A stretch of DNA of 64,000 bases from Elusimicrobia bacterium GWA2_62_23 (GTDB taxonomy: Bacteria; Elusimicrobiota; Elusimicrobia; Elusimicrobiales; UBA9959): contig MGTV01000008.1 in the NCBI GenBank assembly GCA_001799635.1, positions 126,879-190,878 on the forward strand, written 5' to 3'. Shown here piece by piece: positions 1 to 64,000 of the stretch. Both the position numbers and the translations under genes were made by a program. The notes under the pieces are model-generated. The model saw only the letters and a list, made by a program, of their open reading frames with translations. It ran no database searches and had not been told where the DNA came from. The stretch's first letter is position 1. The number at the start of each line of letters is the position of its first letter.

Positions 1-2
1 TC

Positions 3-632
3 GAGCGCGATCTGCACCAGTGGGGCATAGGCGTGCCCCCCGCGGCGCTTATGCGTTTTTGGGCCATGCTGGCGCATTACCACGGCCAGATCTGGAACGC
101 CGCCGAGCCGGCCAAAGCTCTAGGGATAAGCGAGCCCACCGTGCGCAAGTACCTGGATATACTTTCCGGCATCTTCATGGTGCGGCAGCTTCAACCGTGG
201 CACGCCAATCTTAAAAAACGCCAGGTAAAAGCGCCTAAAATATATTTCCGCGACAGCGGCCTGCTTCACCAGATGCTGGGCATACGCTCTGAACGGGAAC
301 TTTTTAACCACCCAAAATACGGCGCGTCCTGGGAAGGGTACGCCGTGGAGGAGGCCATAAAGGCCGCGGCTCCGGACGAAGCCTACTACTGGGCCACCCA
401 TAACGGCGCGGAGATAGATTTGCTGCTGGTGAAGAACGGGAAAATGACCGGCGTGGACTGCAAGCGGGTTGACGCGCCGCATCTGACCCCCTCCATGGGG
501 ATAGCTCTGCGGGACCTGGGCCTGGAACGCATATTTGTAGTATACCCCGGCTCCAGAAAATATGACATAACCGATAAAATAACTGCTCTCCCTTTTGATT
601 CTCTCGCAACGGGGGAAAAAGCTTTTTCCTGA
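3..632 (+). CDS. DUF4143-type ATP-binding protein, C-terminal part (cut by window edge)
   Basis: The reading frame is open to the left edge, so the true start lies outside the window; the in-frame GTG at 33 is not a credible start. The visible part holds a small winged-helix-like stretch (LGISEPTVRKYLDIL) and then the PD-(D/E)XK-like region typical of DUF4143, with EIDLLLVKNGK followed by GVDCK. These are the C-terminal parts of AAA+ proteins annotated ATP-binding protein (DUF4143), with the P-loop domain upstream. Cellular role is unknown for the family; members are scattered and often sit near mobile or toxin-antitoxin genes. It ends 21 bp before rfbC and is probably not functionally part of the sugar locus. 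Family assignment is fairly sure, function is not. Confidence 0.8.
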   Translation, partial: ERDLHQWGIGVPPAALMRFWAMLAHYHGQIWNAAEPAKALGISEPTVRKYLDILSGIFMVRQLQPWHANLKKRQVKAPKIYFRDSGLLHQMLGIRSERELFNHPKYGASWEGYAVEEAIKAAAPDEAYYWATHNGAEIDLLLVKNGKMTGVDCKRVDAPHLTPSMGIALRDLGLERIFVVYPGSRKYDITDKITALPFDSLATGEKAFS

Positions 633-653
633 AACTAGCTCTCCGGAACTCTT

Positions 654-1196
654 ATGAAATTTGTCTTTAGGAAAACCGTGATCGCGGGCCTGGTGGTAGT
701 TAAGCCCGAGGTGGGGCAGGACGAGCGGGGAACCTTCTCCGAGAACTATAAAGCCTCCGAGTTCCGCAAAGCCGGCATTAAGACGCTTTTCGTGCAGGAG
801 AACCGCTCGGTTTCCCGCCGGAACGTGCTGCGGGGGCTGCATTACCAGCGCCCGCCACACTCCCAGGCCAAGCTGGTGCGCTGCGGCCAGGGCCGCATCT
901 TCGAGGTGGCGGTGGACCTGCGGCCCGGTTCCAGGACCTTCGCAAAGCATTACTCGCTGGAGCTTTCGGCGGCCAACGGCCTTATGCTTTATATCCCCGA
1001 AGGCTTCGCCCACGGCTTTTACGCGCTTACGGATAAGGCCGAAGTGATGTACAAGTGTTCGCGCGAATACGCGCCCTCTCACGACGCCGGCGTGCGCTGG
1101 AACGACCCCGCGCTGAAGATAAAGTGGCCGTGCAAACGCCCGGTGCTGTCGCCAAAGGATAAGGCGCTGCCCTTCCTGGCGGAGCGCGGCAAATAG
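654..1196 (+). CDS. rfbC: dTDP-4-dehydrorhamnose 3,5-epimerase
   Basis: Cytosolic enzyme that epimerises C3 and C5 of dTDP-4-keto-6-deoxyglucose, step three of dTDP-L-rhamnose synthesis. The 180-residue length and cupin fold sequence match RmlC. His63 in LRGLHYQ, Tyr133 in VMYKCS and Asp169 in LSPKDK correspond to the family's catalytic His/Asp dyad and Tyr. It starts at an ATG 21 bp after the DUF4143 stop and is followed by rfbA 7 bp downstream, giving the order rfbC-rfbA-rfbB. No rfbD (the final reductase) is found in the window, so the end product could be L-rhamnose, if rfbD is elsewhere, or another dTDP-6-deoxyhexose. Confidence 0.95.
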
Positions 1197-1203
1197 GAGT
1201 TCT

Positions 1204-2073
1204 ATGAAAGGGATAATCCTCGCCGGGGGGGCAGGCACCCGTCTCTACCCCATAACCAACGCCGTCTGCAAGCAGCTGCTGCCGGTTTACGACAAGCCGA
1301 TGATCTACTACCCGCTTTCGGCGCTGATGCTGGCCGGCATACGGGACATACTCATAATTTCCACGCCCAAGGACCTGCCGCGCTTCCGCGAGATGCTGGG
1401 CGACGGGCGGGCCTGGGGCCTTAAATTCAGCTACGCCGAGCAGCCGCAGCCCAAGGGCATCGCCCAGGCGCTGTGCATCGGGGCGGAATTCGCGGGCTCC
1501 GATGACGTCTGCCTGGTGCTGGGCGACAACATTTTCTACGGCCACGGCCTGCCCGAGGCTTTCCGCAAGGCAGTAGCGGCCGCGCGTAAGAAGAAGGCAA
1601 CGGTCTTCGGCTATTACGTGAACGACCCTGAACGCTACGGCGTGGTGGAGTTCAATAAGGCCGGCAAGGCGCTCTCGATAATTGAAAAACCGGCCCGGCC
1701 CAAGTCTAATTACGCGGTTACCGGCCTCTATTTCTACCCCAACAGCGTTATTACAGTGGCTCGCGGCATAAAGCCCAGCCGCCGCGGCGAACTGGAGATC
1801 ACCGACGTGAACAAGGCCTTCCTTAAGTGGGGGGCTTTGGACGTGCAGCTGCTTGGCCGCGGCTACGCCTGGCTGGATACCGGCACCTGCGAAAGCCTGC
1901 TGGAAGCGGGGGAGTTCATGTCCACCATGGAGCGGCGCCAGGGCCTGAAGATAGCCTGTGTGGAAGAGATAGCTTTCAACATGGGCTACATAAACCGCAC
2001 CCAACTGCTGAAGCTCGCCGACGGGATAGGCGCCAATGGCTATGCCGAATACCTGCGGAGAGTGGCCGCCTGA
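1204..2073 (+). CDS. rfbA: Glucose-1-phosphate thymidylyltransferase
   Basis: Transfers dTMP from dTTP to glucose-1-phosphate, giving dTDP-glucose, the entry step of dTDP-deoxysugar synthesis. The N-terminus [18 protein letters not shown] is the nucleotide-binding signature (GGxGTRLxPxT). [16 protein letters not shown] and [12 protein letters not shown] are conserved blocks of the RmlA family, and 289 residues is the normal length. The gene begins 7 bp after rfbC and its TGA overlaps the rfbB ATG by one base, so the three are almost certainly one transcript. RmlA enzymes are usually feedback-inhibited by dTDP-rhamnose; nothing in the sequence argues against this. Confidence 0.97.
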
Positions 2074-3143
2074 TGAGATCCGACGCCAATATCCTCGTTA
2101 CCGGCGGAGCCGGCTTCATAGGCGCCAACTTTATACGCTACGTGCTGGCCCTCCCCGGTTTCAAGGGGCGCGTGATAAACCTGGATAAGCTTACCTACGC
2201 CGGCAACCTAAATAACCTCGACGGCCTCGGCTCCCGGCACGTGTTCGTGAAAGGCGACATCTGCGACTACAGGAAAGTGCTGGGGCTGCTGCGGCGTTAT
2301 AAGATCGCCTGCGTGGTCAATTTCGCGGCCGAAAGCCACGTGGACCGGTCCATACACGGGCCGGCTGAATTCGTGCGGTCGAATATCAACGGTACTTTCT
2401 CGCTGCTGGAAGCGGCGAGGGCCGCCTGGGCCGGGCGCAAGGACGTGCGCTTCCACCACGTCAGCACCGACGAGGTTTACGGGTCCCTGGGGAAGACCGG
2501 CAAGTTCAAGGAGACCACGCCTTACGACCCGCGCAGCCCGTATTCGGCTTCCAAGGCCTCTTCGGACCACCTGGTGATGGCGTACCACCACACCTACGGC
2601 CTACCGGTGACCATTTCCAACTGCTCCAACAATTACGGGCCCTATCATTTCCCGGAGAAGCTCATTCCGCTGGTAATCCTGAACGCCTTGGAAGGCAAGC
2701 CGCTGCCGGTTTACGGCGACGGCATGCAGGTGCGCGACTGGCTTTACGTAGTGGATCATTGCGCGGCTATCTGGCGCGTTATGAACAAGGGACGTACCGG
2801 GCAGACCTACAACGTGGGCGGCAACAGCGAGATGGCGAATATCGACGTGGTAAAGGGGATCTGCGCCGCGCTGGAGAAATTCCAGCCTTCCTGCTGCAAC
2901 GCCCTGCTTAAGGGGAAAAAGTACGCGGAGCTGATAACCTACGTGAAAGACCGCCCCGGCCACGACCGGCGCTACGCCATAGATTTTTCCAAGATACGCC
3001 GGGAACTTGGCTGGAAACCTTCAGTGACCTTTAAAGAGGGGCTGGAGAGCACGGTGGTGTGGTATCTGGGCAATTCCGCCTGGGTGCGCGACGTGAAGAC
3101 CGGCGCGTACCGCGGGTGGCTGAAGAAAAATTATTCCAGATGA
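2073..3143 (+). CDS. rfbB: dTDP-glucose 4,6-dehydratase
   Basis: NAD+-dependent extended SDR that converts dTDP-glucose to dTDP-4-keto-6-deoxyglucose. The ORF track starts it at 1827, inside rfbA. The ATG at 2073 overlaps the rfbA stop by one base and gives [20 protein letters not shown], the correct N-terminus with the Rossmann glycine motif, so 356 residues. The dehydratase signature is present: STDEVYG holds the Thr-Asp-Glu active-site trio and PYSASKAS holds the YxxxK pair. The stop overlaps the next gene's start (ATGA), implying coupled translation with the metallo-hydrolase downstream. Confidence 0.96.
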   Translation: MRSDANILVTGGAGFIGANFIRYVLALPGFKGRVINLDKLTYAGNLNNLDGLGSRHVFVKGDICDYRKVLGLLRRYKIACVVNFAAESHVDRSIHGPAEFVRSNINGTFSLLEAARAAWAGRKDVRFHHVSTDEVYGSLGKTGKFKETTPYDPRSPYSASKASSDHLVMAYHHTYGLPVTISNCSNNYGPYHFPEKLIPLVILNALEGKPLPVYGDGMQVRDWLYVVDHCAAIWRVMNKGRTGQTYNVGGNSEMANIDVVKGICAALEKFQPSCCNALLKGKKYAELITYVKDRPGHDRRYAIDFSKIRRELGWKPSVTFKEGLESTVVWYLGNSAWVRDVKTGAYRGWLKKNYSR

Positions 3144-3883
3144 AAGTAGTCTTCCTCGGAACCAACGGCTGGTACGATACCGGTACCGGCAATACGGTTT
3201 GTGCGCTCATCAAGACAGCGCGCTACGATATAGTGCTGGACGCCGGGTACGGCCTGCATAAACTCAATAAGTACTGCGACGGCAGCAAACCGGTTTTCAT
3301 CCTGCTCAGCCATTACCATATAGACCACATAGCCGGCCTGCATACGCTGGTGAAGTTCCGTTTTAAGAAAGGCCTTACCATCTGCGCCCAGAAAGGCGGG
3401 CGCAAGGTGCTTGATACTTTTGTGGGGCGCCCATTCACCGTGCCGCTTAAAAAACTCCCCTATCCCGTAAAAGTTCTGGAATTGCCGTCGGAGATAAAGA
3501 ATCTGCCGTTCAAGGTTAAAACGCTGCCGCTGGTGCACGCGGACCCCGTGCTGGGCTTCCGCCTGGAACTGGAGGGGAAAAGCGTAACCTATTGCACCGA
3601 CACCGGTTATTGCCCCAACGCCCTGGAACTGGCCCGCGGCGCGGACCTGCTTATAACCGAATGCGCCCACCTGCCCGGCGAGCACAACCCCGCCTGGCCG
3701 CACTTCAATCCCGAAACCGCGGCCAAACTCGCCCTGGAGGCCGGCGCCAAGCGCCTGGCCCTCACCCACTTCTCCGCGGAACGCTACCACAAACCCGCCC
3801 TGCGCGCCATGGCCCTGCGGCTGGCCCGCAGGACTTTTCCCCGGGTAACAGCCGCCCGTGACGGTTCTCAAGTCAAGGTCTGA
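3140..3883 (+). CDS. Metallo-beta-lactamase-fold hydrolase (RNase Z-like)
   Basis: A 247-residue protein of the MBL superfamily, nearest in style to RNase Z/ElaC-like phosphodiesterases. The zinc-binding motif is SHYHIDHIAG (HxHxDH, about residues 60-65). Further metal ligands are plausible in LVHADPV, YCTDTGY and the C-terminal LTHFS. The track start at 3059 lies inside rfbB; the ATG at 3140 overlaps the rfbB stop (ATGA) and starts at the family's usual MKVVFLGT. No tRNA or RNA substrate is indicated by the neighbours, and coupling to rfbB suggests co-regulation with sugar synthesis. Substrate unknown; it could be an RNase, a cyclic nucleotide phosphodiesterase or a small-molecule hydrolase. 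Confidence 0.85.
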   Translation: MKVVFLGTNGWYDTGTGNTVCALIKTARYDIVLDAGYGLHKLNKYCDGSKPVFILLSHYHIDHIAGLHTLVKFRFKKGLTICAQKGGRKVLDTFVGRPFTVPLKKLPYPVKVLELPSEIKNLPFKVKTLPLVHADPVLGFRLELEGKSVTYCTDTGYCPNALELARGADLLITECAHLPGEHNPAWPHFNPETAAKLALEAGAKRLALTHFSAERYHKPALRAMALRLARRTFPRVTAARDGSQVKV

Positions 3884-3913
3884 TACCGTTTGCCCTGCTT
3901 CGCCGCTCCGGGC

Positions 3914-3931
3914 TTTGATATAATGAATATA
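3914..3931 (+). promoter_or_regulatory. Extended -10 promoter of the zeta-like gene
   Basis: The sequence TTTGATATAAT contains a perfect TATAAT at 3919-3924 preceded by TG one base away, i.e. an extended -10 element. No good -35 is visible. The expected transcript start is about 3931, only about 4 bases before the ATG at 3935. There is no Shine-Dalgarno sequence, so the mRNA would be leaderless or nearly so. Confidence 0.6.
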
Positions 3932-3934
3932 TAG

Positions 3935-4516
3935 ATGAGCCTCCCCAAGAATGTATACGTGGTGGCTGGCCCTAACGGGGCAGGTAAGACCACTTTCGCC
4001 CGTGAATTCCTGCCAAATTACGCGCATTGCCCCAACTTTGTAAACGCGGACCTTATCGCACAGGGATTGTCTCCTTTCAGGCCGCGCGCGGCGGCCATTA
4101 AGGCCGGAAAACTGGTGCTTCGCAACATAGCCGAGTACGCTGCCGCGGGGGTGGATTTCGGGTTTGAAACCACGCTTTCAGGACGCACACATCTTAAACT
4201 GTTTCAAAAACTTGCAGTGAAAGGTTACAAGGTCCACATTTTCTTCCTATGGGTGCCGGCTCCTCAGCTTTCTTTGATGCGTATTCGCAACAGGGTGCTC
4301 GGCGGAGGACATCATGTTCCCACCGCGGATGTCATCAGGCGGTTCTCCCGTTCCATGAACAACTTTTTCAGCGTCTACAAAGACGCGGCCTCCACGTGGA
4401 TGCTGTTCGATAACTCCGGCAGAAAACCGGTTTTGGCGGCCAAGCGTGTGAACGGTTACGCGGTGATTGAGGACCGTGAGGTATATACCAGGATAACTGC
4501 GGCGGGATCTCTATGA
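3935..4516 (+). CDS. Zeta-toxin-family P-loop kinase
   Basis: A 193-residue P-loop protein. VVAGPNGAGKTTFAREFL is the Walker A (GPNGAGKTT, about residues 12-20). NADLIAQGLSPF and DFGFETTLSGRTH match the zeta/AAA_33 group, whose best known members phosphorylate UDP-N-acetylglucosamine. The C-terminus carries arginine-rich helices (RRFSRSMNNFF) typical of this chromosomal subgroup. Many members are annotated toxins from homology only, and this shorter subgroup is not proven to poison peptidoglycan synthesis. It has its own near-leaderless promoter, and its TGA overlaps the start of a 49-residue gene (ATGA). It sits between the dTDP- and CDP-sugar operons. Confidence 0.8.
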   Translation: MSLPKNVYVVAGPNGAGKTTFAREFLPNYAHCPNFVNADLIAQGLSPFRPRAAAIKAGKLVLRNIAEYAAAGVDFGFETTLSGRTHLKLFQKLAVKGYKVHIFFLWVPAPQLSLMRIRNRVLGGGHHVPTADVIRRFSRSMNNFFSVYKDAASTWMLFDNSGRKPVLAAKRVNGYAVIEDREVYTRITAAGSL

Positions 4517-4662
4517 AAAAAAGAATGACAATGCAGGATAAGGCTGAAGCGGCCATTAAAGTGGCCGTGCGTAAGGCCATTGCGGAGCACAAAAAGAGCG
4601 GACGTCCTATAGCTATTTGGGAAAACGGCCGTGCCGTTAATGTGCCGGCCTCCAAAATTTGA
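4513..4662 (+). CDS. Small partner protein of the zeta-like kinase (49 aa)
   Basis: Too short for the ORF track. It starts at an ATG overlapping the zeta-like gene's stop (ATGA) and reads 49 residues to TGA. It begins MKKRMTMQDKAEAAIKVAVR, a basic amphipathic helix, and ends in a short strand-like segment IAIWENGRAVNVPA. Small proteins of this shape often lie directly after zeta-like genes and are suspected antitoxins or accessory subunits; this is a context inference, since the sequence has no named domain I can recognise. Classical epsilon antitoxins precede zeta, so the order here is reversed. Confidence 0.7.
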   Translation: MKKRMTMQDKAEAAIKVAVRKAIAEHKKSGRPIAIWENGRAVNVPASKI

Positions 4663-4709
4663 GTAACCGAGCCGATATCTTACAGTAATCCATCAAAGGA
4701 GACCGAGAT

Positions 4710-5486
4710 ATGAAAGTAGTCATACTGTCCGGCGGCATGGGCACGCGCCTGAGCGAAGAAACTGATCTAAAACCCAAACCTATGGCCGAGATCGGCGAAA
4801 AGCCGATGCTCTGGCACATAATGAAGATCTATTCCCATTACGGGTTCAACGATTTTGTGCTCTGCCTTGGCTACAAGGGCTACATGATCAAGGAGTACTT
4901 CGCCAACTATTTCCTGCATCAGGCCGACGTGACCATAGACATGAAGAACAACAAGATGGAAGTCCATCACAAGAAGGCGGAGCCGTGGCGAGTAACCATG
5001 GTGGATACCGGGTTAAATACCATGACCGGAGGCCGCGTAAAAAGGATACAGAAATATGTGGGGAACGAACCTTTTATGCTTACCTACGGAGACGGGGTGG
5101 CGGATATCGATCTGAAAAAACTCGTGGCTTTCCATCGGCAGCACGGCGGTCACGCTACTATTACCGCAATTCAGCCGCTTGGCCGATTCGGAGCGATAGC
5201 CATGAAGAAGGACGGTTCGGTAAAGGCCTTTCAGGAGAAGCCCCAGGGTGACGGGGCTTGGATCAACGGCGGGTTCTTCGTGCTGGAGCCGCAGATCTTC
5301 AACTACATACAGGATGGGGACCCCACGATTTGGGAGCGAGAGCCTTTGGAGGGGTTGGCCAAGGACGGGCAACTCACCGCATATCAACATAAGGGGTTCT
5401 GGAAGTGTATGGATACCCTGCGGGACAAGACCGAGTTGGAAAACTTCTGGAAATCAGGCAAAGCCCCCTGGAAGGTTTGGAAATGA
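4710..5486 (+). CDS. rfbF: Glucose-1-phosphate cytidylyltransferase
   Basis: Makes CDP-glucose from CTP and glucose-1-phosphate, the entry to CDP-3,6-dideoxyhexoses such as abequose, paratose, tyvelose, ascarylose and yersiniose. The 258-residue length, the N-terminal GGMGTRLSEET and PMAEIGEKPMLWHIMK, and YGDGVADIDL are characteristic of RfbF/AscA/DdhA. It has a strong ribosome-binding site (AAGGAGA, 4696-4702) 7 bases before ATG. The stop overlaps the rfbG start (ATGA). Codon choice looks less biased than in rfbA/rfbB just upstream, by eye only. Confidence 0.95.
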   Translation: MKVVILSGGMGTRLSEETDLKPKPMAEIGEKPMLWHIMKIYSHYGFNDFVLCLGYKGYMIKEYFANYFLHQADVTIDMKNNKMEVHHKKAEPWRVTMVDTGLNTMTGGRVKRIQKYVGNEPFMLTYGDGVADIDLKKLVAFHRQHGGHATITAIQPLGRFGAIAMKKDGSVKAFQEKPQGDGAWINGGFFVLEPQIFNYIQDGDPTIWEREPLEGLAKDGQLTAYQHKGFWKCMDTLRDKTELENFWKSGKAPWKVWK

Positions 5487-6544
5487 ATTTCTGGCAGGAC
5501 CGGCGGGTGTTTATTACCGGGCATACCGGCTTTAAGGGCGCCTGGCTTACCATCTGGCTGGATTCGCTTGGAGCCAAGGTTACGGGCTATGCCCTTAAGC
5601 CGCCCACCCGGCCCAGCCTGTTCGAACTCTGCCGGCTGGACCGCCGCGTTAATTCCGTTATCTCCGACGTGCGCGACGGCGCCCGCCTTAAGAAGGCCAT
5701 GCGGGCCGCCCGCCCGGAAGTGGTCATTCACATGGCCGCCCAGCCGCTGGTGCGGGAGTCCTACCGGGCCCCGGCCGAAACTTACGAGACCAACGTGATG
5801 GGCGTGGTGAACGTGCTGGAAGCGGTGCGCGCCTGCCCCTCCGTGAAGGCCGTGGTGAACGTTACCACGGACAAGTGTTACGAGAACAAGGAACACGCCC
5901 GGGCCTTCCGCGAGGACGAGCCGATGGGCGGCTACGACCCTTACTCGTCGAGCAAGGCCTGCTCCGAGCTCGTTACCACTACCTACCGCAATTCTTTTTT
6001 TAACCCTAAGGACTATAAGGCTCACGGCGTGGCGCTGGCCAGCGCCCGCGCGGGCAATGTGATAGGCGGGGGGGATTGGGCGGCGGACCGCCTTGTTCCG
6101 GACCTGATACGCGCCGGGCTGAAGGGCGAGAAGGCCCTTATACGCAATCCGCGCGCCGTGCGCCCGTGGCAGCACGTGCTGGAGCCGCTGTCGGGCTACC
6201 TGCTGCTGGCGGAGAAACTTTATAAATACGGCCCCAAATTCGCGCAGGCGTGGAACTTCGGGCCTGACGCCGGGGACGCCAAGGACGTGGAGTGGATAGT
6301 GAAGCGTATGTTCGCGGCCTGGCCGGAGGCCCCCGGCTATGTTATGGACAAAGGCCGGAACCCGCACGAGGCGCATTACCTTAAACTGGATTCCTCCAAA
6401 GCCCGACGTGAGTTGGGCTGGGCGCCGCGCTGGCGCATAGACGGGGCCATAGACCGCATAATCTCCTGGACCCGCGCCTACGCCGCAGGCCAGGACATGC
6501 GCCGGGTCTGCCTGGAACAGATAAAGGACTATACCGACCTATGA
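5483..6544 (+). CDS. rfbG: CDP-glucose 4,6-dehydratase
   Basis: NAD+-dependent extended SDR giving CDP-4-keto-6-deoxyglucose. The track start at 5405 lies in rfbF; the ATG at 5483 overlaps the rfbF stop and yields MNFWQDRRVFITGHTGFKG, the standard start of this family, 353 residues. The glycine motif is TGHTGFKG, and DPYSSSKAC carries the YxxxK catalytic pair. NVTTDKCYEN replaces the TDEVYG of dTDP homologues, as is usual in RfbG. The stop overlaps rfbH (ATGA), so rfbFGH are translationally coupled. Confidence 0.95.
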   Translation: MNFWQDRRVFITGHTGFKGAWLTIWLDSLGAKVTGYALKPPTRPSLFELCRLDRRVNSVISDVRDGARLKKAMRAARPEVVIHMAAQPLVRESYRAPAETYETNVMGVVNVLEAVRACPSVKAVVNVTTDKCYENKEHARAFREDEPMGGYDPYSSSKACSELVTTTYRNSFFNPKDYKAHGVALASARAGNVIGGGDWAADRLVPDLIRAGLKGEKALIRNPRAVRPWQHVLEPLSGYLLLAEKLYKYGPKFAQAWNFGPDAGDAKDVEWIVKRMFAAWPEAPGYVMDKGRNPHEAHYLKLDSSKARRELGWAPRWRIDGAIDRIISWTRAYAAGQDMRRVCLEQIKDYTDL

Positions 6545-7875
6545 CGAAGCAGGAACAGAAGGCCAGGGCCGAGATCTTTAGGAAAGTTTCCGCTTACTAC
6601 AAGCGGTTCCACGGGAAGCCGCCGTTCAAGGCGGGGGAAACTTTCGTGAATTACGGCGGGCGGGTTTACGACGAGAAAGAACTCGTTAACCTCACTGACA
6701 CGGCCCTGGATTTCTGGCTTACCTCGGGCCGCTACTGCGCGGCTTTCGAGAAGGAACTCGGGGCTTACCTGGGCGTTAAATACGTGTCCCTGGTGAATTC
6801 CGGTTCTTCGGCCAACCTCATAGCTTTCATGGCGCTCACATCTCCCAAGCTGGGCGCGCGGCAGATAAAGCCCGGCGACGAAGTTATAACCGTGGCCGCG
6901 GGTTTCCCTACCACCGTTACGCCCATAATCCAGTACGGCGCGGTGGCGGTGTTCGTGGATGTTCAACTGCCTTCCTACAACATAGACTGCTCCCGCCTGA
7001 AAGGCGCCCTTTCCAAAAAGACCAAGGCCGTAATGCTGGCTCACACGCTGGGCAATCCATTCGATATCAAGGCCGTAAAAGCCTTCTGCGCCAGACACAA
7101 GCTCTGGCTCATAGAGGACAACTGCGACGCGCTGGGCTCCAAATACGCCGGCAAGTTCACCGGCACGCACGGCGACATAGGCACGTCGAGCTTTTACCCG
7201 CCGCACCACATGACCATGGGCGAGGGCGGGGCGGTGTACACCAACGACCCGCTGCTCAAGCGCCTCATAGAATCTTTCCGCGACTGGGGCCGGGATTGCT
7301 GGTGCGCCTCGGGCAAGGACAATACCTGCCACAACCGCTTTACCCGGAAATACGGCGAACTGCCGCTCGGCTACGATCACAAATACGTCTATTCCCATTT
7401 CGGCTACAACCTGAAGGCCACCGAGATGCAGGCCGCCGTGGGGCTGGCGCAGCTCAAGAAATTCCCGGCTTTCGTGGAGGCCCGCAAAAAGAACTGGGCT
7501 TTCCTGCGCAAGGCGCTGGCCAAGTTCTCGGACAAGCTCGTTCTTCCCGAGCCAGCGCCGCATTCCTCTCCGAGCTGGTTCGGTTTCCTGGTGACCGTGC
7601 GCAAGAATGCCGGCTTTACCCGCGAGCAGCTGGTGAACCACCTGGAGAACAATAAGGTGCAGACGCGCATGCTCTTCGCCGGCAACCTCATAAAGCACCC
7701 CTGCTTCGACGGCATGCGCAAGTCCGGCAAGGGCTACCGCGTGAGCGGCCGGCTGGAGAATACCGACCGGATACTCAACAGCACTTTCTGGATTGGCGTC
7801 TATCCCGGCATGACCCCCGCTATGCTGCGCTACATGGCCGGCACGTTCGAGTCCTTTTTTCGCAAGACCACCTAG
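6541..7875 (+). CDS. rfbH: CDP-4-keto-6-deoxyglucose 3-dehydrase (E1, PMP and [2Fe-2S] dependent)
   Basis: Removes the C3 hydroxyl of CDP-4-keto-6-deoxyglucose using pyridoxamine phosphate and a [2Fe-2S] cluster. It has the aspartate-aminotransferase fold, but the Schiff-base lysine is replaced by histidine in FYPPHHMTMGEGG, the hallmark of E1. The cluster ligands fit the E1 spacing exactly: Cys in EDNCDALG, 57 residues, CWC, then 7 residues and Cys in DNTCHNRF (C-X57-C-X1-C-X7-C). At 444 residues it is normal length. E1 needs an electron-donating partner (E3, RfbI/AscD/DdhD); none is in the window, so it must be supplied from elsewhere or by another redox protein. Confidence 0.95.
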   Translation: MTKQEQKARAEIFRKVSAYYKRFHGKPPFKAGETFVNYGGRVYDEKELVNLTDTALDFWLTSGRYCAAFEKELGAYLGVKYVSLVNSGSSANLIAFMALTSPKLGARQIKPGDEVITVAAGFPTTVTPIIQYGAVAVFVDVQLPSYNIDCSRLKGALSKKTKAVMLAHTLGNPFDIKAVKAFCARHKLWLIEDNCDALGSKYAGKFTGTHGDIGTSSFYPPHHMTMGEGGAVYTNDPLLKRLIESFRDWGRDCWCASGKDNTCHNRFTRKYGELPLGYDHKYVYSHFGYNLKATEMQAAVGLAQLKKFPAFVEARKKNWAFLRKALAKFSDKLVLPEPAPHSSPSWFGFLVTVRKNAGFTREQLVNHLENNKVQTRMLFAGNLIKHPCFDGMRKSGKGYRVSGRLENTDRILNSTFWIGVYPGMTPAMLRYMAGTFESFFRKTT

Positions 7876-7877
7876 TT

Positions 7878-7905
7878 TTGGGCCCCGCCCCGCCTTTGCT
7901 ATAAT
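7878..7905 (+). promoter_or_regulatory. Probable sigma70-type promoter for the GDP-sugar operon
   Basis: TTGGGC at 7878-7883 and a perfect TATAAT at 7900-7905, spaced 16 bases, lie in the 87-bp gap between rfbH and gmd. The leader that follows contains a GC hairpin. The -10 is strong and the -35 is moderate. Confidence 0.6.
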
Positions 7906-7918
7906 ATAGATATTAATA

Positions 7919-7938
7919 AGCCGGCTTGCCGGCCGGTT
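7919..7938 (+). other. GC-rich leader hairpin upstream of gmd
   Basis: GCCGGC-TT-GCCGGC (7920-7933) can fold on itself in the untranslated leader between the promoter and gmd. There is no U-tract, so it is unlikely to be an intrinsic terminator. It may affect mRNA stability; function is inferred only. Confidence 0.35.
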
Positions 7939-7962
7939 TAATTCTATCCAAAGGCGGACAAC

Positions 7963-9072
7963 ATGAAGAAAGCTTTGATCACCGGTATTACTGGCCAGGA
8001 CGGTTCCTATCTGGCTGAACTCCTCTTAGGGAAAGGTTACGAAGTGCACGGCATACGGCGCCGCGCCGCCTCGGTGAACACCGCCCGCATAGCCAACGTG
8101 CTTAAGCACCCGCGCCTGAAGCTGCACTACGGCGACCTTACCGATTCCACTAACCTTACACGGCTCATAGCCGAGATAAAGCCAGAAGAGATATATAACC
8201 TGGGCGCGCAGAGCCACGTGGCCGTGAGCTTTGAAGAGCCGGAATACACGGCCGACTGCGACGGGCTGGGCACCATGCGCATCCTGGAAGCCGTCCGCCT
8301 GCTGGGCCTGCAGAAAAAGACACGCATTTACCAGGCCTCCACTTCCGAGCTGTTCGGTAAGGTGCAGGAGATCCCCCAGAGCGAAAAGACGCCGTTCTAT
8401 CCGCGCAGCCCCTACGGCGTGGCCAAGATGTACGCCTTCTGGATCACGGTGAATTACCGCGAATCCTACGGCATGTTCGCCAGCAACGGCATCCTCTTCA
8501 ACCACGAGAGCCCGCTGCGCGGCGACGAGTTCGTGACCCGCAAGATAACCCGCGCCATGGGCCGCATACTGCTGGGCCAGCAGGATTGCCTCTACATGGG
8601 CAACATGAACTCCCTGCGCGACTGGGGCCACGCCAAGGACTACGTGCGGGCCATGTGGCTGATCCTGCAGCAGAAGAAGTCCGAGGATTTCGTGATAGCC
8701 ACGGGCAAGCAGTACTCCGTGCGCAAATTCATAGAGCTCGCGGCCAAGGAACTCGGCATCTCCATCTCCTGGCAGGGCAAAGGCACCGCCGAGCGGGGCG
8801 TGGTGAAGGCCGTTAAGCCCCTGCCCGGCCTGGAGGGAGAGGTGAAGGTGAAGAAGGGCGACGTGATAGTGCGCGTGGACCCTAAGTTCTACCGCCCCGC
8901 CGAGGTGGAGACCCTGCTGGGCAACCCCGGCAAGAGCCGCCGCGTGCTGGGCTGGAAGCCCGAGATTTCCTTTGAAGGCCTGGTGAGCGAGATGGCGGCC
9001 AGCGACCTCAAGCTGGCGCTCAGCGAACACTGCCTGCGCAAAGCCGGCTACGGGGACATAAAGAGCTGCTGA
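7963..9072 (+). CDS. gmd: GDP-mannose 4,6-dehydratase
   Basis: Converts GDP-D-mannose to GDP-4-keto-6-deoxymannose, precursor of GDP-fucose, colitose, perosamine and rhamnose. It opens with [21 protein letters not shown], the Gmd NADP-binding signature. It has STSELFGK (Ser/Thr-Glu region), [12 protein letters not shown] with YxxxK, and [18 protein letters not shown], which is diagnostic of Gmd. At 369 residues it is full length. An AAGGCGG ribosome-binding site precedes the ATG. A nucleotidyltransferase/HEPN toxin-antitoxin pair separates it from a second gmd-like gene. Confidence 0.96.
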
Positions 9073-9091
9073 TGCTGGAGAGGAAAGAAGA

Positions 9092-9385
9092 ATGACTTTT
9101 TACGATATCAAGTCGCGGATCCTTCCCGTCCTTGTCCGACAGGGAGTTTTAAAAGCTTCATTGTTCGGATCTTTCGCCAGGAACGAAGCCGCCAGAAACA
9201 GCGATGTCGATATTCTCGTCAAGCTTGCTAAGAATAAAAGCCTGCTTGACCTTGTGGCGCTGCGCCTGGAATTGATGGAAAAACTGGGCAAGAAGGTTGA
9301 TGTCCTGACTTATGACTCCATAAATCCCTTGTTGAAAGACAGGATCATGAAGGAGCAAAAGCTCATATATGAAAAAAGAGCCTAA
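9092..9385 (+). CDS. mntA: MntA-type minimal nucleotidyltransferase antitoxin
   Basis: A 97-residue minimal nucleotidyltransferase. SLFGSFARNEAARNSDVDILV is the GS-X10-DxD polymerase-beta signature, with a further acidic residue in KVDVLTYD. In characterised type VII systems MntA neutralises its HEPN partner by adding AMP groups to a tyrosine. An SD-like GGAGAGG lies upstream, and its end overlaps hepT by 17 bp. It starts 19 bp after gmd, so it is likely transcribed with the sugar operon as well as coupled to hepT. Confidence 0.88.
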   Translation: MTFYDIKSRILPVLVRQGVLKASLFGSFARNEAARNSDVDILVKLAKNKSLLDLVALRLELMEKLGKKVDVLTYDSINPLLKDRIMKEQKLIYEKRA

Positions 9386-9710
9386 GATCTTCATCGCTCA
9401 CATACTGGAAAGTATCAGCGAGATAGAGGGCTATACTTCCGGCATGACTTTAGCCGGGTTCCTCAAGTCAAAACTGGTGCAGGACGCCTCCATCCGGCGT
9501 CTGGAAATAATAGGAGAGGCGGTAAAGCGGATTCCCTCTGCCACGAGGGCGGAGGCAAAAGACATTCCTTGGAAGCAGATAGCGGGCCTGCGCGACATCC
9601 TAATACATGAGTATTTCGGGGTGGATATAAAACTGGTCTGGAAAGTTATACGGACTGACCTGCCGGAACTCAAGCGGAATATGTCAGCCTTGCTTAAGGT
9701 CGTTTCGTGA
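9369..9710 (+). CDS. hepT: HepT-type HEPN ribonuclease toxin
   Basis: A 113-residue all-helical HEPN (DUF86) protein. The catalytic RX4H motif is GLRDILIHEYFGVD (Arg-Asp-Ile-Leu-Ile-His), and the following EYF tyrosine is the kind of site AMPylated by MntA in studied pairs. HepT cuts tRNA or mRNA when free. The start overlaps mntA by 17 bp, and its TGA overlaps the ATG of the second gmd-like gene by one base. This toxin-antitoxin pair is thus translationally embedded between two dehydratase genes. Confidence 0.88.
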   Translation: MKKEPKIFIAHILESISEIEGYTSGMTLAGFLKSKLVQDASIRRLEIIGEAVKRIPSATRAEAKDIPWKQIAGLRDILIHEYFGVDIKLVWKVIRTDLPELKRNMSALLKVVS

Positions 9711-10726
9711 TGAAAACAGCGCTTATCACCGGGGTGCGCGGCCAGGATGGCGCGTACCTCAGCCAATTACTGCTCTCCAAGGGCTACGAGGTTTACGGCG
9801 CCGACCGCAGCGGCGATTCCGGCCTGTGGCGCTTTCGCGAGCTGGGCATAGAGGGGCGGGTAAAGGAAGTTTACCTGGACATCCTCGAGCTTTCCAACAT
9901 CATGGACGTGATGGAGAAGGTGCGCCCCGACGAGATCTATAACTTCGCGGCGCAGAGCTTCGTTCAGACCTCCTTCGAGCAGCCCATTCTTACCGCCGAG
10001 ATAAACGCCATAGGCGTGGCCCGCCTGCTGGAAGCGGCCCGCAAGGTATGCCCCGGGGCTAGGTTCTTCCAGGCCTCCACCGCCGAGCTGTTCGGCGGCA
10101 CGGGCGCGGCACCCAAGTCCGAAGGCACCGATTTCCATCCCAAAAGTCCGTACGCCGTGGCCAAGCTCTATGCCCATTGGCTCACGGTGAACTATCGCGA
10201 GGCCTACGGCCTGCACGCCAGTTGCGGCATCCTCTTCAACCACGAAAGCCCCATGCGCGGCGAGGAATTCCTCACGCGCAAGATCTCCCTGGCCGCCGCC
10301 CGCATAAAGAAAGGCGCGCAGGAGAAAGTGGCCGTGGGCAACCTGGAAGGCCGCCGCGACTGGGGCTACGCCGTGGAATACGTGGACGCCATGTGGCGCA
10401 TGCTGCAGCAGCCCAAGGCCGGCGACTACGTGCTGGCCACCGGCGAAACGCACACGGTGCGCGAGTTCATAGAAGCGGCTTTCGCCGCCGCCGGCCTGCC
10501 CCTGCGCTGGGAGGGGAAGGGCGTTGAAGAGCGCGGCGTGGACGCCGACGGAAAGACCAGAGTAGAAGTGTCGAAGGAATTTTACCGCCCCACCGAAGTG
10601 GAATGCCTGACCGGCGACGCGGCCAAAGCCCGCGCCGCCCTGGGCTGGAAGCCCGCGACCGGGTTCAAGGACCTGGCCGCGCTGATGGTGGCGGCGGATA
10701 TGAAGCGCCTGGAGGAAAAAAGATGA
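9710..10726 (+). CDS. Second GDP-mannose 4,6-dehydratase-like enzyme
   Basis: A 338-residue Gmd paralogue. It has TALITGVRGQDGAYLSQLLL, ASTAELFGG, SPYAVAKLYAHW (YxxxK) and FNHESPMRGEEFLTRKI, all Gmd-type motifs. It is about 30 residues shorter than gmd at 7963 and lacks the extra loop near [17 protein letters not shown] at 9707 is in frame, but the ATG at 9710, overlapping the hepT stop, is preferred. Its substrate is probably GDP-mannose; a related GDP-hexose, or a different regulation from the first copy, is possible. The stop overlaps manC (ATGA). Confidence 0.85.
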   Translation: MKTALITGVRGQDGAYLSQLLLSKGYEVYGADRSGDSGLWRFRELGIEGRVKEVYLDILELSNIMDVMEKVRPDEIYNFAAQSFVQTSFEQPILTAEINAIGVARLLEAARKVCPGARFFQASTAELFGGTGAAPKSEGTDFHPKSPYAVAKLYAHWLTVNYREAYGLHASCGILFNHESPMRGEEFLTRKISLAAARIKKGAQEKVAVGNLEGRRDWGYAVEYVDAMWRMLQQPKAGDYVLATGETHTVREFIEAAFAAAGLPLRWEGKGVEERGVDADGKTRVEVSKEFYRPTEVECLTGDAAKARAALGWKPATGFKDLAALMVAADMKRLEEKR

Positions 10727-12132
10727 AAGCTGTTATTCTCGCCGGAGGTTCCGGTACCCGCCTGTGGCCCGTTTCCCGCTACGGCCTGCCCAAACAATTC
10801 ATAAAGCTCAACGGCGGCAAGTCCCTGCTGTGCCAGACGGTAGAACGCCTGGCCGCGGTGGTGCCGCTGCACGACATTTACGTGATCACCAACGAGGATT
10901 ACCGCTTCCACGTGCAGGCTGACCTGCGCTCGGTGTCCCCGACCATAGAGAACAACGTTATCCTGGAGCCCGTGGGCCGCAACACCGCCCCGGCCATAGC
11001 CCTGGTAATGAAGTACTGCCAGGAGAAGCTCAAGAGCCCTAAGGACGAGGTCATCTTCATCTGCCCGTCGGACCACATCATAGAGCCGGTGGAAAAGTTC
11101 GCCCGCTACGCCCGCCAGGCCGAGACCGCCGCCAAGGCCGGCAGCATAGTCACCTTCGGCATAAAGCCCAGCCGCCCCGAGACGGGCTACGGCTACATCA
11201 AGAAGGGCGGCAAGCCGGCCGCCGACGGCGGGGTGTTCAAGGTGGAGAAGTTCGCCGAGAAACCCGACGCCAAGACCGCCGAGAAGTACCTGGCCGACGG
11301 TAATTATTACTGGAATTCCGGCATGTTCGCCTTCACCATAGGCACCATGCTGGCCGAGTTCAAGGCGCACGCCGCCGAGATCAGCCGCAAAATGCCGCAG
11401 GCCTTCGCCAAAATGGTGGCCGACTTCAAGAGCATGCCGTCCATTTCCATAGACTACGCGGTCATGGAGAAATCCCGCAAGGCCGCGGTGCTGCCCATAG
11501 ACATCCTCTGGTCAGACGTTGGTTCCTGGGATTCCCTGCACGAGGTGATAGAGCCCGACGGGGACGGCAACGTGAAGGTGGGGGACGTGCTGGCCCTGGA
11601 TACCAAGAAGACCATAATCATGGGCGAGAAGCGCCTGATCTCCACCATAGGCCTCAAGGACCTCATCATCATAGACACCACCGACGCCCTGCTCATAGCC
11701 AGGCGCGGCCAGGCACAGCGCGTGAAGGAAGTGGTGGACATTCTCAAAGAGCGCAAGCGCAAGGAAGTGGTGGAGCACATGACCACCTACCGCCCCTGGG
11801 GCAGCTATACCATCCTGGAAGAGGGGCCGCGCTACAAGATAAAGCGCATAGTGGTGAAGCCAGGACACAAGCTCAGCCACCAGCTGCATTACCACCGCAG
11901 CGAGCACTGGATTATAGTGAAAGGCACCGCCAAGGTGACGCTTAACGGCAAGGCCTCCCTGGTGCACGAGAACGAGAGCACCTACGTGCCCAAGTCCACC
12001 GAGCACCGCCTGGAGAACCCCGGCAAGGTGCCGCTGGAGATGATCGAGGTGCAGAACGGCGAGTACGTGGGCGAGGACGACATAGTGCGGTTCAGCGACA
12101 TCTACGGCCGCGGCGAGAAGGCCAGGGTTTAA
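10723..12132 (+). CDS. manC: Mannose-1-phosphate guanylyltransferase / mannose-6-phosphate isomerase
   Basis: Bifunctional type II enzyme (ManC/AlgA/XanB) supplying GDP-mannose. The N-terminal guanylyltransferase starts MKAVILAGGSGTRLWPVSR and has the NTAPAIALV block. The C-terminal cupin (about residues 350-465) has RPWGSYTILEEG and QLHYHRSEHWIIVKG, the metal-binding isomerase motif. The track start at 10603 lies in the upstream gene; the ATG at 10723 overlaps its stop (ATGA), giving 469 residues. It feeds the two Gmd enzymes upstream. After it the gene style changes to the TPP/aldolase block. Confidence 0.95.
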   Translation: MKAVILAGGSGTRLWPVSRYGLPKQFIKLNGGKSLLCQTVERLAAVVPLHDIYVITNEDYRFHVQADLRSVSPTIENNVILEPVGRNTAPAIALVMKYCQEKLKSPKDEVIFICPSDHIIEPVEKFARYARQAETAAKAGSIVTFGIKPSRPETGYGYIKKGGKPAADGGVFKVEKFAEKPDAKTAEKYLADGNYYWNSGMFAFTIGTMLAEFKAHAAEISRKMPQAFAKMVADFKSMPSISIDYAVMEKSRKAAVLPIDILWSDVGSWDSLHEVIEPDGDGNVKVGDVLALDTKKTIIMGEKRLISTIGLKDLIIIDTTDALLIARRGQAQRVKEVVDILKERKRKEVVEHMTTYRPWGSYTILEEGPRYKIKRIVVKPGHKLSHQLHYHRSEHWIIVKGTAKVTLNGKASLVHENESTYVPKSTEHRLENPGKVPLEMIEVQNGEYVGEDDIVRFSDIYGRGEKARV

Positions 12133-12158
12133 GCCGACATCACGGAGAGCTGGTTCTG

Positions 12159-13052
12159 ATGGCGAACAAGGAAAAGGTCCTTTTGACCGGCGGTAGCGGG
12201 TTTATCGGGAGGAATCTCCTGGAATCTTCGCTTTCCGTGAAATACGAGCTGCTGGCGCCCAGCCACGCCGACCTGGATCTGCTGGACGACGGGGCGGTGG
12301 CCGGGTATTTCTCACGCAATAAAATCGATTTTGTGGTGCACACCGCCTGCAAACCGGGACACCGCAACGCGAAGGACCCTAGCGCGTTGTTCTATTCCAA
12401 CACGCGGATGTTCTTTAACCTGGCCGCCAATTCGAAGCGTTATAGGCGGATGCTCGTGATAGGTTCCGGTGCGGTGTATGACATGCGCCATTACCGCCCG
12501 AAGATGAAAGAGGAATATTTCGGGGAACACATCCCGGAGGACGAGCACGGCTTTTCCAAATATGTCTGCGGCAGGCAGTTGGAGAGCGCGGCTAATATAG
12601 TGGACCTGCGGGTTTTCGGCATATTCGGTAAATACGAAGACTACGCCATACGCTTTATCTCCAACATGATCTGTAAAGCCCTCTTCGACCTGCCTCTGAC
12701 GATAAAGCAGAACCGCCGGTTTGATTATCTCAGGGCGGAGGACCTGTTTCCCGTTATAGAATTTTTCCTGGCCAATAAGCCGGCCCATAAGGCGTATAAC
12801 GTCACCCCGGACGACTCCATAGAACTTCTCGAGTTGGCCAGGCTGGTGCTGAAGATCTCCGGCAAGAGTCTGCCTATCGAGGTGGCGCAGCCGGGGCTGG
12901 GACTGGAATACAGCGGGGATAATTCCAGGCTCAGGGGGGAAGTGAAGGCGTTGGCTTTTACCCCCGTCGAGAGAGCCGTCAAGGAACTTTTTGACTGGTA
13001 TAGCGCCCGCAAGTCCGAACTGGACAAAGGACTCCTGCTGGCCGATAAATGA
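12159..13052 (+). CDS. NAD-dependent epimerase/dehydratase family protein (fucose synthase/RmlD-like), unusual active site
   Basis: Extended SDR of 297 residues. It starts KVLLTGGSGFIGRNLLES, with the region APSHADLDLL typical of GDP-fucose synthase and RmlD relatives. The catalytic-site stretch reads GFSKYVCGRQLES, so the expected YxxxK appears as YxxxR. This is either a substitution or a sign that the neighbouring Lys is used. It probably reduces or epimerises a nucleotide-keto-sugar; an analogous reductase finishes CDP-yersiniose synthesis. The RBS is CGGAGAG. The stop overlaps the TPP enzyme start (ATGA). First gene of the five-gene block inserted between manC and fcl. Confidence 0.75.
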   Translation: MANKEKVLLTGGSGFIGRNLLESSLSVKYELLAPSHADLDLLDDGAVAGYFSRNKIDFVVHTACKPGHRNAKDPSALFYSNTRMFFNLAANSKRYRRMLVIGSGAVYDMRHYRPKMKEEYFGEHIPEDEHGFSKYVCGRQLESAANIVDLRVFGIFGKYEDYAIRFISNMICKALFDLPLTIKQNRRFDYLRAEDLFPVIEFFLANKPAHKAYNVTPDDSIELLELARLVLKISGKSLPIEVAQPGLGLEYSGDNSRLRGEVKALAFTPVERAVKELFDWYSARKSELDKGLLLADK

Positions 13053-14848
13053 GCGGGTTTATGATAAGACTTTCCGATTATGTGGTGAAGCGGCTGGAAG
13101 AACACGGCGTCAGGCACGTGTTCATGATCTCCGGCGGCGGGGCCATGCATCTCAACGACGCCGTGGGGAAAGCCCGGCGTATCAAGTATTTTTGCAACCA
13201 CCACGAGCAGGCATCCGCGATGGGCGCGGAAGGCTATTCCCGTGTTTCGGATAAGCTCGGCGTCACTATAGTTACCACCGGTCCTGGCGGGACTAACGCC
13301 CTTACCGGGGTAATAGGCCAGTGGCTGGATTCGGTTCCGGCACTTTACATTTCCGGCCAGGTCAAGTTCAAGACCACTACCGCGTCCTGCCCGCAATTGG
13401 GCCTCCGCCAGCTCGGAGATCAGGAGACCAATATCGTCGAAGTCGTAAGGCCGGTCACCAAGTTCGCGCAGATGCTGACCGATCCGTATCAGGTTAAAGA
13501 CCTGCTGGATAAAGCCGTTCACCTTGCGACGTCCGGCCGCCCCGGCCCCGTCTGGCTGGATATCCCTTTGGACGTGCAGGCGGCGTTGATCGACGAAGCC
13601 AAACTGACTTCCCGCAGGCCCGGGTTCCGCTCGCGCAGGCCCGGTCTCTCCGCTCAGGTTGAGAGAACGGTCAGGCTATTGCTCGCCGCGAAGAGGCCGG
13701 TGCTGCTCGCCGGCCACGGAATACGTTTGGCCGGCGCGCAGCAAGAACTGGAAAGACTGTCCGCCAGGTTAAAGGTCCCGGTACTCGCTACTTTCGGCGG
13801 ATTCGATCTGGTCCCCAACAGCAGCCCGTGGTTTTGCGGCCGCATCGGAACGCTGGGCACCCGCGGGGGCAATTTCTCCCTGCAGAATTCAGATCTGGTC
13901 ATCTCCCTCGGTTCCCGCAATAACATCCGGCAAGTCAGTTACGACTGGGCCAATTTCGCCAAAAGAGCGAAAAAAATAGTGGTGGATATAGATCCCGCCG
14001 AACTGACAAAGCCCACCATAAAGCCAGACCTGACGGTGAAGGCCGACGTGAAAGATTTCATGGCGGCCCTGTTGGCCGCGCTTCCCGAGAAGGGACCTGC
14101 GGATTTTTCGGGCTGGCTGGCCTGGTGCCGCGAGCGTAACCGCAGATACCCGGTGGTGCTGGAAGAGTACCGCAAACTTAAGACAAGGGTCAACCCGTAT
14201 CATTTCATGGAAACGCTCACGTCCATGCTGGGCCCGGATACACCGGTGGTGGCGGGGAACGGCTCGGCCTGCGTCTGCCTCTTTCAGGCAGGCGTCGTCC
14301 ACAGAGGCCAGCGGCTCTTCTGGAATTCCGGCTGCGCCTCCATGGGCTACGACCTGCCTGCCGCTATAGGGGCCTGTCTCGGCAGCGGCGGGAAAGACAC
14401 GGTCTGCCTGGCGGGTGACGGCAGTATCATGATGAATCTCCAGGAACTGGCCACCGTGGCGCATTACCGGCTGCCGCTGAAGATATTCGTGCTCAACAAT
14501 GCCGGCTACGGGTCCATCCGGCAGACGCAGGAGAATTTCTTCCAGGGCCGCTATGTCGCCTGCGACGCGGGTTCCGGGGTGGGCTTCCCTGATTTTGTCC
14601 GGGTCGGCGCGGCTTTCGGCTTCAGGACCGAGATAATAGACTCGGTGCGGACCATGAGCGCTAAACTCCGGAGGGTGCTGGCGTCGAAAGGCCCGGTCCT
14701 TTGCGATGTCCGCCTTCCGGCTGACCACAAGTTCATGCCGAAGCTTTCTTCCGAGAAGCGGCCGGACGGCAGTATGGTTTCAAAGCCGCTTGAGGATATG
14801 TGGCCTTTCCTCGACGGAGCGGAACTGCGCTCTAACATGATAGGCTGA
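13049..14848 (+). CDS. Acetolactate-synthase-like thiamine pyrophosphate enzyme (YerE-like candidate)
   Basis: A 599-residue TPP-dependent enzyme with the three-domain acetohydroxyacid synthase layout. The N-terminal domain has the activating glutamate in NHHEQASAMGAEGY, then TTGPGGTNALTG. The C-terminal TPP-binding motif is LAGDGSIMMNLQEL...NNAGYGSIRQ. There is no regulatory subunit or ilv gene nearby, so branched-chain amino-acid synthesis is unlikely. In Yersinia, the homologous YerE adds a two-carbon acetyl unit from pyruvate to CDP-3,6-dideoxy-4-ketoglucose; RfbFGH upstream could make that substrate. The ATG at 13049 overlaps the preceding stop; a second ATG at 13061 is possible. Family sure; YerE role inferred. 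Confidence 0.85.
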   Translation: MSGFMIRLSDYVVKRLEEHGVRHVFMISGGGAMHLNDAVGKARRIKYFCNHHEQASAMGAEGYSRVSDKLGVTIVTTGPGGTNALTGVIGQWLDSVPALYISGQVKFKTTTASCPQLGLRQLGDQETNIVEVVRPVTKFAQMLTDPYQVKDLLDKAVHLATSGRPGPVWLDIPLDVQAALIDEAKLTSRRPGFRSRRPGLSAQVERTVRLLLAAKRPVLLAGHGIRLAGAQQELERLSARLKVPVLATFGGFDLVPNSSPWFCGRIGTLGTRGGNFSLQNSDLVISLGSRNNIRQVSYDWANFAKRAKKIVVDIDPAELTKPTIKPDLTVKADVKDFMAALLAALPEKGPADFSGWLAWCRERNRRYPVVLEEYRKLKTRVNPYHFMETLTSMLGPDTPVVAGNGSACVCLFQAGVVHRGQRLFWNSGCASMGYDLPAAIGACLGSGGKDTVCLAGDGSIMMNLQELATVAHYRLPLKIFVLNNAGYGSIRQTQENFFQGRYVACDAGSGVGFPDFVRVGAAFGFRTEIIDSVRTMSAKLRRVLASKGPVLCDVRLPADHKFMPKLSSEKRPDGSMVSKPLEDMWPFLDGAELRSNMIG

Positions 14849-14883
14849 ACTCGGCGGCAAGAATCGAACAGGACGGAGATGCT

Positions 14884-15699
14884 ATGAATAATCTGGAAAG
14901 AAAGATGGTGGACGTGCTGCAGGACCTTAAGGAAAAGCATAATGTGGCCGGGATCAAGGCCGAGTTCGAGGCCGAAGGGACCCGTCTTGAGGAAGCGCTC
15001 CGGCTTAAAGAAGTAGTTACCCGGGCGGGTCTGGAACTGACCATAAAAGTGGGCGGGTGCGAGGCGCTAAAGGATATGTACGACGCCAGGTCTATCGGAG
15101 CCTGCCGGATAGTGGCCCCCATGATAGAGTCGCCGTACGCCCTGAAAAAATACCTGGGCGCGGCCAAGATAGTTTTTCCTAAAGAGGAGATACAGCAGAT
15201 CTCGCTTCTGGCCAACATAGAGACCATAATGGGCGTGCAGAATTTTGACGAGATGCTGAAGATAGACAGCATAAAGGAACTGGACGGCATAGTGCTCGGG
15301 CGCGTGGACATGACCGGCTCGCTAGGCATGACCCGCGAGGAGATAAATTCGGAACGGGTCTTCAATATAGCCAGGGACCTTTTCGTTAAAGCCAAGGCCG
15401 CCGGGCTGGAATGCGTTATTGGGGGGGGAGTGGCGAAGGAATCGCTGCCGTTCTTTAAGAACCTCCCCAAGGGGCTGCTGGACAGGTACGAGACCCGCAA
15501 GGTGATCTTTAAATGCCCCGAAGCTCTCTCCGACGACGCTCCGGACGGGATCTTAAAAGCCGTGGGGTTTGAACTGATGTGGCTCAAGAACAAACGGAAT
15601 TTTTACGGCGCTATCTACGCAGAAGACGAGCACCGCATCAACATGCTGGAAAAACGCTACAAGCGCCTGATAGAAGAGGCCGGGGTAAAGGGGTTATGA
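14884..15699 (+). CDS. HpcH/HpaI-family aldolase
   Basis: A 271-residue TIM-barrel protein of the HpcH/HpaI aldolase/citrate lyase family, which forms or breaks C-C bonds between pyruvate-like donors and aldehydes. Metal ligands are apparent in LLANIETIMG (Glu) and VLGRVDMTGSLGM (Asp), and PMIESPYAL is a conserved phosphate/pyruvate-site block. The C-terminus has a charged helix (DEHRINMLEKRYKRLI). RBS is GGACGGAG, 35 bp after the TPP gene. The stop overlaps the SDR start (ATGA). In this setting it may add a three-carbon unit to a sugar aldehyde, or supply a substrate for the cyclase two genes on. Substrate unknown. Confidence 0.8.
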   Translation: MNNLERKMVDVLQDLKEKHNVAGIKAEFEAEGTRLEEALRLKEVVTRAGLELTIKVGGCEALKDMYDARSIGACRIVAPMIESPYALKKYLGAAKIVFPKEEIQQISLLANIETIMGVQNFDEMLKIDSIKELDGIVLGRVDMTGSLGMTREEINSERVFNIARDLFVKAKAAGLECVIGGGVAKESLPFFKNLPKGLLDRYETRKVIFKCPEALSDDAPDGILKAVGFELMWLKNKRNFYGAIYAEDEHRINMLEKRYKRLIEEAGVKGL

Positions 15700-16364
15700 A
15701 GGGCCGCCGGGCTTTGATCACCGGGGCCTCACGGGGGATAGGACTTGCAACGGCGGAAGCTTTCCGGGCCCGGGGCGCGATGGTTATTGCCCCGTCTCAT
15801 TCCGAGTTGGACCTGGCCTCAGACGTCTCCATAGACAAGTACCTGGCGGGTCTTTCCGGAGGAGTCGACATTCTTGTGAACAACGCCGGCATAAATCCGC
15901 TCGGTTCAGCGGAAGAGTTTACTGATCCTGACCTGGAGGCCGTCTTGCAGGTGAACCTGAAGGCTCCTATGAGGCTTCTCCGGGGGCTTCTGCCGGCCAT
16001 GCGTGAAAGGGGTTACGGGCGGATAGTCAACGTCAGCTCCGTCTGGAGCTTCGTTTCCAAGCCTCGCCGGTTCGCCTATTCTTCGGTCAAGGCCGGAATT
16101 AACGGGATGACCCGCGCCGCGGCTGTGGAGTGCGCCAAGGCCGGTATTCTGGTCAATTCTGTGGCGCCCGGCTATGTTAATACCGAGCTCACCCGCAAGA
16201 ACAATTCGCCCGCGGAACTCGCGGCCATCTCCGCCGCTATCCCCGCCGGCCGTCTTGCGGAGCCTTCTGAAATAGCCGCGGTGATAGCCTTCCTGGCGTC
16301 TGAGCAGAACGCCTATATTACCGGGCAGACCATTGCCGTGGACGGAGGGTACACTTGCCTCTGA
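15696..16364 (+). CDS. Classical short-chain dehydrogenase/reductase (FabG-like)
   Basis: A 222-residue classical SDR, NAD(P)-dependent. The cofactor motif is TGASRGIG, NNAG is intact, and the catalytic Ser and YxxxK are in NVSSVW and AYSSVKAG. The C-terminal QTIAVDGGYTCL is the usual ending. The track start at 15579 is in the aldolase gene; the ATG at 15696 overlaps the aldolase stop. At about 222 residues it is shorter than most FabG (about 245). It probably reduces a ketone created by the TPP enzyme or aldolase. Its stop lies inside the start of the cyclase gene (10-bp overlap). Confidence 0.85.
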   Translation: MKGRRALITGASRGIGLATAEAFRARGAMVIAPSHSELDLASDVSIDKYLAGLSGGVDILVNNAGINPLGSAEEFTDPDLEAVLQVNLKAPMRLLRGLLPAMRERGYGRIVNVSSVWSFVSKPRRFAYSSVKAGINGMTRAAAVECAKAGILVNSVAPGYVNTELTRKNNSPAELAAISAAIPAGRLAEPSEIAAVIAFLASEQNAYITGQTIAVDGGYTCL

Positions 16365-17443
16365 GCGATTTTACCGTTAAATCCCGGCTAAGGGATTATC
16401 GCGTCGCGTTCCAGGAACCCGGCGACTATTTGCCGCGGCTCGCCGCCGCGTCTGAAAGTTTTTTTGTGGTGGACGAGAACGTCTGGCGGCTGCACAAGGA
16501 CGGCGTTCTTAAACCTTTGTGCGGCCTGCCAGTCAGCGTGCTGCCCATAAGCGAAGACCTGAAGTCGCTGGAGTCCGTGCGCCTGCTTTACGACCGGATA
16601 ATAGAGAAAACTCCCAAAAAGAACATGCGCCTGGTCTCCATAGGCGGCGGTATCACCCAGGACATTACCGGCTTCGCGGCTTCCACGCTTTACCGCGGGG
16701 TGAACTGGACTTTTATCCCGACCACCCTGCTGGCCCAGGCGGACAGCTGCATAGGAGGGAAGACCTCCCTCAACTACAAAAACTATAAGAATCTCGTCGG
16801 GACTTTTTATCCGCCCTCCGAAGTCTGCATCTCTTCTTCTTTTCTGCCTACGCTCAAGGAGCCGGACTATCTGAGCGGACTGGGAGAGATGGCCAAGCTC
16901 GCGATCATAGGCGGGAGGGAACCGGCTGAGGCGTTCGCCGGCGCGGCCGAAAAACTCCTCAGTCGCGACCAGGCCGCCCTCGCCTCTTTTCTGCGCGAGG
17001 CTCTGGAAATAAAGAAAGGCTACATAGAGGAGGACGAATTTGATTCCGGCCGCCGCAACATCCTGAATTTCGGGCATTGTTTCGGGCACGCGCTGGAGTC
17101 CGCCACCGATTTTGCCGTGCCGCACGGCCTGGCCGTGGTTTACGGTATGCTCCTGGCCAATATTGTCGCCCGCCGCCGAGGCCTGCTCTCTCCTGCCTCC
17201 GAGGCGTTCATGCGCGGACGGATACTGCTGCCCGTGCTGGGCGGCCGCGCGTGGGACGCCCGGGCTGGGGCCGACGCTGTGGTGAGCAATATGCGCAAGG
17301 ACAAGAAGCGCACCGGCAACCAACTGGCGCTGGTGATGGCGCTGGACGATTTTAAGATGCTCCGCGTGAGCGATCTGGAGGAAAGCGAGGCGCGGACAGC
17401 CATTGAAGAATTGGCCGGGGAGGGCGGCGGGACGGCCGGATAA
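16355..17443 (+). CDS. 3-Dehydroquinate-synthase-like sugar phosphate cyclase
   Basis: A 362-residue member of the AroB/sugar-phosphate-cyclase superfamily. Key elements are kept: GGGITQDITGF (NAD site), PTTLLAQADSCIGGKTSLN, GLGEMAKLAII (metal Glu and Lys), NFGHCFGHALE and VPHGLAVV (metal His residues), and KDKKRTG. One oddity is GGGITQD, where AroB normally has GGGVxGD. No other shikimate gene is near and the gene lies in a sugar cluster, so a role in making a cyclitol or carbocyclic sugar is more likely than aromatic amino-acid synthesis. The start is TTG at 16355, overlapping the SDR. It ends 4 bp before fcl. Confidence 0.82.
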   Translation: MPLSDFTVKSRLRDYRVAFQEPGDYLPRLAAASESFFVVDENVWRLHKDGVLKPLCGLPVSVLPISEDLKSLESVRLLYDRIIEKTPKKNMRLVSIGGGITQDITGFAASTLYRGVNWTFIPTTLLAQADSCIGGKTSLNYKNYKNLVGTFYPPSEVCISSSFLPTLKEPDYLSGLGEMAKLAIIGGREPAEAFAGAAEKLLSRDQAALASFLREALEIKKGYIEEDEFDSGRRNILNFGHCFGHALESATDFAVPHGLAVVYGMLLANIVARRRGLLSPASEAFMRGRILLPVLGGRAWDARAGADAVVSNMRKDKKRTGNQLALVMALDDFKMLRVSDLEESEARTAIEELAGEGGGTAG

Positions 17444-17447
17444 ATTT

Positions 17448-18392
17448 ATGAAGAATGACAAATTGCGAGTTTTTTTGACCGGCGGGGCCGGTATGGTAGG
17501 AAGGAATATCCTTGAACACCCCGCAGCCAAAGAGTACGAGTTTTTCGCCCCGGACATTTCGGAGCTGGACCTTTTTAATTTTGAGGCGGTCAAGGCCTAC
17601 GTCGGGAAAGTCAGTCCTGACATCGTTATTCACGCGGCCGGCCGCGTGGGCGGCATACAGGCCAACATGGCGCACCCGGTGGCGTTCCTGCTGGAGAACC
17701 TGGACATGGGCCGCAATTTGGTGTGGGCGGCCCGCCAGTGCGGCGTGAAGAAGCTCATAAACCTGGGCAGCTCCTGCATGTACCCGCGCAACGCCGAGAA
17801 CCCTCTTAAAGAGGAGATGGTGCTGAAGGGGGAACTGGAACCCACTAACGAGGGCTACGCCATAGCCAAGGTGACGGTTTCCCGGCTGTGCTCCTATATT
17901 TCCAAGGAGACCCCGGAGTTCAGCTACAAGACGCTCATTCCCTGTAACCTCTACGGCCGCTGGGATAAGTTCTCTCCCGAGCATTCCCATATGATCCCCG
18001 CCGTGATACGTAAACTGCACGAGGCCAAGGTCAAAGGCCTTAAGACCATAGATATCTGGGGCGACGGTACCGCCCGCCGCGAGTTCCTGTACGCCGGCGA
18101 CGTGGCCGACTGCATACACCGCGCCGTCACGCATTTCGACACCATGCCCGAACTGATGAACGTCGGGCTGGGCGGTGACCACTCGGTGAACGACTATTAC
18201 CAGGCCGTGGCGGAAGTGGTGGGGTACAAGGGTTCCTTTACCCACGACCTCACCAAGCCCGCCGGGATGGCCCGCAAACTGGTGGACACCTCCCGTCTTC
18301 AGGCCTGGGGCTGGAAGGCTTCCACCTCCCTGAAGGATGGCATAGCGGCCGCTTACGATTTCTTTAAAACCAACTACGGAGACAACAAATGA
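17448..18392 (+). CDS. fcl: GDP-L-fucose synthase or GDP-L-colitose synthase
   Basis: Extended SDR of the Fcl/WcaG family, epimerising C3/C5 and reducing C4 of GDP-4-keto-6-deoxymannose to GDP-L-fucose. The homologous ColC makes GDP-L-colitose. Motifs: VFLTGGAGMVGRNIL, NLGSSCMYPRNAENP and NEGYAIAKVTVS (YxxxK), plus PCNLYGRWDKFSPEHSH, a Fcl hallmark. The track start at 17403 lies in the cyclase; the ATG at 17448 gives 314 residues, the normal size. Its stop overlaps the ColD-like gene (ATGA). That pairing leaves open whether the product is fucose or colitose; a GT10 fucosyltransferase three genes on favours a fucose-like product. Confidence 0.88.
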   Translation: MKNDKLRVFLTGGAGMVGRNILEHPAAKEYEFFAPDISELDLFNFEAVKAYVGKVSPDIVIHAAGRVGGIQANMAHPVAFLLENLDMGRNLVWAARQCGVKKLINLGSSCMYPRNAENPLKEEMVLKGELEPTNEGYAIAKVTVSRLCSYISKETPEFSYKTLIPCNLYGRWDKFSPEHSHMIPAVIRKLHEAKVKGLKTIDIWGDGTARREFLYAGDVADCIHRAVTHFDTMPELMNVGLGGDHSVNDYYQAVAEVVGYKGSFTHDLTKPAGMARKLVDTSRLQAWGWKASTSLKDGIAAAYDFFKTNYGDNK

Positions 18393-19564
18393 TACCCCTG
18401 ATGAAGAACACGTTCCTCAACGAGTACGAGACCAAGAAAGAGCTGGTGGATTTTATAATGAAGGCCAAGATCCTCAGCATGGGGGAGAAGTGCCTGGAAT
18501 TCGAGAAGGCCTTCGCCAAGGCGCAGGGCCGCAAGCACTGCATTCTTTTCAACAGCGGCGGCAGCGCCAACCTGGCCCTGCTGCAGGCCTTGAAGAACCT
18601 GGGCCGCCTCAAGGACGGCGACAAGGTGGGTTTCTCCGCCCTGACCTGGTCCACCAACGTCATGCCCATCCTGCAGCTCGGCATGAAGGCCGTGCCCGTG
18701 GACTGCGACCCGAAGACGCTCAATTCTATGTCCGCCAACCTGGCAGAAACCCTGAAGACGGAAAAACTCAGCGCCTTCTTCATCACCAACGCCCTCGGTT
18801 TAGCAGGCGACCTGGGCGAGATCCGCGAGCTGTGCAAAAAGAACGGCATTATCCTCATAGAAGACAACTGCGAATCCCTGGGCACGGTGCTGCCCGGCGG
18901 CCGCACCGGCAATTTCGGCCAAGCGTCCACTTTCTCCTTCTTCGTGGCGCATCACATGTCCACCATAGAGGGCGGCTGCTGCTGCACCGACGACGACGAG
19001 CTCGACGAGATGTTGCGCGTCACCCGGGCCAACGGCTGGGACCGCAACCTGCCTTTCGCGGCTCAGCGCCGCCTGCGCGAGAAATACGGCGTTAAGAGCG
19101 AGTTCGAGGCCAAGTACACTTTCTACGACCTGGGCTTCAACCTGCGCCCCACCGAGATCACCGGTTTCCTGGGCCTCACCCAGCTGCGCTACCTGGACGC
19201 TAACTGCGAGACCCGGCAGAAGAACTTCCGCCTGCTGGAGGCCGAGGTGAAGAACAATCCCGACCTGATCCCGCTGGAGACCGGCCACCTGTCCTTCGTT
19301 TCCAACTTTGCGTTCACCGTGGTCTGCAAGACCAAGGAACTGCGCAGCAAGTACATAGAGCAGTTCTCCGGAGACGGCGTGGAGATACGCCCCGTGATAG
19401 CCGGCAATATGCAGCGCCAGCCTTTCTATGCGAAATATGTCGGTAAAAAGTTCGATCTGAAAGGGGCGGAATTCCTGCACGAATGCGGTTTCTACTTCGG
19501 GAATTACCCGGAGCTGACCGACTCCGACCTGGACATGCTCAAGAGCTGCCTGCGGAAGTATTGA
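18389..19564 (+). CDS. DegT-fold 3-dehydratase, ColD-like (His in place of Schiff-base Lys)
   Basis: A 391-residue aminotransferase-fold protein. Where sugar aminotransferases have the PLP lysine, this has histidine: FFVAHHMSTIEGG. That is the pattern of ColD (GDP-4-keto-6-deoxymannose 3-dehydratase, about 388 residues) and of RfbH. Other shared blocks are IEDNCESLGT and ANGWDRNLP. It lacks the C-X57-C-X1-C-X7-C iron-sulfur motif of RfbH, so it should act without E3, as ColD does. It overlaps fcl by ATGA and follows two Gmd genes and manC, the gene set needed for GDP-colitose. Family fairly sure, substrate inferred; it is often mis-annotated as an aminotransferase. Confidence 0.75.
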   Translation: MIPLMKNTFLNEYETKKELVDFIMKAKILSMGEKCLEFEKAFAKAQGRKHCILFNSGGSANLALLQALKNLGRLKDGDKVGFSALTWSTNVMPILQLGMKAVPVDCDPKTLNSMSANLAETLKTEKLSAFFITNALGLAGDLGEIRELCKKNGIILIEDNCESLGTVLPGGRTGNFGQASTFSFFVAHHMSTIEGGCCCTDDDELDEMLRVTRANGWDRNLPFAAQRRLREKYGVKSEFEAKYTFYDLGFNLRPTEITGFLGLTQLRYLDANCETRQKNFRLLEAEVKNNPDLIPLETGHLSFVSNFAFTVVCKTKELRSKYIEQFSGDGVEIRPVIAGNMQRQPFYAKYVGKKFDLKGAEFLHECGFYFGNYPELTDSDLDMLKSCLRKY

Positions 19565-19572
19565 GCCCCAAG

Positions 19573-20586
19573 ATGACGCGTACCTGGAACAAGAAAGTGC
19601 TGGCGGTGCTGATGCAGTGGGAATACTGCGACAGGAGCCGCGGCGTTTCCGGCGACAAGCTGATCTTCTTCGACGTCATTTCCAAGCTGGCGCCGGGGGC
19701 AGAGGCTTTCTGGTACGACGACTACATCCACGACCTGCCCGAACTGCGGCGAAAACTGCTGGAGCGGGCGGAGCAGGTGAAACCGGACCTTATCTTCTGG
19801 CCTTCCTATACTAACCAGCTGGACCCGGCCACCCTGGACGCGCTGCGCGCCAAGTGGCCCACCTGCGGCTGGTTCGGCGACGATACCTGGCGCTTCAACT
19901 CTTATTCCTCGAAGCTGGCGCCTCACTTCACCCACGTCCTTACCACGGACATGTTCAGCGTGGAAAAGTACCGTAAACTTGGCGTGGAACCCATTCTCAC
20001 GCAGTGGGCCGGGCACACTTTCGGCCAGGCGCTGCAGCCCCGGCCGGCCGGAGGGGAGTTCGAGTTCGATGTCTCTTTTATAGGCGGCCGCAACTACGCG
20101 CGCGACTGGTTCATTAAAACCCTTGGCGTGAACGGGGTAAAGGTGGACTGCTTCGGCCACGGCTGGCCCAACGGCCTGGTCAGCTTCGAGCGGATGGGGC
20201 AGATCTTCAACTCCAGCCGCATAAACCTGAACCTGTCCAACAGCGTGCCGCGCGATATCCGCTGCGTGCTCGCCGGGCCCATGAACCTTGCCCGGTACCT
20301 GCGCGGCAAGAAGAACGCCGAGCAGATCAAGGCCCGCAACTTCGAGATCCCGCTGGCCGGCGGCTTCCAGCTCACCAATTACGCCCCCGGCCTGGATCGC
20401 TACCTCAGGATAGGCGAGGAGACCGCCGTCTTCACCACCCCCGAGGACTGCGCCGACCTCATACGCTATTATCTGGCCAACGACGGTGAACGCGCCGCCG
20501 TGGCCGCCGCCGGCCACGCCCGGGCCGTAAAAGAGCACACCTATCTCGCTCGGATGGAAGCAGTGTTCGCTAAAATATGGCCCTAA
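19573..20586 (+). CDS. CgeB-like glycosyltransferase
   Basis: A 337-residue GT-B style protein resembling the CgeB/Glyco_trans_1_2 group. The C-terminal part has IFNSSRINLNLSN, then ARNFEIPLAGGFQLTNYAPGL, LRIGEETAVF and EHTYLARMEAVF, the usual donor-site and C-terminal blocks of these enzymes. The track start at 19483 lies in the upstream gene; the ATG at 19573 is 8 bp after its stop. It probably transfers a sugar during repeat-unit assembly on the cytoplasmic face. Donor and acceptor are unknown. It overlaps the GT10 gene by 10 bp. Confidence 0.75.
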   Translation: MTRTWNKKVLAVLMQWEYCDRSRGVSGDKLIFFDVISKLAPGAEAFWYDDYIHDLPELRRKLLERAEQVKPDLIFWPSYTNQLDPATLDALRAKWPTCGWFGDDTWRFNSYSSKLAPHFTHVLTTDMFSVEKYRKLGVEPILTQWAGHTFGQALQPRPAGGEFEFDVSFIGGRNYARDWFIKTLGVNGVKVDCFGHGWPNGLVSFERMGQIFNSSRINLNLSNSVPRDIRCVLAGPMNLARYLRGKKNAEQIKARNFEIPLAGGFQLTNYAPGLDRYLRIGEETAVFTTPEDCADLIRYYLANDGERAAVAAAGHARAVKEHTYLARMEAVFAKIWP

Positions 20587-21605
20587 AGAGATTAGCCGTC
20601 TGGGCGGCCCAGCCTTACCAGAAAGACAGGCTGTTCGACCCGGCCAGCCCGCTTAACAGGGACAATTGCCTGGAGCCTTTCCACGCCCTGAAGGCCAGAC
20701 TGTCAGCCGCCGGCTGGGAGTGCCGCACCCAGGACGCCTATAAAGCCCCCGGCATCGTCCCGGACGCCGTTCTCTTCAGCGACCTGCCCTCCGTGCCGCT
20801 TTCCTCCGCCCTGGGGAATTGGGCCGGTAAGACCAGGAATTTTCTTATACTCAACGAGTGCGAAGTGATACGCCCGGACAACTGGGACCTGCGCAATCAC
20901 GAGGGTTTCGAGGCCATCTTCACCTGGAGCCCGCGGCTGGTAGACGGGCGAAAATATTTTAAGCTCAATTTTTCCATGACCTTCCCCGCGCCGGACGCCG
21001 CACCCACGGCCGAGCGGACGGGTTTCTGCGTCATGATAGCCGGAAACAAGAAGAGGCCGCACCCGCTTGAACTCTACTCCGAAAGGGAGGAGACCATACG
21101 CTGGTTCGAGCGCGAGCACCCGGGTGAGTTCGACCTCTACGGCGCGGGCTGGGACAGGAAAACTTTCGGCGGTCCGCGCCTGGTGAGGGCCCTGAACCGA
21201 ATAGGCCCGCTTACCCGGCTGCTGGCGGAGCGGTTCCCGTCGTACCGCGGCACAGTAAAGGAAAAACGCCCGGTCCTGGCGCAGTACAGATTCTCCATTT
21301 GCTACGAGAACGCCCGGGAGATACCCGGATACATCACCGAGAAGATCTTTGACTCCTTCTTTGCCGGCTGTGTGCCGGTTTACTGGGGCGCGCCGGATAT
21401 CCTGTCCCACGTGCCCAAGGCCTGCTTTATAGACCGGCGCGAATTCGCGACGCACGAGGACCTGTACGCTTACATGAAGAATATGTCGGAGGAGGAATAC
21501 GCGGCCCGGCGACAAGCTATCCGCGCCTACCTGGAAAGCCCTCAGGCCAGAGAATTCTCCGGCGCCTTCTTCGCCGAAACGGTGGCAAAGGCAGTTTTTA
21601 TATGA
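20577..21605 (+). CDS. GT10 fucosyltransferase-family protein
   Basis: A 342-residue enzyme whose C-terminal half carries the alpha-1,3/1,4-fucosyltransferase signature: YRFSICYENAREIPGYITEKIFDSFFAGCVPVYWGAPDI, quoted here only as its two halves YRFSICYEN and GYITEKIFDSFFAG. GT10 enzymes use GDP-L-fucose, which manC-gmd-fcl in this window could supply; some bacterial members may use related GDP-deoxyhexoses such as colitose. It overlaps the preceding glycosyltransferase by 10 bp, and its stop overlaps the flippase start (ATGA). Confidence 0.85.
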   Translation: MALKRLAVWAAQPYQKDRLFDPASPLNRDNCLEPFHALKARLSAAGWECRTQDAYKAPGIVPDAVLFSDLPSVPLSSALGNWAGKTRNFLILNECEVIRPDNWDLRNHEGFEAIFTWSPRLVDGRKYFKLNFSMTFPAPDAAPTAERTGFCVMIAGNKKRPHPLELYSEREETIRWFEREHPGEFDLYGAGWDRKTFGGPRLVRALNRIGPLTRLLAERFPSYRGTVKEKRPVLAQYRFSICYENAREIPGYITEKIFDSFFAGCVPVYWGAPDILSHVPKACFIDRREFATHEDLYAYMKNMSEEEYAARRQAIRAYLESPQAREFSGAFFAETVAKAVFI

Positions 21606-23089
21606 GCCGGGACGCGCTATTCCTGGTCGGAGGCAGGCTCTTTCAGGCCCTGCTTACGGTGGCCGCTTTGCGGTTGCTCACGACCCTGCTTTCCCCGGTG
21701 CAGGTGGGCAGCGTCTACCTGATGCTTTCTTTCGCGGCGTGGTTCGGGCTTTTTCTTGTAAGTCCCCTCGGGAATTACATCAACCGCAAACTTTACGGCT
21801 GGCACCAGGGTTCGCTGATCCCGGCCCGCTTCCGCCTGTTCAATCTTTACGTGCTCGCTGTGGCCGCCCTGGCTTTTCCGCTTGTGTTCGCCGCCAAGCA
21901 GTTCTTCGGCTTAGGGTCTGGCCTGCCGCTCGGACATTTCATGGCCGCGGTGGCGCTGTATGTGTACGCGCTGACCTGGAACCAGACCGTAATCCCCGCC
22001 CTGAACCTTCTGAACAAGCGGGAAGCTTTTGTTGGTTTTTCTGTGCTGTCTACGGGCCTGGGTTTGGCGCTCTCCTGCGCTTTTGCCCTGTACCTGGGGC
22101 CTACGGCCTATGCCTGGCTGTACGGGCAGGGGCTGGCTTTTCTGGCCGTCTACTGGCTGGCCCGGGTGAAACTCGGTTCTTCTACGGGTTCCGTGCCCGG
22201 AGGCCAGGGCGGCTTCGCCGTGCTGACCAGGGATAACCTGCGCGGTGTGTGGCTTTTCGCCGGACCGTTGTCCGTGTCCGCCCTTTTTATGTGGTTCCAG
22301 ACGCAGTCCTACCGCCTTATCGTGGAGCGTTTCGCGGGTCCGGAATTCCTCGGCTATCTCGTAATAGGGCTGGGGATAGCGTCAAACCTGGGCGGGGTCA
22401 CGGAATCTTTGGTGCAGCAGCTTTATTTCCCGGAGTTCTACCGGCGCCTGCACGGCTCTTCGGAGGAAGACCGGCGCCAGGCGCTGGCGCAACTGGCTGG
22501 CCGCGCGTTGCCGGTGTATTTGGTGCTGACCGCCTTTACCTGCGCCCTGGCCCCGCACCTTACCCGCGTGCTGGCGGCGCCGCAGTTCCACTCTGCCTGG
22601 AAATTCCTGGCGGTCGGAGCTTTTATAGAATTGTTCCGCATGACCACCAATATTTTCTCGGTTACGGCCCATGCAGAGATGAAGACGGTTTCCCTGATAA
22701 AACCTTTTGCCGTGGGAGGAGGAGCTACGGCTCTGGCCGTGCTGGCGGTCTGCCTGGCCGGCAAGCAGGGGCTGTTGGTGCCGGCTGGCATGGCGGCCGG
22801 CGGGCTGGTAACGCTGCTGCTGATGCGGGCAGCCATGGGGAAACTCTCCCGGTTCCCGCTGGACAGGGGGGCGCTCCTTAAGAGTCTGGCGCTGGCCCTG
22901 GGATTTCTGCCGGCGTTCTTCTGGCTGAGGGTGGAGTCCCTGGCCGGTTCGGCCGCGGTGCTCTCGGTTTTTTCGCTGTATTTCGTCTTTGCCCAGTGGC
23001 GGCTTATGGCGGGTCTGAAGGGCGACTCCTGTACCGCCGCTGACGCCCAGGCGGACGCGGAGATAAAGTCTTTCGGCGCGGAGGCTTAG
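21602..23089 (+). CDS. Wzx-like polysaccharide flippase (copy 1)
   Basis: A 495-residue polytopic membrane protein with about 12-14 hydrophobic segments, of the MATE/MVF-type polysaccharide transporter superfamily. The N-terminus LFLVGGRLFQALLTVAALRLL followed by LLSPVQVGSVYLMLSF is typical of O-antigen flippases. It would move undecaprenyl-linked repeat units across the inner membrane. It is translationally coupled to the GT10 gene. Its final codons and stop form a stable hairpin. A second flippase-like protein lies at 31667 and an ABC exporter at 29162, so the locus has several export routes. Confidence 0.8.
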   Translation: MSRDALFLVGGRLFQALLTVAALRLLTTLLSPVQVGSVYLMLSFAAWFGLFLVSPLGNYINRKLYGWHQGSLIPARFRLFNLYVLAVAALAFPLVFAAKQFFGLGSGLPLGHFMAAVALYVYALTWNQTVIPALNLLNKREAFVGFSVLSTGLGLALSCAFALYLGPTAYAWLYGQGLAFLAVYWLARVKLGSSTGSVPGGQGGFAVLTRDNLRGVWLFAGPLSVSALFMWFQTQSYRLIVERFAGPEFLGYLVIGLGIASNLGGVTESLVQQLYFPEFYRRLHGSSEEDRRQALAQLAGRALPVYLVLTAFTCALAPHLTRVLAAPQFHSAWKFLAVGAFIELFRMTTNIFSVTAHAEMKTVSLIKPFAVGGGATALAVLAVCLAGKQGLLVPAGMAAGGLVTLLLMRAAMGKLSRFPLDRGALLKSLALALGFLPAFFWLRVESLAGSAAVLSVFSLYFVFAQWRLMAGLKGDSCTAADAQADAEIKSFGAEA

Positions 23090-23099
23090 GGCCTCCGCG
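23077..23099 (+). other. Hairpin spanning the flippase stop codon
   Basis: CGCGGAGGC-TTAGG-GCCTCCGCG forms a perfect 9-bp stem, with the TAG stop in the loop. No U-tract follows, so it is not a typical terminator. It may modulate transfer of translation or mRNA decay between flippase and the next glycosyltransferase. Confidence 0.45.
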
Positions 23100-23112
23100 G
23101 AACAGTTAACCT

Positions 23113-24147
23113 ATGACTCTAAAACTTCCAAAGGTCAGCGTTTGTGTGCCGGTGTACAATGGGGAGAAATACGTCGAGCAGACTATTTTGTCGCTGCTGG
23201 CCCTGGATTACCCTGACTACGAGATCATCTTTTCGGATAACCACTCTACGGACGGCACCGCCGCTATAATCAAACATTATGCTCAGAAGACCGGTAGGAT
23301 CGGCTACGTCCTGACCAAAGAGTTCCACTATTACGGCGAATATAATTTCAACAACTGCCTTACGCTGGGCGACGGTGAGTACGTAGCTGTTTATCACGCC
23401 GATGACGTCTACTACAGGGACATCCTTCGCAGATCAGCGGAGGCGCTGGCTGGGGACGCCTCCGTGGGGGCGGTGGTAGCGCGGGCCGAGCGCATAGACG
23501 CTAACGGGGACAAGATCGGGGACGGCAGTTTCTTTTATGAAAATTCCGTTTCGGACTATGATTTTGACGCCGCCCTCAGCGACGCTTTAAGAATAGGGTG
23601 CTCGCCTTTTATCTGTTCGAGCGCCATGTTCCGACGGGAGACCATAAAAAAACACGGTCTCGCCTGGAATTGCGAGAAGTATAAAACTTCCTCCGACCTG
23701 GGCCTGTTCCTGAATTTGCTGAAGCACGCCAAGATAAAGCTGATCCGTGAGAACATGCTGGCTTACCGCATCACCCAAACCCAGGGCTCCACTACGGTGA
23801 TCCGCAACCGTCTAGATAAGGGCAATTATTTCCTGGTCCTGAGGGATTACCGGCCTCAGATAGCCGCGAACAAGTACCGCCCGAACTATTACTATTCAGT
23901 GGCTAAAGATCTCCTGGTACGGGCCCTGAATTTTACCTATGCCGGCGAGTACGCCCGGAGCGACAGACGGCTGAAGGCTTTTTTTCGGGTCTTTTGGGGT
24001 AAATTTCAGTTCCTGCGGAAATTCCCTTCGGCCTGGCTGATGCTATGCCTGGGGGGGGGCGTCTGGCTGCTCAACCGGGCGATACCCTTTGAGGCCGTAA
24101 GAAAAAAACTTGTTTTCTGGGCGTTCAAGCTGGGACGGGCGGGATAA
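23113..24147 (+). CDS. Family 2 glycosyltransferase
   Basis: A 344-residue GT-A enzyme. The N-terminal VSVCVPVYNGEKYVEQTILSLL, EIIFSDNHSTDGT and VAVYHADDVYY (DxD-like) are the GT2 nucleotide-sugar site. A hydrophobic stretch near the C-terminus (SAWLMLCLGGGVWLLNRA) could anchor it to the membrane. It starts 23 bp after the flippase. Donor sugar unknown. Part of the repeat-unit assembly set. Confidence 0.85.
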   Translation: MTLKLPKVSVCVPVYNGEKYVEQTILSLLALDYPDYEIIFSDNHSTDGTAAIIKHYAQKTGRIGYVLTKEFHYYGEYNFNNCLTLGDGEYVAVYHADDVYYRDILRRSAEALAGDASVGAVVARAERIDANGDKIGDGSFFYENSVSDYDFDAALSDALRIGCSPFICSSAMFRRETIKKHGLAWNCEKYKTSSDLGLFLNLLKHAKIKLIRENMLAYRITQTQGSTTVIRNRLDKGNYFLVLRDYRPQIAANKYRPNYYYSVAKDLLVRALNFTYAGEYARSDRRLKAFFRVFWGKFQFLRKFPSAWLMLCLGGGVWLLNRAIPFEAVRKKLVFWAFKLGRAG

Positions 24148-24166
24148 GGCGCAGCGGTGCTGCAAT

Positions 24167-25288
24167 ATGAAAATAGGTATAGACGCGCGGTTCGCGGTGC
24201 ATAAGCGGCGGGGCATAGGCAACTATGTGCTGCAGCTTCTCCGCCACCTGGCGCTGGCCGACAAAGAGAATTCCTACGTTCTTTACACCGACGCCGAAGA
24301 TAAAGAAGGCGTGCTGCCGCAGCAGGCCAACTTCAAGGTGAAGAGTTTGTCCGGTTTTTATCCGCTCTTCGAGCAGGTGCTCCTGCCCCGCGCCGCCGCC
24401 GCCGACCGGCTGGACGTGCTGCACTGCACGGGCAATACCGCCCCGCTTTTCCTGGCGGAGAATATCAAGCTGGTCCTTACCCTGCACGACGCCGCTTACA
24501 TGAAGAGCCTCGCGCAGTTGCCGCTTTCCCCGTCGCTGTACCAGCGCCTGGGCCGCCTCTACCGGCGCCAGGTGGCGCCGCGGGCCGCCCGCAGGGCCGC
24601 CGCCGTGCTGACCGTCTCGGAATTCGCCCGGCAGGAGATCCTGAAGCATTTTCAGTACCTGCCGCCGGTCTCGGTGCTGCACCTGGCGCCCGGTGAGAAT
24701 TTCAAGCCGCTGAACCGCGAGACCGTTAAAGGTTTTTTAGCGCGCCAATTCAACCTGGTGGACAAGTACTTCCTGGCCGTGGGCGGGGTGGACCCGCAGA
24801 AGAACACGGGGCGCGTGGTTAACGCCTTCCTGGAGCTCAAGGCGCAGGGGCGGCTGGATTGCGGCCTGGTAGTGGTGGGGGTGCCGGGCGGGGCGGAGGC
24901 CCTGCCATCGGTGCACAACCCATCGGGTGACGTGGTCTTCATAGATTTTGCCGGGCCAGTGGACCTGGCGCGCCTCTATTCCTGTGCCGAAGCGCTGCTT
25001 TTTCCGTCGCTGCTGGAATCTTTCGGCCTGCCGCCGCTGGAGGCCATGGCCTGCGGCACCCCGGTGCTGGGTTCTGCCACGGGGGCCATACCGGAGATCA
25101 CCGCCGGCGCGGCCCTGCTGGTGGACCCGCTCGAGGGCGAAGCTATCAAGACTGGGATGCTCCGGCTGTGCTCCGAGCCCGGGCTGCGCCAGGCGCTGGT
25201 GAAGGCCGGGCTGGAGCGGGCCAGGGATTTTTCCTGGGCCAAGCTGGCGGCCGGCACGCTTGAAACTTACCGGGGGGTGCTGGCGTGA
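24167..25288 (+). CDS. Family 4 glycosyltransferase
   Basis: A 373-residue GT-B enzyme. It starts MKIGIDARFAVHKRRGIGNYV, typical of GT4, and has PLFEQVLLPRAA. The C-terminal donor-binding block is PSLLESFGLPPLEAMACGTPVLG, with the EX7E motif. The track start at 24110 is in the previous gene; the ATG at 24167 gives the right N-terminus. The stop overlaps the next GTG start (GTGA). Likely a mannosyl- or hexosyltransferase; donor not deducible from sequence. Confidence 0.88.
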   Translation: MKIGIDARFAVHKRRGIGNYVLQLLRHLALADKENSYVLYTDAEDKEGVLPQQANFKVKSLSGFYPLFEQVLLPRAAAADRLDVLHCTGNTAPLFLAENIKLVLTLHDAAYMKSLAQLPLSPSLYQRLGRLYRRQVAPRAARRAAAVLTVSEFARQEILKHFQYLPPVSVLHLAPGENFKPLNRETVKGFLARQFNLVDKYFLAVGGVDPQKNTGRVVNAFLELKAQGRLDCGLVVVGVPGGAEALPSVHNPSGDVVFIDFAGPVDLARLYSCAEALLFPSLLESFGLPPLEAMACGTPVLGSATGAIPEITAGAALLVDPLEGEAIKTGMLRLCSEPGLRQALVKAGLERARDFSWAKLAAGTLETYRGVLA

Positions 25289-26466
25289 AGGTGCTTTTTC
25301 TTACCCCGCGCTTTCCCTATCCGCCCATAAAAGGCGACCAGGCCATTCCCTATTACCGGCTTAAAGAGTTGGGCGGGCGCCACGAAATAACCCTGCTCAC
25401 GTTCTACGAGAAGGACTCCGACCTGGCCGGCTTGGAGCACCTGCGCCCATTCTGCCGGGAGATCCACGCCGTAAAACTGCCGCGCTGGCTGTCGGTGGCC
25501 AACATGCTTTTTCTGGGCGCGTTCTCCAGCGTGCCGTTCCAGGTCCTTTACTTCAGGTCCCCGGCTTTCGCCCGCAAGCTCGAAGAGGTGCTGGCGGCCG
25601 GCAAGTTCGAAGTGGCGCACGTCTTCATGTTGCGCCTGCTGCCCTACCTAGCCAAGGTGAGCGCCCCAAAACTGCTCGAACTCGTGGACTCAATGGCGCT
25701 GAACATGCGGCGACGCGCTTCCACGGAAGGGCCGCTGACGCGCTGGCTGTTCGCGGAGGAGGCCCGTCGGGTGGACGCCTATGAACCGGCCGCGGCCCGG
25801 TCGGCTCAGCGGCTGGTGGTGGTTTCCCGCAAGGACAGGGAGTACATCCCCGGCGATAATGTTTCCGTGATACCGCTAGGCGTGGATACTGAGCTCTTCC
25901 GGCCAGCGCCGGCGCGCCAGCCCCGCCCCGTTATAATTTTTACCGGTAACATGGGCTACGCGCCCAACGTTACCGCTGCGCTCTGGTTCGCGGAGCGCTG
26001 CCTGCCGCTCATCCAAAGCGAAATACCCGGGGCTGAACTGGTGATAGCCGGCGCCAGGCCCGCCCCCGCCGTGCTGGCGCTGGGAAAGCGCCCCGGCGTA
26101 AAGGTGACCGGCCCTGTGGATTCCATGCCCGGCGCGCTCGCCGGAGCCGCGGTGGCAGTGGCCCCCATGCAGTCCGGCTCGGGCATGCAGTTCAAGATCC
26201 TGGAAGCCATGGCCTGCGGCCTGCCCGTGGTGGCCACCAACCTGGGGGTGGGGGACATACAGGCCGTGCCCGGCGAGCAGCTGCTGGTGGCCGACGCCGC
26301 CGGAGAGTTCGCGGCGGCGGTAGTGAGCCTGCTCCGGTCTCCGGAAGCGGCCGACGCCCTGGGCAAAGCCGCACGCGTCTTTATAGAGCAGAACCACAGC
26401 TGGACGGGGGCCGCCGCGGCGGTGGAGAAACTTTACGCCCGGCTAAATAGTAGAATATCCCAATGA
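25285..26466 (+). CDS. Family 4-like glycosyltransferase
   Basis: A 393-residue GT-B enzyme starting with GTG that overlaps the previous stop. It begins MKVLFLTPRFPYPPIKGDQA, seen in the exosortase-associated/TIGR03087-like glycosyltransferases. The donor site reads MQSGSGMQFKILEAMACGLPVVATNLG. FTGNMGYAPNVTAALWF is another subgroup marker. Exosortase genes themselves are not in the window. The stop overlaps the next ATG. Confidence 0.85.
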   Translation: MKVLFLTPRFPYPPIKGDQAIPYYRLKELGGRHEITLLTFYEKDSDLAGLEHLRPFCREIHAVKLPRWLSVANMLFLGAFSSVPFQVLYFRSPAFARKLEEVLAAGKFEVAHVFMLRLLPYLAKVSAPKLLELVDSMALNMRRRASTEGPLTRWLFAEEARRVDAYEPAAARSAQRLVVVSRKDREYIPGDNVSVIPLGVDTELFRPAPARQPRPVIIFTGNMGYAPNVTAALWFAERCLPLIQSEIPGAELVIAGARPAPAVLALGKRPGVKVTGPVDSMPGALAGAAVAVAPMQSGSGMQFKILEAMACGLPVVATNLGVGDIQAVPGEQLLVADAAGEFAAAVVSLLRSPEAADALGKAARVFIEQNHSWTGAAAAVEKLYARLNSRISQ

Positions 26467-27815
26467 GAACCGGGTTTTATAAGGCAGTGCTGGTGCTGGG
26501 CGACGTGGCCATTTTCTACGCCGCGCTGGCCGGCGCGCTGCTGCTGCGGCGGCCCCAGCTCTTTTCCGCGGAGTATTACCTGGCCCACGCCGAGGTCTTT
26601 ACCTTCGTGCTGCCCGGCTGCCTTATCATCAACTCCGTCCTGAGTCTGTACAATTTCCGCCAGATCATGGACCTGTCCGGCATCATAGGCGAGAGCTTGC
26701 TGGCCTTCTTCTACAATTTCCTCATCGCCACGGTCACCTTCTATTTCCTCGGTCCCGGCCTGCCTGCGCCCAAGACCTACCTGTTCCTCACTCTTCTGAT
26801 CTCCATGGTGCTGGGCGTTTACTGGCGGCGCCTATGGATGCAGGTGAGTTCGTCGAGGATCTTCGCCACCAAGACCCTTTTCCTGGGCCGCAACGCCCTG
26901 ATAGACCAGGTGATAGCCGACCTGAAGACGCACGAGTACAGCCGCTACCGCCTAATTACTGCGGAGGCGTTGGAGCGGTGGCAGACCGCCGCGAAGGGGA
27001 AGGGTCTTTCCGAACTGGTGGACCTGATAGTGGTGGCCGCGGACAAGGACGAGGTGGATGAGGCCTCCCGCCACATCCTGGCCAACGCCGTGGACGGGTC
27101 CATCCCGGTGTGGACCCATGTGGATTTTTACGAGGCTATGTATAAGAAGGTGCTGCCTAAATCAGTGCCATGGCTGCTTATCCACGTGCGGCAGCGCAAG
27201 CATACGGCCTACCTGATGGCCAAGAGCGTCTTCGATTTCATGGCGGCGGGGCTGATGCTGCTGGTTCTGCTGCCTTTCCTGCCCTTCGTGGCGCTCGCCA
27301 TAAAACTCACCGACGGGGGGAGCATATTCTACTCGCAGACCCGGGTGGGGCACCTGAAGAAGGAGTTCCGCCTGTGGAAATTCCGCACCATGCGAGTGGA
27401 CGCGGATAAACTCGGCTATCTGTGGAATACCGAAAAGGGCGACCCGCGCATTACCGCTATAGGAAAACTCCTGCGCCAGTTCAAGGTAGACGAACTGCCG
27501 CAGCTCTGGAACGTGCTGAACGGCGACATGTCGCTGGTGGGCCCGCGCCCGACGTGGACGGGGGAAAAACAGGCCTGGGATATGCCGGATTACCCGCTGC
27601 GCCTGCTGGTGAAGCCGGGCCTTACCGGCTGGGCGCAGATAAACGCCTCCGCCACCGACAGCGAAGCCGATACTTTTGAAAAGCTTTGTTACGATCTTTA
27701 CTACGTGAAGAACGTTTCGTTCGCCCTGGACCTGTCCATACTGCTGAAAACGGTACGCAGGGTCTTCCAGTCGGACAAATATCTCCGGGACAAGCGCCGC
27801 CAGGCCGTTAATTAG
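26463..27815 (+). CDS. Polyprenyl glycosylphosphotransferase (initiating transferase, copy 1)
   Basis: A 450-residue membrane enzyme that moves a sugar-1-phosphate to undecaprenyl phosphate, starting repeat-unit synthesis. It has four or so N-terminal membrane helices, a soluble middle region, and a C-terminal catalytic domain from about residue 250. That domain opens with a hydrophobic reentrant helix (VFDFMAAGLMLLVLLPFLP), then WKFRTMRVDADK, DELPQLWNVLNGDMSLVGPRP and KPGLTGWAQI. This is the PNPT/PHPT (WbaP/WcaJ) organisation. It runs into the convergent polymerase gene with an 8-bp overlap. A second enzyme of this family lies at 53163. Confidence 0.92.
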   Translation: MRTGFYKAVLVLGDVAIFYAALAGALLLRRPQLFSAEYYLAHAEVFTFVLPGCLIINSVLSLYNFRQIMDLSGIIGESLLAFFYNFLIATVTFYFLGPGLPAPKTYLFLTLLISMVLGVYWRRLWMQVSSSRIFATKTLFLGRNALIDQVIADLKTHEYSRYRLITAEALERWQTAAKGKGLSELVDLIVVAADKDEVDEASRHILANAVDGSIPVWTHVDFYEAMYKKVLPKSVPWLLIHVRQRKHTAYLMAKSVFDFMAAGLMLLVLLPFLPFVALAIKLTDGGSIFYSQTRVGHLKKEFRLWKFRTMRVDADKLGYLWNTEKGDPRITAIGKLLRQFKVDELPQLWNVLNGDMSLVGPRPTWTGEKQAWDMPDYPLRLLVKPGLTGWAQINASATDSEADTFEKLCYDLYYVKNVSFALDLSILLKTVRRVFQSDKYLRDKRRQAVN

Positions 27816-29034
27816 TTTCCGGAATTCCCTTAGAATACGCCGAAGCGAAAGCCAGCGCCATGAACACCGCGAAAGAGGTGTGCACGTGCTGGAAGGAAAT
27901 TTCCGTTATGTTCATGACATAATGGGCAGGCAGCACGCACGCTGCCCAGAGCGTGAACGGGCCCGGGGCGGCCCTGAACAGCTGGAGGGCGAACACGAAC
28001 ATGGCCAGGAAGAGGAAGAGCAGGGCGCCCAGCCCGACGAGGCCGCGTTCGGCCGCCTGGTGCAGGTAGAGGTTGTGGAGGCTGCCCCACGTGGTGCCGA
28101 AGATCAGGTCAGGCTTGAACTTGGTGAAGACCGGTTTAACGTTGTCCGGCCCCACGCCCACTATGGGGTGGGTCAGGAACATCTTGGCGCCCAGGCGCCA
28201 GAGGTCCAGGCGGATATTTATGGCCTCGTCGCTGGTGCTGCCGGAACTGGCCGTTTCGGCCATGGAAGTGAAACGCTGGCTGAGCGCGGGATTGAAGCGC
28301 ATGGTGGCCCCGCCTATAAGCAGCAGCGCCAGCAGCAGGCCGGCCATGCGCAGCCGCGCCCCTTTGGAGAACAGGAACATGCAGCCCAGTCCGGCGAAGA
28401 GCCCCAGGTACGCGCCGCGCGTCTGGCTCAGGATCACGGCCGCGAAAGACGCGGCGCCGGCCACGGCGTAGAAAGCCTTTTCCGCGCGGGAATCTTCCTT
28501 TTTGGAGAGCAGTAATTTCGCCAGGATGAAAAGCGTGGCTATGGCCATGATCTCGCCGTAACGGACGGGGTTCATGAACGCTCGCGCCCGGAAGTCGGAG
28601 TTGGGGGAGACCCCGGGAACGGCCTGAAGCATCTTGTAAATGCCTATCACGGCGGAGAACAGGGCTGCGGAGGTGTAGAAGCGCGAGATGAGCGGGACTC
28701 TGTCCTTTTTTACCGCCAGCAAAAGCGTGGCGAGGCAGACGTATTTCAGAAAGTCGGAATTGAGCTGGCTGAAGCCTTTTTTGGGAAAGAACGCGAGCGA
28801 AGCGGCGAGCAGGCAGGCGCCCAGGTAAACTGCCCAGGGGATGAAGAGCGGGTGGCGGACCAGCCCTTTGATCTCAGCGGAGAGGGTGCCGTCCCGGTAT
28901 TTCCCGGCGAGAAGCGCGGCCAGCACCAGGAACAGGGCCGCCTGCACAGCGGAAACAGAAAACACTACTGAAAAAGCGAACAGGCAGAGGCCGGCCAACT
29001 TAAGGCCGTCGATGATCTTTTCGGTGTTTGACAT
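27808..29034 (-). CDS. O-antigen polymerase/ligase family membrane protein (Wzy/WaaL-like)
   Basis: A 408-residue polytopic protein on the minus strand with about 10-12 membrane segments and a large periplasmic loop before the last helices, as in the Wzy_C family. Motifs include FLTHPIVGVGPDNV and SLHNLYLHQAAERGLVGLG, shared by O-antigen ligases and polymerases. The track start gives 39 extra unlikely residues; the ATG at 29034 (MSNTEKIIDGLK) is preferred. Ligase and polymerase cannot be separated by sequence. It is one of only two genes read leftwards, and lies between the initiating transferase and the ABC exporter. Confidence 0.8.
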   Translation of the reverse strand: MSNTEKIIDGLKLAGLCLFAFSVVFSVSAVQAALFLVLAALLAGKYRDGTLSAEIKGLVRHPLFIPWAVYLGACLLAASLAFFPKKGFSQLNSDFLKYVCLATLLLAVKKDRVPLISRFYTSAALFSAVIGIYKMLQAVPGVSPNSDFRARAFMNPVRYGEIMAIATLFILAKLLLSKKEDSRAEKAFYAVAGAASFAAVILSQTRGAYLGLFAGLGCMFLFSKGARLRMAGLLLALLLIGGATMRFNPALSQRFTSMAETASSGSTSDEAINIRLDLWRLGAKMFLTHPIVGVGPDNVKPVFTKFKPDLIFGTTWGSLHNLYLHQAAERGLVGLGALLFLFLAMFVFALQLFRAAPGPFTLWAACVLPAHYVMNITEISFQHVHTSFAVFMALAFASAYSKGIPETN

Positions 29035-29082
29035 AGGCAATATTTTACATATTTTCGCGCTCGGCGGACGTTGCGTGGGCGT

Positions 29083-29112
29083 TTGATTAGGGGGGGTAAT
29101 ATTAAATATAAT
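29083..29112 (+). promoter_or_regulatory. Probable promoter for the ABC exporter operon
   Basis: TTGATT (29083-29088) and a perfect TATAAT (29107-29112), spaced 18 bases, sit in the AT-rich 127-bp divergent gap between the minus-strand polymerase and the + strand ABC permease. A leftward promoter for the polymerase must also be here, but I could not assign it confidently. Confidence 0.55.
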
Positions 29113-29161
29113 TAATATATAAAGGCGGTTTGGGATCCCTGTAAGCTGCAATCACCGTGCT

Positions 29162-29917
29162 ATGCGCTATTTTATAGACCTTACTACCGTTTTGACCCAG
29201 AAAGAGCTGAAAGTCCGCTATAAGAACAGCTTTTTCGGCTATCTCTGGTCCATCGCCCACCCGCTCGCCTTCGCCGCGGTTTTCTTCGTGGCTTTCAAGG
29301 TGATCATGCGCGTGCAGATGGAAGACTATGTGCTTTTCCTAATCGCCGGCCTTTTCCCCTGGCAGTGGTTCTCCAATTCCGCGGGCATTTCCCCGCACAT
29401 CTTCCTGGGCAACGCTTCAATAATCAAGAAGGTCAATTTCGAGCGCAGCGCCGGGGTGCTGGCCGCCGTGCTCAACGAGACCATCCATTTCGCCGTTTCC
29501 ATCCCGGTCATAGTTTTCTTCGTCTACTACTACGGCCGGGGCGCGCACGCTTCCTGGCTGTACGGCATCCCGCTGCTGATGCTGGTGCAGTTCATGCTTA
29601 CCTGCGGGCTGGCGCTGGCGGTGGCGTCGGTGAACCTGTTCTTCAGGGACCTGGAGCGCATCGCCGTTATCACTGTCTCCATGCTGTTCTATTTCACGCC
29701 GGTCATCTACAGCCTTGATATGGTGCCGCCGCAGTACCGGGCGCTGGTGAACCTTAACCCGCTGGCGCCGCTCATGGCGAGCTGGCGCTCGCTGTTCATG
29801 TACGGCACGCTGGACGCCGGGCTGGTGGCGCTGAGCGCCGTGTACGCCGCGGCGGCCCTGGCCGGCGGCTACCTGGTGTACCGTAAACTTGTCTGGAAGT
29901 TCGCGGAGGTGCTATGA
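29162..29917 (+). CDS. wzm: ABC-2 type polysaccharide exporter permease (Wzm/TagG-like)
   Basis: A 251-residue inner-membrane protein with six predicted helices. The N-terminus LTTVLTQKELKVRYKNSFFGYLWSIAHPLAF is the classical Wzm/TagG/KpsM amphipathic interface region, and FYFTPVIYSLDMVP lies between late helices. With Wzt it exports a lipid-linked polysaccharide. No clear Shine-Dalgarno precedes the ATG. It overlaps wzt by ATGA. Its presence besides two Wzx-like flippases means two modes of export are encoded. Confidence 0.92.
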   Translation: MRYFIDLTTVLTQKELKVRYKNSFFGYLWSIAHPLAFAAVFFVAFKVIMRVQMEDYVLFLIAGLFPWQWFSNSAGISPHIFLGNASIIKKVNFERSAGVLAAVLNETIHFAVSIPVIVFFVYYYGRGAHASWLYGIPLLMLVQFMLTCGLALAVASVNLFFRDLERIAVITVSMLFYFTPVIYSLDMVPPQYRALVNLNPLAPLMASWRSLFMYGTLDAGLVALSAVYAAAALAGGYLVYRKLVWKFAEVL

Positions 29918-30663
29918 GCTCCGCGCCTATAATCTTCTCGGGGGTGGGCAAGACCTACCCGATGTATCATCATTTCACCGGCGGCATAAAGAACTTCCTG
30001 TTCAACCTGCCCGAGGCGCTGCGGTCCCTGCGGTCTTCCCGGTTCGAGGCGCTGCGCGACGTGTCTTTCGAGGTGGCCAAGGGGGAGACTCTGGGCATAG
30101 TTGGCGGCAACGGGGCTGGCAAGAGCACGCTGCTGGGCCTGGCCGCCGGCGTGCTGCGCCCCACCACCGGCGCGGTAAAGGTCTCCGGCCGGATCTCGCC
30201 GCTCCTGGAACTCGGCGCCGGCTTTCACCGGGACCTGACCGGCCTGGAGAATATAATGCTCAACGGCGTGCTGCTGGGCCTCACCCGGGCCGAGGTCAAA
30301 GAACGCCTGGCTGCCATAGTTGAATTTTCCGAACTGGGCGCTTTCATAGACCAGCCGCTGCGCGTCTATTCCAACGGCATGGTGGCGCGCCTGGGCTTTT
30401 CCGTGGCCGCCCACCTGGACCCGGACGTGATGCTGATAGACGAGGTGCTGGCGGTGGGCGACGAGGAATTCCAGAAGAAGTGCCTGGAGAAGATGCGTGA
30501 GTTCAAGCGCAAGGGCGTGACCATGCTTTTTGTCAGCCATTCCATGCCCAGCGTAAAATTGATCTGCGACCGGGTAATCTGGATAGCCGACCGGCGCGTC
30601 CATATGTCAGGGGCCCCCGCGGAAGTGGTGCGGGCCTATGCCGGAGAAGGAGCGGGCCTTTAG
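29914..30663 (+). CDS. wzt: ABC polysaccharide exporter ATP-binding protein (Wzt/TagH-like, no C-terminal domain)
   Basis: A 249-residue ABC ATPase. Walker A is GGNGAGKST, the signature region is YSNGMVARLGFS, and Walker B is VMLIDEVLAVGD. ISPLLELGAGFHRDLTGLENI is the polysaccharide-exporter subtype motif. It stops after the nucleotide-binding domain, so it lacks the carbohydrate-binding C-terminal domain of E. coli O9a-type Wzt. Export should therefore not depend on recognising a capped chain terminus. Partner is the overlapping wzm. Confidence 0.92.
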   Translation: MSSAPIIFSGVGKTYPMYHHFTGGIKNFLFNLPEALRSLRSSRFEALRDVSFEVAKGETLGIVGGNGAGKSTLLGLAAGVLRPTTGAVKVSGRISPLLELGAGFHRDLTGLENIMLNGVLLGLTRAEVKERLAAIVEFSELGAFIDQPLRVYSNGMVARLGFSVAAHLDPDVMLIDEVLAVGDEEFQKKCLEKMREFKRKGVTMLFVSHSMPSVKLICDRVIWIADRRVHMSGAPAEVVRAYAGEGAGL

Positions 30664-30676
30664 CGCCTGAAAATTT

Positions 30677-31663
30677 ATGCTCATATCTATAGTCATTCCC
30701 GTGTACAGGGAGGAAAAGAACCTTCCTAAACTTTACGAACGCCTGCGCGCGGTAACCGCCGCGCTCAAAGACGAGTGGGAGTTCGTGTTCGTTAACGACG
30801 GCAGCCCCGACGGTTCCATGGCCGCCCTAAAGGCGCTGGCCGCGAAGGACCCGCGGGTGAAAGTGCTGGATTTCTCCAAGAACTTCGGCAAGGAGATAGC
30901 CCTTACGGCCGGCGTGCACTGCTCTGCCGGAGACGCCGTGATCTGCATGGACGCCGACCTGCAGCACCCGCCGGAGATTATACCGCAGCTGGTGGCCGCC
31001 TGGAAGCGTGGGGCAGAAGTGGTCACCACCATACGCCTGAGCGTGGACGGCCATTCGCTGGCCCGCAAGACCTTCTCGTGGCTGTACTACAAGATCATGG
31101 GCTGGTTCTCCGGCCTTGAGATGGTGGCGCATACCACCGATTTCCGCCTCTTCGATAAAAAAGTGGTGGACGTGTTCAACCGCATGACCGAGCGGCAGCG
31201 CATGTTCCGCGGCATCATAGACTGGATGGGCTTCAAGACCGAGTACGTGGAATTCCACGCCGAAAGCCGGGAAGCCGGCGAGGCCGCCTATTCCTACGGC
31301 AAGCTCTGGGACCTGGCGCTGTCCAGCATTACCTCCTTCTCCCTGGTGCCGCTCAAGATGACGGCGTACCTCGGCGTGGCCATAACCACTTTCTCCAGCC
31401 TGCTGCTGGGCTGGATGATGCTGGCCAAGGTGGGGCTGCTCCCCGGTATCTTTACGCCGCTGGCCATGGTGGTGGTGGCCAATACCATCCTGATAGGCGT
31501 GGTGCTGATGTCGCTGGGCGTTATAGCCCTGTATATAGGCACCATACACACCGAGGTCACCAACCGCCCGCTCTACATAGTGCGCGAGCGCGTGAACGTT
31601 GAGCCGCCGGCGCGGGAGAACCGCCGCCGCTCCAGCGATTTCCCTAATTCCCTTTCCACCTGA
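30677..31663 (+). CDS. Family 2 glycosyltransferase, GtrB/ArnC-like, two C-terminal membrane helices
   Basis: A 328-residue enzyme of the DPM1/GtrB group, which loads sugar onto polyprenyl phosphate. The N-terminal catalytic domain starts LISIVIPVYREEKNLPKLYERL and has FVNDGSPDGS, CMDADLQHPPE and TDFRLFDKKVVD. Two hydrophobic segments follow (MTAYLGVAITTFSSLLLGWMM and LAMVVVANTILIGVVLMSLGVIALY). The product may feed the periplasmic GT-C-like proteins at 45397 and 49198. It begins 14 bp after wzt. Confidence 0.88.
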   Translation: MLISIVIPVYREEKNLPKLYERLRAVTAALKDEWEFVFVNDGSPDGSMAALKALAAKDPRVKVLDFSKNFGKEIALTAGVHCSAGDAVICMDADLQHPPEIIPQLVAAWKRGAEVVTTIRLSVDGHSLARKTFSWLYYKIMGWFSGLEMVAHTTDFRLFDKKVVDVFNRMTERQRMFRGIIDWMGFKTEYVEFHAESREAGEAAYSYGKLWDLALSSITSFSLVPLKMTAYLGVAITTFSSLLLGWMMLAKVGLLPGIFTPLAMVVVANTILIGVVLMSLGVIALYIGTIHTEVTNRPLYIVRERVNVEPPARENRRRSSDFPNSLST

Positions 31664-31666
31664 GGC

Positions 31667-32953
31667 ATGAAGCAAAAGATACGCGCCGCCCTGTCAGACA
31701 GCTTGGTCCGCTCCAGCGGGCTGATGTTCTGCGCTTTCATGGCGTCCAGCGTGTTCAACTACCTCTTCCAGATAGTGCTGGGGCGCCTGCTGGGGCCCGT
31801 GCAGTACGGAGTGCTGAGCGGCCTGCTCTCCCTCCTGAGCGTGCTGGGCGTGCCGGTGGCCACGCTGCTCATGGTGGTGGCCGCCAAGTCCGCGGAATAT
31901 AAGGCCCGCAACGACGCCGCCGCCCTGTCAGGGCTTTTCTCCTCGGTCACCGCCGGGGTGCTCAAGGCCGGCGCGGCCGGCCTGGTGCTTTTCCTGGTCT
32001 TTTCCCCGGCCATAAAGAATTACCTGAACGCGCCAGAACTGCTGCCGGTAGTGCTGCTGGGACTGGCGGCCTTCGCCGCCCTGCCGGGCCCGGTGAACAC
32101 GGCCATGCTGCAGGGCGTGCAGGACTACAAGTGGCTGGCCATCAGCATGACGCTCTCCGGTCCCGCCCGCCTTGGCTTTTCCGCCCTGCCGGTGCTGGCC
32201 GGCCTGGGCGTGAGCGGGGCCGTGGGGGGGCTGATACTTACCGGCACTTTCGCCTGGCTGATCACGTACCTGCCGCTCCGGGCGCATATTGCCGCGCAGG
32301 CGGCGGCCCGCGGCGGGCACCTTACTTTTTCACGCGTCCTGCCGGTGTTCGTGGCCAATCTCTCTTTCACCATCATGACGCAGGCGGACATAGTGATGGT
32401 GAACCGCTACTTCCAGGCCGGCGAGGCCGGCATTTACGCCGCGGCCGCCATACTCGGCCGGGCCGTAATGTACATCCCCGGTTCCATAGTGCTGGCTATG
32501 TTTCCCATGGTGAGCGAGAGCCGCGCCCTGAACAAGTCCGGCGGGCACCTGCTGGTTAAATCGCTGTTCGCCACCGCGCTCTTCTCCGGCGGCGGGGCCG
32601 CCCTGTTCTACTTCCTGCCGGAGTGGACCATGGGCACCTTCTTCGGCGCCGGGTACCTGCCCGCCGCTCCCCTGCTGAAATATTTCGGCCTGGCCATGCT
32701 GCCCATGGCCTTCCTGCTGGTGTTCATGAACTACTTCGTGGCCAGGGAGAAAACAGTTTTCGCCTATATCATGGCCGCCTGCGCCGCCGCCGAGATAGCG
32801 GCCATGCACCTTTACCACGGCGCGCCGCTGGACATAGTCAAGGCGGTGTCCGCTGCCGGCCTGCTGGCGCTGGCTGGCGGCCTGGCCGCCCATAAACTTC
32901 GCCTCCCCGGCGCCGAGAACGCCGCGGAGGAACGTACCGGAGACATAAAATGA
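31667..32953 (+). CDS. Wzx-like polysaccharide flippase (copy 2)
   Basis: A 428-residue membrane protein with about 12 helices, in the polysaccharide-transporter superfamily. [38 protein letters not shown] is the conserved N-terminal region, and [25 protein letters not shown] is a second family block. It is shorter than copy 1 at 21602 and clearly a different subfamily. Its stop overlaps the uxs start (ATGA). Confidence 0.82.
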
Positions 32954-33900
32954 CAAAGAAAAAAATACTCGTTACCGGCGGAGCCGGGTTCATAGGTTCC
33001 CACCTGTGCAGGCGCCTGCTGGCCGAAGGCCACGACGTGCTGTGCGTGGACAGCCTGTTCACCGGCAGCAAGGACAATATCGCCGACCTGCTGCCCAATA
33101 AGAATTTTGAGTTCCTGCGCCACGACATAGTGGAGCCGCTGGTAGTGGAAGTGGACCAGATCTATAACCTGGCCTGCCCCGCCTCCCCGGTGCATTACCA
33201 GTACAACCCCGTGCATACCACCAAGACTTCGGTGAACGGGGCCATAAACATGCTGGGCCTGGCGCGCCGCACCAAGGCCCGCATATTGCAGGCCTCCACC
33301 AGCGAGGTGTACGGCGACCCCGAGATACACCCGCAGCCCGAAACCTACTGGGGCAGGGTGAACACCGTGGGCCCCCGCGCCTGCTACGACGAGGGCAAGC
33401 GCTGCGCCGAAACGCTGTTCTTCGACTATCACCGTCAGCACAAGCTGGAAATAAAGGTGCTGCGCATCTTCAACACCTACGGTCCCAACATGCATCCCAA
33501 CGACGGGCGCGTGGTGAGCAACTTCATAGTGCAGGCCCTGCAGAACAAGGACATTACCATTTACGGCGACGGCAGCCAGACGCGCAGCTTCCAGTACGTG
33601 GACGACCTGCTGGAGGGCATGCTGCGCCTGATGAACAGCCCGGCGGACTTCACCGGGCCCGTGAACATAGGCAACCCTGACGAATTCACCATAAAACAGC
33701 TGGCCGAGAAAGTGCTGGAGCTCATACCCGGCAGCAAGAGCAAGCTCATCTACAAGCCGCTGCCGCAGGACGACCCGCGCCAGCGCCAGCCCGACATCCG
33801 CCTGGCCAAGGAAAAGCTGGGCTGGGAACCGAAGGTGAAACTGAACGAGGGGCTCGTTAAGACCGTGGAATATTTCCGGAGGACGTTAGCCGCGAAGTGA
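32950..33900 (+). CDS. uxs: UDP-glucuronate decarboxylase (UDP-xylose synthase)
   Basis: NAD+-dependent SDR turning UDP-glucuronate into UDP-xylose. The 316-residue sequence has [36 protein letters not shown] (diagnostic of UXS), [21 protein letters not shown] (YxxxK) and [21 protein letters not shown]. The substrate would come from Ugd at 56126, some 22 kb away. So xylose, or a sugar derived from it, is probably in the polymer. It ends one base before the radical SAM gene. Confidence 0.95.
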
Positions 33901-33901
33901 C

Positions 33902-35359
33902 ATGAAGATATCCATCTCCTACCCGCCGTTAGAATCAGAAAAGGGCATCCCCCTGCTGGGGCAGAACCGCCAGTTCCAGTGGTTCAGCGAGCCCACCTAC
34001 ATCTACCCCATGGTGCCGGCCTACGCCGCCACGCTGCTGAAGACCCGCGGGCACGAGGTGCTCTGGGACGACGGCATAGCGGAGGGGCTTTCGTACGCCG
34101 CCTGGCTGGAGCGCGTGAAGGCCGCCCGCCCCGACGTAATAGCCCTGGAGACCAAGACCCCGGTGGTCAAACGCCACTGGAAAATAGTTTCAGAACTGAA
34201 GGCGCTCTCCGGAGACTGGCGTCCCAAAGTGGTACTGATGGGCGACCACGTTACGGCCATGCCAGAGGAATCCATGCGCGCCTGCCCAGTGGATTATATA
34301 CTGACCGGCGGGGACTACGATTTTCTCCTGGCCGACCTTTGCGCTTCGCTCTCCGGCGGCGGCGCCCTGCCCAAGGGCGTCTGGTACCGGGAGGGAGCCG
34401 AGATAAAGAACACCGGCCCCTGCGCGCTCGATAACGACCTGGACTCGCTGCCGGTTATAGACCGCGACCTCACCAAGTGGCGCCTCTACAGCGAAAAGAA
34501 CGGTAACTACAAATACCTCCCCGGCACCTACACCATGGCCGCCAGGGACTGCTGGTGGGGGAAATGCACTTTCTGTTCCTGGACCACCCTGTTCCCGGGC
34601 AAGAAATACCGCGCCCGCTCCGCCGAGAAGATGCTGGACGAAGTGGGCGTCCTGATAGAGAAGTACGGCGTGAAGGAGATCATGGACGACAGCGGTTCCT
34701 TCCCGGTGGGGCCGTGGCTTAAGACTTTCTGCGAAGGTATGATAGCCCGCGGTTACCATAAGCGCGTTAAGATGGACTGCAATATGCGCTTTGGCACGCT
34801 GGGCCAGGCCGAGTACGACCTGATGGCCAAGGCCGGCTTCCGGTTCGTGCTATTCGGGCTGGAGTCGGCCAACCAGGCCACGCTGGACCGCATAGACAAG
34901 CATTTAAAGGTGGAGCAGATAGAAGACGGCGCGCGCATGGCCAAGAAAGCCGGCCTGTCACCTCATATCACGGTAATGATGGGCTACCCCTGGGAAAGCC
35001 GCGAGGACGCCGCCCGCACCGTGGCCTTCGCCAAGGAGCTTTTCCGCCGCGGCTGGGTAGACACGCTGCAGGCCACCATAGTGATACCGTACCCCGGCAC
35101 CCCGCTGTTCAAGGAATGCCGCGAGAACGGCTGGCTCTCCACCGAAGACTGGGACCGCTTCGACATGCGCGAAGCGGTAATGAAGTCGCCCATGACCGAA
35201 GAGGATACCAAGGCCCTCACCCGGGCCCTCTACAAGTCTTTCGCCACTCCGGGCTACGTGCTGCGGCGGCTGGTGGGCGTGCGCAGCGCCGCCGACGTAA
35301 AGTTTTTAGCCCGCGCCGGCAAGAAGCTGCTGGGCCACCTGACGGATTTTAAGCGCTGA
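33902..35359 (+). CDS. B12-binding-type radical SAM protein with CX4CX2C motif
   Basis: A 485-residue two-domain protein. The N-terminal 150 residues look like a B12-binding (Rossmann) domain without a clear DxHxxG cobalamin motif. The radical SAM core follows, with cluster cysteines in RDCWWGKCTFCSW. This is CX4CX2C, one residue more than the canonical CX3CX2C. FGLESANQATLDRI and IPYPGTPLFKE are conserved later blocks. It may modify a sugar, lipid or peptide by radical chemistry such as methylation or epimerisation. It starts one base after uxs and is followed by two GT2 genes. Confidence 0.82.
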   Translation: MKISISYPPLESEKGIPLLGQNRQFQWFSEPTYIYPMVPAYAATLLKTRGHEVLWDDGIAEGLSYAAWLERVKAARPDVIALETKTPVVKRHWKIVSELKALSGDWRPKVVLMGDHVTAMPEESMRACPVDYILTGGDYDFLLADLCASLSGGGALPKGVWYREGAEIKNTGPCALDNDLDSLPVIDRDLTKWRLYSEKNGNYKYLPGTYTMAARDCWWGKCTFCSWTTLFPGKKYRARSAEKMLDEVGVLIEKYGVKEIMDDSGSFPVGPWLKTFCEGMIARGYHKRVKMDCNMRFGTLGQAEYDLMAKAGFRFVLFGLESANQATLDRIDKHLKVEQIEDGARMAKKAGLSPHITVMMGYPWESREDAARTVAFAKELFRRGWVDTLQATIVIPYPGTPLFKECRENGWLSTEDWDRFDMREAVMKSPMTEEDTKALTRALYKSFATPGYVLRRLVGVRSAADVKFLARAGKKLLGHLTDFKR

Positions 35360-35364
35360 CCAGA

Positions 35365-36357
35365 ATGCAAAACACCGCAGCCCCCAAATTCTCCATAGTC
35401 ATCCCCGTAAAGGCGGTCAACGCCTACGTCAGGGAGACGGTGCCGCATATCCTGGCGCTGGCCGGGGGGGATTGGGAACTTCTCATAGTGACCAATGACC
35501 CCGAGCCTTCCGAATGGGAGGACGGGCGCATACGGATGCTGGCCTCGGGCCGGATAGGCCCCGGGCTGAAGCGTGACCTGGGCGCGAAGCACGCCCTGGG
35601 GGAGATTCTGGTCTTCCTCGACGACGATTCCTACCCGCGCCCCGACCTGCTGGAAGCCGCATCCAAATATTTCCAGGAGCCCGCCGTGGCGGCGGTAGGC
35701 GGCCCGGCCGTTACCCCGCAGCAGGACGGGTTCTGGGCCAAGGTTTCCGGCGCGGTGTTCCTTAGCCGGCTTTCCGGCGGGGCTCCTGAGCGGTATGTGC
35801 CGGCCGGCCCTTCCCGCGAGATACAGGACTGGCCTTCGGTGAACCTGATGGTGCGCCGGTCCGTTTTCTCCGAGGTGGGCGGGTTCAACGTGCCGTACTG
35901 GCCGGGCGAAGATACCAAGCTGTGCCTGGAGATAGTAAAGGCCGGAAAGAAAATAATTTACGCCCCTGACATGCTGGTGTGGCATCACCGGCGGCCGGGT
36001 CTGGGCGCGCACCTTAAACAGGTGGGGGCCTATGGCCTGCACCGGGGCTATTTCGCCAAGAAGTACCCCGAGACATCGTTCAAGGCGCAGTACTTTATTC
36101 CCTCGGCCTTCCTGCTGTTCACGGCCGCCAGTCTGCTGGCTTCTTTCATGCCTGCGTCCCTGCAGCTGCTCCTCGAGGCCGGCTGGGCCCTGTACGGAGC
36201 GGCGCTGGGGCTGGCCCTGGCGGATTTCCTGCGGTATGAGAATATTTTAGTGTCAGCCGCCGCACTGCCTTATGTTTTCCTGACGCACCTGGTTTATGGC
36301 GCCAGATTTCTCCAGGGGTTCCTCTTCACCGGGAACCTGGTAAGCGAGTTAAGATAA
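35365..36357 (+). CDS. Family 2 glycosyltransferase with C-terminal membrane segments
   Basis: A 330-residue GT-A enzyme. FSIVIPVKAVNAYVRETVPHI opens the fold, ILVFLDDDSYPRPD is the DxD motif, and WPGEDTKLCLEI is the acceptor-site ED motif. Two to three hydrophobic segments end the protein (FLLFTAASLLASFM and a later pair), so it is membrane-bound. It lies 5 bp after the radical SAM gene. Donor unknown. Confidence 0.83.
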   Translation: MQNTAAPKFSIVIPVKAVNAYVRETVPHILALAGGDWELLIVTNDPEPSEWEDGRIRMLASGRIGPGLKRDLGAKHALGEILVFLDDDSYPRPDLLEAASKYFQEPAVAAVGGPAVTPQQDGFWAKVSGAVFLSRLSGGAPERYVPAGPSREIQDWPSVNLMVRRSVFSEVGGFNVPYWPGEDTKLCLEIVKAGKKIIYAPDMLVWHHRRPGLGAHLKQVGAYGLHRGYFAKKYPETSFKAQYFIPSAFLLFTAASLLASFMPASLQLLLEAGWALYGAALGLALADFLRYENILVSAAALPYVFLTHLVYGARFLQGFLFTGNLVSELR

Positions 36358-36359
36358 TA

Positions 36360-37274
36360 ATGGAACTTCCGCTGGTCTCTATCACTATTACCACCCGCAA
36401 CGAGGCCGGGAACATAGAGAATTGCCTTAAGTCCATAAAGGCGCAGACCTATCCGGTCGGGCGCCTGGAGACCATTGTGGTGGACAACGCTTCCACCGAC
36501 GAGACCAAGGCCATAGCCGCCCGGTACACGGACAAGGTTTTCGACAAGGGGCCGGAGCGTTCGGCCCAGCGCAATTTCGGCATGCTCCAGAAGTCCGCCG
36601 GGGAATTAGTGATGTTCCTGGACGCGGACATGATAATGGCCCCCGGCCTGGTAGAGGCCTGCGTAAGGGCCATGGCGGACCCGGCGGTGCTGGCGCTGCA
36701 CATCCCGGAGATAGTGCTTGGCACCCGCTACTTCAGCCGCGTGCGCCGCTTCGAACGCGGTTTTTACGACGGCACGGTAATAGACGGCGCCCGGTTCTTC
36801 CGCAAAGAGGCCTTTGCCAGGGTGGGCGGTTTCGACGAGACCATGAGCGGCCCCGAGGACTGGGACATAGACAAGAAGATAAAGGCGCTGGGCCGCATAG
36901 CGCTGCTGCCTGCCGCCGGGGAATTGCCGCCTGGTTGGCCCATGAGGGAGTTCATTCTCGCCCGCGGCGTGGGGCCGGACGGGCTTGCCGCCGTGGTTTA
37001 CCACAACGAGGCGGAGTTCGACGTTTTCAAGTACCTGAGCAAGAAGAGCTACTACGCCCGCAGTTTCGACGGCTATATTTCCAAGTGGGGGGCCGGCGAC
37101 GCCGACATCCGCCGCCAGTTCGGCCTCTGGTACCGCTATTTCGGGGTTTTCCTGGAGAACGGCAAGTGGAAGACCCTGCTGGCCCACCCGTTGCGCTGCG
37201 CCGGCATGTACTTCCTGCGTTTCGCCGTGGGCGTGGCCTTTCTCCGGAGCAAGCTGGGAGGGGCGAACACGTAA
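36360..37274 (+). CDS. Family 2 glycosyltransferase
   Basis: A 304-residue GT-A enzyme. PLVSITITTRNEAGNIENCLKSI, IVVDNASTDET and MFLDADMIMAPG (DxD) define GT2, and MSGPEDWDID is the ED motif. Unlike its neighbour it has no clear terminal membrane helix pair. The region near LPPGWPMREFILARGVGPDG is unusual for the family. Start is ATG, 2 bp after the previous stop. Confidence 0.85.
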   Translation: MELPLVSITITTRNEAGNIENCLKSIKAQTYPVGRLETIVVDNASTDETKAIAARYTDKVFDKGPERSAQRNFGMLQKSAGELVMFLDADMIMAPGLVEACVRAMADPAVLALHIPEIVLGTRYFSRVRRFERGFYDGTVIDGARFFRKEAFARVGGFDETMSGPEDWDIDKKIKALGRIALLPAAGELPPGWPMREFILARGVGPDGLAAVVYHNEAEFDVFKYLSKKSYYARSFDGYISKWGAGDADIRRQFGLWYRYFGVFLENGKWKTLLAHPLRCAGMYFLRFAVGVAFLRSKLGGANT

Positions 37275-38438
37275 ATGAGCGGTATCGCCTCCAAGAACTT
37301 CGTTATAGCCACGCATGTCTACGCCACCGGCCCGGCGCAGGACCTGCGCGACTACCTCCTGAAGAACAAGGCGGCGAGGCTGCTCTACATAGGCCATCCG
37401 CTCTTCTACGATACCCGCCTTAAAGGCACCGGCTACGAATATTTCGAAGCCGGGGAGAAGAAGGCGGAGCATTATGCCAGGCTGCGCCGTATCCCGGCGC
37501 CGGTAGCTTACGTGAAGGACGCCCTCTACAACGTTTTCCGGGTGCTCGCCTCCGGCGGCAAATGGGACCTTTACGTGGGCAGCAATAACCTTAACGCCCT
37601 GGGCGGAGTAGTACTGCGCTGGCTGGGCAGGGTGGATAAAGCGGTGTATTACGTCATAGACTACAACCCCAACCGCTTCGCCAACCCGGTGATGAACGCC
37701 ATTTACCACCGCTTGGACCAGTTCTGCGTGCGCCATTGCGACGAGACCTGGAACCTGTCGCCCAGGATGCAGTCCGCCCGCAAGGAATACTTCGGTTTCG
37801 AAGGCGGCAACCAGAAAGAAGCCCCGATGGGGATCTGGTTCGACAGGATAAAGAGGCCGGACACTTTCCGCAAGAACACTTTGGCTTTCATGGGCCACCT
37901 GATAGAAAAGCAGGGTTTGCAGCACGTCATAGACGCGGTTCCCGCCATACTGTCGAAACTGCCGGATTTTAAACTGGTGGTAATAGGCGGTGGGGAGTAC
38001 CTGCCGGCTCTTAAAGCCAGGGCGGAGAAACTGGGCGTGGCGGAGGCGGTTGACTTCCGCGGCTACGTGGAAAAACACGAGGAAGTGGAGCGCATACTGG
38101 CCGAGTGCGCGGCCGCCGTGGCCCTTTACGAGGCTAAAGACGAGCGGGGCAACCCCAGCTTTACCTATTTCACCGACCCCGGCAAGGTAAAAGCCTATCT
38201 GGCCTGCGGCCTGCCCGTCATCCTGAGCGATGTGGCGCATAACGCCAGGCAGATAGAGGAAAAACGCTGCGGGACCGTGGTGTCTAACGCTCCCGAAAGC
38301 ATTGCTAATTCCGTGGTCGGCCTGCTTGCGGACCCAGTGCGGCTCGGCGAATATCGAAGTAACGCCGTAACATACGCGCTGCAGTATGATTGGAAACTGA
38401 TTTTTGCCCGGATGCTGTCCGGCCTGGAGAATAAATGA
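37275..38438 (+). CDS. Family 4-like glycosyltransferase
   Basis: A 387-residue GT-B protein. The C-terminal half carries NTLAFMGHLIEKQGLQHVIDA, VVIGGGEYLPALK and then FTDPGKVKAYLACGLPVILSD, the donor-site block. The N-terminal half begins FVIATHVYATGPAQDLRDYL and matches many O-antigen-locus glycosyltransferases of unknown specificity. It starts directly at the previous stop, and its stop overlaps the next gene (ATGA). Confidence 0.8.
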   Translation: MSGIASKNFVIATHVYATGPAQDLRDYLLKNKAARLLYIGHPLFYDTRLKGTGYEYFEAGEKKAEHYARLRRIPAPVAYVKDALYNVFRVLASGGKWDLYVGSNNLNALGGVVLRWLGRVDKAVYYVIDYNPNRFANPVMNAIYHRLDQFCVRHCDETWNLSPRMQSARKEYFGFEGGNQKEAPMGIWFDRIKRPDTFRKNTLAFMGHLIEKQGLQHVIDAVPAILSKLPDFKLVVIGGGEYLPALKARAEKLGVAEAVDFRGYVEKHEEVERILAECAAAVALYEAKDERGNPSFTYFTDPGKVKAYLACGLPVILSDVAHNARQIEEKRCGTVVSNAPESIANSVVGLLADPVRLGEYRSNAVTYALQYDWKLIFARMLSGLENK

Positions 38439-39859
38439 GGATTTGCCTGGTACGCCCCACTTTCGGTTCGCGTTTTCAAGTAACGCCGCCGCTCTCGCTC
38501 GGGTACCTATCCAGCGCCCTTAAAAAAGCCGGCTATTCCGACGTGACCCTGATGGACGGCTCCCTTGACCTGCTCACCCCGGAGCAGGCCGCCTCCAGGC
38601 TGCGGGACATGGGCGGAGCTGAAGTGGTGGGGATACAGGTGTACACCGGTTCCCATCTTTGGGCCCGGGACTTCGCGGCCATCCTGAAGCGCGAGTTCCC
38701 CAAGACCACCGTGGTGGTGGGCGGCCCGCACGTGACGTCCCTGAAATCTCACGCCATGGATTTCATCGGCGCCGACTACGGCGTAATAGGCGAAGGCGAG
38801 ATCCCCGCGGTGGCTTTGATGGCCTATCTGGAGGGGAAAACCCAGGACCCGGCCAAAGTGCCCGGCCTTTTCTACCGCAAGGACGGCCGCTGGACCCACG
38901 CCGAGGAACAATACGGCTTCATAAAGGACGCCAACACTATCCCTTTCCCCGACTGGGAACTGCTGCAGCCGGAAAAGTATTTCGAGTTCATGGAAGGCGC
39001 CACCATGCCCCTGCGCGGCAAGCGCCCGGCGCCTATCCTTACCAGCCGCGGCTGCCCTTACCTGTGCACGTTCTGCTCTTCGGGACTTACCAATAAGCGC
39101 ATCATGCGCTACCGCAACCCGCGCAACATAGTGGACGAGATAAAGTTCCTGAAGGAAAAGTACGGCGTCAACGAAATCTTCTTCTCCGATGACAACCTGA
39201 CCATGGATATAAAGAGGGCCGAAGAGATCTTCGACCTGCTCATAAACGAGGGCGTGAACGTGCATTGGCGCGCCCCCAACGGCATCCGCCTGGACCGCCT
39301 CACTCCGGCCCTGGTGGAGAAGATGGCCCGCTCCGGCGGCTACTACGTGGGCGTGGGAGTGGAGACCGGCAACGAAGAGGTGATGAAGCAGATAAAGAAG
39401 CGGGTGGACCTCAACATTGTGCGCAGCGTCATCAACCTGCTGCACAAGCACAAGATAATGGTAAGCGGTTTCTTCATGTGCGGGCTCCGGGGTGAAACCG
39501 CGGCCCAGGTGGAGGACTCGGTGCGCTTCGCGCTGAGCGTGCCTTTCGACCGCATCCAGGTCAGCAACTATATCCCTTACCCCGGCAGCGAGGATTTTTC
39601 AGTGATCTTCCAGGAAGACAAGCCTGAGATATACGCGCAAAACGTAGCCAAGTTCCAAGAATCGGAGTACGTGCCGCATTTTCAGGAGATGTCCTTAGAC
39701 GAGATAATAGCCATACAGAAAGGCTTTATCCGCAGGTTCTACCTGCGGCCCCGCGTTATACTGGGCTTTTTCCTGAACCTGAAGTTCAGCCAGATAGTGG
39801 CTATCTGGCGGCACCCGTTCATACAGCGCTGGTTCAGCCGCAAGCAGAAATGGTTCTAG
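38435..39859 (+). CDS. B12-binding-type radical SAM protein (canonical CX3CX2C)
   Basis: A 474-residue protein. The N-terminal domain starts MRICLVRPTFGSRFQVTPPLSLGYL and has VVVGGPHVTSL. The radical SAM core has RGCPYLCTFCSSG. IFFSDDNLTMDIKR, HWRAPNGIRLDRL and VGVETGNEEVMKQI are typical of the B12-binding radical SAM group found in secondary and surface-glycan loci. No DxHxxG motif is obvious, so cobalamin dependence is uncertain. Likely role is modification of a sugar or lipid in this pathway. It overlaps the previous gene (ATGA). Confidence 0.85.
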   Translation: MRICLVRPTFGSRFQVTPPLSLGYLSSALKKAGYSDVTLMDGSLDLLTPEQAASRLRDMGGAEVVGIQVYTGSHLWARDFAAILKREFPKTTVVVGGPHVTSLKSHAMDFIGADYGVIGEGEIPAVALMAYLEGKTQDPAKVPGLFYRKDGRWTHAEEQYGFIKDANTIPFPDWELLQPEKYFEFMEGATMPLRGKRPAPILTSRGCPYLCTFCSSGLTNKRIMRYRNPRNIVDEIKFLKEKYGVNEIFFSDDNLTMDIKRAEEIFDLLINEGVNVHWRAPNGIRLDRLTPALVEKMARSGGYYVGVGVETGNEEVMKQIKKRVDLNIVRSVINLLHKHKIMVSGFFMCGLRGETAAQVEDSVRFALSVPFDRIQVSNYIPYPGSEDFSVIFQEDKPEIYAQNVAKFQESEYVPHFQEMSLDEIIAIQKGFIRRFYLRPRVILGFFLNLKFSQIVAIWRHPFIQRWFSRKQKWF

Positions 39860-39860
39860 C

Positions 39861-40814
39861 ATGAGCATAAAAGTTTCCGTAGTGGTCACCACGTTCAACC
39901 GCTTCAGCGACCTGAAGCGCTGCCTTGAGTCCGTGCTGAAGTCGGACTTCAAGGGGTATGAACTTGTGGTGGTGGACGACGCGTCATCCGATGAAACCGC
40001 CGGCCTGAACGAGGCGGGCCTCCGGGCCCTTATAGGGGCGGGGCCTGACCTGCCGGTTAAGATCATTCACAACCCCGAAAATTTCAGGATGGTAAAGGCC
40101 CGCAATACCGGCGCCCGGAATTCTGCCGGCGAATATGTGCTGTTCATAGACGACGACAATATAATAGACCAGGGCATGATCTCGGCCCTGGTGCGCTTCG
40201 GCGACGACAACCTGGAGTGCGGGGTGCTTGGGCCTTCCATGCATTACTGGAGCAACCGCCGGAAGTACCTGGACTACCAGAAAATAAACCTGTTCACCGG
40301 CAAGACCAGCGGCCACATAGACGCCACCCCCGCGCCGGCCTGCGATTCCGACGGCGTGCCCAACGTCTTCATGATCCGGGCCAAGGTCTTTCAGGAGGCC
40401 GGCTATTTCGACGAAGCCCTGATGCAGACCTTTACCGAACCGGATTTCAGCTACAACGCCGCCAAGCACGGCTACCGCTCCGTGATCGTAAAAGCTGCCA
40501 TTACTTACCACGACATCCCTTACGAATTCAGCCCGCGCACCCTGGGCGGCGAATTCAAATCCAAGGCCTACTGCACAATACGCAACCGGGCGCTTATAGT
40601 TGGCCGCTATGGTAATTCACTCCAAAAGGCCGTTTACGCGCTCTTCTTCTCCTGGGCCTGGGCTTTCATCTATTCCGCCCTTGTTCTGCGCTACGGCCGC
40701 TTCGACCTGATACGCCTTTACTGGTACGGCTGGCGCGACGGCGTGGCCTACATCCTGACAGGACGCTTGAAAAATTCTCTGCCCGAGATACTGGTAGAAA
40801 CTACGGGAGCTTGA
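39861..40814 (+). CDS. Family 2 glycosyltransferase
   Basis: A 317-residue GT-A enzyme: KVSVVVTTFNRFSDLKRCLES, LVVVDDASSDET and VLFIDDDNIIDQG. MQTFTEPDFSYNA is the acceptor-side motif. The C-terminal part has one hydrophobic stretch (YALFFSWAWAFIYSALVL). It lies 1 bp after the radical SAM gene and 1 bp before the acyltransferase. Resembles rhamnosyltransferase-type GT2 enzymes; donor uncertain. Confidence 0.85.
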   Translation: MSIKVSVVVTTFNRFSDLKRCLESVLKSDFKGYELVVVDDASSDETAGLNEAGLRALIGAGPDLPVKIIHNPENFRMVKARNTGARNSAGEYVLFIDDDNIIDQGMISALVRFGDDNLECGVLGPSMHYWSNRRKYLDYQKINLFTGKTSGHIDATPAPACDSDGVPNVFMIRAKVFQEAGYFDEALMQTFTEPDFSYNAAKHGYRSVIVKAAITYHDIPYEFSPRTLGGEFKSKAYCTIRNRALIVGRYGNSLQKAVYALFFSWAWAFIYSALVLRYGRFDLIRLYWYGWRDGVAYILTGRLKNSLPEILVETTGA

Positions 40815-40815
40815 A

Positions 40816-41358
40816 ATGATCGCGATACTTAAGTGGTTATACAACTTTCTTTCCTTTGCCATGGCCGGCCTCCGCGCGCGGGCCTGGGGTCTGGCGGCTA
40901 AGAATGTGGGCCATCATACTTATCTTTTTCCCGGAGTCAGATTGCTTTCTCCCGGTAATGTCTCCATCGGAGACTTCTGCTGCATTAATCACGGCACCGA
41001 TATTGGCGGCGCTGGAGGGGTGGAAATCGGAAATTATGTTTTGATAGGGCCTAATTGCCAGATAATTACCGCGAACCACAAGCATTCCGCCTGGGATGTG
41101 CCGATAAGTCGCCAGTGGATCGAAGAGGCACCTGTAAAACTAGGTGATGACGTCTGGCTATCCGCCAACGTGGTGGTGCTTCCAGGGGTGACTATAGGCC
41201 GTGGCGCGATAATCGGCGCCGGCGCCGTAGTCACCAAAGACGTGGAGCCGTTTGCCATAATGGGCGGCGTTCCCGCGCGGCTGATTAAGTACCGTTTCGA
41301 CGAGCTCACCCGGGGAAAAGCTTTTAATACTGTCTTCGGCCCGGAGGCCTCTAAATAG
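40816..41358 (+). CDS. Hexapeptide-repeat acyltransferase
   Basis: A 180-residue left-handed beta-helix protein. Repeats such as SIGDFCCINHGTDIGG, VEIGNYVLIGPNCQII and VTIGRGAIIGAGAVV give the fold; ITANHKHSA contains the catalytic histidine of WcaF/Maa-like O-acetyltransferases. GVPARLIKYRF is the standard ending. It likely O-acetylates a sugar of the repeat unit using acetyl-CoA. It is followed immediately by asnB. Confidence 0.88.
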   Translation: MIAILKWLYNFLSFAMAGLRARAWGLAAKNVGHHTYLFPGVRLLSPGNVSIGDFCCINHGTDIGGAGGVEIGNYVLIGPNCQIITANHKHSAWDVPISRQWIEEAPVKLGDDVWLSANVVVLPGVTIGRGAIIGAGAVVTKDVEPFAIMGGVPARLIKYRFDELTRGKAFNTVFGPEASK

Positions 41359-43206
41359 ATGTGCGGCATATTGGGACAAATTAACAGGAAAGGCCCCGTA
41401 AACCGGGAGCTTTTTTCGCGCATGCTGGCGACCATGGGCAAGCGCGGTCCCGACCAAGAGGGTGTATATTTCTCGGCTAACGCTGCCTTTGGACATAAGC
41501 GCCTATCCATCCTTGACCTTACCGAGTCCGGCAGGCAGCCAATGACGGACGAGGCCGCGCGCCTTGCCATGGTTTTTAACGGAGAGATTTATAATTACCA
41601 AGAGGTTCGCAGTTCTTTGCGTGGAAGTTACTCTTGGAAAAGCCGCACGGATACGGAAGTGCTCTTAAACGCCTATAAAGAGCTGGGGCCGGGGTTGGCG
41701 GACAAGCTGGAGGGGATGTTCGCCTTTGCCATCTACGACGATAAGAGACAGCTCCTCACCTTTGCCAGGGACCATTTCGGCAAGAAACCGCTTTACTATT
41801 ACCTGGACGACGACACTTTTTGTTTTGCTTCGGAACTGAAGGCCATTATAGCCAACCCGGAAATAAAGGCAAAGTTGCGTGTTGACGAATTGTCGTTGTC
41901 TAAATATCTCTTTTACGGGTATATTCCGTCTCCAAACAGCATTTTCGACAGGATAAAAAAACTTGAGCCGGCCACCACCTTCCAGTTCGATGTTAAAAAG
42001 TGGAAAGTGATAGGCGTACGCAAATTCTGGAACCTCGAGGCGGTGCAGATAGACAAAAACATCTCCGAAGGCGAAATCCTTGAAAAGACAGAAGCGCTTA
42101 TCAAGGGTTCCGTAAAGAAACGCCTTATGTCGGATGTGCCGCTTGGTATATTCCTAAGCGGTGGGTGCGACAGCAGCCTGATAGGCGCCTATCTCGGTAA
42201 ACTGGCCCCCGGTTCGGACGCGTTTACAGTCGCTTACGCCAATTCACCGGACGCCGACGAGACGGCCTACGCCCGGCGCGTTGCCCAGCAGCACGGCATG
42301 CGCTACCACGCCTGTAATTTTGAGGATTCAGTTGTAAGGGATAATTTTATCGGCATTCTGGACTACCTGGATGAGCCAATGGCCGACGCGGCCATAATCC
42401 CGCTTTATTTCCTGGCGAAATACGCTAAAGAGAAGATCGTGGTGGCTTTAAGCGGCGACGGGGGGGATGAGGTCTTCGGCGGTTATCCTAAATATCGGGC
42501 CCAGCACTTTATTGAGAAGTTCAGCTACCTGGGCGGCCTGGCCAAGGTGGCCGCGCCTCTGGCCGGGCCTGGGCATAAGTACGCCAAACTATTTAAAGTT
42601 TTCGGGATGGATTTCCCTGAACGGCAGTTCATCTTCGGCAGCGGCGGGTTTATTCCTGGTGACGCCGCGCGGCTCCTGAACCGCGACAGCATAGATACCG
42701 GGAAGGTTTTTGAAGAGGCCTCCAGTTACGCCGGACTTTTTACCCAGAAAGACGTCATCAATAAGAGCCTTTACTTGGATTGCAAGATACAACTCCCCGA
42801 TTGGTACCTGGTAAAGGGCGATAGGGCCACCATGGCGGCCTCTTTGGAAATGCGCAATCCCCTGCTGGATAAAGAACTGGCAGAGTTTGCTTTCTCGCTT
42901 GGAGGGAGTTGGAAAATACGCGGTGGCGAGCAGAAGTATATTCTAAAGAAGATCGCCGCCGGCCTGGTGGACCGGGATATTATCTACCGCCCCAAAAAAG
43001 GTTTTGGAGTCCCGCTGGATAAGTGGATACGCAACGAATTGAAAGACCTGTTTGCGGATTATCTGTTCCGGGAGAACCAATACTTCGACTGTGCCTTTGT
43101 CCGGGAACTCTATGATGAGCATATGACCGGCAAAGTGGACCGCAGTTTCTACCTGCTCAGGATATTTAACTTTAACTACTGGTTTGCGAAATATGGACAC
43201 AACTAA
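41359..43206 (+). CDS. asnB: Glutamine-dependent asparagine synthase-like amidotransferase
   Basis: A 615-residue class II amidotransferase. Cys2 after Met (MCGILGQIN) is the glutaminase nucleophile, and MVFNGEIYNYQEV is the conserved glutamine-site loop. The synthetase domain has the PP-loop FLSGGCDSSLIGAY and LSGDGGDEVFGGYPKY. In polysaccharide loci such proteins often amidate uronic acids rather than make asparagine; UDP-glucuronate is made by Ugd at 56126. It starts at the codon after the acyltransferase stop and overlaps the methyltransferase by 14 bp. Confidence 0.92.
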   Translation: MCGILGQINRKGPVNRELFSRMLATMGKRGPDQEGVYFSANAAFGHKRLSILDLTESGRQPMTDEAARLAMVFNGEIYNYQEVRSSLRGSYSWKSRTDTEVLLNAYKELGPGLADKLEGMFAFAIYDDKRQLLTFARDHFGKKPLYYYLDDDTFCFASELKAIIANPEIKAKLRVDELSLSKYLFYGYIPSPNSIFDRIKKLEPATTFQFDVKKWKVIGVRKFWNLEAVQIDKNISEGEILEKTEALIKGSVKKRLMSDVPLGIFLSGGCDSSLIGAYLGKLAPGSDAFTVAYANSPDADETAYARRVAQQHGMRYHACNFEDSVVRDNFIGILDYLDEPMADAAIIPLYFLAKYAKEKIVVALSGDGGDEVFGGYPKYRAQHFIEKFSYLGGLAKVAAPLAGPGHKYAKLFKVFGMDFPERQFIFGSGGFIPGDAARLLNRDSIDTGKVFEEASSYAGLFTQKDVINKSLYLDCKIQLPDWYLVKGDRATMAASLEMRNPLLDKELAEFAFSLGGSWKIRGGEQKYILKKIAAGLVDRDIIYRPKKGFGVPLDKWIRNELKDLFADYLFRENQYFDCAFVRELYDEHMTGKVDRSFYLLRIFNFNYWFAKYGHN

Positions 43207-43900
43207 ATTCTTTGCCTCTTTTATGAAAGTGCTGCCGGTGCGGTTCATGCGCTACCATTATTACCGGGTGGAGGAGTTTATAAAGGCTGCCGCGCTGCAG
43301 GCGGACGCTCCCGGTAAACGCATTCTGGATATCGGTTCCCAAGACGCACCCTTCCGTAAGTATTTCTTGCAAGCGGAGTATCGCACTCAGGATATCTGCC
43401 AGAACGCTGCCGGTTCCGTGGATTACGTCGGGGATATTAACGAGGGGTTGCCGGGCATTCCGGACGCTAGTTTTGATTGTATAGTCTGTACGCAGGTCCT
43501 GGAGCACCTGAAGCGGCCTTATATGGGGTTCAGGGAATTTCAGCGTATTCTAAAGCCGGGCGGCAAGCTCTTTTTGACGACTCACCTGTGCTTTGAAGAG
43601 CACATGATCCCTTACGATTACTTCCGGTTTACCCGTTATGGGCTGAAAGAATTGGGCCAGGACGCCGGGTTAAAGCTTACCCACATTGCCCCGCATGGCG
43701 GTATTTTTCATCTGCTGGCGCTCATATTGGCGACTCTTCCGATTAAATTGTTCCTTAAGCGGGAATCCTTGGCGTATTACCTGTATCTCGCCGTATTCTT
43801 ATTGCCTATATTGCTGATGAACATGGTGTTTTCAGCTCTGGACCTGCTGGATCGGGAAAAGAGCATGACTCTAAATTACGAATGCGTTTTTGAGAAGTAG
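43193..43900 (+). CDS. Class I SAM-dependent methyltransferase
   Basis: A 235-residue protein. RILDIGSQDAPFRKYF is motif I, FDCIVCTQVLEHLKRP is the motif II/acidic region and ILKPGGKLFLTTH is motif III, i.e. a Methyltransf_11-like enzyme. The C-terminus has a hydrophobic pair (LYLAVFLLPILLMNMVF), suggesting membrane association. The track's TTG at 43184 is less likely than the ATG at 43193. It may O-methylate a sugar in the polymer. Overlaps asnB by 14 bp. Confidence 0.85.
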   Translation: MDTTKFFASFMKVLPVRFMRYHYYRVEEFIKAAALQADAPGKRILDIGSQDAPFRKYFLQAEYRTQDICQNAAGSVDYVGDINEGLPGIPDASFDCIVCTQVLEHLKRPYMGFREFQRILKPGGKLFLTTHLCFEEHMIPYDYFRFTRYGLKELGQDAGLKLTHIAPHGGIFHLLALILATLPIKLFLKRESLAYYLYLAVFLLPILLMNMVFSALDLLDREKSMTLNYECVFEK

Positions 43901-43915
43901 GTTGCCGACTTTTTT

Positions 43916-45409
43916 ATGACTAAAATTCTGCTTATAAATCCCTATATCACCGTGGCAAAAGACGATCCGGCTCAGCCGGCGCCAATGCTAAGCCTCCCCT
44001 ACCTGGCGGCTTATCTGGAGAAACACGGTTTTAAAGTAAGTTTGCTCGATGCCGCCGGTCAGGGCTGCGACAGGCGGGAGAATATAGGCTCAAAAGTCAG
44101 ATATGGCCTGCCAGCTCAGGAGATATCAAACTGCATTGCGGCCGAAAAGCCCGACATCGTCGGGATTACCGCTCCATCCACTTCCCACGCTGCCGACGTT
44201 CACGATATGGCCCGGCTTGCCAAGGAGCTATATCCCGATGTGAAGGTGGTCTGCGGAGGTGCCCATGCCTCTTCCAACCCCGGCTCCGTCCTGTCAGATA
44301 AGAATATCGACTTGGTGATAATTGGGGAAGGGGAGGAAACCCTTCTGGACCTGGCCCGCCGCCAGGAAAAAGGAGAGTCGCTGGAAGGAACTCCAGGAAC
44401 CGGCATGATGAAGGAGGGGAAACTGCATTTGTCCGCCCCTAGGCCTTATATAGAAAACCTGGATTCCATTCCATTCCCCGCCAGACACCTGTTGCCGATG
44501 GAGTCCTTCCTGCACAGGTCCTCGGAGGGGATAAATTATGCCATGCGCAAGCGCTTCATTACCATGATAAGTTCGCGCGGTTGTCCCGGCGAGTGTATTT
44601 ATTGCGCGGTAAAAACAGTTTGGGGCAGGAAATGGCGCGGGCGTTCAGCCGTCAATGTGGTAGATGAAATGGAAGAGTTGATGAAGAAGTACGACGCAGG
44701 GGAAATCCATTTCCTGGACGATAGTATCTCTGTAAGCAAGGACCGCCTTTCTGCTATATGTGACGAGATAATACTCCGCAAGTTGGATATTAAGTGGACC
44801 ACTCCCAACGGCATAGCCATCTGGCTGATGGATAAACCGCTTATCAAAAAGATGAAGAAGGCCGGTTGCTACCGTCTTACCTTTGGTCTGGAGTCCGGCA
44901 ATAAAGACACTCTCAAGTTTATAGGGAAAAAATACGATTATGCCATTGCTAAAGAGCTTATCCACTATGCCAATAGCATAGGAATGTGGACGATAGGCAC
45001 TTTTATAATAGGTTTCCCTTACGAGAAACGGGAATCCATCGAGGACACCATCTCCTTCGCGGTGGATTCCGGGGTGGATTTTGCCGTTTTTTACATTGCA
45101 AACCCTTTCCCTGGGACGCGTATGTACGACTACTATGCGGAAGCAGGCCTGCTTCCAAAGGATGCGTCCACCATTGTCCGCGGGGTGGATACCAAGGAGT
45201 TCAGCCACTCCGACCTGATCCGTTTCCAATCCGAGGGGTTCTCCCGGGTGATGCGCGCGCGTTTACGCAGCCCGTGGATGTTCCTGCTTAAGGTCCGAAA
45301 CTTTGAAGACCTGGTCTACATGTATAAACTTGGCCGGCAGTTCCTCAGGATGCTGCTGAATTCCCGCAAGATAGAGAAAGAGGGCACCGCCAGCCTATGG
45401 AAGAAGTGA
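43916..45409 (+). CDS. B12-binding-type radical SAM protein
   Basis: A 497-residue protein of the same family as that at 38435. The N-terminal domain is KILLINPYITVAKDD...LSLPYLAAYLEKHGF, with VVCGGAHASSNPG. The cluster motif is SSRGCPGECIYCAVK (CX3CX2C). IHFLDDSISVSKDR, WTTPNGIAIWLMD and LTFGLESGNKDTL follow. It is the third such enzyme in 12 kb. The function is unknown; radical modification of glycan or lipid is inferred from setting. It overlaps the large membrane protein by 13 bp. Confidence 0.85.
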   Translation: MTKILLINPYITVAKDDPAQPAPMLSLPYLAAYLEKHGFKVSLLDAAGQGCDRRENIGSKVRYGLPAQEISNCIAAEKPDIVGITAPSTSHAADVHDMARLAKELYPDVKVVCGGAHASSNPGSVLSDKNIDLVIIGEGEETLLDLARRQEKGESLEGTPGTGMMKEGKLHLSAPRPYIENLDSIPFPARHLLPMESFLHRSSEGINYAMRKRFITMISSRGCPGECIYCAVKTVWGRKWRGRSAVNVVDEMEELMKKYDAGEIHFLDDSISVSKDRLSAICDEIILRKLDIKWTTPNGIAIWLMDKPLIKKMKKAGCYRLTFGLESGNKDTLKFIGKKYDYAIAKELIHYANSIGMWTIGTFIIGFPYEKRESIEDTISFAVDSGVDFAVFYIANPFPGTRMYDYYAEAGLLPKDASTIVRGVDTKEFSHSDLIRFQSEGFSRVMRARLRSPWMFLLKVRNFEDLVYMYKLGRQFLRMLLNSRKIEKEGTASLWKK

Positions 45410-47826
45410 AGTTTGAAAAAATATTGCCAGACTTGCTGTTCCTCCTGGCGATTTCTGCGCTGTCCCTTACCTGGTTCAGGGGCGACAACCTGATAAATGT
45501 CGGGGATTTCTGCTTTCCCCTAGACAGGAAGGTTTATCTCAGTGTCTCGACGTTCCTCTGGGATCACTCCATTTCTATGGGCTACCCGGCCGCCGGTCAA
45601 TTGGGATCCATCTTCCCATATTCACTGCTTGGCGTCTTAACGGATTGGATAGGCCTTTCTCTGGTTTCATTCGAAAAACTGATGTTCTTCTTGTGGTTCT
45701 CGATTTCCGGCCTTGGTATGTACGCATTCTGTGCGGAGTCTGGTTTGTCCCGCCCGGCTCGCCTCTTTGCGGCGCTTTTTTACATGATGAACCCGTACTC
45801 ACTGCTGGTCCCGTGGCACCTGGCTTCCGGGCTGCTGATTGCGGGCTATTCCATGACGCCGCCGCTGATGTTCCTGCTGACGAGGATGCTTCGCACCGGG
45901 AGATTTTCCGATTGGGGTTGGATGTTCCTGGCGTGGTTCGTGTGCGGGACGTACTCCTACATGAACCCTGTTGTCGGAGTGGTTCACCTGCTGTTGTTCG
46001 GTTCTTTTTCCGCCTTCCATGTACTGCTCTCCTTGCGTAAAGGCCTGCCTGTGGGCCGGACTATCCTTTTAATCGTGCTTTTATTTCTGGCCTGGGGCCT
46101 GGCGAGCTCTTACTGGGTAATCCCGTTCGTTAAAGGCATTGCGGCCCAGAGCGCGGCCGCTTCCAACGCCACCATGGCCTTCGCGTCCAACTTGGAAACA
46201 TTCAGTATGAACAGCGCGCCGCTTTCGGAAAACCTGCGACTGCAGGGGCTTTGGTCCATGCATGAGTCCTGGCGACCTTGGACGCCTTACTACGCCTGGG
46301 CCAAGGCATATAAGGAGCCATTCTTCATCCTGCTTGGATTCCTGCCTCCGTTCCTTCTGCTCGGCGGCCTGGTGCTGGCGGAAAAGCGCGCCTATGCGTT
46401 CCTTTTCTACTTCACCTCGCTGCTGCTGGCCACCCTGTTCATGATGAAAGGCGCTTATCCACCTTTGGAAAGTATCAACTTTTGGATGAATTCTCATCTG
46501 CCGTTCTTTGGTACGGCTTTCCGGGCCGGCTACCAAAAATGGGGGCTAATGGCGTCGTTCGCGTTCTGCTGCCTGGCAGGCTATGGCGCGGGGGCCGTTA
46601 TCGAACATTCCCATACGAAGTCTGGAAAATGGGCCTGGGCGGTCGGGGCCGCGCTGGGAGTCCTCCTTTTCGTGGTTTACATGTTCCCGTTCTGGAACGG
46701 GCAGGTGATATTCTCAGGCGGGGGGATAATTCCTTCCGCGCGTGCTAAAGTACCGGAGAGCTACAGTGAGCTCTATGCCTGGACCAAGGCGCAACCTGGC
46801 GAGTTCCGCATATTCTCTTTGCCGCTTTCCCGCAACAGCAACAGCATTTACAAATGGGAGGATGGCGGCTACTCCGGTGCGGATTTTATTCGTTTTTTTT
46901 CGGCTAAGCCGGTAATCTATGCCAATTACGGCTTCTATTACGACCTGCCGCTATACATAGGCGAGAAGATACAGGCCAGGTCTTATGAAGGGCTGCTGCC
47001 GCTTTTTTCCCTGCTCAACGCGCGCTATCTTCTGCTTCACGGCGACATAAACTGGACCGCTATAAAAGAGCTGAATTGGTGGGTCAATAAGGACAAAAAG
47101 GCGTTGGCGGATTATTTCGCCAGTGAAAAGGGCTTGCGGCTGGAGAAAGAAGTTGGCCAACTTAAGTTGTACCGCCTGCCGACCGCCTATGACTCTCCGC
47201 AGTTCTACACCGCCGCTAAGCCGGTAGTTTACAGCGGCGGAATCCAGGGACTGGTCCACAAACTCGGGCCAGTTGCGGCGGCCGGCCCACGCCTATTTAT
47301 CGACGAGGCGGATGCCGGACGCATCCGGCTACACGGTAACGGGGGGAAGCTCCCCGCGAAGATAGTGTTCCGCAGGATTAATTCGGCCAGGTATGAGGTT
47401 TCCGTGCAGGGCGCGTCCGGGCCGTTCTGGCTGGTTATGGGGGAAACTTTCCACCCCGGCTGGAAACTGTTCAAGGGTGGACTTAAAGCACCTGGCGGTG
47501 GAGCGCACCCCCTAATAACCTATCCCCGATACAATTCCGCGGAAGGGGATCACGGCAACTCCCCGTCGTTCCGGGACCTGTTTTACGCATGGCGGGCGCC
47601 GTTGGATGTCCCGCATTTTCCCGCCAATACTTTCGCCAATGCATGGTATGTAGATCCGGACGCGAACAAACTGGGTGGGGATTTTGCGGTCGATGTGTTT
47701 TTCCTGCCGCAGGCCGCCGTGTATTTGGGGCTGTTGACCGCAGTGGGATTGATAGCTATCTCGCTGGCCCTTGCCGTGGCTCCGCTCTTGCGGCGTAAGC
47801 CGGTTGCCGGAGGGGAGCATGAATAA
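45397..47826 (+). CDS. Large GT-C/YfhO/AftD-like membrane protein
   Basis: An 809-residue protein with about 12-13 membrane segments in its first 450 residues and a soluble extracytoplasmic region after, ending in one more helix (AAVYLGLLTAVGLIAISLALAV). The first outer loop carries NVGDFCFPLDRK, an acidic site like the catalytic loop of GT-C glycosyltransferases and AftD-type arabinosyltransferases. It would use polyprenyl-phosphate-linked sugars on the outer face; the GtrB-like enzyme at 30677 could make such donors. Specificity unknown. It overlaps the next gene by 8 bp. Confidence 0.65.
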   Translation: MEEVKFEKILPDLLFLLAISALSLTWFRGDNLINVGDFCFPLDRKVYLSVSTFLWDHSISMGYPAAGQLGSIFPYSLLGVLTDWIGLSLVSFEKLMFFLWFSISGLGMYAFCAESGLSRPARLFAALFYMMNPYSLLVPWHLASGLLIAGYSMTPPLMFLLTRMLRTGRFSDWGWMFLAWFVCGTYSYMNPVVGVVHLLLFGSFSAFHVLLSLRKGLPVGRTILLIVLLFLAWGLASSYWVIPFVKGIAAQSAAASNATMAFASNLETFSMNSAPLSENLRLQGLWSMHESWRPWTPYYAWAKAYKEPFFILLGFLPPFLLLGGLVLAEKRAYAFLFYFTSLLLATLFMMKGAYPPLESINFWMNSHLPFFGTAFRAGYQKWGLMASFAFCCLAGYGAGAVIEHSHTKSGKWAWAVGAALGVLLFVVYMFPFWNGQVIFSGGGIIPSARAKVPESYSELYAWTKAQPGEFRIFSLPLSRNSNSIYKWEDGGYSGADFIRFFSAKPVIYANYGFYYDLPLYIGEKIQARSYEGLLPLFSLLNARYLLLHGDINWTAIKELNWWVNKDKKALADYFASEKGLRLEKEVGQLKLYRLPTAYDSPQFYTAAKPVVYSGGIQGLVHKLGPVAAAGPRLFIDEADAGRIRLHGNGGKLPAKIVFRRINSARYEVSVQGASGPFWLVMGETFHPGWKLFKGGLKAPGGGAHPLITYPRYNSAEGDHGNSPSFRDLFYAWRAPLDVPHFPANTFANAWYVDPDANKLGGDFAVDVFFLPQAAVYLGLLTAVGLIAISLALAVAPLLRRKPVAGGEHE

Positions 47827-49201
47827 GATTTTCAGAATGTGTTTGGCTCTGACTTCCCTTCTGGCCTTTTGCGACCTCTCTTACGGCGGGGTCTGGCAGG
47901 ATTCCAACTCGGTAGCCGAGGAGACGGCTGTACTGTATGCGAATCTTGGCAAGAGCCCGGAACCCCTGGCCTTTTCCGTTTCTTCGCAAACCAATGTGGC
48001 GGAATACGACGAGGCCTGGGTCGATTATTCCCTGAATTCCGCCATCGAACCGGCGGCCATGGTCTTTGAATTGGACCTGACGGCCCGGTCGCCGTATACC
48101 CGCCGCTACATCAAGGTTAACGCCACCGCGGTAGAAGCAAGATACCTGCCAGTGCCTGCCCTGGAGTTGTCGGCCGGGAGTGAGTCTTGGGTCCCCAAGG
48201 ACCGCAAGTTCTTCTTCTCTAAACTCTTCGACGCCAAGCCTGACGGGAAATGGCGGTACGCCATGCTGGGCAATATTCTGATGGCTCAGGTTCGCTTGCG
48301 GGTACCGCTCTCCGGATTGGCTGCCATGGACATTTACCTGCCTCCGGACGCGGATATCGTAGGGCTCAATCTCCGCCTCGCCTCTTCCGAACGGTGGCTT
48401 CTGGAGAGAATTGTTGAGTCCCCGGTATTGCCGGCCCAGGATATCCATTCCGGCATGGAAAAATTCCGGCGCATAGACCTTAAACGCATGCTCTTGGAGC
48501 AGCTGCCCGGCTGCCCCACTCCGCATCTCAAAGAGATATCGGTGTTCATCCGGCAGGCGGCTGACGCGCCGCCGGTACGCAACCCCGTAGCAAGGGTATT
48601 GCTGCAGCGGTTGGCATACGACCTCGACCTTCCGGAGGATGGGGGGCTAATCCTCAAAATGCAGTCCAGAACCAAGCTTCTTTCCGGGGGGAAGCGGAGG
48701 CTGGTTGTGCAGCTGGAGGGTGCGAAAGCTTTTGGTGACGCGTTTGTAACGGGGGGGCGCCTTCGGGCTGTCTATGCCCGCGGCTCTAGGCCTGCCGGCA
48801 TAAACACAGGTAAAGTATCGCTTGTAATGCTTGCCGCCCCGCCCGCTCCTCCACCGGCGGTGAAAAATGCCATGCCGGCGAAAAGTGCTTACGATCCACT
48901 GGATAGCGCGAAGCTCAAAGCCGATTTCCTGCTTGTATTCGCGGCTATGTCTGGCATTTTCTGTCTTGTAGCGGTTTTCCGGAGGTTACTTGCGCCGCGG
49001 CTGCCTACATGGCTCAAGGATTTATTAAAAGAAGGCTACCGGATATATTTTCTGCTAGCCTGCGCGCTGCTGCTGCCGGCAGCGCTTATAACGCTCACCG
49101 GCCGCGCTCGCGCGGCCGATCCGGCGGCGGCGTTGGCCTGGCTTTGCATAGCCATGGGAGCGATGAGCATGGGGAAGGATATTTTCTTCCCAAGGAAGTG
49201 A
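47819..49201 (+). CDS. Secreted/membrane-anchored protein of unknown function
   Basis: 460 residues. The N-terminus MNKIFRMCLALTSLLAFCDLSYG is a signal peptide. The middle (about 25-370) is predicted beta-rich and extracytoplasmic, with no domain I recognise. A proline-rich linker (APPAPPPAV) precedes two C-terminal membrane helices (FLLVFAAMSGIFCLVAVF and IYFLLACALLLPAALITL). The track start at 47771 is in the previous gene; the ATG at 47819 gives a proper signal. It lies between two GT-C-like proteins, with overlaps on both sides, so it may be an accessory or scaffold for them. Confidence 0.7.
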   Translation: MNKIFRMCLALTSLLAFCDLSYGGVWQDSNSVAEETAVLYANLGKSPEPLAFSVSSQTNVAEYDEAWVDYSLNSAIEPAAMVFELDLTARSPYTRRYIKVNATAVEARYLPVPALELSAGSESWVPKDRKFFFSKLFDAKPDGKWRYAMLGNILMAQVRLRVPLSGLAAMDIYLPPDADIVGLNLRLASSERWLLERIVESPVLPAQDIHSGMEKFRRIDLKRMLLEQLPGCPTPHLKEISVFIRQAADAPPVRNPVARVLLQRLAYDLDLPEDGGLILKMQSRTKLLSGGKRRLVVQLEGAKAFGDAFVTGGRLRAVYARGSRPAGINTGKVSLVMLAAPPAPPPAVKNAMPAKSAYDPLDSAKLKADFLLVFAAMSGIFCLVAVFRRLLAPRLPTWLKDLLKEGYRIYFLLACALLLPAALITLTGRARAADPAAALAWLCIAMGAMSMGKDIFFPRK

Positions 49202-50955
49202 TATGTGCGGAGGTGTATGTGCGGTTAACTGAGCGCTTACTTCAGCCTGCCGCGGCTTTTGCGGTTTACTTCTGTTTTTCCGTATTCTTGACCTGGCCGC
49301 TGGTCTTGGCCCCCGGCTCGGTCCTGCTGGGCGGTCCAGGGGACGCGGCTGGCACTGTTTGGACGCTTTGGTCCGGGTTTATTTCCACTTCGGCCACCAA
49401 CATGCTAGGTGCCCCATACGGGTTTGTCCTGCCGCGCACATTCTCCCAGCCGGTAGCTGACTTCCTGATGACGTCCATGGCGAGCCTTTTTGGCGCTGTG
49501 CCGGGCTATAACCTGCTTGTGCTGGCCAGTTTTCCGCTCACGGCATTAGCCGCCTTCCTGTGCCTGCGCTCCTTAGTGAAGAACGGCTTAGCGGCGTTCT
49601 TCGGTGGCCTGGTTTTTGGTTTTGCACCGCCGGCCCTGGCTCACGGCGCGGGGGGGCACCTCAATTTTTCGCTGAACATATTCGTCCCGCTGTTGGTGCT
49701 GGCCCTGATTCGCAACGGCGAAAAACGGACGTTCCTGTCCGCCGCGCTGGTGGGGGCCGCGTTCGCCTTGGTCACTTTGACTTCCATATACATGGGATAT
49801 TTCTGTGCCTTCGCGTGTCTGGCCTTCGCGGCTTTCGACCTGTTCATTTGGAAAAGATCGGGGCAGGTCTTCTTCCTAAATAGGGCCATTCTCAATTATT
49901 TAGTCGTTGCCTTTTTTGCCGCGCTCTTTATACTCCCTTTCGAATATAAGGCGCTGGTAGAGATGTTCTCCGGAAGCAGGACGCAACTGGTGCAGACAGG
50001 CCGGGTGCGGGACCTAGGGGCTTTGGTGGTATATTCCGTGCGCATGTGGGAATATTTCCTGCCGTCTATAGATCACCCGGTGCTTGGCCGAATCTTCGAA
50101 GGATTCATCGGGACCCACCTGCACGGCAGCAATACTACCGAGCAGACTCTTTACCTGGGGCTGGCCCCGCTGGGGCTGTTCTTTGCCGGCCTGGGTCTGT
50201 TCTTCAGGAACAAGTTCAGCCCCGAGCGCCGGTTTTACTTCCTCTTCTTCGCTATAGCCGCGGCTTTCATGGTTATAATGTCCTTCCCGCCGTATATCCC
50301 GCTGGGCCCGGTTAAGATCCCGCTGATAGGATACTTTACCCATAAGATAGCGCCCATGTTCCGGGTTTATTCCAGGTTCGGCATACTGGTGAACTTCTTT
50401 GTGGCCTGCGGGGCCGCGGTTACGCTGGCGCACCTTGCCGGTGTTATGTCTAAAACCAGGTTCTACGCGCTGGCCGGGGCCCTTACGGCGCTTCTTCTTT
50501 TTGAATACCGCGGTATTCCGCATAATTATGGCATGCAGGTTAAGCCGCCGCCGCCGGTGTACGAGTGGCTGGCCGCAGAGCCGGGAGACTTTATAGTGGC
50601 GGAATACCCCATGATGCCCAATGATGAGGCCGGCTTCTACACCTATATGCTTTGGCAGACCTTCCACCACAAGCGCCTTGTTAACGGCACGAGCCCGATA
50701 CTTAAAGAATCTTGGGACTTTTTCCAGAAGGTGAATTATCCTTCGGACCTTAAGACCTTGGAAATCCTGCGCAAGGCCGGGGTGAAATACCTGATAGTGC
50801 ACCCAGAACTTTACGCTTCCATTCCGCCGGAACTGACGAAACATTTTTCGAAAGACAGGACGGAGAAGACTTATAATAATAACGTGCCGCCGCCCGTGCT
50901 GAAGAAGCTGAAGCCGTATAAGGTCTTTGGCCAGGTTTCGGTCTACAAACTATGA
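49198..50955 (+). CDS. GT-C-like multi-spanning membrane protein
   Basis: 585 residues with about 11-12 membrane helices and a C-terminal soluble domain. The early outer loop reads VLLGGPGDAAGTVWTLWSGF, with the acidic GD typical of GT-C catalytic loops, and GAPYGFVLPRTFSQP is common in these proteins. The track start at 49009 lies in the upstream gene. The GTG at 49198 overlaps its stop (GTGA), the same coupling seen at 25285, and is preferred. Likely an extracytoplasmic glycosyltransferase or modifying enzyme; substrate unknown. The stop overlaps the next gene (ATGA). Confidence 0.68.
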   Translation: MICAEVYVRLTERLLQPAAAFAVYFCFSVFLTWPLVLAPGSVLLGGPGDAAGTVWTLWSGFISTSATNMLGAPYGFVLPRTFSQPVADFLMTSMASLFGAVPGYNLLVLASFPLTALAAFLCLRSLVKNGLAAFFGGLVFGFAPPALAHGAGGHLNFSLNIFVPLLVLALIRNGEKRTFLSAALVGAAFALVTLTSIYMGYFCAFACLAFAAFDLFIWKRSGQVFFLNRAILNYLVVAFFAALFILPFEYKALVEMFSGSRTQLVQTGRVRDLGALVVYSVRMWEYFLPSIDHPVLGRIFEGFIGTHLHGSNTTEQTLYLGLAPLGLFFAGLGLFFRNKFSPERRFYFLFFAIAAAFMVIMSFPPYIPLGPVKIPLIGYFTHKIAPMFRVYSRFGILVNFFVACGAAVTLAHLAGVMSKTRFYALAGALTALLLFEYRGIPHNYGMQVKPPPPVYEWLAAEPGDFIVAEYPMMPNDEAGFYTYMLWQTFHHKRLVNGTSPILKESWDFFQKVNYPSDLKTLEILRKAGVKYLIVHPELYASIPPELTKHFSKDRTEKTYNNNVPPPVLKKLKPYKVFGQVSVYKL

Positions 50956-52079
50956 GGATAGCCATAAACGCCACGCCGCTGCTCTCCACGCTTACCGGCG
51001 TGGGGAACTATATCTTCCAGACCTCCAAGGCGCTGGCGCGCGTGGCGCCGGAGCATGAGTATTCCTATTATTACGGCTATTACACCAAGAAACTCTTCGC
51101 GGCCGAGGGGAAAGGCCTCTTCTACGAGATAAAAGAGATAGTAAAGCAGGTGCCGGCCGCCAAGAAATTCGCGCGGGCCATTAAAGACAACATCTCCCCG
51201 CTGACGTTGAAGCCCTTCGACCTGTATTTCGAGCCGAACTTCATACCGCTCAAGATCCGCGCGCGGCGCACCGTGGTGTCGGTAATGGATTTCTCTTTCG
51301 AACTGTATCCGCAGTGGCATCCCAGCGAGCGCATGGAATATTTCCGCCGGAAGTTCTGGAAGAACATAGGCCGGGCGGACCGCATAATAGCCATTTCCGA
51401 TTTTGTGAGGGACGAGGCGGTAAACAAGTTCGGTCTGCCGGCGGAGAAAGTGCGCACGGTGCGGCTGGGTTTTAACCGGGAAGTTTTCCGTCCGATGTCG
51501 CGCGAGGAGCTGGCGCCGGTCAGGGCCAAGTTCTCCCTGCCGGAAAAATTCATACTCTGCGTGGGGTCCATGGAGCCGCGCAAGAACCTTATAAATCTAC
51601 TGCGAGCTTATGTCAGCCTGCCTAAGGAGATCCGGTCCGCCTACAAGGTGGTTTTTGCCGGGTTCAAGGGCTGGGAGAATAAAGAGATAATGAGCCTGCT
51701 GGCGGAACTTAAGCGCGACGCCGTCTACCTGGGCTATATAACCGACTTCGAACTGGGCGCCCTCTACAACATGGCGACGCTCTTCGCTTATCCGTCGTTC
51801 TACGAGGGGTTTGGCCTGCCGCCGCTCGAGGCCATGGCCTGCGGCTGTCCTGTGGTGGTTTCCCGGGCGGCCAGCCTGCCGGAGGTGTGCGGCAGCGCGG
51901 CAGTCTACGTGGAGCCGTTTGACCCTTCCAGCATAGCCCGCGGCATAGAGCGCCTGGCCGGCGACCCGGTACTTCGCGCCTCGCTGCGCGAAGCCGGGCT
52001 GGCGCGGGCGGCGCAGTTCAGCTGGGAGAGCTCCGCCGCGGAGCACCTGAAGATCTTCGAGGAAGCCAGGCGAGCATGA
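50952..52079 (+). CDS. Family 4 glycosyltransferase
   Basis: A 375-residue GT-B enzyme. MRIAINATPLLSTLTGVGNYI begins it, with LCVGSMEPRKNLINLL in the linker region and PSFYEGFGLPPLEAMACGCPVVVS as donor site (EX7E). These fit mannosyltransferase-like GT4 proteins common in GDP-mannose-using loci. Its stop overlaps the next GT4 gene (ATGA). Confidence 0.9.
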   Translation: MRIAINATPLLSTLTGVGNYIFQTSKALARVAPEHEYSYYYGYYTKKLFAAEGKGLFYEIKEIVKQVPAAKKFARAIKDNISPLTLKPFDLYFEPNFIPLKIRARRTVVSVMDFSFELYPQWHPSERMEYFRRKFWKNIGRADRIIAISDFVRDEAVNKFGLPAEKVRTVRLGFNREVFRPMSREELAPVRAKFSLPEKFILCVGSMEPRKNLINLLRAYVSLPKEIRSAYKVVFAGFKGWENKEIMSLLAELKRDAVYLGYITDFELGALYNMATLFAYPSFYEGFGLPPLEAMACGCPVVVSRAASLPEVCGSAAVYVEPFDPSSIARGIERLAGDPVLRASLREAGLARAAQFSWESSAAEHLKIFEEARRA

Positions 52080-53200
52080 AGGTAGCCATAGTCCACGACT
52101 GGCTTGTTACCAAGGGGGGGGCCGAGAATACCCTGGCCCAGATGCTGGCCGTGTTCCCGCAGGCGGATCTGTTCTGCCTGCTGGACTTTATTCCCGAAGC
52201 CGAGCGCGGCTTCCTGCTGAACAAGCCCTCGAAAACGTCTTTCCTGCAGAAACTCCCGCTGGCTAAAGAAAAATACCGCAGTTACCTGCCGCTTATGCCT
52301 TTTGCCGCCGAACGGCTGGATCTTTCAGGCTACGAGGTGGTGCTTTCCAGTTCTCACGCCGCGGCCAAAGGCGTAAGGGTTTCGGCCGAACAACTGCACC
52401 TCTGTTACTGTTATACGCCGTTCCGGTATGCCTGGGATTTGCGCGAACAGTATTTAAAAGAGGCCGGCCTGGACAAGGGGGTTAAAGGGCTCGCCGCCCG
52501 CGCGCTCATGGCCTGGCTGCGGCGCTGGGACGCGGACAACTCTAAGCGGGTGCATCATTTCGCCACGCTGTCGGAGTACGTGCGGGAACGCATAAAGAAC
52601 GCCTATGGCCGGGACGCCGAGGTGATCTACCCGCCTGTAGATACGGATTCCTTCACTCTTTGCGAGCAGAAAGAGGATTTCTACGTTACGGTCTCACGCC
52701 TGGTGCCGTATAAAAAGGTGGACCTGATAGTAAGGGCTTTCGCGGGGATGCCTGACAAGAAGCTGATAGTTATAGGCGACGGGCCCGACCGAGAAAAGGT
52801 ACGGGCCGCCGCCGGGCCGAACACGACTTTCCTTGGCCACGCCGGGGCGGAGGTGGTGGCCGGGCATTTGCGCAAGGCAAAAGCTTTCGTTTTCGCCGCG
52901 GAAGAGGATTTTGGCATAGCCCCGCTGGAGGCGCAGGCCTGCGGCACGCCGGTAATAGCTTACGGCCGCGGGGGGGCGTTGGAAACCATACAGGAAGGTG
53001 TGAGCGGCCTCTTCTTCCGCGAGCAGACAGAGATTTCGCTGGCCGAAGCCGTGAAGAATTTTGAAAAAGTTTTTTTCAGCCCTTCAGACTGCAGGGCCAA
53101 CAGCCTGAGGTTCTCGGAAGAGATATTCCGGAGCAAATTGAAAGCTTTTGTGGAAGGAAAGACTAGCGAGCGCCGTCCCGCTTCAGCACAACCCCGATAG
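52076..53200 (+). CDS. Family 4 glycosyltransferase (WbaZ-like, mannosyltransferase-type)
   Basis: A 374-residue GT-B enzyme. MKVAIVHDWLVTKGGAENTL and CYCYTPFRYAWDLREQYL mark the WbaZ-type GT4 group, many of which use GDP-mannose. The donor site is EEDFGIAPLEAQACGTPVIAYGRGG. Its last 38 bp overlap the 3' end of the convergent initiating transferase on the minus strand. It is the last + strand gene of the sugar locus. Confidence 0.88.
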   Translation: MKVAIVHDWLVTKGGAENTLAQMLAVFPQADLFCLLDFIPEAERGFLLNKPSKTSFLQKLPLAKEKYRSYLPLMPFAAERLDLSGYEVVLSSSHAAAKGVRVSAEQLHLCYCYTPFRYAWDLREQYLKEAGLDKGVKGLAARALMAWLRRWDADNSKRVHHFATLSEYVRERIKNAYGRDAEVIYPPVDTDSFTLCEQKEDFYVTVSRLVPYKKVDLIVRAFAGMPDKKLIVIGDGPDREKVRAAAGPNTTFLGHAGAEVVAGHLRKAKAFVFAAEEDFGIAPLEAQACGTPVIAYGRGGALETIQEGVSGLFFREQTEISLAEAVKNFEKVFFSPSDCRANSLRFSEEIFRSKLKAFVEGKTSERRPASAQPR

Positions 53201-54599
53201 TCCGAAAGAAAATCATAACGTCCAGCCACAGGTTCCAGTTCTTCACGTACCAGCTGTCCATGGCTATGCGGAAAGCGTAGTCCTGGTTGTTGCGGCCGCT
53301 CACCTGCCACAGGCCGGTGATGCCGGGCGGCAGGGCGTGTATTACCGGGCTCTCTTCCTTTATATAGTCCCACTCGCGCGGCAGGTAGGGGCGGGGGCCT
53401 ATAAGGCTCATTTCGCCGCGCAGCACGTTGAGGATCTGCGGCAGTTCGTCCAGCGAGGTCTTGCGCAGGATATTGCCCACGCGCGTTATGCGCGGGTCGT
53501 CGGTGAGCTTCCAGAATTTGTCGTACTCTTCCCGGGCGGTCTGGCTGTTCTCCAGCAGTTCCTGCAGGCGGGCTTCGGCGTCGGGCAGCATGGTGCGGAA
53601 TTTGTAGCAGTAGAACTCTCTGGCTTTCTTGCCGAGGCGCTTCTGCTTAAGGAGCGCGGGGCCGCTTGAGTCGAGTTTTACTATCAGGGCGATCAGCAGC
53701 ATTATCGGCAGGAAGACTATGGCTATGGCCAGCCCTGAGGCGTAGTCTATTACGCGCTTGGTGCCGTAGATGAGCGGGGCCGCCAGGTTGTTCTTTACCT
53801 GTATGATAATGGTCTGCTGGCGGAAGAAGTGGCGCAACTCCGTGCCGGACACGGCTATGCCGGAAATGTCGGGTATGAACAGGGTGTTCTCCGCTTTATG
53901 CTGTATGTGGTTTATTAGCTCCACCAGTTTTTCGCGGGGGAGTTCCGGTTTGGCCACTATAACGTCGTGTATGCCGCCGAAGGTTATGTAGCGCTCCAGC
54001 TTTTCCAGGTGGCGCCGCACCTTGTGGCCGGAGATCTCGTCTTCGCTGGGTTTGTCATCCACGAAGCCGGCTATGGCGTAGCCGAGGTTGGGCTCATCCT
54101 GCATGGCGGCCATGGCCTTGCGCGCGGCCTCGCCGGAACCCACTATGAGTATTTTCCTCAGCATCAGGCCGGAGTTGTAGAGGGCTTTTTTGAAGTTAAT
54201 GCGGGCAATCGGAAATACCACTAAAGAAACAAAGAACATTGTCATCACAACTATGCGGGAGTATTCGATGCCTCTCTTCATCACGAAGATCATTACCAAT
54301 ATGGCGGCCATGGCGAAGAATGCGGATTTCCACAAAAACTTTATTTCATCCCAAAATACAAAACGTCGGGAGTAACCTTCGCCATAAATAAGAATGGTTT
54401 CCCAGATGAGGAAAATCCACAGGTATTGGGATAGGTGAAAATCCCCGCTATGAAAAGTGCTGATGAAAATGGGAAGGATGTCTGCGCGGAAAGCCGCGGA
54501 AAGTTGAAAAATGAGCACTAGTGTCAGAAGGTCGAATATGAACAGGAGCAGGAGCCCCAGCCGGTTCTTGAGTTTTGGATATGAAAATTCTGTTCCCAT
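53163..54599 (-). CDS. Polyprenyl glycosylphosphotransferase (initiating transferase, copy 2)
   Basis: A 478-residue membrane enzyme on the minus strand. Four or five N-terminal helices are followed by a nucleotide-binding-like middle domain (RKILIVGSGEAARKAMAAM). The C-terminal catalytic domain has YKFRTMLPDAE, DELPQILNVLRGEMSLIGPRPYLPREW and PGITGLWQVSGRNNQDY. This is the WbaP/WcaJ architecture. The track uses TTG at 54605; the ATG at 54599 (MGTEFSYPKLKN) is preferred. Sequence is clearly different from copy 1 at 26463, so the two may start different glycans or use different sugar-1-phosphates. Confidence 0.92.
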   Translation of the reverse strand: MGTEFSYPKLKNRLGLLLLFIFDLLTLVLIFQLSAAFRADILPIFISTFHSGDFHLSQYLWIFLIWETILIYGEGYSRRFVFWDEIKFLWKSAFFAMAAILVMIFVMKRGIEYSRIVVMTMFFVSLVVFPIARINFKKALYNSGLMLRKILIVGSGEAARKAMAAMQDEPNLGYAIAGFVDDKPSEDEISGHKVRRHLEKLERYITFGGIHDVIVAKPELPREKLVELINHIQHKAENTLFIPDISGIAVSGTELRHFFRQQTIIIQVKNNLAAPLIYGTKRVIDYASGLAIAIVFLPIMLLIALIVKLDSSGPALLKQKRLGKKAREFYCYKFRTMLPDAEARLQELLENSQTAREEYDKFWKLTDDPRITRVGNILRKTSLDELPQILNVLRGEMSLIGPRPYLPREWDYIKEESPVIHALPPGITGLWQVSGRNNQDYAFRIAMDSWYVKNWNLWLDVMIFFRTIGVVLKRDGAR

Positions 54600-54698
54600 T
54601 CCCAATAGGTTACACCAAAACCGCCTTTTAAGGCAAACCGGGGGTTTGATTCTGCTCTTCTATACTGCTAAATCCGCCGTACGCTGAAGTGAGAGTCT

Positions 54699-54721
54699 CT
54701 ATCGAGGCTTCGCCTCGATAG
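54699..54721. repeat. Perfect hairpin repeat, left copy
   Basis: CTATCGAGGC-TTC-GCCTCGATAG is a 10-bp perfect stem. A nearly identical 23-mer (one base changed) occurs at 60585-60607, on the other side of the toxin-antitoxin/ugd island, and each is followed within about 35 bp by a terminator hairpin. Confidence 0.8.
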
Positions 54722-54729
54722 GGTCGCCG

Positions 54730-54757
54730 CCCCCCGGAAACGGGGGGTATTTTTTTT
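54730..54757 (+). terminator. Intrinsic terminator, rightward
   Basis: CCCCCCG-GAAA-CGGGGGG followed by TATTTTTTTT is a strong Rho-independent terminator in the + direction. It sits in a divergent gap, where no + strand gene ends nearby; it would block antisense read-through from the GT4 gene ending at 53200 before the Panacea operon. Confidence 0.85.
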
Positions 54758-54786
54758 GCTGATATGTAAGATTATCCGACTGCCTA

Positions 54787-54815
54787 TTGACAGGTTATCT
54801 TTCGGCTGCTATACT
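54787..54815 (+). promoter_or_regulatory. Consensus sigma70 promoter of the Panacea/RelE-like operon
   Basis: A perfect -35 TTGACA (54787-54792), 17-base spacer and TATACT (54810-54815). A GGAGGGG ribosome-binding site at 54824-54830 precedes the ATG at 54836. Near-consensus strength suggests constitutive high output that must be repressed by the product. Confidence 0.85.
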
Positions 54816-54835
54816 ATAAGTGCGGAGGGGAAATT

Positions 54836-55609
54836 ATGATCGGCAAAAATATTCACGCGTTGCGTGAGACACTCGGGCTGAGCCAGGAAGAGCTCGGAGC
54901 CGCGGTAAAGCTTTCACGCCCTATAATTTCGCAGATAGAGTGCGGGACGCGCAAAGTTTCGGCGGAGGAACTGCCGGCTTTTTCGCGCGCTCTCAATGCT
55001 TCCGTGGGGCAGATACTTGGCACGGCGCCGCTGCCGGACGTTTCCGTGGCGGCGGAGCCGGCGGGCGCCTACGAGGCCGCGCCGCAGCTGCGCATAAGCG
55101 TGCCGCAGCGCAATATGGACAAGTTCCGGCAGGTGCTTCTGTACGTGCTAAATTCCGTGGGCGCCAAGCCGAACATCGGGGAGACAGTGCTGTACAAGCT
55201 CCTTTACTTTATGGACTTCAACTACTACGAGAAGTACGAGGAGCAGTTTATAGGAGCCACGTACATAAAGAACCACTATGGCCCTACGCCTGTGGAGTTC
55301 CGCAAACTTATAGGGCTTATGGAGAAGCGCGGGGAGTTGATAAAGGTGGACAATAAGTATTTCAGTTTTCCGCAGACCAAGTACCTGCCTTGCAAGGCGG
55401 CGGATATTTCCGCCTTGTCCGCCCGGGAAATAAAGGTGATAGACCAGGTGCTGGGCAAGCTTTCCGATATGAACGCCGCGCAGATAAGCGACTATTCCCA
55501 CAAAGATGTGCCGTGGATGACGGCCGCGGAGGGGGAGAAGATGGATTACGAAGCGGTGTTCTACCGTACTTCGGAGTACTCGGTGCGGGAATATGGTGAC
55601 GATATTTAG
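54836..55609 (+). CDS. Panacea-domain antitoxin with N-terminal helix-turn-helix
   Basis: 257 residues in two domains. Residues 1-60 form an XRE-type HTH (NIHALRETLGLSQEELGAAVKLSRPIISQIE). Residues about 95-240 form a Panacea (DUF4065/SocA-like) domain, with LYKLLYFMDFNYYEKYEEQFIGATYIKNHYGPTP as its core. Panacea proteins are antitoxins that pair with many unrelated toxins. The HTH suggests it represses its own strong promoter. It overlaps the downstream RelE-like gene by 17 bp. Confidence 0.88.
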   Translation: MIGKNIHALRETLGLSQEELGAAVKLSRPIISQIECGTRKVSAEELPAFSRALNASVGQILGTAPLPDVSVAAEPAGAYEAAPQLRISVPQRNMDKFRQVLLYVLNSVGAKPNIGETVLYKLLYFMDFNYYEKYEEQFIGATYIKNHYGPTPVEFRKLIGLMEKRGELIKVDNKYFSFPQTKYLPCKAADISALSAREIKVIDQVLGKLSDMNAAQISDYSHKDVPWMTAAEGEKMDYEAVFYRTSEYSVREYGDDI

Positions 55610-55970
55610 GAGTGTGGTCCGCCGCGAGGAGTTTGGCCGGGACTTGAAGAAACTGCTCCGGAGGTTCCGTACGCTTGAAGAAGACCTGGCTACACTTGTG
55701 CGGACGCAGCTTAATATCTACCATAAGCTGCATGTGGATAACGGCGGCATCTTTCGCCTGACGGGGCTCCCGTTCGAAGTCCCGCAGGTCTTCAAGGTCA
55801 AGAAATTCGCGTGCAAGGCGCTTAAGGGGCGCGGGGTAAAGTCCGGCATCCGCGTTATTTACGCATATTACCCGGAGACGGACGCCGTAGAACTGGTGGA
55901 GATATATTTCAAGGCCGACCAGGTTAACGAGGACCGCCAGCGCTTGTGCAGCATCTATTCCACACATTGA
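55593..55970 (+). CDS. RelE/ParE-like putative toxin
   Basis: A 125-residue basic protein. Its layout fits the RelE/ParE fold: two N-terminal helices (REEFGRDLKKLLRRFRTLEEDLATLV) followed by strands VFKVKKFACKAL, GIRVIYAYYPETD and VELVEIYFKAD. Residues on the late strands (Arg, Lys, Tyr) could form a RelE-like mRNA-cutting site, but I cannot align them with certainty. It starts inside the Panacea gene's end, the coupling expected of a toxin-antitoxin pair. Fold assignment moderate; toxicity inferred from context. Confidence 0.72.
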   Translation: MVTIFRSVVRREEFGRDLKKLLRRFRTLEEDLATLVRTQLNIYHKLHVDNGGIFRLTGLPFEVPQVFKVKKFACKALKGRGVKSGIRVIYAYYPETDAVELVEIYFKADQVNEDRQRLCSIYSTH

Positions 55971-56004
55971 CTTCCCGCCCTGGCGAGGTTTAAACTGCAC
56001 GGCA

Positions 56005-56032
56005 AGTATTGCGTATTGCAATGCGCAATATT
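56005..56032. promoter_or_regulatory. 28-bp inverted repeat upstream of ugd
   Basis: AGTATTGCGTATTG / CAATGCGCAATATT is symmetric about 56018/56019 with two G-T type exceptions. It lies about 50 bp upstream of the ugd -10 and just after the RelE-like gene. No U-tract follows. Either an operator for ugd or a 3' stem of the toxin mRNA. Confidence 0.5.
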
Positions 56033-56056
56033 CGCATACTTGGCTACGGTTTGGCC

Positions 56057-56085
56057 TTGCGGATTTGCGCGGCGTGCTTTATACT
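56057..56085 (+). promoter_or_regulatory. Promoter of ugd
   Basis: TTGCGG (56057-56062), 17-base spacer, TATACT (56080-56085). The ribosome-binding site AAGGAG (56113-56118) is 7 bases before the ATG at 56126. The -35 is weaker than those of the toxin-antitoxin operons on either side. Confidence 0.65.
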
Positions 56086-56125
56086 GATAAAATTGTCTCC
56101 GGGTTTCCTTTGAAGGAGTTTTTTG

Positions 56126-57484
56126 ATGAAAAAAATGAACAGATCCATTTGCTGCATAGGGGCGGGCTACATTGGCGGGCCTACCATGGCCGTGATAGCC
56201 GACCATAACCACGACCGCAAGGTGGTGGTGGTGGACATCAATAAGGAACGCATAGACGCCTGGAATTCCGACAAGCTGCCCATTTTCGAGCCCGGGCTGG
56301 CCGAAGTGGTTAAGCGCCGCCGCGGCAAGAATCTGTTCTTCTCCACGGACATAGACAAGGCCATAAGGGACTGCGACATAATTTTTGTGGGCGTGAACAC
56401 GCCTACCAAGACTTTCGGCCGGGGTGCTGGCTGCGCGTCCGACCTGCAGTACTGGGAAGCCACCGCGCGCAATATTGTGAAGGTGGCCAACCGCGACAAG
56501 ATAGTGGTGGAGAAGAGCACCCTGCCGGTGCGCACCGCCGAGGCCATGGAGAGCATCCTCAAGCGCCATCCCAAGTATCACTTCGAAGTGCTGAGCAACC
56601 CGGAGTTCCTGGCCGAGGGTACCGCCATTGCCGACCTGGAGAAGCCAGACCGCGTGCTGATTGGCGGCCACCAGACGGCCAAGGGCAAGGCGGCCATAAA
56701 GGCGTTGGCCGACGTGTACGGCACCTGGGTGCCCAAAGAAAGGATCCTGACCACCAACCTGTGGTCTTCCGAACTTTCCAAGCTCGCCGCTAACGCTTTC
56801 CTGGCGCAGCGCGTGAGCTCCATTAATTCCCTGTCCGCCCTGTGCGAGACCACCGGCGCCGATGTGGAAGAGGTGGCCCGCGCCATAGGCATGGATAGCC
56901 GCATAGGGCCCAAGTTCCTCAAGACCGGCCCCGGGTTCGGCGGGAGCTGCTTTAAGAAGGACATTCTGAACCTGGTGTACATCTGCGAGAGCTACGGCCT
57001 TAACGAGGTGGCGGACTACTGGCAGCAGGTGGTGCTGATGAACGAGTATCAGCAGGAACGCCTGGTGGGCAACATCATAAAGACCATGTTCAACACCCTG
57101 GCCAACAAGAAGATCGCTGTGTTCGGTTTCGCCTTCAAGGCCAATACTTCGGACACGCGCGAGAGCCCGGCCATTGCCATAACGCAGATGTTGGCCGAAG
57201 AGCGGGCGGAAATAGTGATAACGGACCCGAAGGCCCTCAAACACGTGGCCGAGGACCTGGGCCCGCTGGCCGCGAAGATAAAGACCACCACGGACCCCTA
57301 CGCCGCGGCCAAGGACGCGGACGCCATAGTGCTGCTGACCGATTGGGAAGAGTACAAAACGCTGGATTATAAGCGCTTGTACGCCTCTATGCGCAAGCCG
57401 GCTTTCCTGTTCGACGGCCGCAATATCCTGCCGCACGCGCAGTTGCGCAAGTTAGGCTTCGACGTTAAGGCCATAGGCAAATAA
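56126..57484 (+). CDS. ugd: UDP-glucose 6-dehydrogenase, animal-like
   Basis: Oxidises UDP-glucose to UDP-glucuronate with two NAD+. 452 residues. The N-terminus [19 protein letters not shown] is the NAD site, and the catalytic cysteine lies in [44 protein letters not shown] and [15 protein letters not shown] follow the animal UGDH pattern more closely than enteric Ugd (no AEPRLLASGL-type features). The ATG at 56126 has an AAGGAG ribosome-binding site; the track TTG at 56123 is unlikely. It supplies UDP-glucuronate for the uxs at 32950 and perhaps for an amidated uronic acid. Confidence 0.95.
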
Positions 57485-57513
57485 CTGGATCCCGGCTTTC
57501 GCCGGGATGACGG
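57485..57513. repeat. Dispersed-type hairpin repeat (GGATCCCGGC...GCCGGGATGACGG)
   Basis: ATCCCGGC-TTTC-GCCGGGAT is a perfect 8-bp stem with flanks CTGG and GACGG, directly at the ugd stop. Sequences of this form are scattered in many bacterial genomes; read on the minus strand it gives the familiar spurious peptide HPGESRDP. Confidence 0.7.
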
Positions 57514-57521
57514 AGAGGGGA

Positions 57522-57552
57522 GCCCCGCCCGCAAGGCGGGGTTCCGCTTTTT
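57522..57552 (+). terminator. Intrinsic terminator of ugd (repeat copy 1)
   Basis: CCCCGCC-CGCAA-GGCGGGG then TTCCGCTTTTT. Same stem, loop and tail occur at 59126 and 60615, so this is a three-copy terminator-like repeat, each after a gene of the island. Confidence 0.78.
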
Positions 57553-57689
57553 ATGTCGACACTACGCTGGCCGCCTGTTGCGCATAGCGCTTGATGCGGC
57601 AGGGCCAATGGCCACTCGGGGGCGCCTGCTATGCTATTGCAGGTTGGGAAGGCTTTTGAGGGGGGATACAGGGGATGTGTAAATAAGTC

Positions 57690-57718
57690 TTGAAATTTAG
57701 TTAAAACTAAATTATAAT
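57690..57718 (+). promoter_or_regulatory. AbiE promoter with palindromic operator in the spacer
   Basis: TTGAAA (57690-57695), 17-base spacer, TATAAT (57713-57718). The spacer is a palindrome, AATTTAGTT-AA-AACTAAATT (57694-57713), so a bound repressor would cover both promoter elements. The expected transcript start is about 57725, the A of the ATG, and no ribosome-binding site exists, so the mRNA is probably leaderless. Confidence 0.8.
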
Positions 57719-57724
57719 ACATAT

Positions 57725-58498
57725 ATGTACTCACAGCTTCAATTGCGGGAGATCTTTCATCTTGAATTCCTGCGCTACCTGGCGGCGGATATGCCGCCGC
57801 GGTTCTGGGCGCTCAAGGGGGGAGTGAACCTGCGGCTTTTCTTTAAGAGCGTCCGGTATTCCGAGGACATGGATATTGACGTTGAAGGGCTGCCGGTGGC
57901 GTCCCTGCAGAAGCGCGTGCTGCGTATCCTCAATTCCCCTTCTTTCCGGGAGAACCTGCGGACCTACGGCATAACCGGCGTTACGCCCCCGGACATGGCC
58001 GCGGCCAAGCAGACGGCCGTTACGCAGCGCTTCAAAGTGCACATTCTTACGGAGGGGGGAGGGGATTATTTTACCAAGGTGGAGTTCTCGCGCCGGGGCT
58101 TTTCCGGGGAGCCGGCGGCGGAAAGCATCCCCGCGGCCGTGCTGCGGCCTTACGCCATGGCGCCGCTGATAGTGCGGCATTATCCGGCGGGTCTCGCCGC
58201 CGCGCAGAAGATAGGGGCGGTGCTGTCTCGCTCCGTGCTGCAGGCGCGGGATATTTTCGACCTGTACCTGCTCTCTTCGCAGGTGAGCCCGGGGCAGATC
58301 ACGCTGCCCTTGCCTGAAGGGGAAATGGCCCGGGTCAAGGAGAGTGTGCTGGAGCCGGGGTTCGAACTGTTCCGGGACGCGGTGGCCGCGTACCTGGCTC
58401 CGGGAGACAGGGAGATGTACTTGGCCCCGGAAGCCTGGGACGAGGTGAAATTGAAAGCGGCCGCCTTTGTGGAGGAACTCTATGCGGCGAACAGGTGA
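57725..58498 (+). CDS. AbiEii/AbiGii-family nucleotidyltransferase toxin
   Basis: 257 residues. FWALKGGVNLRLFFKSVRYSEDMDIDVEG holds the family's KGG-NLRL helix and SxDxDID catalytic acidic motif; later ILTEGGGDYFTKVEFSRR and QARDIFDLYLL are typical. AbiEii toxins transfer nucleotides and arrest growth or abort phage infection. In classical AbiE loci the antitoxin gene comes first; here the toxin does. It appears to be translated from a leaderless mRNA. The antitoxin gene overlaps its last 17 bp. Confidence 0.85.
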   Translation: MYSQLQLREIFHLEFLRYLAADMPPRFWALKGGVNLRLFFKSVRYSEDMDIDVEGLPVASLQKRVLRILNSPSFRENLRTYGITGVTPPDMAAAKQTAVTQRFKVHILTEGGGDYFTKVEFSRRGFSGEPAAESIPAAVLRPYAMAPLIVRHYPAGLAAAQKIGAVLSRSVLQARDIFDLYLLSSQVSPGQITLPLPEGEMARVKESVLEPGFELFRDAVAAYLAPGDREMYLAPEAWDEVKLKAAAFVEELYAANR

Positions 58499-59102
58499 GA
58501 AAAGTCTTGCCGGCCATGTGGCGGCCTTAGGCCGCAGGGTCTTTACCTCAGCGGAGCTGGGGGCGGTTTCGTTGCGTTCCGGCTCGGTGGTTTCGCAGGG
58601 GCTGGCGGTAATGCAGCGGCAGGGGCTGGCGCTGCGGCTGGGGCACGGCCTCTGGTCGGCCGGGGCGGAGCCGCCCGGGCAGTACGAGGTTGTGCCGCAC
58701 CTGCTGCCCAAACAACGCGTTTATGTGTCCTTTACCAGCGCGCTGCACCTGCACGGGGTTATAGAGCAGATACCGCAGGTGATAACGCTGGCTTCCACGG
58801 CGCATACCCGGCTGCTGGCCACGCGCGCGGGCAGCTTTGCCCTGCATCACCTGGCGCCGGAGATGTTCTGCGGTTTTGACTGGGATGCCAGGCGCGGTTT
58901 TGCCCTGGCTTCCCCGGAAAAGGCGCTGGTGGACTGCCTGTATGTATCGGCTTTCCGCAAAAGGCAGTTCTCGCACTTCCCGGAGCTGGACCTTGAGAGG
59001 CTGGAACTTAAAAAGGCGCGGGCCTGGGCGGCGCGGATAAAGAACCCCATGGCCCGGGAGCACGTGCTTAAGCGGCTGGCGGGGCTATTTAAGTATAAGT
59101 AA
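58482..59102 (+). CDS. AbiEi-family antitoxin/transcriptional regulator
   Basis: 206 residues. An N-terminal winged helix (RRVFTSAELGAVSLRSGSVVSQGLAVMQRQGLALRLGHGLW) is followed by the AbiEi C-terminal region (YVSFTSALHLHGVIEQIPQVITLAS, RGFALASPEKALVDCLY). AbiEi proteins neutralise AbiEii and bind inverted repeats at their own promoter; the palindrome at 57694 is a likely target. The ATG at 58482, after GGAGGAA, is preferred to the track start 58467. A terminator repeat follows. Confidence 0.85.
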   Translation: MRRTGEKSLAGHVAALGRRVFTSAELGAVSLRSGSVVSQGLAVMQRQGLALRLGHGLWSAGAEPPGQYEVVPHLLPKQRVYVSFTSALHLHGVIEQIPQVITLASTAHTRLLATRAGSFALHHLAPEMFCGFDWDARRGFALASPEKALVDCLYVSAFRKRQFSHFPELDLERLELKKARAWAARIKNPMAREHVLKRLAGLFKYK

Positions 59103-59125
59103 AGGGTTCGCGCATTCGCTGGTTG

Positions 59126-59155
59126 GCCCCGCCCGCAAGGCGGGGTTCTGCTTTT
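59126..59155 (+). terminator. Intrinsic terminator of the AbiE pair (repeat copy 2)
   Basis: CCCCGCC-CGCAA-GGCGGGG with tail TTCTGCTTTT, 24 bp after the AbiEi stop. Same element as at 57522 and 60615, with one base change in the tail. Confidence 0.75.
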
Positions 59156-59165
59156 ATGGGGGGGC

Positions 59166-59194
59166 TTGAAATTCAGGGTTTTGCCTGCTATACT
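59166..59194 (+). promoter_or_regulatory. Sigma70 promoter of the XRE/nucleotidyltransferase pair
   Basis: TTGAAA (59166-59171), 17-base spacer, TATACT (59189-59194). It runs straight into the double palindrome that follows, so repression by a bound dimer is expected. Confidence 0.8.
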
Positions 59195-59229
59195 ATCGGT
59201 ATAGCGATATGATTATCGGTATACCGATA
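59194..59229. promoter_or_regulatory. Twin palindromic operator overlapping the start codon
   Basis: Two 16-bp palindromes, TATCGGTATAGCGATA (59194-59209, one mismatch) and TATCGGTATACCGATA (59214-59229, perfect), have centres 20 bp apart, i.e. two helical turns. They span from the -10 to the start codon of the HTH gene. The arrangement fits cooperative binding of two repressor dimers, most likely the HTH product itself. Confidence 0.85.
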
Positions 59230-59993
59230 TGAAAAAAGATATGGAAAAAATTAGAGCGGCAATAGCCTCAAAGGTGCGGGACTTGCGCCTGGGCCGACGT
59301 TGGAGCCAGGTCCGCCTGGCCGCCTTACTGGGGATCTCGCAGAACCGCCTGTCGGAGATAGAGCGGGGAGACGGGTCTTTTACCGCCGAACAATTGGTGC
59401 TGGTCATTAGCACGTTCAACCTGCAGTTGGATTATTTTTCGGTTTCGCGCCAGAAAGCGGGGGCGGAACTGCAGAATACCCTTGCGCGTTTAGGGGCCGG
59501 GCATCTCCGGGAAGACTCTTCCCTGGGCGCTTTTGAAAGTTCAAAACGGGTGGACGAGGTAATACTGGAGGCGCTGATAGCCGCGGATTCTCCTCGCCAG
59601 GTGGCGGCCGTGGCGCCCGTGCTGGTGGCCCAGATAGAGCGGGTTAATTTAGGGCGGCTCCGGCTTAAAGCCGCCGAGGCCGGGTATGAGGCGCGCCTTG
59701 GGTGGGCTTTGGAGAATGTGCTTGGGGCTATACGGGCGGAGCTGCCGCGTGTCGGTCAAGCCTGGCGGCTTAAGTGCCGCAGGGCGGAACTCCTAATCGG
59801 GGCGGCGCTGGCCGCCTGGCCGGCCCCGAAGCCGGGGGCTGAGGACATCCTCGACCGGGAAATACTTAGCGAGGAGGGGGCGGCTGAAGCGCGCGCGGCG
59901 CGCTCCGCGGTAGCCCGCAAATGGGGGATAGTCACGCGCATCACCGCCGAAGATTTTAATGAAGCCCTGAGGGACGGCCGTGGAGATAATTAA
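59229..59993 (+). CDS. XRE-family regulator, probable antitoxin
   Basis: 254 residues. Residues about 12-68 form an HTH_3 domain (KVRDLRLGRRWSQVRLAALLGISQNRLSEIERGD). The rest (about 90-254) is alanine-rich and helical with no known domain I can name. No ribosome-binding site precedes the ATG at 59229, because the operator occupies that place; an in-frame ATG at 59241 is an alternative. It overlaps the nucleotidyltransferase-like gene by 14 bp and almost certainly autoregulates via the twin palindromes. The antitoxin role is inferred from this coupling. Confidence 0.8.
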   Translation: MKKDMEKIRAAIASKVRDLRLGRRWSQVRLAALLGISQNRLSEIERGDGSFTAEQLVLVISTFNLQLDYFSVSRQKAGAELQNTLARLGAGHLREDSSLGAFESSKRVDEVILEALIAADSPRQVAAVAPVLVAQIERVNLGRLRLKAAEAGYEARLGWALENVLGAIRAELPRVGQAWRLKCRRAELLIGAALAAWPAPKPGAEDILDREILSEEGAAEARAARSAVARKWGIVTRITAEDFNEALRDGRGDN

Positions 59994-60567
59994 GGAGTTT
60001 TTTACCGAACTGGACAGGAGCTGGCGGTTAGCAGCCGCCGGCAAGGTCCAGTTGCGCGTTATCGGTTCGGCGGCGCTTATGCTGGGTACGGGGTATTCCC
60101 GCGGCACCAAAGACAGCGATATTCTCGAGACGGCGGATATAGCCGGGGAAGTACGGCGGGAACTTCTGGCTTTGGCAGGGCGCGACAGCGTGCTGGCCGT
60201 GAAATACCGGCTTTACCTGGATATAGTTAACCACGCCATCCCATTTCTGCCGCAAAGGCCGAACTTTAGGCAGGCGGGTTTGCCCCGTCTTAAAAACTTC
60301 GACGTGGTCGCGCTGGACGTGACGGATGTGGTTGTGAGCAAGCTCAAGCGGTTCAGCGCCAATGACGCGGCGGACATACGCGCCATGGCGGAGAGGGGGC
60401 TGCTCCAGCCTGCTGCGCTGGCGGCCCGGTTCCAGGCCGCCGTGGATGTGTTCTCCATGGACGCGCGGGCCGAGGACCTGCCCAAATATGTCAGGAACCT
60501 GCACAGCATCGAACGGGATTTTCTCGGGGTCCCGGCGTCCGATATCCGCCTCCCCGGCTGGCTATAG
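59980..60567 (+). CDS. Nucleotidyltransferase-like protein (DUF6036-like), probable toxin partner
   Basis: 195 residues starting with GTG inside the end of the HTH gene. LRVIGSAALMLGTGYSRGTKDSDILETADI resembles the GSAA...TxDxDI core of nucleotidyltransferase-like DUF6036 proteins, though SDI gives only one clear Asp of the usual pair. VALDVTDVVVSKLKRFSANDAADIRAMAERGLL is the helical C-terminal part typical of the group. Similar proteins pair with HTH proteins in toxin-antitoxin-like operons. Activity and toxicity are not shown by the sequence. Confidence 0.72.
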   Translation: MEIIKEFFTELDRSWRLAAAGKVQLRVIGSAALMLGTGYSRGTKDSDILETADIAGEVRRELLALAGRDSVLAVKYRLYLDIVNHAIPFLPQRPNFRQAGLPRLKNFDVVALDVTDVVVSKLKRFSANDAADIRAMAERGLLQPAALAARFQAAVDVFSMDARAEDLPKYVRNLHSIERDFLGVPASDIRLPGWL

Positions 60568-60584
60568 CCCCCCTGTAGGTGCTG

Positions 60585-60607
60585 CTATCGAGGCTTCGCC
60601 TAGATAG
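60585..60607. repeat. Hairpin repeat, right copy
   Basis: CTATCGAGGCTTCGCCTAGATAG matches the left copy at 54699 at 22 of 23 positions; the change breaks one stem pair. It lies 18 bp after the last toxin-antitoxin gene and just before a terminator. Confidence 0.8.
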
Positions 60608-60614
60608 GTCCGGA

Positions 60615-60643
60615 GCCCCGCCCGCAAGGCGGGGTTCCGCTTT
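60615..60643 (+). terminator. Intrinsic terminator of the XRE pair (repeat copy 3)
   Basis: CCCCGCC-CGCAA-GGCGGGG with tail TTCCGCTTT. The U-tract is short (three T), so termination may be weaker than at copy 1. Confidence 0.65.
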
Positions 60644-60671
60644 ATGGGGGGAAGAACCGGAAATCCCAAAT

Positions 60672-60700
60672 TTGCTACAATTTAGGCGTCGCTTTATATA
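60672..60700 (+). promoter_or_regulatory. Probable promoter of the gap operon
   Basis: TTGCTA (60672-60677), 17-base spacer, TATATA (60695-60700). The ribosome-binding site AAGGAG at 60729-60734 is 10 bases before the ATG. Overlapping alternatives (TACAAT at 60676) cannot be excluded. Confidence 0.5.
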
Positions 60701-60744
60701 GATTTGGTTCTTATTATTGTAATCATTCAAGGAGACTCACGCAC

Positions 60745-61797
<1,053 letters not shown>

Positions 61798-61805
61798 CTG
61801 GTTTT

Positions 61806-61855
61806 GCCCGGGGTCGGGTGGCGCTGAAAGGCGCGCGGACCCTAAGACCCCGGGC
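61806..61855 (+). other. Long GC hairpin between gap and the cDPG synthase gene
   Basis: GCCCGGGGTC and GACCCCGGGC (61806-61815 and 61846-61855) pair perfectly over 10 bp and enclose smaller pairings (GGGT with ACCC, GCGC with GCGC). No U-tract, so more likely an RNA-stabilising or processing element than a terminator. Confidence 0.55.
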
Positions 61856-61884
61856 GTGTTCGCTGTTCGACAGGAGTGACAACA

Positions 61885-63198
61885 ATGGCTAAGAAGAGAG
61901 TTCTCATAATGGGGGCCGCGGGCCGCGACTTCCATAACTTCAACGTGTTCTACCGCGACAACAAGGACGTGGAAGTGGTGGCCTTCACCGCTTACCAGAT
62001 CCCCAACATCGCCGGCCGCAAGTATCCCAAAGAGCTCGCGGGGAAGATGTACCCGAAGGGCATCCCGATATTCGAAGAGAAAGAGCTGCCGGAGCTGATA
62101 AAGAAGTTCAAGGTGGACGAAGTGGTGTTCGCCTACTCCGACGTGGCCTTTAACACCGTGATGGCCAAGGGCAGCATAGTGCTGGCCTGCGGCGCCGACT
62201 TCACGCTGCTGGGCGGCGAGCATACCTACATTAAGTCCAAGAAGCCGGTGATAGCCGTCTGCGCCGTGCGCACCGGCTGCGGCAAGAGCCAGACCACCCG
62301 CGCCATCGCCTCCATGCTCAAGGGCATGGGCAAGAAAGTGGTGGCCATCCGCCATCCCATGCCTTACGGCGACCTGGTGAAGCAGACCTGGCAGCGCTAC
62401 GAGACGCTGGAGGACCTGAAGAAGCACGAGTGCACCATCGAGGAGATGGAAGAGTACGAGCCGCACATAGCGGCCGGCCACATCATCTACTCCGGCGTGG
62501 ACTACGGCGAGATCTTGAAGCGCGCCGAGAAGGAAGCGGACGTTATCCTGTGGGACGGCGGCAACAACGACCTGCCCTTCTACAAGCCGGACCTGCACAT
62601 TACCGTGACGGACCCGCTGCGCTCCGGCCACGAAGCCACCTTCCACCCCGGCGCCGCCAACCTGCGGATGGCCGACGTGGTGGTGATCAATAAAGTGGAC
62701 ACCGCCTCCGCCAAGGAGATAGCCGTGGTGCGGGCCAACATCAAGGCCATGAACCCCAAGGCCCAGATCATAGAGGCCGAGAGCCCGGTGACCGTGGATA
62801 ATCCCGCGGCCGTGAAGGGCAAGCGGGTGCTCGTAGTGGAAGACGGCCCCACGCTGACCCACGGCGACATGCACTTCGGCGCGGGCCACGTGGCCGCGAA
62901 GAAGTACAAGGCCAAGTCCATAGTGGACCCCCGCAAGTACGCCGTCGGCACCATCAAGAAGGTGTACGAGAACTTCAAGCAGATCACGGACATCCTGCCC
63001 GCCATGGGTTACGGCGACAAGCAGATGGCCGAGCTGAACAAGACCATCAACGCGGTCCCCTGCGACGTGGTGATAGTCGGCACGCCCATAGACCTGGCGC
63101 GCCACCTGAAGTTCAACAAGCCCTCCGTGCGCGTGACGTACGAACTGAAAGAGCGCAAGGCCGGCGGCCTGAAGGCCGCCCTGAAGAAAATAATATAA
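61885..63198 (+). CDS. cpgS: Cyclic 2,3-diphosphoglycerate synthase
   Basis: Family known from methanogens, where it closes 2,3-diphosphoglycerate into the cyclic form using ATP; the product is an osmolyte and thermoprotectant. 437 residues. The N-terminal RVLIMGAAGRDFHNFNVFYRD is strongly conserved. AVRTGCGKSQTTRAIA is a P-loop, ILWDGGNNDLPFYKPDLHI a Walker-B-like block, VVINKVD resembles a G4 motif, and VVEDGPTLTHGDM is family-specific. The ATG at 61885 after AGGAG is chosen over the GTG at 61876. It sits between gap and pgk, next to the pool of phosphoglycerates. The 2-phosphoglycerate kinase needed to make 2,3-diphosphoglycerate is not in the window. Confidence 0.85.
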   Translation: MAKKRVLIMGAAGRDFHNFNVFYRDNKDVEVVAFTAYQIPNIAGRKYPKELAGKMYPKGIPIFEEKELPELIKKFKVDEVVFAYSDVAFNTVMAKGSIVLACGADFTLLGGEHTYIKSKKPVIAVCAVRTGCGKSQTTRAIASMLKGMGKKVVAIRHPMPYGDLVKQTWQRYETLEDLKKHECTIEEMEEYEPHIAAGHIIYSGVDYGEILKRAEKEADVILWDGGNNDLPFYKPDLHITVTDPLRSGHEATFHPGAANLRMADVVVINKVDTASAKEIAVVRANIKAMNPKAQIIEAESPVTVDNPAAVKGKRVLVVEDGPTLTHGDMHFGAGHVAAKKYKAKSIVDPRKYAVGTIKKVYENFKQITDILPAMGYGDKQMAELNKTINAVPCDVVIVGTPIDLARHLKFNKPSVRVTYELKERKAGGLKAALKKII

Positions 63199-63208
63199 GA
63201 AAGCCCGC

Positions 63209-63233
63209 CCCGGGCCGGTTAAGCCGGCCCGGG
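63209..63233 (+). other. GC hairpin between the cDPG synthase gene and pgk
   Basis: CCCGGGCCGG-TTAAG-CCGGCCCGGG, a perfect 10-bp stem 10 bp after the synthase stop. No U-tract. It parallels the hairpin after gap, so both gaps of this operon are structured. Confidence 0.55.
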
Positions 63234-63280
63234 CGCGGTTCAAGTTTAGAGTTCATATTTTCGACCGGAAGGTGACCGCA

Positions 63281-64000
63281 ATGACCACGGAAAGCAAGAC
63301 GGTGCTCAAGCTCGCCAAAGTGCAGGACGCCAAACTCAAGGACAAGAACGTGCTGGTGCGCGTGGACTACAACGTGCCCATCAAGGACGGCGTCATAACC
63401 GACGACACCCGCATCCGCGAGACCATGAAGACCGTGAAGCTGCTGCTCGAGGGCAATAACCGGGTGGTGCTGATGGCGCACCTGGGCCGCCCCAAGGGCC
63501 AGCCGGTGGAGAAGTACAGCCTGAAACCCGTGGCGGCCAAGCTGGCCGAACTGTCCGGCGCCAAGGTGCATTTCGCCCCCGACTGCGTGGGCCCCGAGGC
63601 GGACAAAGTGGTGGCGGCGGCGAAGAAGGGGGAGATAGTGCTCCTCGAGAACCTGCGCTACCACGCCGAGGAAGAGAAGAACGACGATAATTTCGCCAAG
63701 CAGCTCGCCAAGCACGGCGAGTATTTTGTGCAGGAGGCCTTTGGCGCCCTGCACCGCGCGCATGGCAGCACTTCCGCCATCTGCAAGCATCTGCCCGGGG
63801 CCATTGGCTTCCTGGTGCAGAAGGAGCTGGAATACCTCGACAAGGCCATGGTGAGCCCCGTGCGCCCCTTCCTCGCCATCATAGGCGGGGCCAAGGTGGC
63901 CGACAAGCTCTCCGTGCTCTACAGCCTCATCGAGAAGGTGGACACCCTGATAATCGGCGGCGGCATGGCTTACACCTTCCTGGCCGCGCAGAACACCAAT
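63281..64000 (+). CDS. pgk: Phosphoglycerate kinase, N-terminal 240 residues (cut by window edge)
   Basis: Converts 1,3-bisphosphoglycerate and ADP to 3-phosphoglycerate and ATP. Not in the ORF track because no stop lies in the window. Begins at the ATG at 63281 after GGAAGGTG. KNVLVRVDYNVPIKDG, LMAHLGRPKGQ and LLENLRYHAEEEKND are classic Pgk blocks, and IIGGAKVADKLSVL begins the nucleotide-binding domain. The usual NDAFGTAHR appears as QEAFGALHR, a mild variation. About 60 percent of the protein is present. Downstream of gap and cpgS on the same strand. Confidence 0.96.
   Translation, partial: MTTESKTVLKLAKVQDAKLKDKNVLVRVDYNVPIKDGVITDDTRIRETMKTVKLLLEGNNRVVLMAHLGRPKGQPVEKYSLKPVAAKLAELSGAKVHFAPDCVGPEADKVVAAAKKGEIVLLENLRYHAEEEKNDDNFAKQLAKHGEYFVQEAFGALHRAHGSTSAICKHLPGAIGFLVQKELEYLDKAMVSPVRPFLAIIGGAKVADKLSVLYSLIEKVDTLIIGGGMAYTFLAAQNTN

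Follow-up and report, generated by a model that had tools for sequence, protein, structure and literature searches.

The gene pair at positions 57725–59102 of the window, by which we mean the whole 64,000-nt stretch of DNA analyzed here, is, judged from its sequence, an AbiE-type toxin–antitoxin system in reversed, toxin-first gene order, located in an Elusimicrobiota genome of 2.98 Mb in 51 contigs. We consider it likely that the pair works as an accessory operon, in which AbiEi would repress its own promoter through an operator spanning that promoter, the toxin would be translated from a leaderless message, and the antitoxin would be produced from an internal Shine–Dalgarno sequence together with coupling to toxin translation. 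The features of the locus are collected in Table 1, and the comparison of promoters and operators among relatives yields concrete predictions about its control.

Table 1. Features of the toxin-first AbiE locus; positions are those of the window.
Feature	Position	Strand	Evidence
Predicted promoter-spanning operator dyad (half-sites 57685–57702 and 57705–57722, 2-bp center 57703–57704)	57685..57722	.	dyad symmetry in 23 aligned loci
−35 element, TTGAAA	57690..57695	+	sequence, promoter scan
Core palindrome, AATTTAGTT-AA-AACTAAATT	57694..57713	.	sequence
−10 element, TATAAT, 6 nt before the toxin ATG	57713..57718	+	sequence; position kept in close relatives
Toxin gene, AbiEii-type nucleotidyltransferase, 257 aa	57725..58498	+	PF08843, motifs, fold
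GGAGG, possible abiEi Shine–Dalgarno sequence located within the toxin gene, 6 nt ahead of the abiEi ATG	58471..58475	+	sequence
AbiEi antitoxin gene, 206 aa, N-terminal winged helix–turn–helix	58482..59102	+	PADLOC, AlphaFold, PDB match
Terminator-like hairpin after the operon	59125..59147	+	sequence

The toxin matched the Pfam profile PF08843 with 45.7 bits (E 1e-11), compared to a cut-off of 22.5 bits for this profile. It contains the GG, DxD, and RD motifs that characterize the DUF1814/AbiEii nucleotidyltransferases of AbiE systems, and its KGG..R, S-x-D-x-D-x-D, and RDxFD motifs show little or no variation among 23 relatives. The predicted structure of the toxin (pLDDT 93.3) had its best fold matches in the PDB to H. 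pylori JHP933 and to M. tuberculosis MenT3 and MenT4. The product of the second gene was matched by PADLOC as AbiEi (E 8e-19), and also by the NCBIfam model TAA_AbiEi with an E value of 1e-9, which lies under the curated cut-off of that model. A Pfam search with this AbiEi sequence alone returned no match; the AbiEi_4 family was matched by 15 of 22 relatives. The AlphaFold model of this protein (pLDDT 90.6) was most similar in the PDB to the S. agalactiae AbiEi (6y8q, E 3e-6), and it has the domain arrangement expected of an AbiEi partner, in which a winged helix–turn–helix at the N terminus is followed by a C-terminal antitoxicity domain. The two genes are bicistronic, with reading frames that overlap by 17 bp, as is also described for AbiE systems. 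It is quite improbable that the pair is left over from a system that has degenerated or been domesticated and lacks toxin activity. Two related genomes do carry broken toxin genes behind an intact promoter-operator (L107 and L108; the frame is lost in G235 and ends after 42 aa in G137), but both frames are intact here, and the catalytic motifs are preserved among the relatives as described above.

In the description of AbiE systems by Dy et al. (2014; PMC3985639) the antitoxin gene precedes the toxin gene, with the regulator ahead of the nucleotidyltransferase in each case, and the order observed here is the reverse of it, as the preliminary description of this DNA had correctly recognized. 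Because gene order is a descriptive rather than a defining property of AbiE, we filed the pair as a toxin-first variant, and not as a classical AbiE system. On the other hand, a discussion from 2024 states that such nucleotidyltransferases are typically encoded upstream of the regulators (PMC11375011), and the literature is therefore inconsistent on this point. A literature search for AbiEii with reverse gene order found no description of it. We searched 341 genomes of the phylum, 46 of which had a relative. The tblastn data showed the toxin followed by AbiEi on the same strand in 28 of 30 loci, while one of the other two stops at a contig end (L010), and the second has an overlapping 204-aa open reading frame lacking a tblastn match (L030). 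The same order was present in most of the further loci fetched, which extends it across about 40 Elusimicrobiota loci, and the order was reversed relative to classical AbiE in all relatives that could be assessed. The start of AbiEi overlaps or abuts the toxin stop codon in nearly all of these loci. Toxin-first order with a PADLOC AbiEi downstream was also found on plasmids of Miltoncostaea (Actinomycetota), and of Bosea and Acidiphilium (Alphaproteobacteria). These loci document a toxin-first branch in a toxin family that is widespread, linked to defence, and antitoxin-first in published descriptions. The same genome additionally has an AbiE pair in the classical order (contig C8, about 23.8–25.2 kb; L109:1774–2346 and 2339–3202), which is alike in belonging to the AbiEi and AbiEii families and in having overlapping genes (8 bp), but differs in that its antitoxin gene comes first, and in that its toxin and antitoxin belong to other subfamilies.

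The promoter TTGAAA-N17-TATAAT that had been proposed for the pair was confirmed at its coordinates (Table 1) with a score of 11 out of 12, while the next best candidate on the same strand between the upstream gene and the toxin ATG scored 7 out of 12. In this interval it is the only credible promoter predicted on its strand. An upstream promoter that would give the toxin message a leader was rejected on the basis of the low score of the best alternative and of a terminator-like hairpin at 57519–57545. An in-frame TAG is located at 57698–57700, inside the palindrome, and there is no other start codon between it and the ATG at 57725; the toxin start is therefore forced to this ATG, and the same forced start is present in most relatives. 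The A of the ATG coincides with the predicted +1 position, in agreement with the earlier suggestion that the start codon falls at the transcription start. No Shine–Dalgarno sequence of the toxin was seen upstream of the ATG at this locus, and the −10 element, at its 6-nt distance conserved in relatives, is placed for transcription to start at or near the start codon. In leaderless genes generally, too, the −10 box lies some 10 bp ahead of the start codon (PMC6918082; PMC3160421). On these data the message of the toxin is likely to start with the ATG itself, and the leaderless toxin proposed earlier holds as a prediction, one that is conserved in relatives.

The preliminary description also viewed the spacer as filled by a palindrome that would act as an operator. 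The palindrome proved to be real, and to be part of a conserved promoter-operator, but it is not confined to the spacer: the core slightly exceeds it, taking in two bases at the end of the −35 and one at the start of the −10, and the full dyad, with 18-bp half-sites, covers the whole promoter. When the 100-nt upstream region was shuffled, 0.2% of the resulting sequences contained a palindrome with 9-bp arms, and for the AT-rich 45 nt the figure was 1%. The exact 14-base core occurs only once in the 2.98-Mb genome. The alignment of 23 loci gave the family consensus ATGTnTTnnAATTTAGTT-N2-AACTAAATTnnAAnACAT. At positions 10–18 from the center 137 of 207 pairings were symmetric, compared to 72.7 (sd 6.3) in shuffled data; none of 2000 shuffles was as high, and slid pairings reached at most 95, with the qualification that the 23 loci are related, which overstates their independence. 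The asymmetry of half-site positions 10, 11, and 14 is explained by the fact that they are occupied by the −35 and −10 elements. The predicted operator thus extends over the −35, the spacer, and the −10, reaches the predicted start site, and ends 2 bp before the toxin ATG. Its TTTAGTTnnAACTAAA core ends 13–16 nt before the ATG in 22 of the 23 loci that share the core, whichever promoter layout they have. A role of the palindrome as an RNA hairpin was rejected, because the left arm, being upstream of the start site in leaderless loci, would stay untranscribed there.

By analogy to other AbiE systems, the protein that binds this promoter-operator is presumably AbiEi itself. That the palindrome is instead bound by a host regulator, or is a mere by-product of an AT-rich promoter, appears very unlikely to us, even though the stretch is AT-rich, 9-bp palindromes arise in shuffled sequences at the frequency given above, and the assignment of AbiEi to the half-sites draws on analogy. 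The core has no second copy in the genome and accompanies the gene pair in many families, the symmetry extends beyond the −35 and −10 elements (ATGT...ACAT), and the palindrome is kept where the promoter is elsewhere. Additionally, there is precedent for AbiEi binding to inverted repeats across its own promoter (PMC3985639; PMC7319586). In more distant toxin-first relatives (L026–L032, L093–L102) a different palindrome, AATTGAC-N6-GTCAATT, which overlaps the −35, is frequent, and several of these loci are again leaderless.

The distance from the −10 to the start codon was bimodal over 44 loci, with a gap of 5–8 nt in 22 of them, counted where the best-scoring promoter reached 9 or more out of 12, and a second group at 28–31 nt; a gap of 5–8 nt is expected in 1.5% of shuffled sequences. 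Among the 23 loci sharing the dyad the −10 ends 6–7 nt before the ATG in most, which defines the leaderless layout, while in one clade the promoter is located about 22 nt further upstream, and the message would have a leader. In this leadered group the −10 lies about where the leaderless group has its −35, and an AAGGA or AGGA Shine–Dalgarno sequence occurs in some members near the position of the leaderless TATAAT. A toxin Shine–Dalgarno sequence was present in none of 23 leaderless loci versus 6 of 15 leadered ones (Fisher p 0.002, a significance overstated by the relatedness of the rows); two of the leaderless labels, those of L018 and L026, rest on their second- or third-best promoter. In the tree of the toxins, the 8 leadered loci that have this operator group in a single clade (support 100/99), and four changes of layout are needed in all, compared to 12.1 for shuffled labels. 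Since the leadered and the leaderless natural variants share the operator, the value of a leaderless toxin start could be tested by promoter swap.

Promoters of the leaderless type are common in this genome. Across 445 kb of its sequence, 31 of 458 candidate ATGs were preceded by a −10-like box at a distance of 6 or 7 nt, compared to an average of 5.2 at the other adjacent gap pairs, and the peak at gaps 6 and 7 was sharp. Counts of the motif TATAAT-N6-ATG were above those of its reversed control in almost every genome of families f1–f15, and only weakly so in the other class of the phylum. Summed over hosts, the motif outnumbered its control by 472 to 119 for the nine family-f1 genomes with the leaderless pair, and by only 331 to 239 for the genomes of the leadered clade; in three hosts from the other class that have the leaderless layout, the counts were 126 to 145. 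This suggests that leaderless genes are frequent throughout the class Elusimicrobia and much rarer in the other one. A 2011 survey of bacterial leaderless genes (PMC3160421) does not have this phylum among its positives, and a search of the literature found none that directly links leaderless genes with Elusimicrobiota; the counts are a pointer to such genes in a little-studied phylum. The idea that leaderless translation would be an unusual way to control a toxin was not borne out, because a −10 box 6–7 nt before the ATG is common in the genome and the class, and because in M. tuberculosis leaderless messages were reported for 32 of the 37 toxin–antitoxin pairs with a primary start site (Cortes et al. 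2013; PMC3898074).

With these counts in view, the chances are about even that the leaderless start of this same pair has no regulatory meaning and is the routine promoter layout of the class, with all control being transcriptional and exerted via the operator. In favor of this explanation are the enrichment in this genome, the enrichment in the leaderless f1 hosts, which is stronger than in the hosts of the leadered clade, and the spacing between the operator and the ATG, which is kept in both layouts and suggests that selection acts on the operator. It does not account for the three other-class hosts, which are leaderless while showing no genome-wide enrichment, nor for the conservation of the leaderless layout over deep divergence (about 50% identity). 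The habit of the host lineage as the sole reason for the leaderless layout was rejected, since it fails in these three hosts.

The autorepressed, leaderless operon that we prefer could operate as follows. By analogy to known systems, AbiEi would occupy the two inverted half-sites, which cover the promoter from the −35 to the start site, and would thereby repress its own transcription. When repression is lifted, RNA polymerase would start at the toxin ATG or one base before it, as predicted from the promoter position, producing a leaderless mRNA from which the toxin may be translated by leaderless initiation independently of a Shine–Dalgarno sequence. Translation of AbiEi would begin at the overlapping internal start, with help from the GGAGG in front of it and from coupling to the translation of the toxin, and this combination might keep the antitoxin at a level at least equal to that of the toxin. 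The GGAGG is retained in a few close relatives only, and a conserved abiEi Shine–Dalgarno sequence as a family-wide rule was rejected for this reason; an internal promoter for abiEi within the toxin gene was also rejected, as its best match scored 7 out of 12. The toxin would probably act on tRNA, as do the MenT toxins, and a role in phage defence may likewise be expected from what is known about the family (PMC7725324; PMC11375011). A further proposal, which we put forward as speculative and rather doubtful, is that the toxin-first branch keeps its operator at a near-constant distance from the ATG with the promoter in either of two places, and that in the leaderless form the toxin would be made by leaderless initiation only and the antitoxin with a Shine–Dalgarno sequence, so that the ribosome pool (70S or IF2-rich) would set the toxin:antitoxin ratio.

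The closest comparison is to the type IV AbiE system of S. agalactiae (PMC3985639; 6y8q), which is alike in its DUF1814 nucleotidyltransferase, in a winged helix–turn–helix AbiEi of the same fold, in its overlapping bicistronic operon, and in having two inverted half-sites over the promoter. The sequence identity is low, however, and the gene order differs, with the toxin first here. The half-sites here are 18 bp with a 2-bp gap, while the S. agalactiae operator consists of two 23-bp inverted repeats placed 3 bp apart over the promoter (PMC3985639; PMC7319586). The first gene also differs, as here it is a toxin gene predicted to be leaderless, and there an antitoxin gene with a ribosome binding site. 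The M. tuberculosis pairs MenAT3 and MenAT4 (Rv1044–Rv1045 and Rv2827c–Rv2826c; PMC7319586, PMC11375011) are similar in toxin fold, and leaderless toxin–antitoxin mRNAs are common in that species (PMC3898074). In contrast to the pair described here, the antitoxin gene is first in both, the Rv2827c promoter has four repeats, and Rv1044 did not bind its own promoter. The toxin-first type II system mqsRA also has its toxin gene ahead of the antitoxin (PMC6918082; PMC3160421), but it consists of unrelated protein families, and mqsA has its own promoters inside the operon, while none was seen in the toxin gene here.

The AbiE pair adjoins a pair of HTH and DUF6036 genes, and the outer neighbors on both sides are what we take, from reading their sequences, to be a UDP-sugar dehydrogenase-like gene and a glyceraldehyde-3-phosphate dehydrogenase gene. 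In four sister genomes these outer genes are only 115–262 nt apart with nothing between them, as expected of an empty insertion site, while in one genome (G141) the HTH/DUF6036 pair adjoins the same dehydrogenase gene. The 21-bp terminator-like core CCCCGCCCGCAAGGCGGGGTT is identical at 57523–57543, 59127–59147, and 60616–60636; these are its only three perfect copies in the genome, and they flank the AbiE pair and the HTH/DUF6036 pair. The empty site in the sisters, the separate occurrence of the HTH/DUF6036 pair beside the dehydrogenase gene, and the repeated terminator-like cores all indicate that the AbiE module, as judged by these genome comparisons, is accessory. The adjoining region (59166–60567) resembles a toxin–antitoxin system itself, with an HTH_3 regulator (59229) and an overlapping DUF6036 nucleotidyltransferase (59980), and it has tandem palindromes, ATCGGTATAGCGAT (59195–59208) and ATCGGTATACCGAT (59215–59228), between its −10 and its ATG. 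Elsewhere in the window, at 54836–55970, an HTH protein with a SocA/Panacea domain is followed by an overlapping 125-aa open reading frame with no family matches; this is likely another toxin–antitoxin pair.
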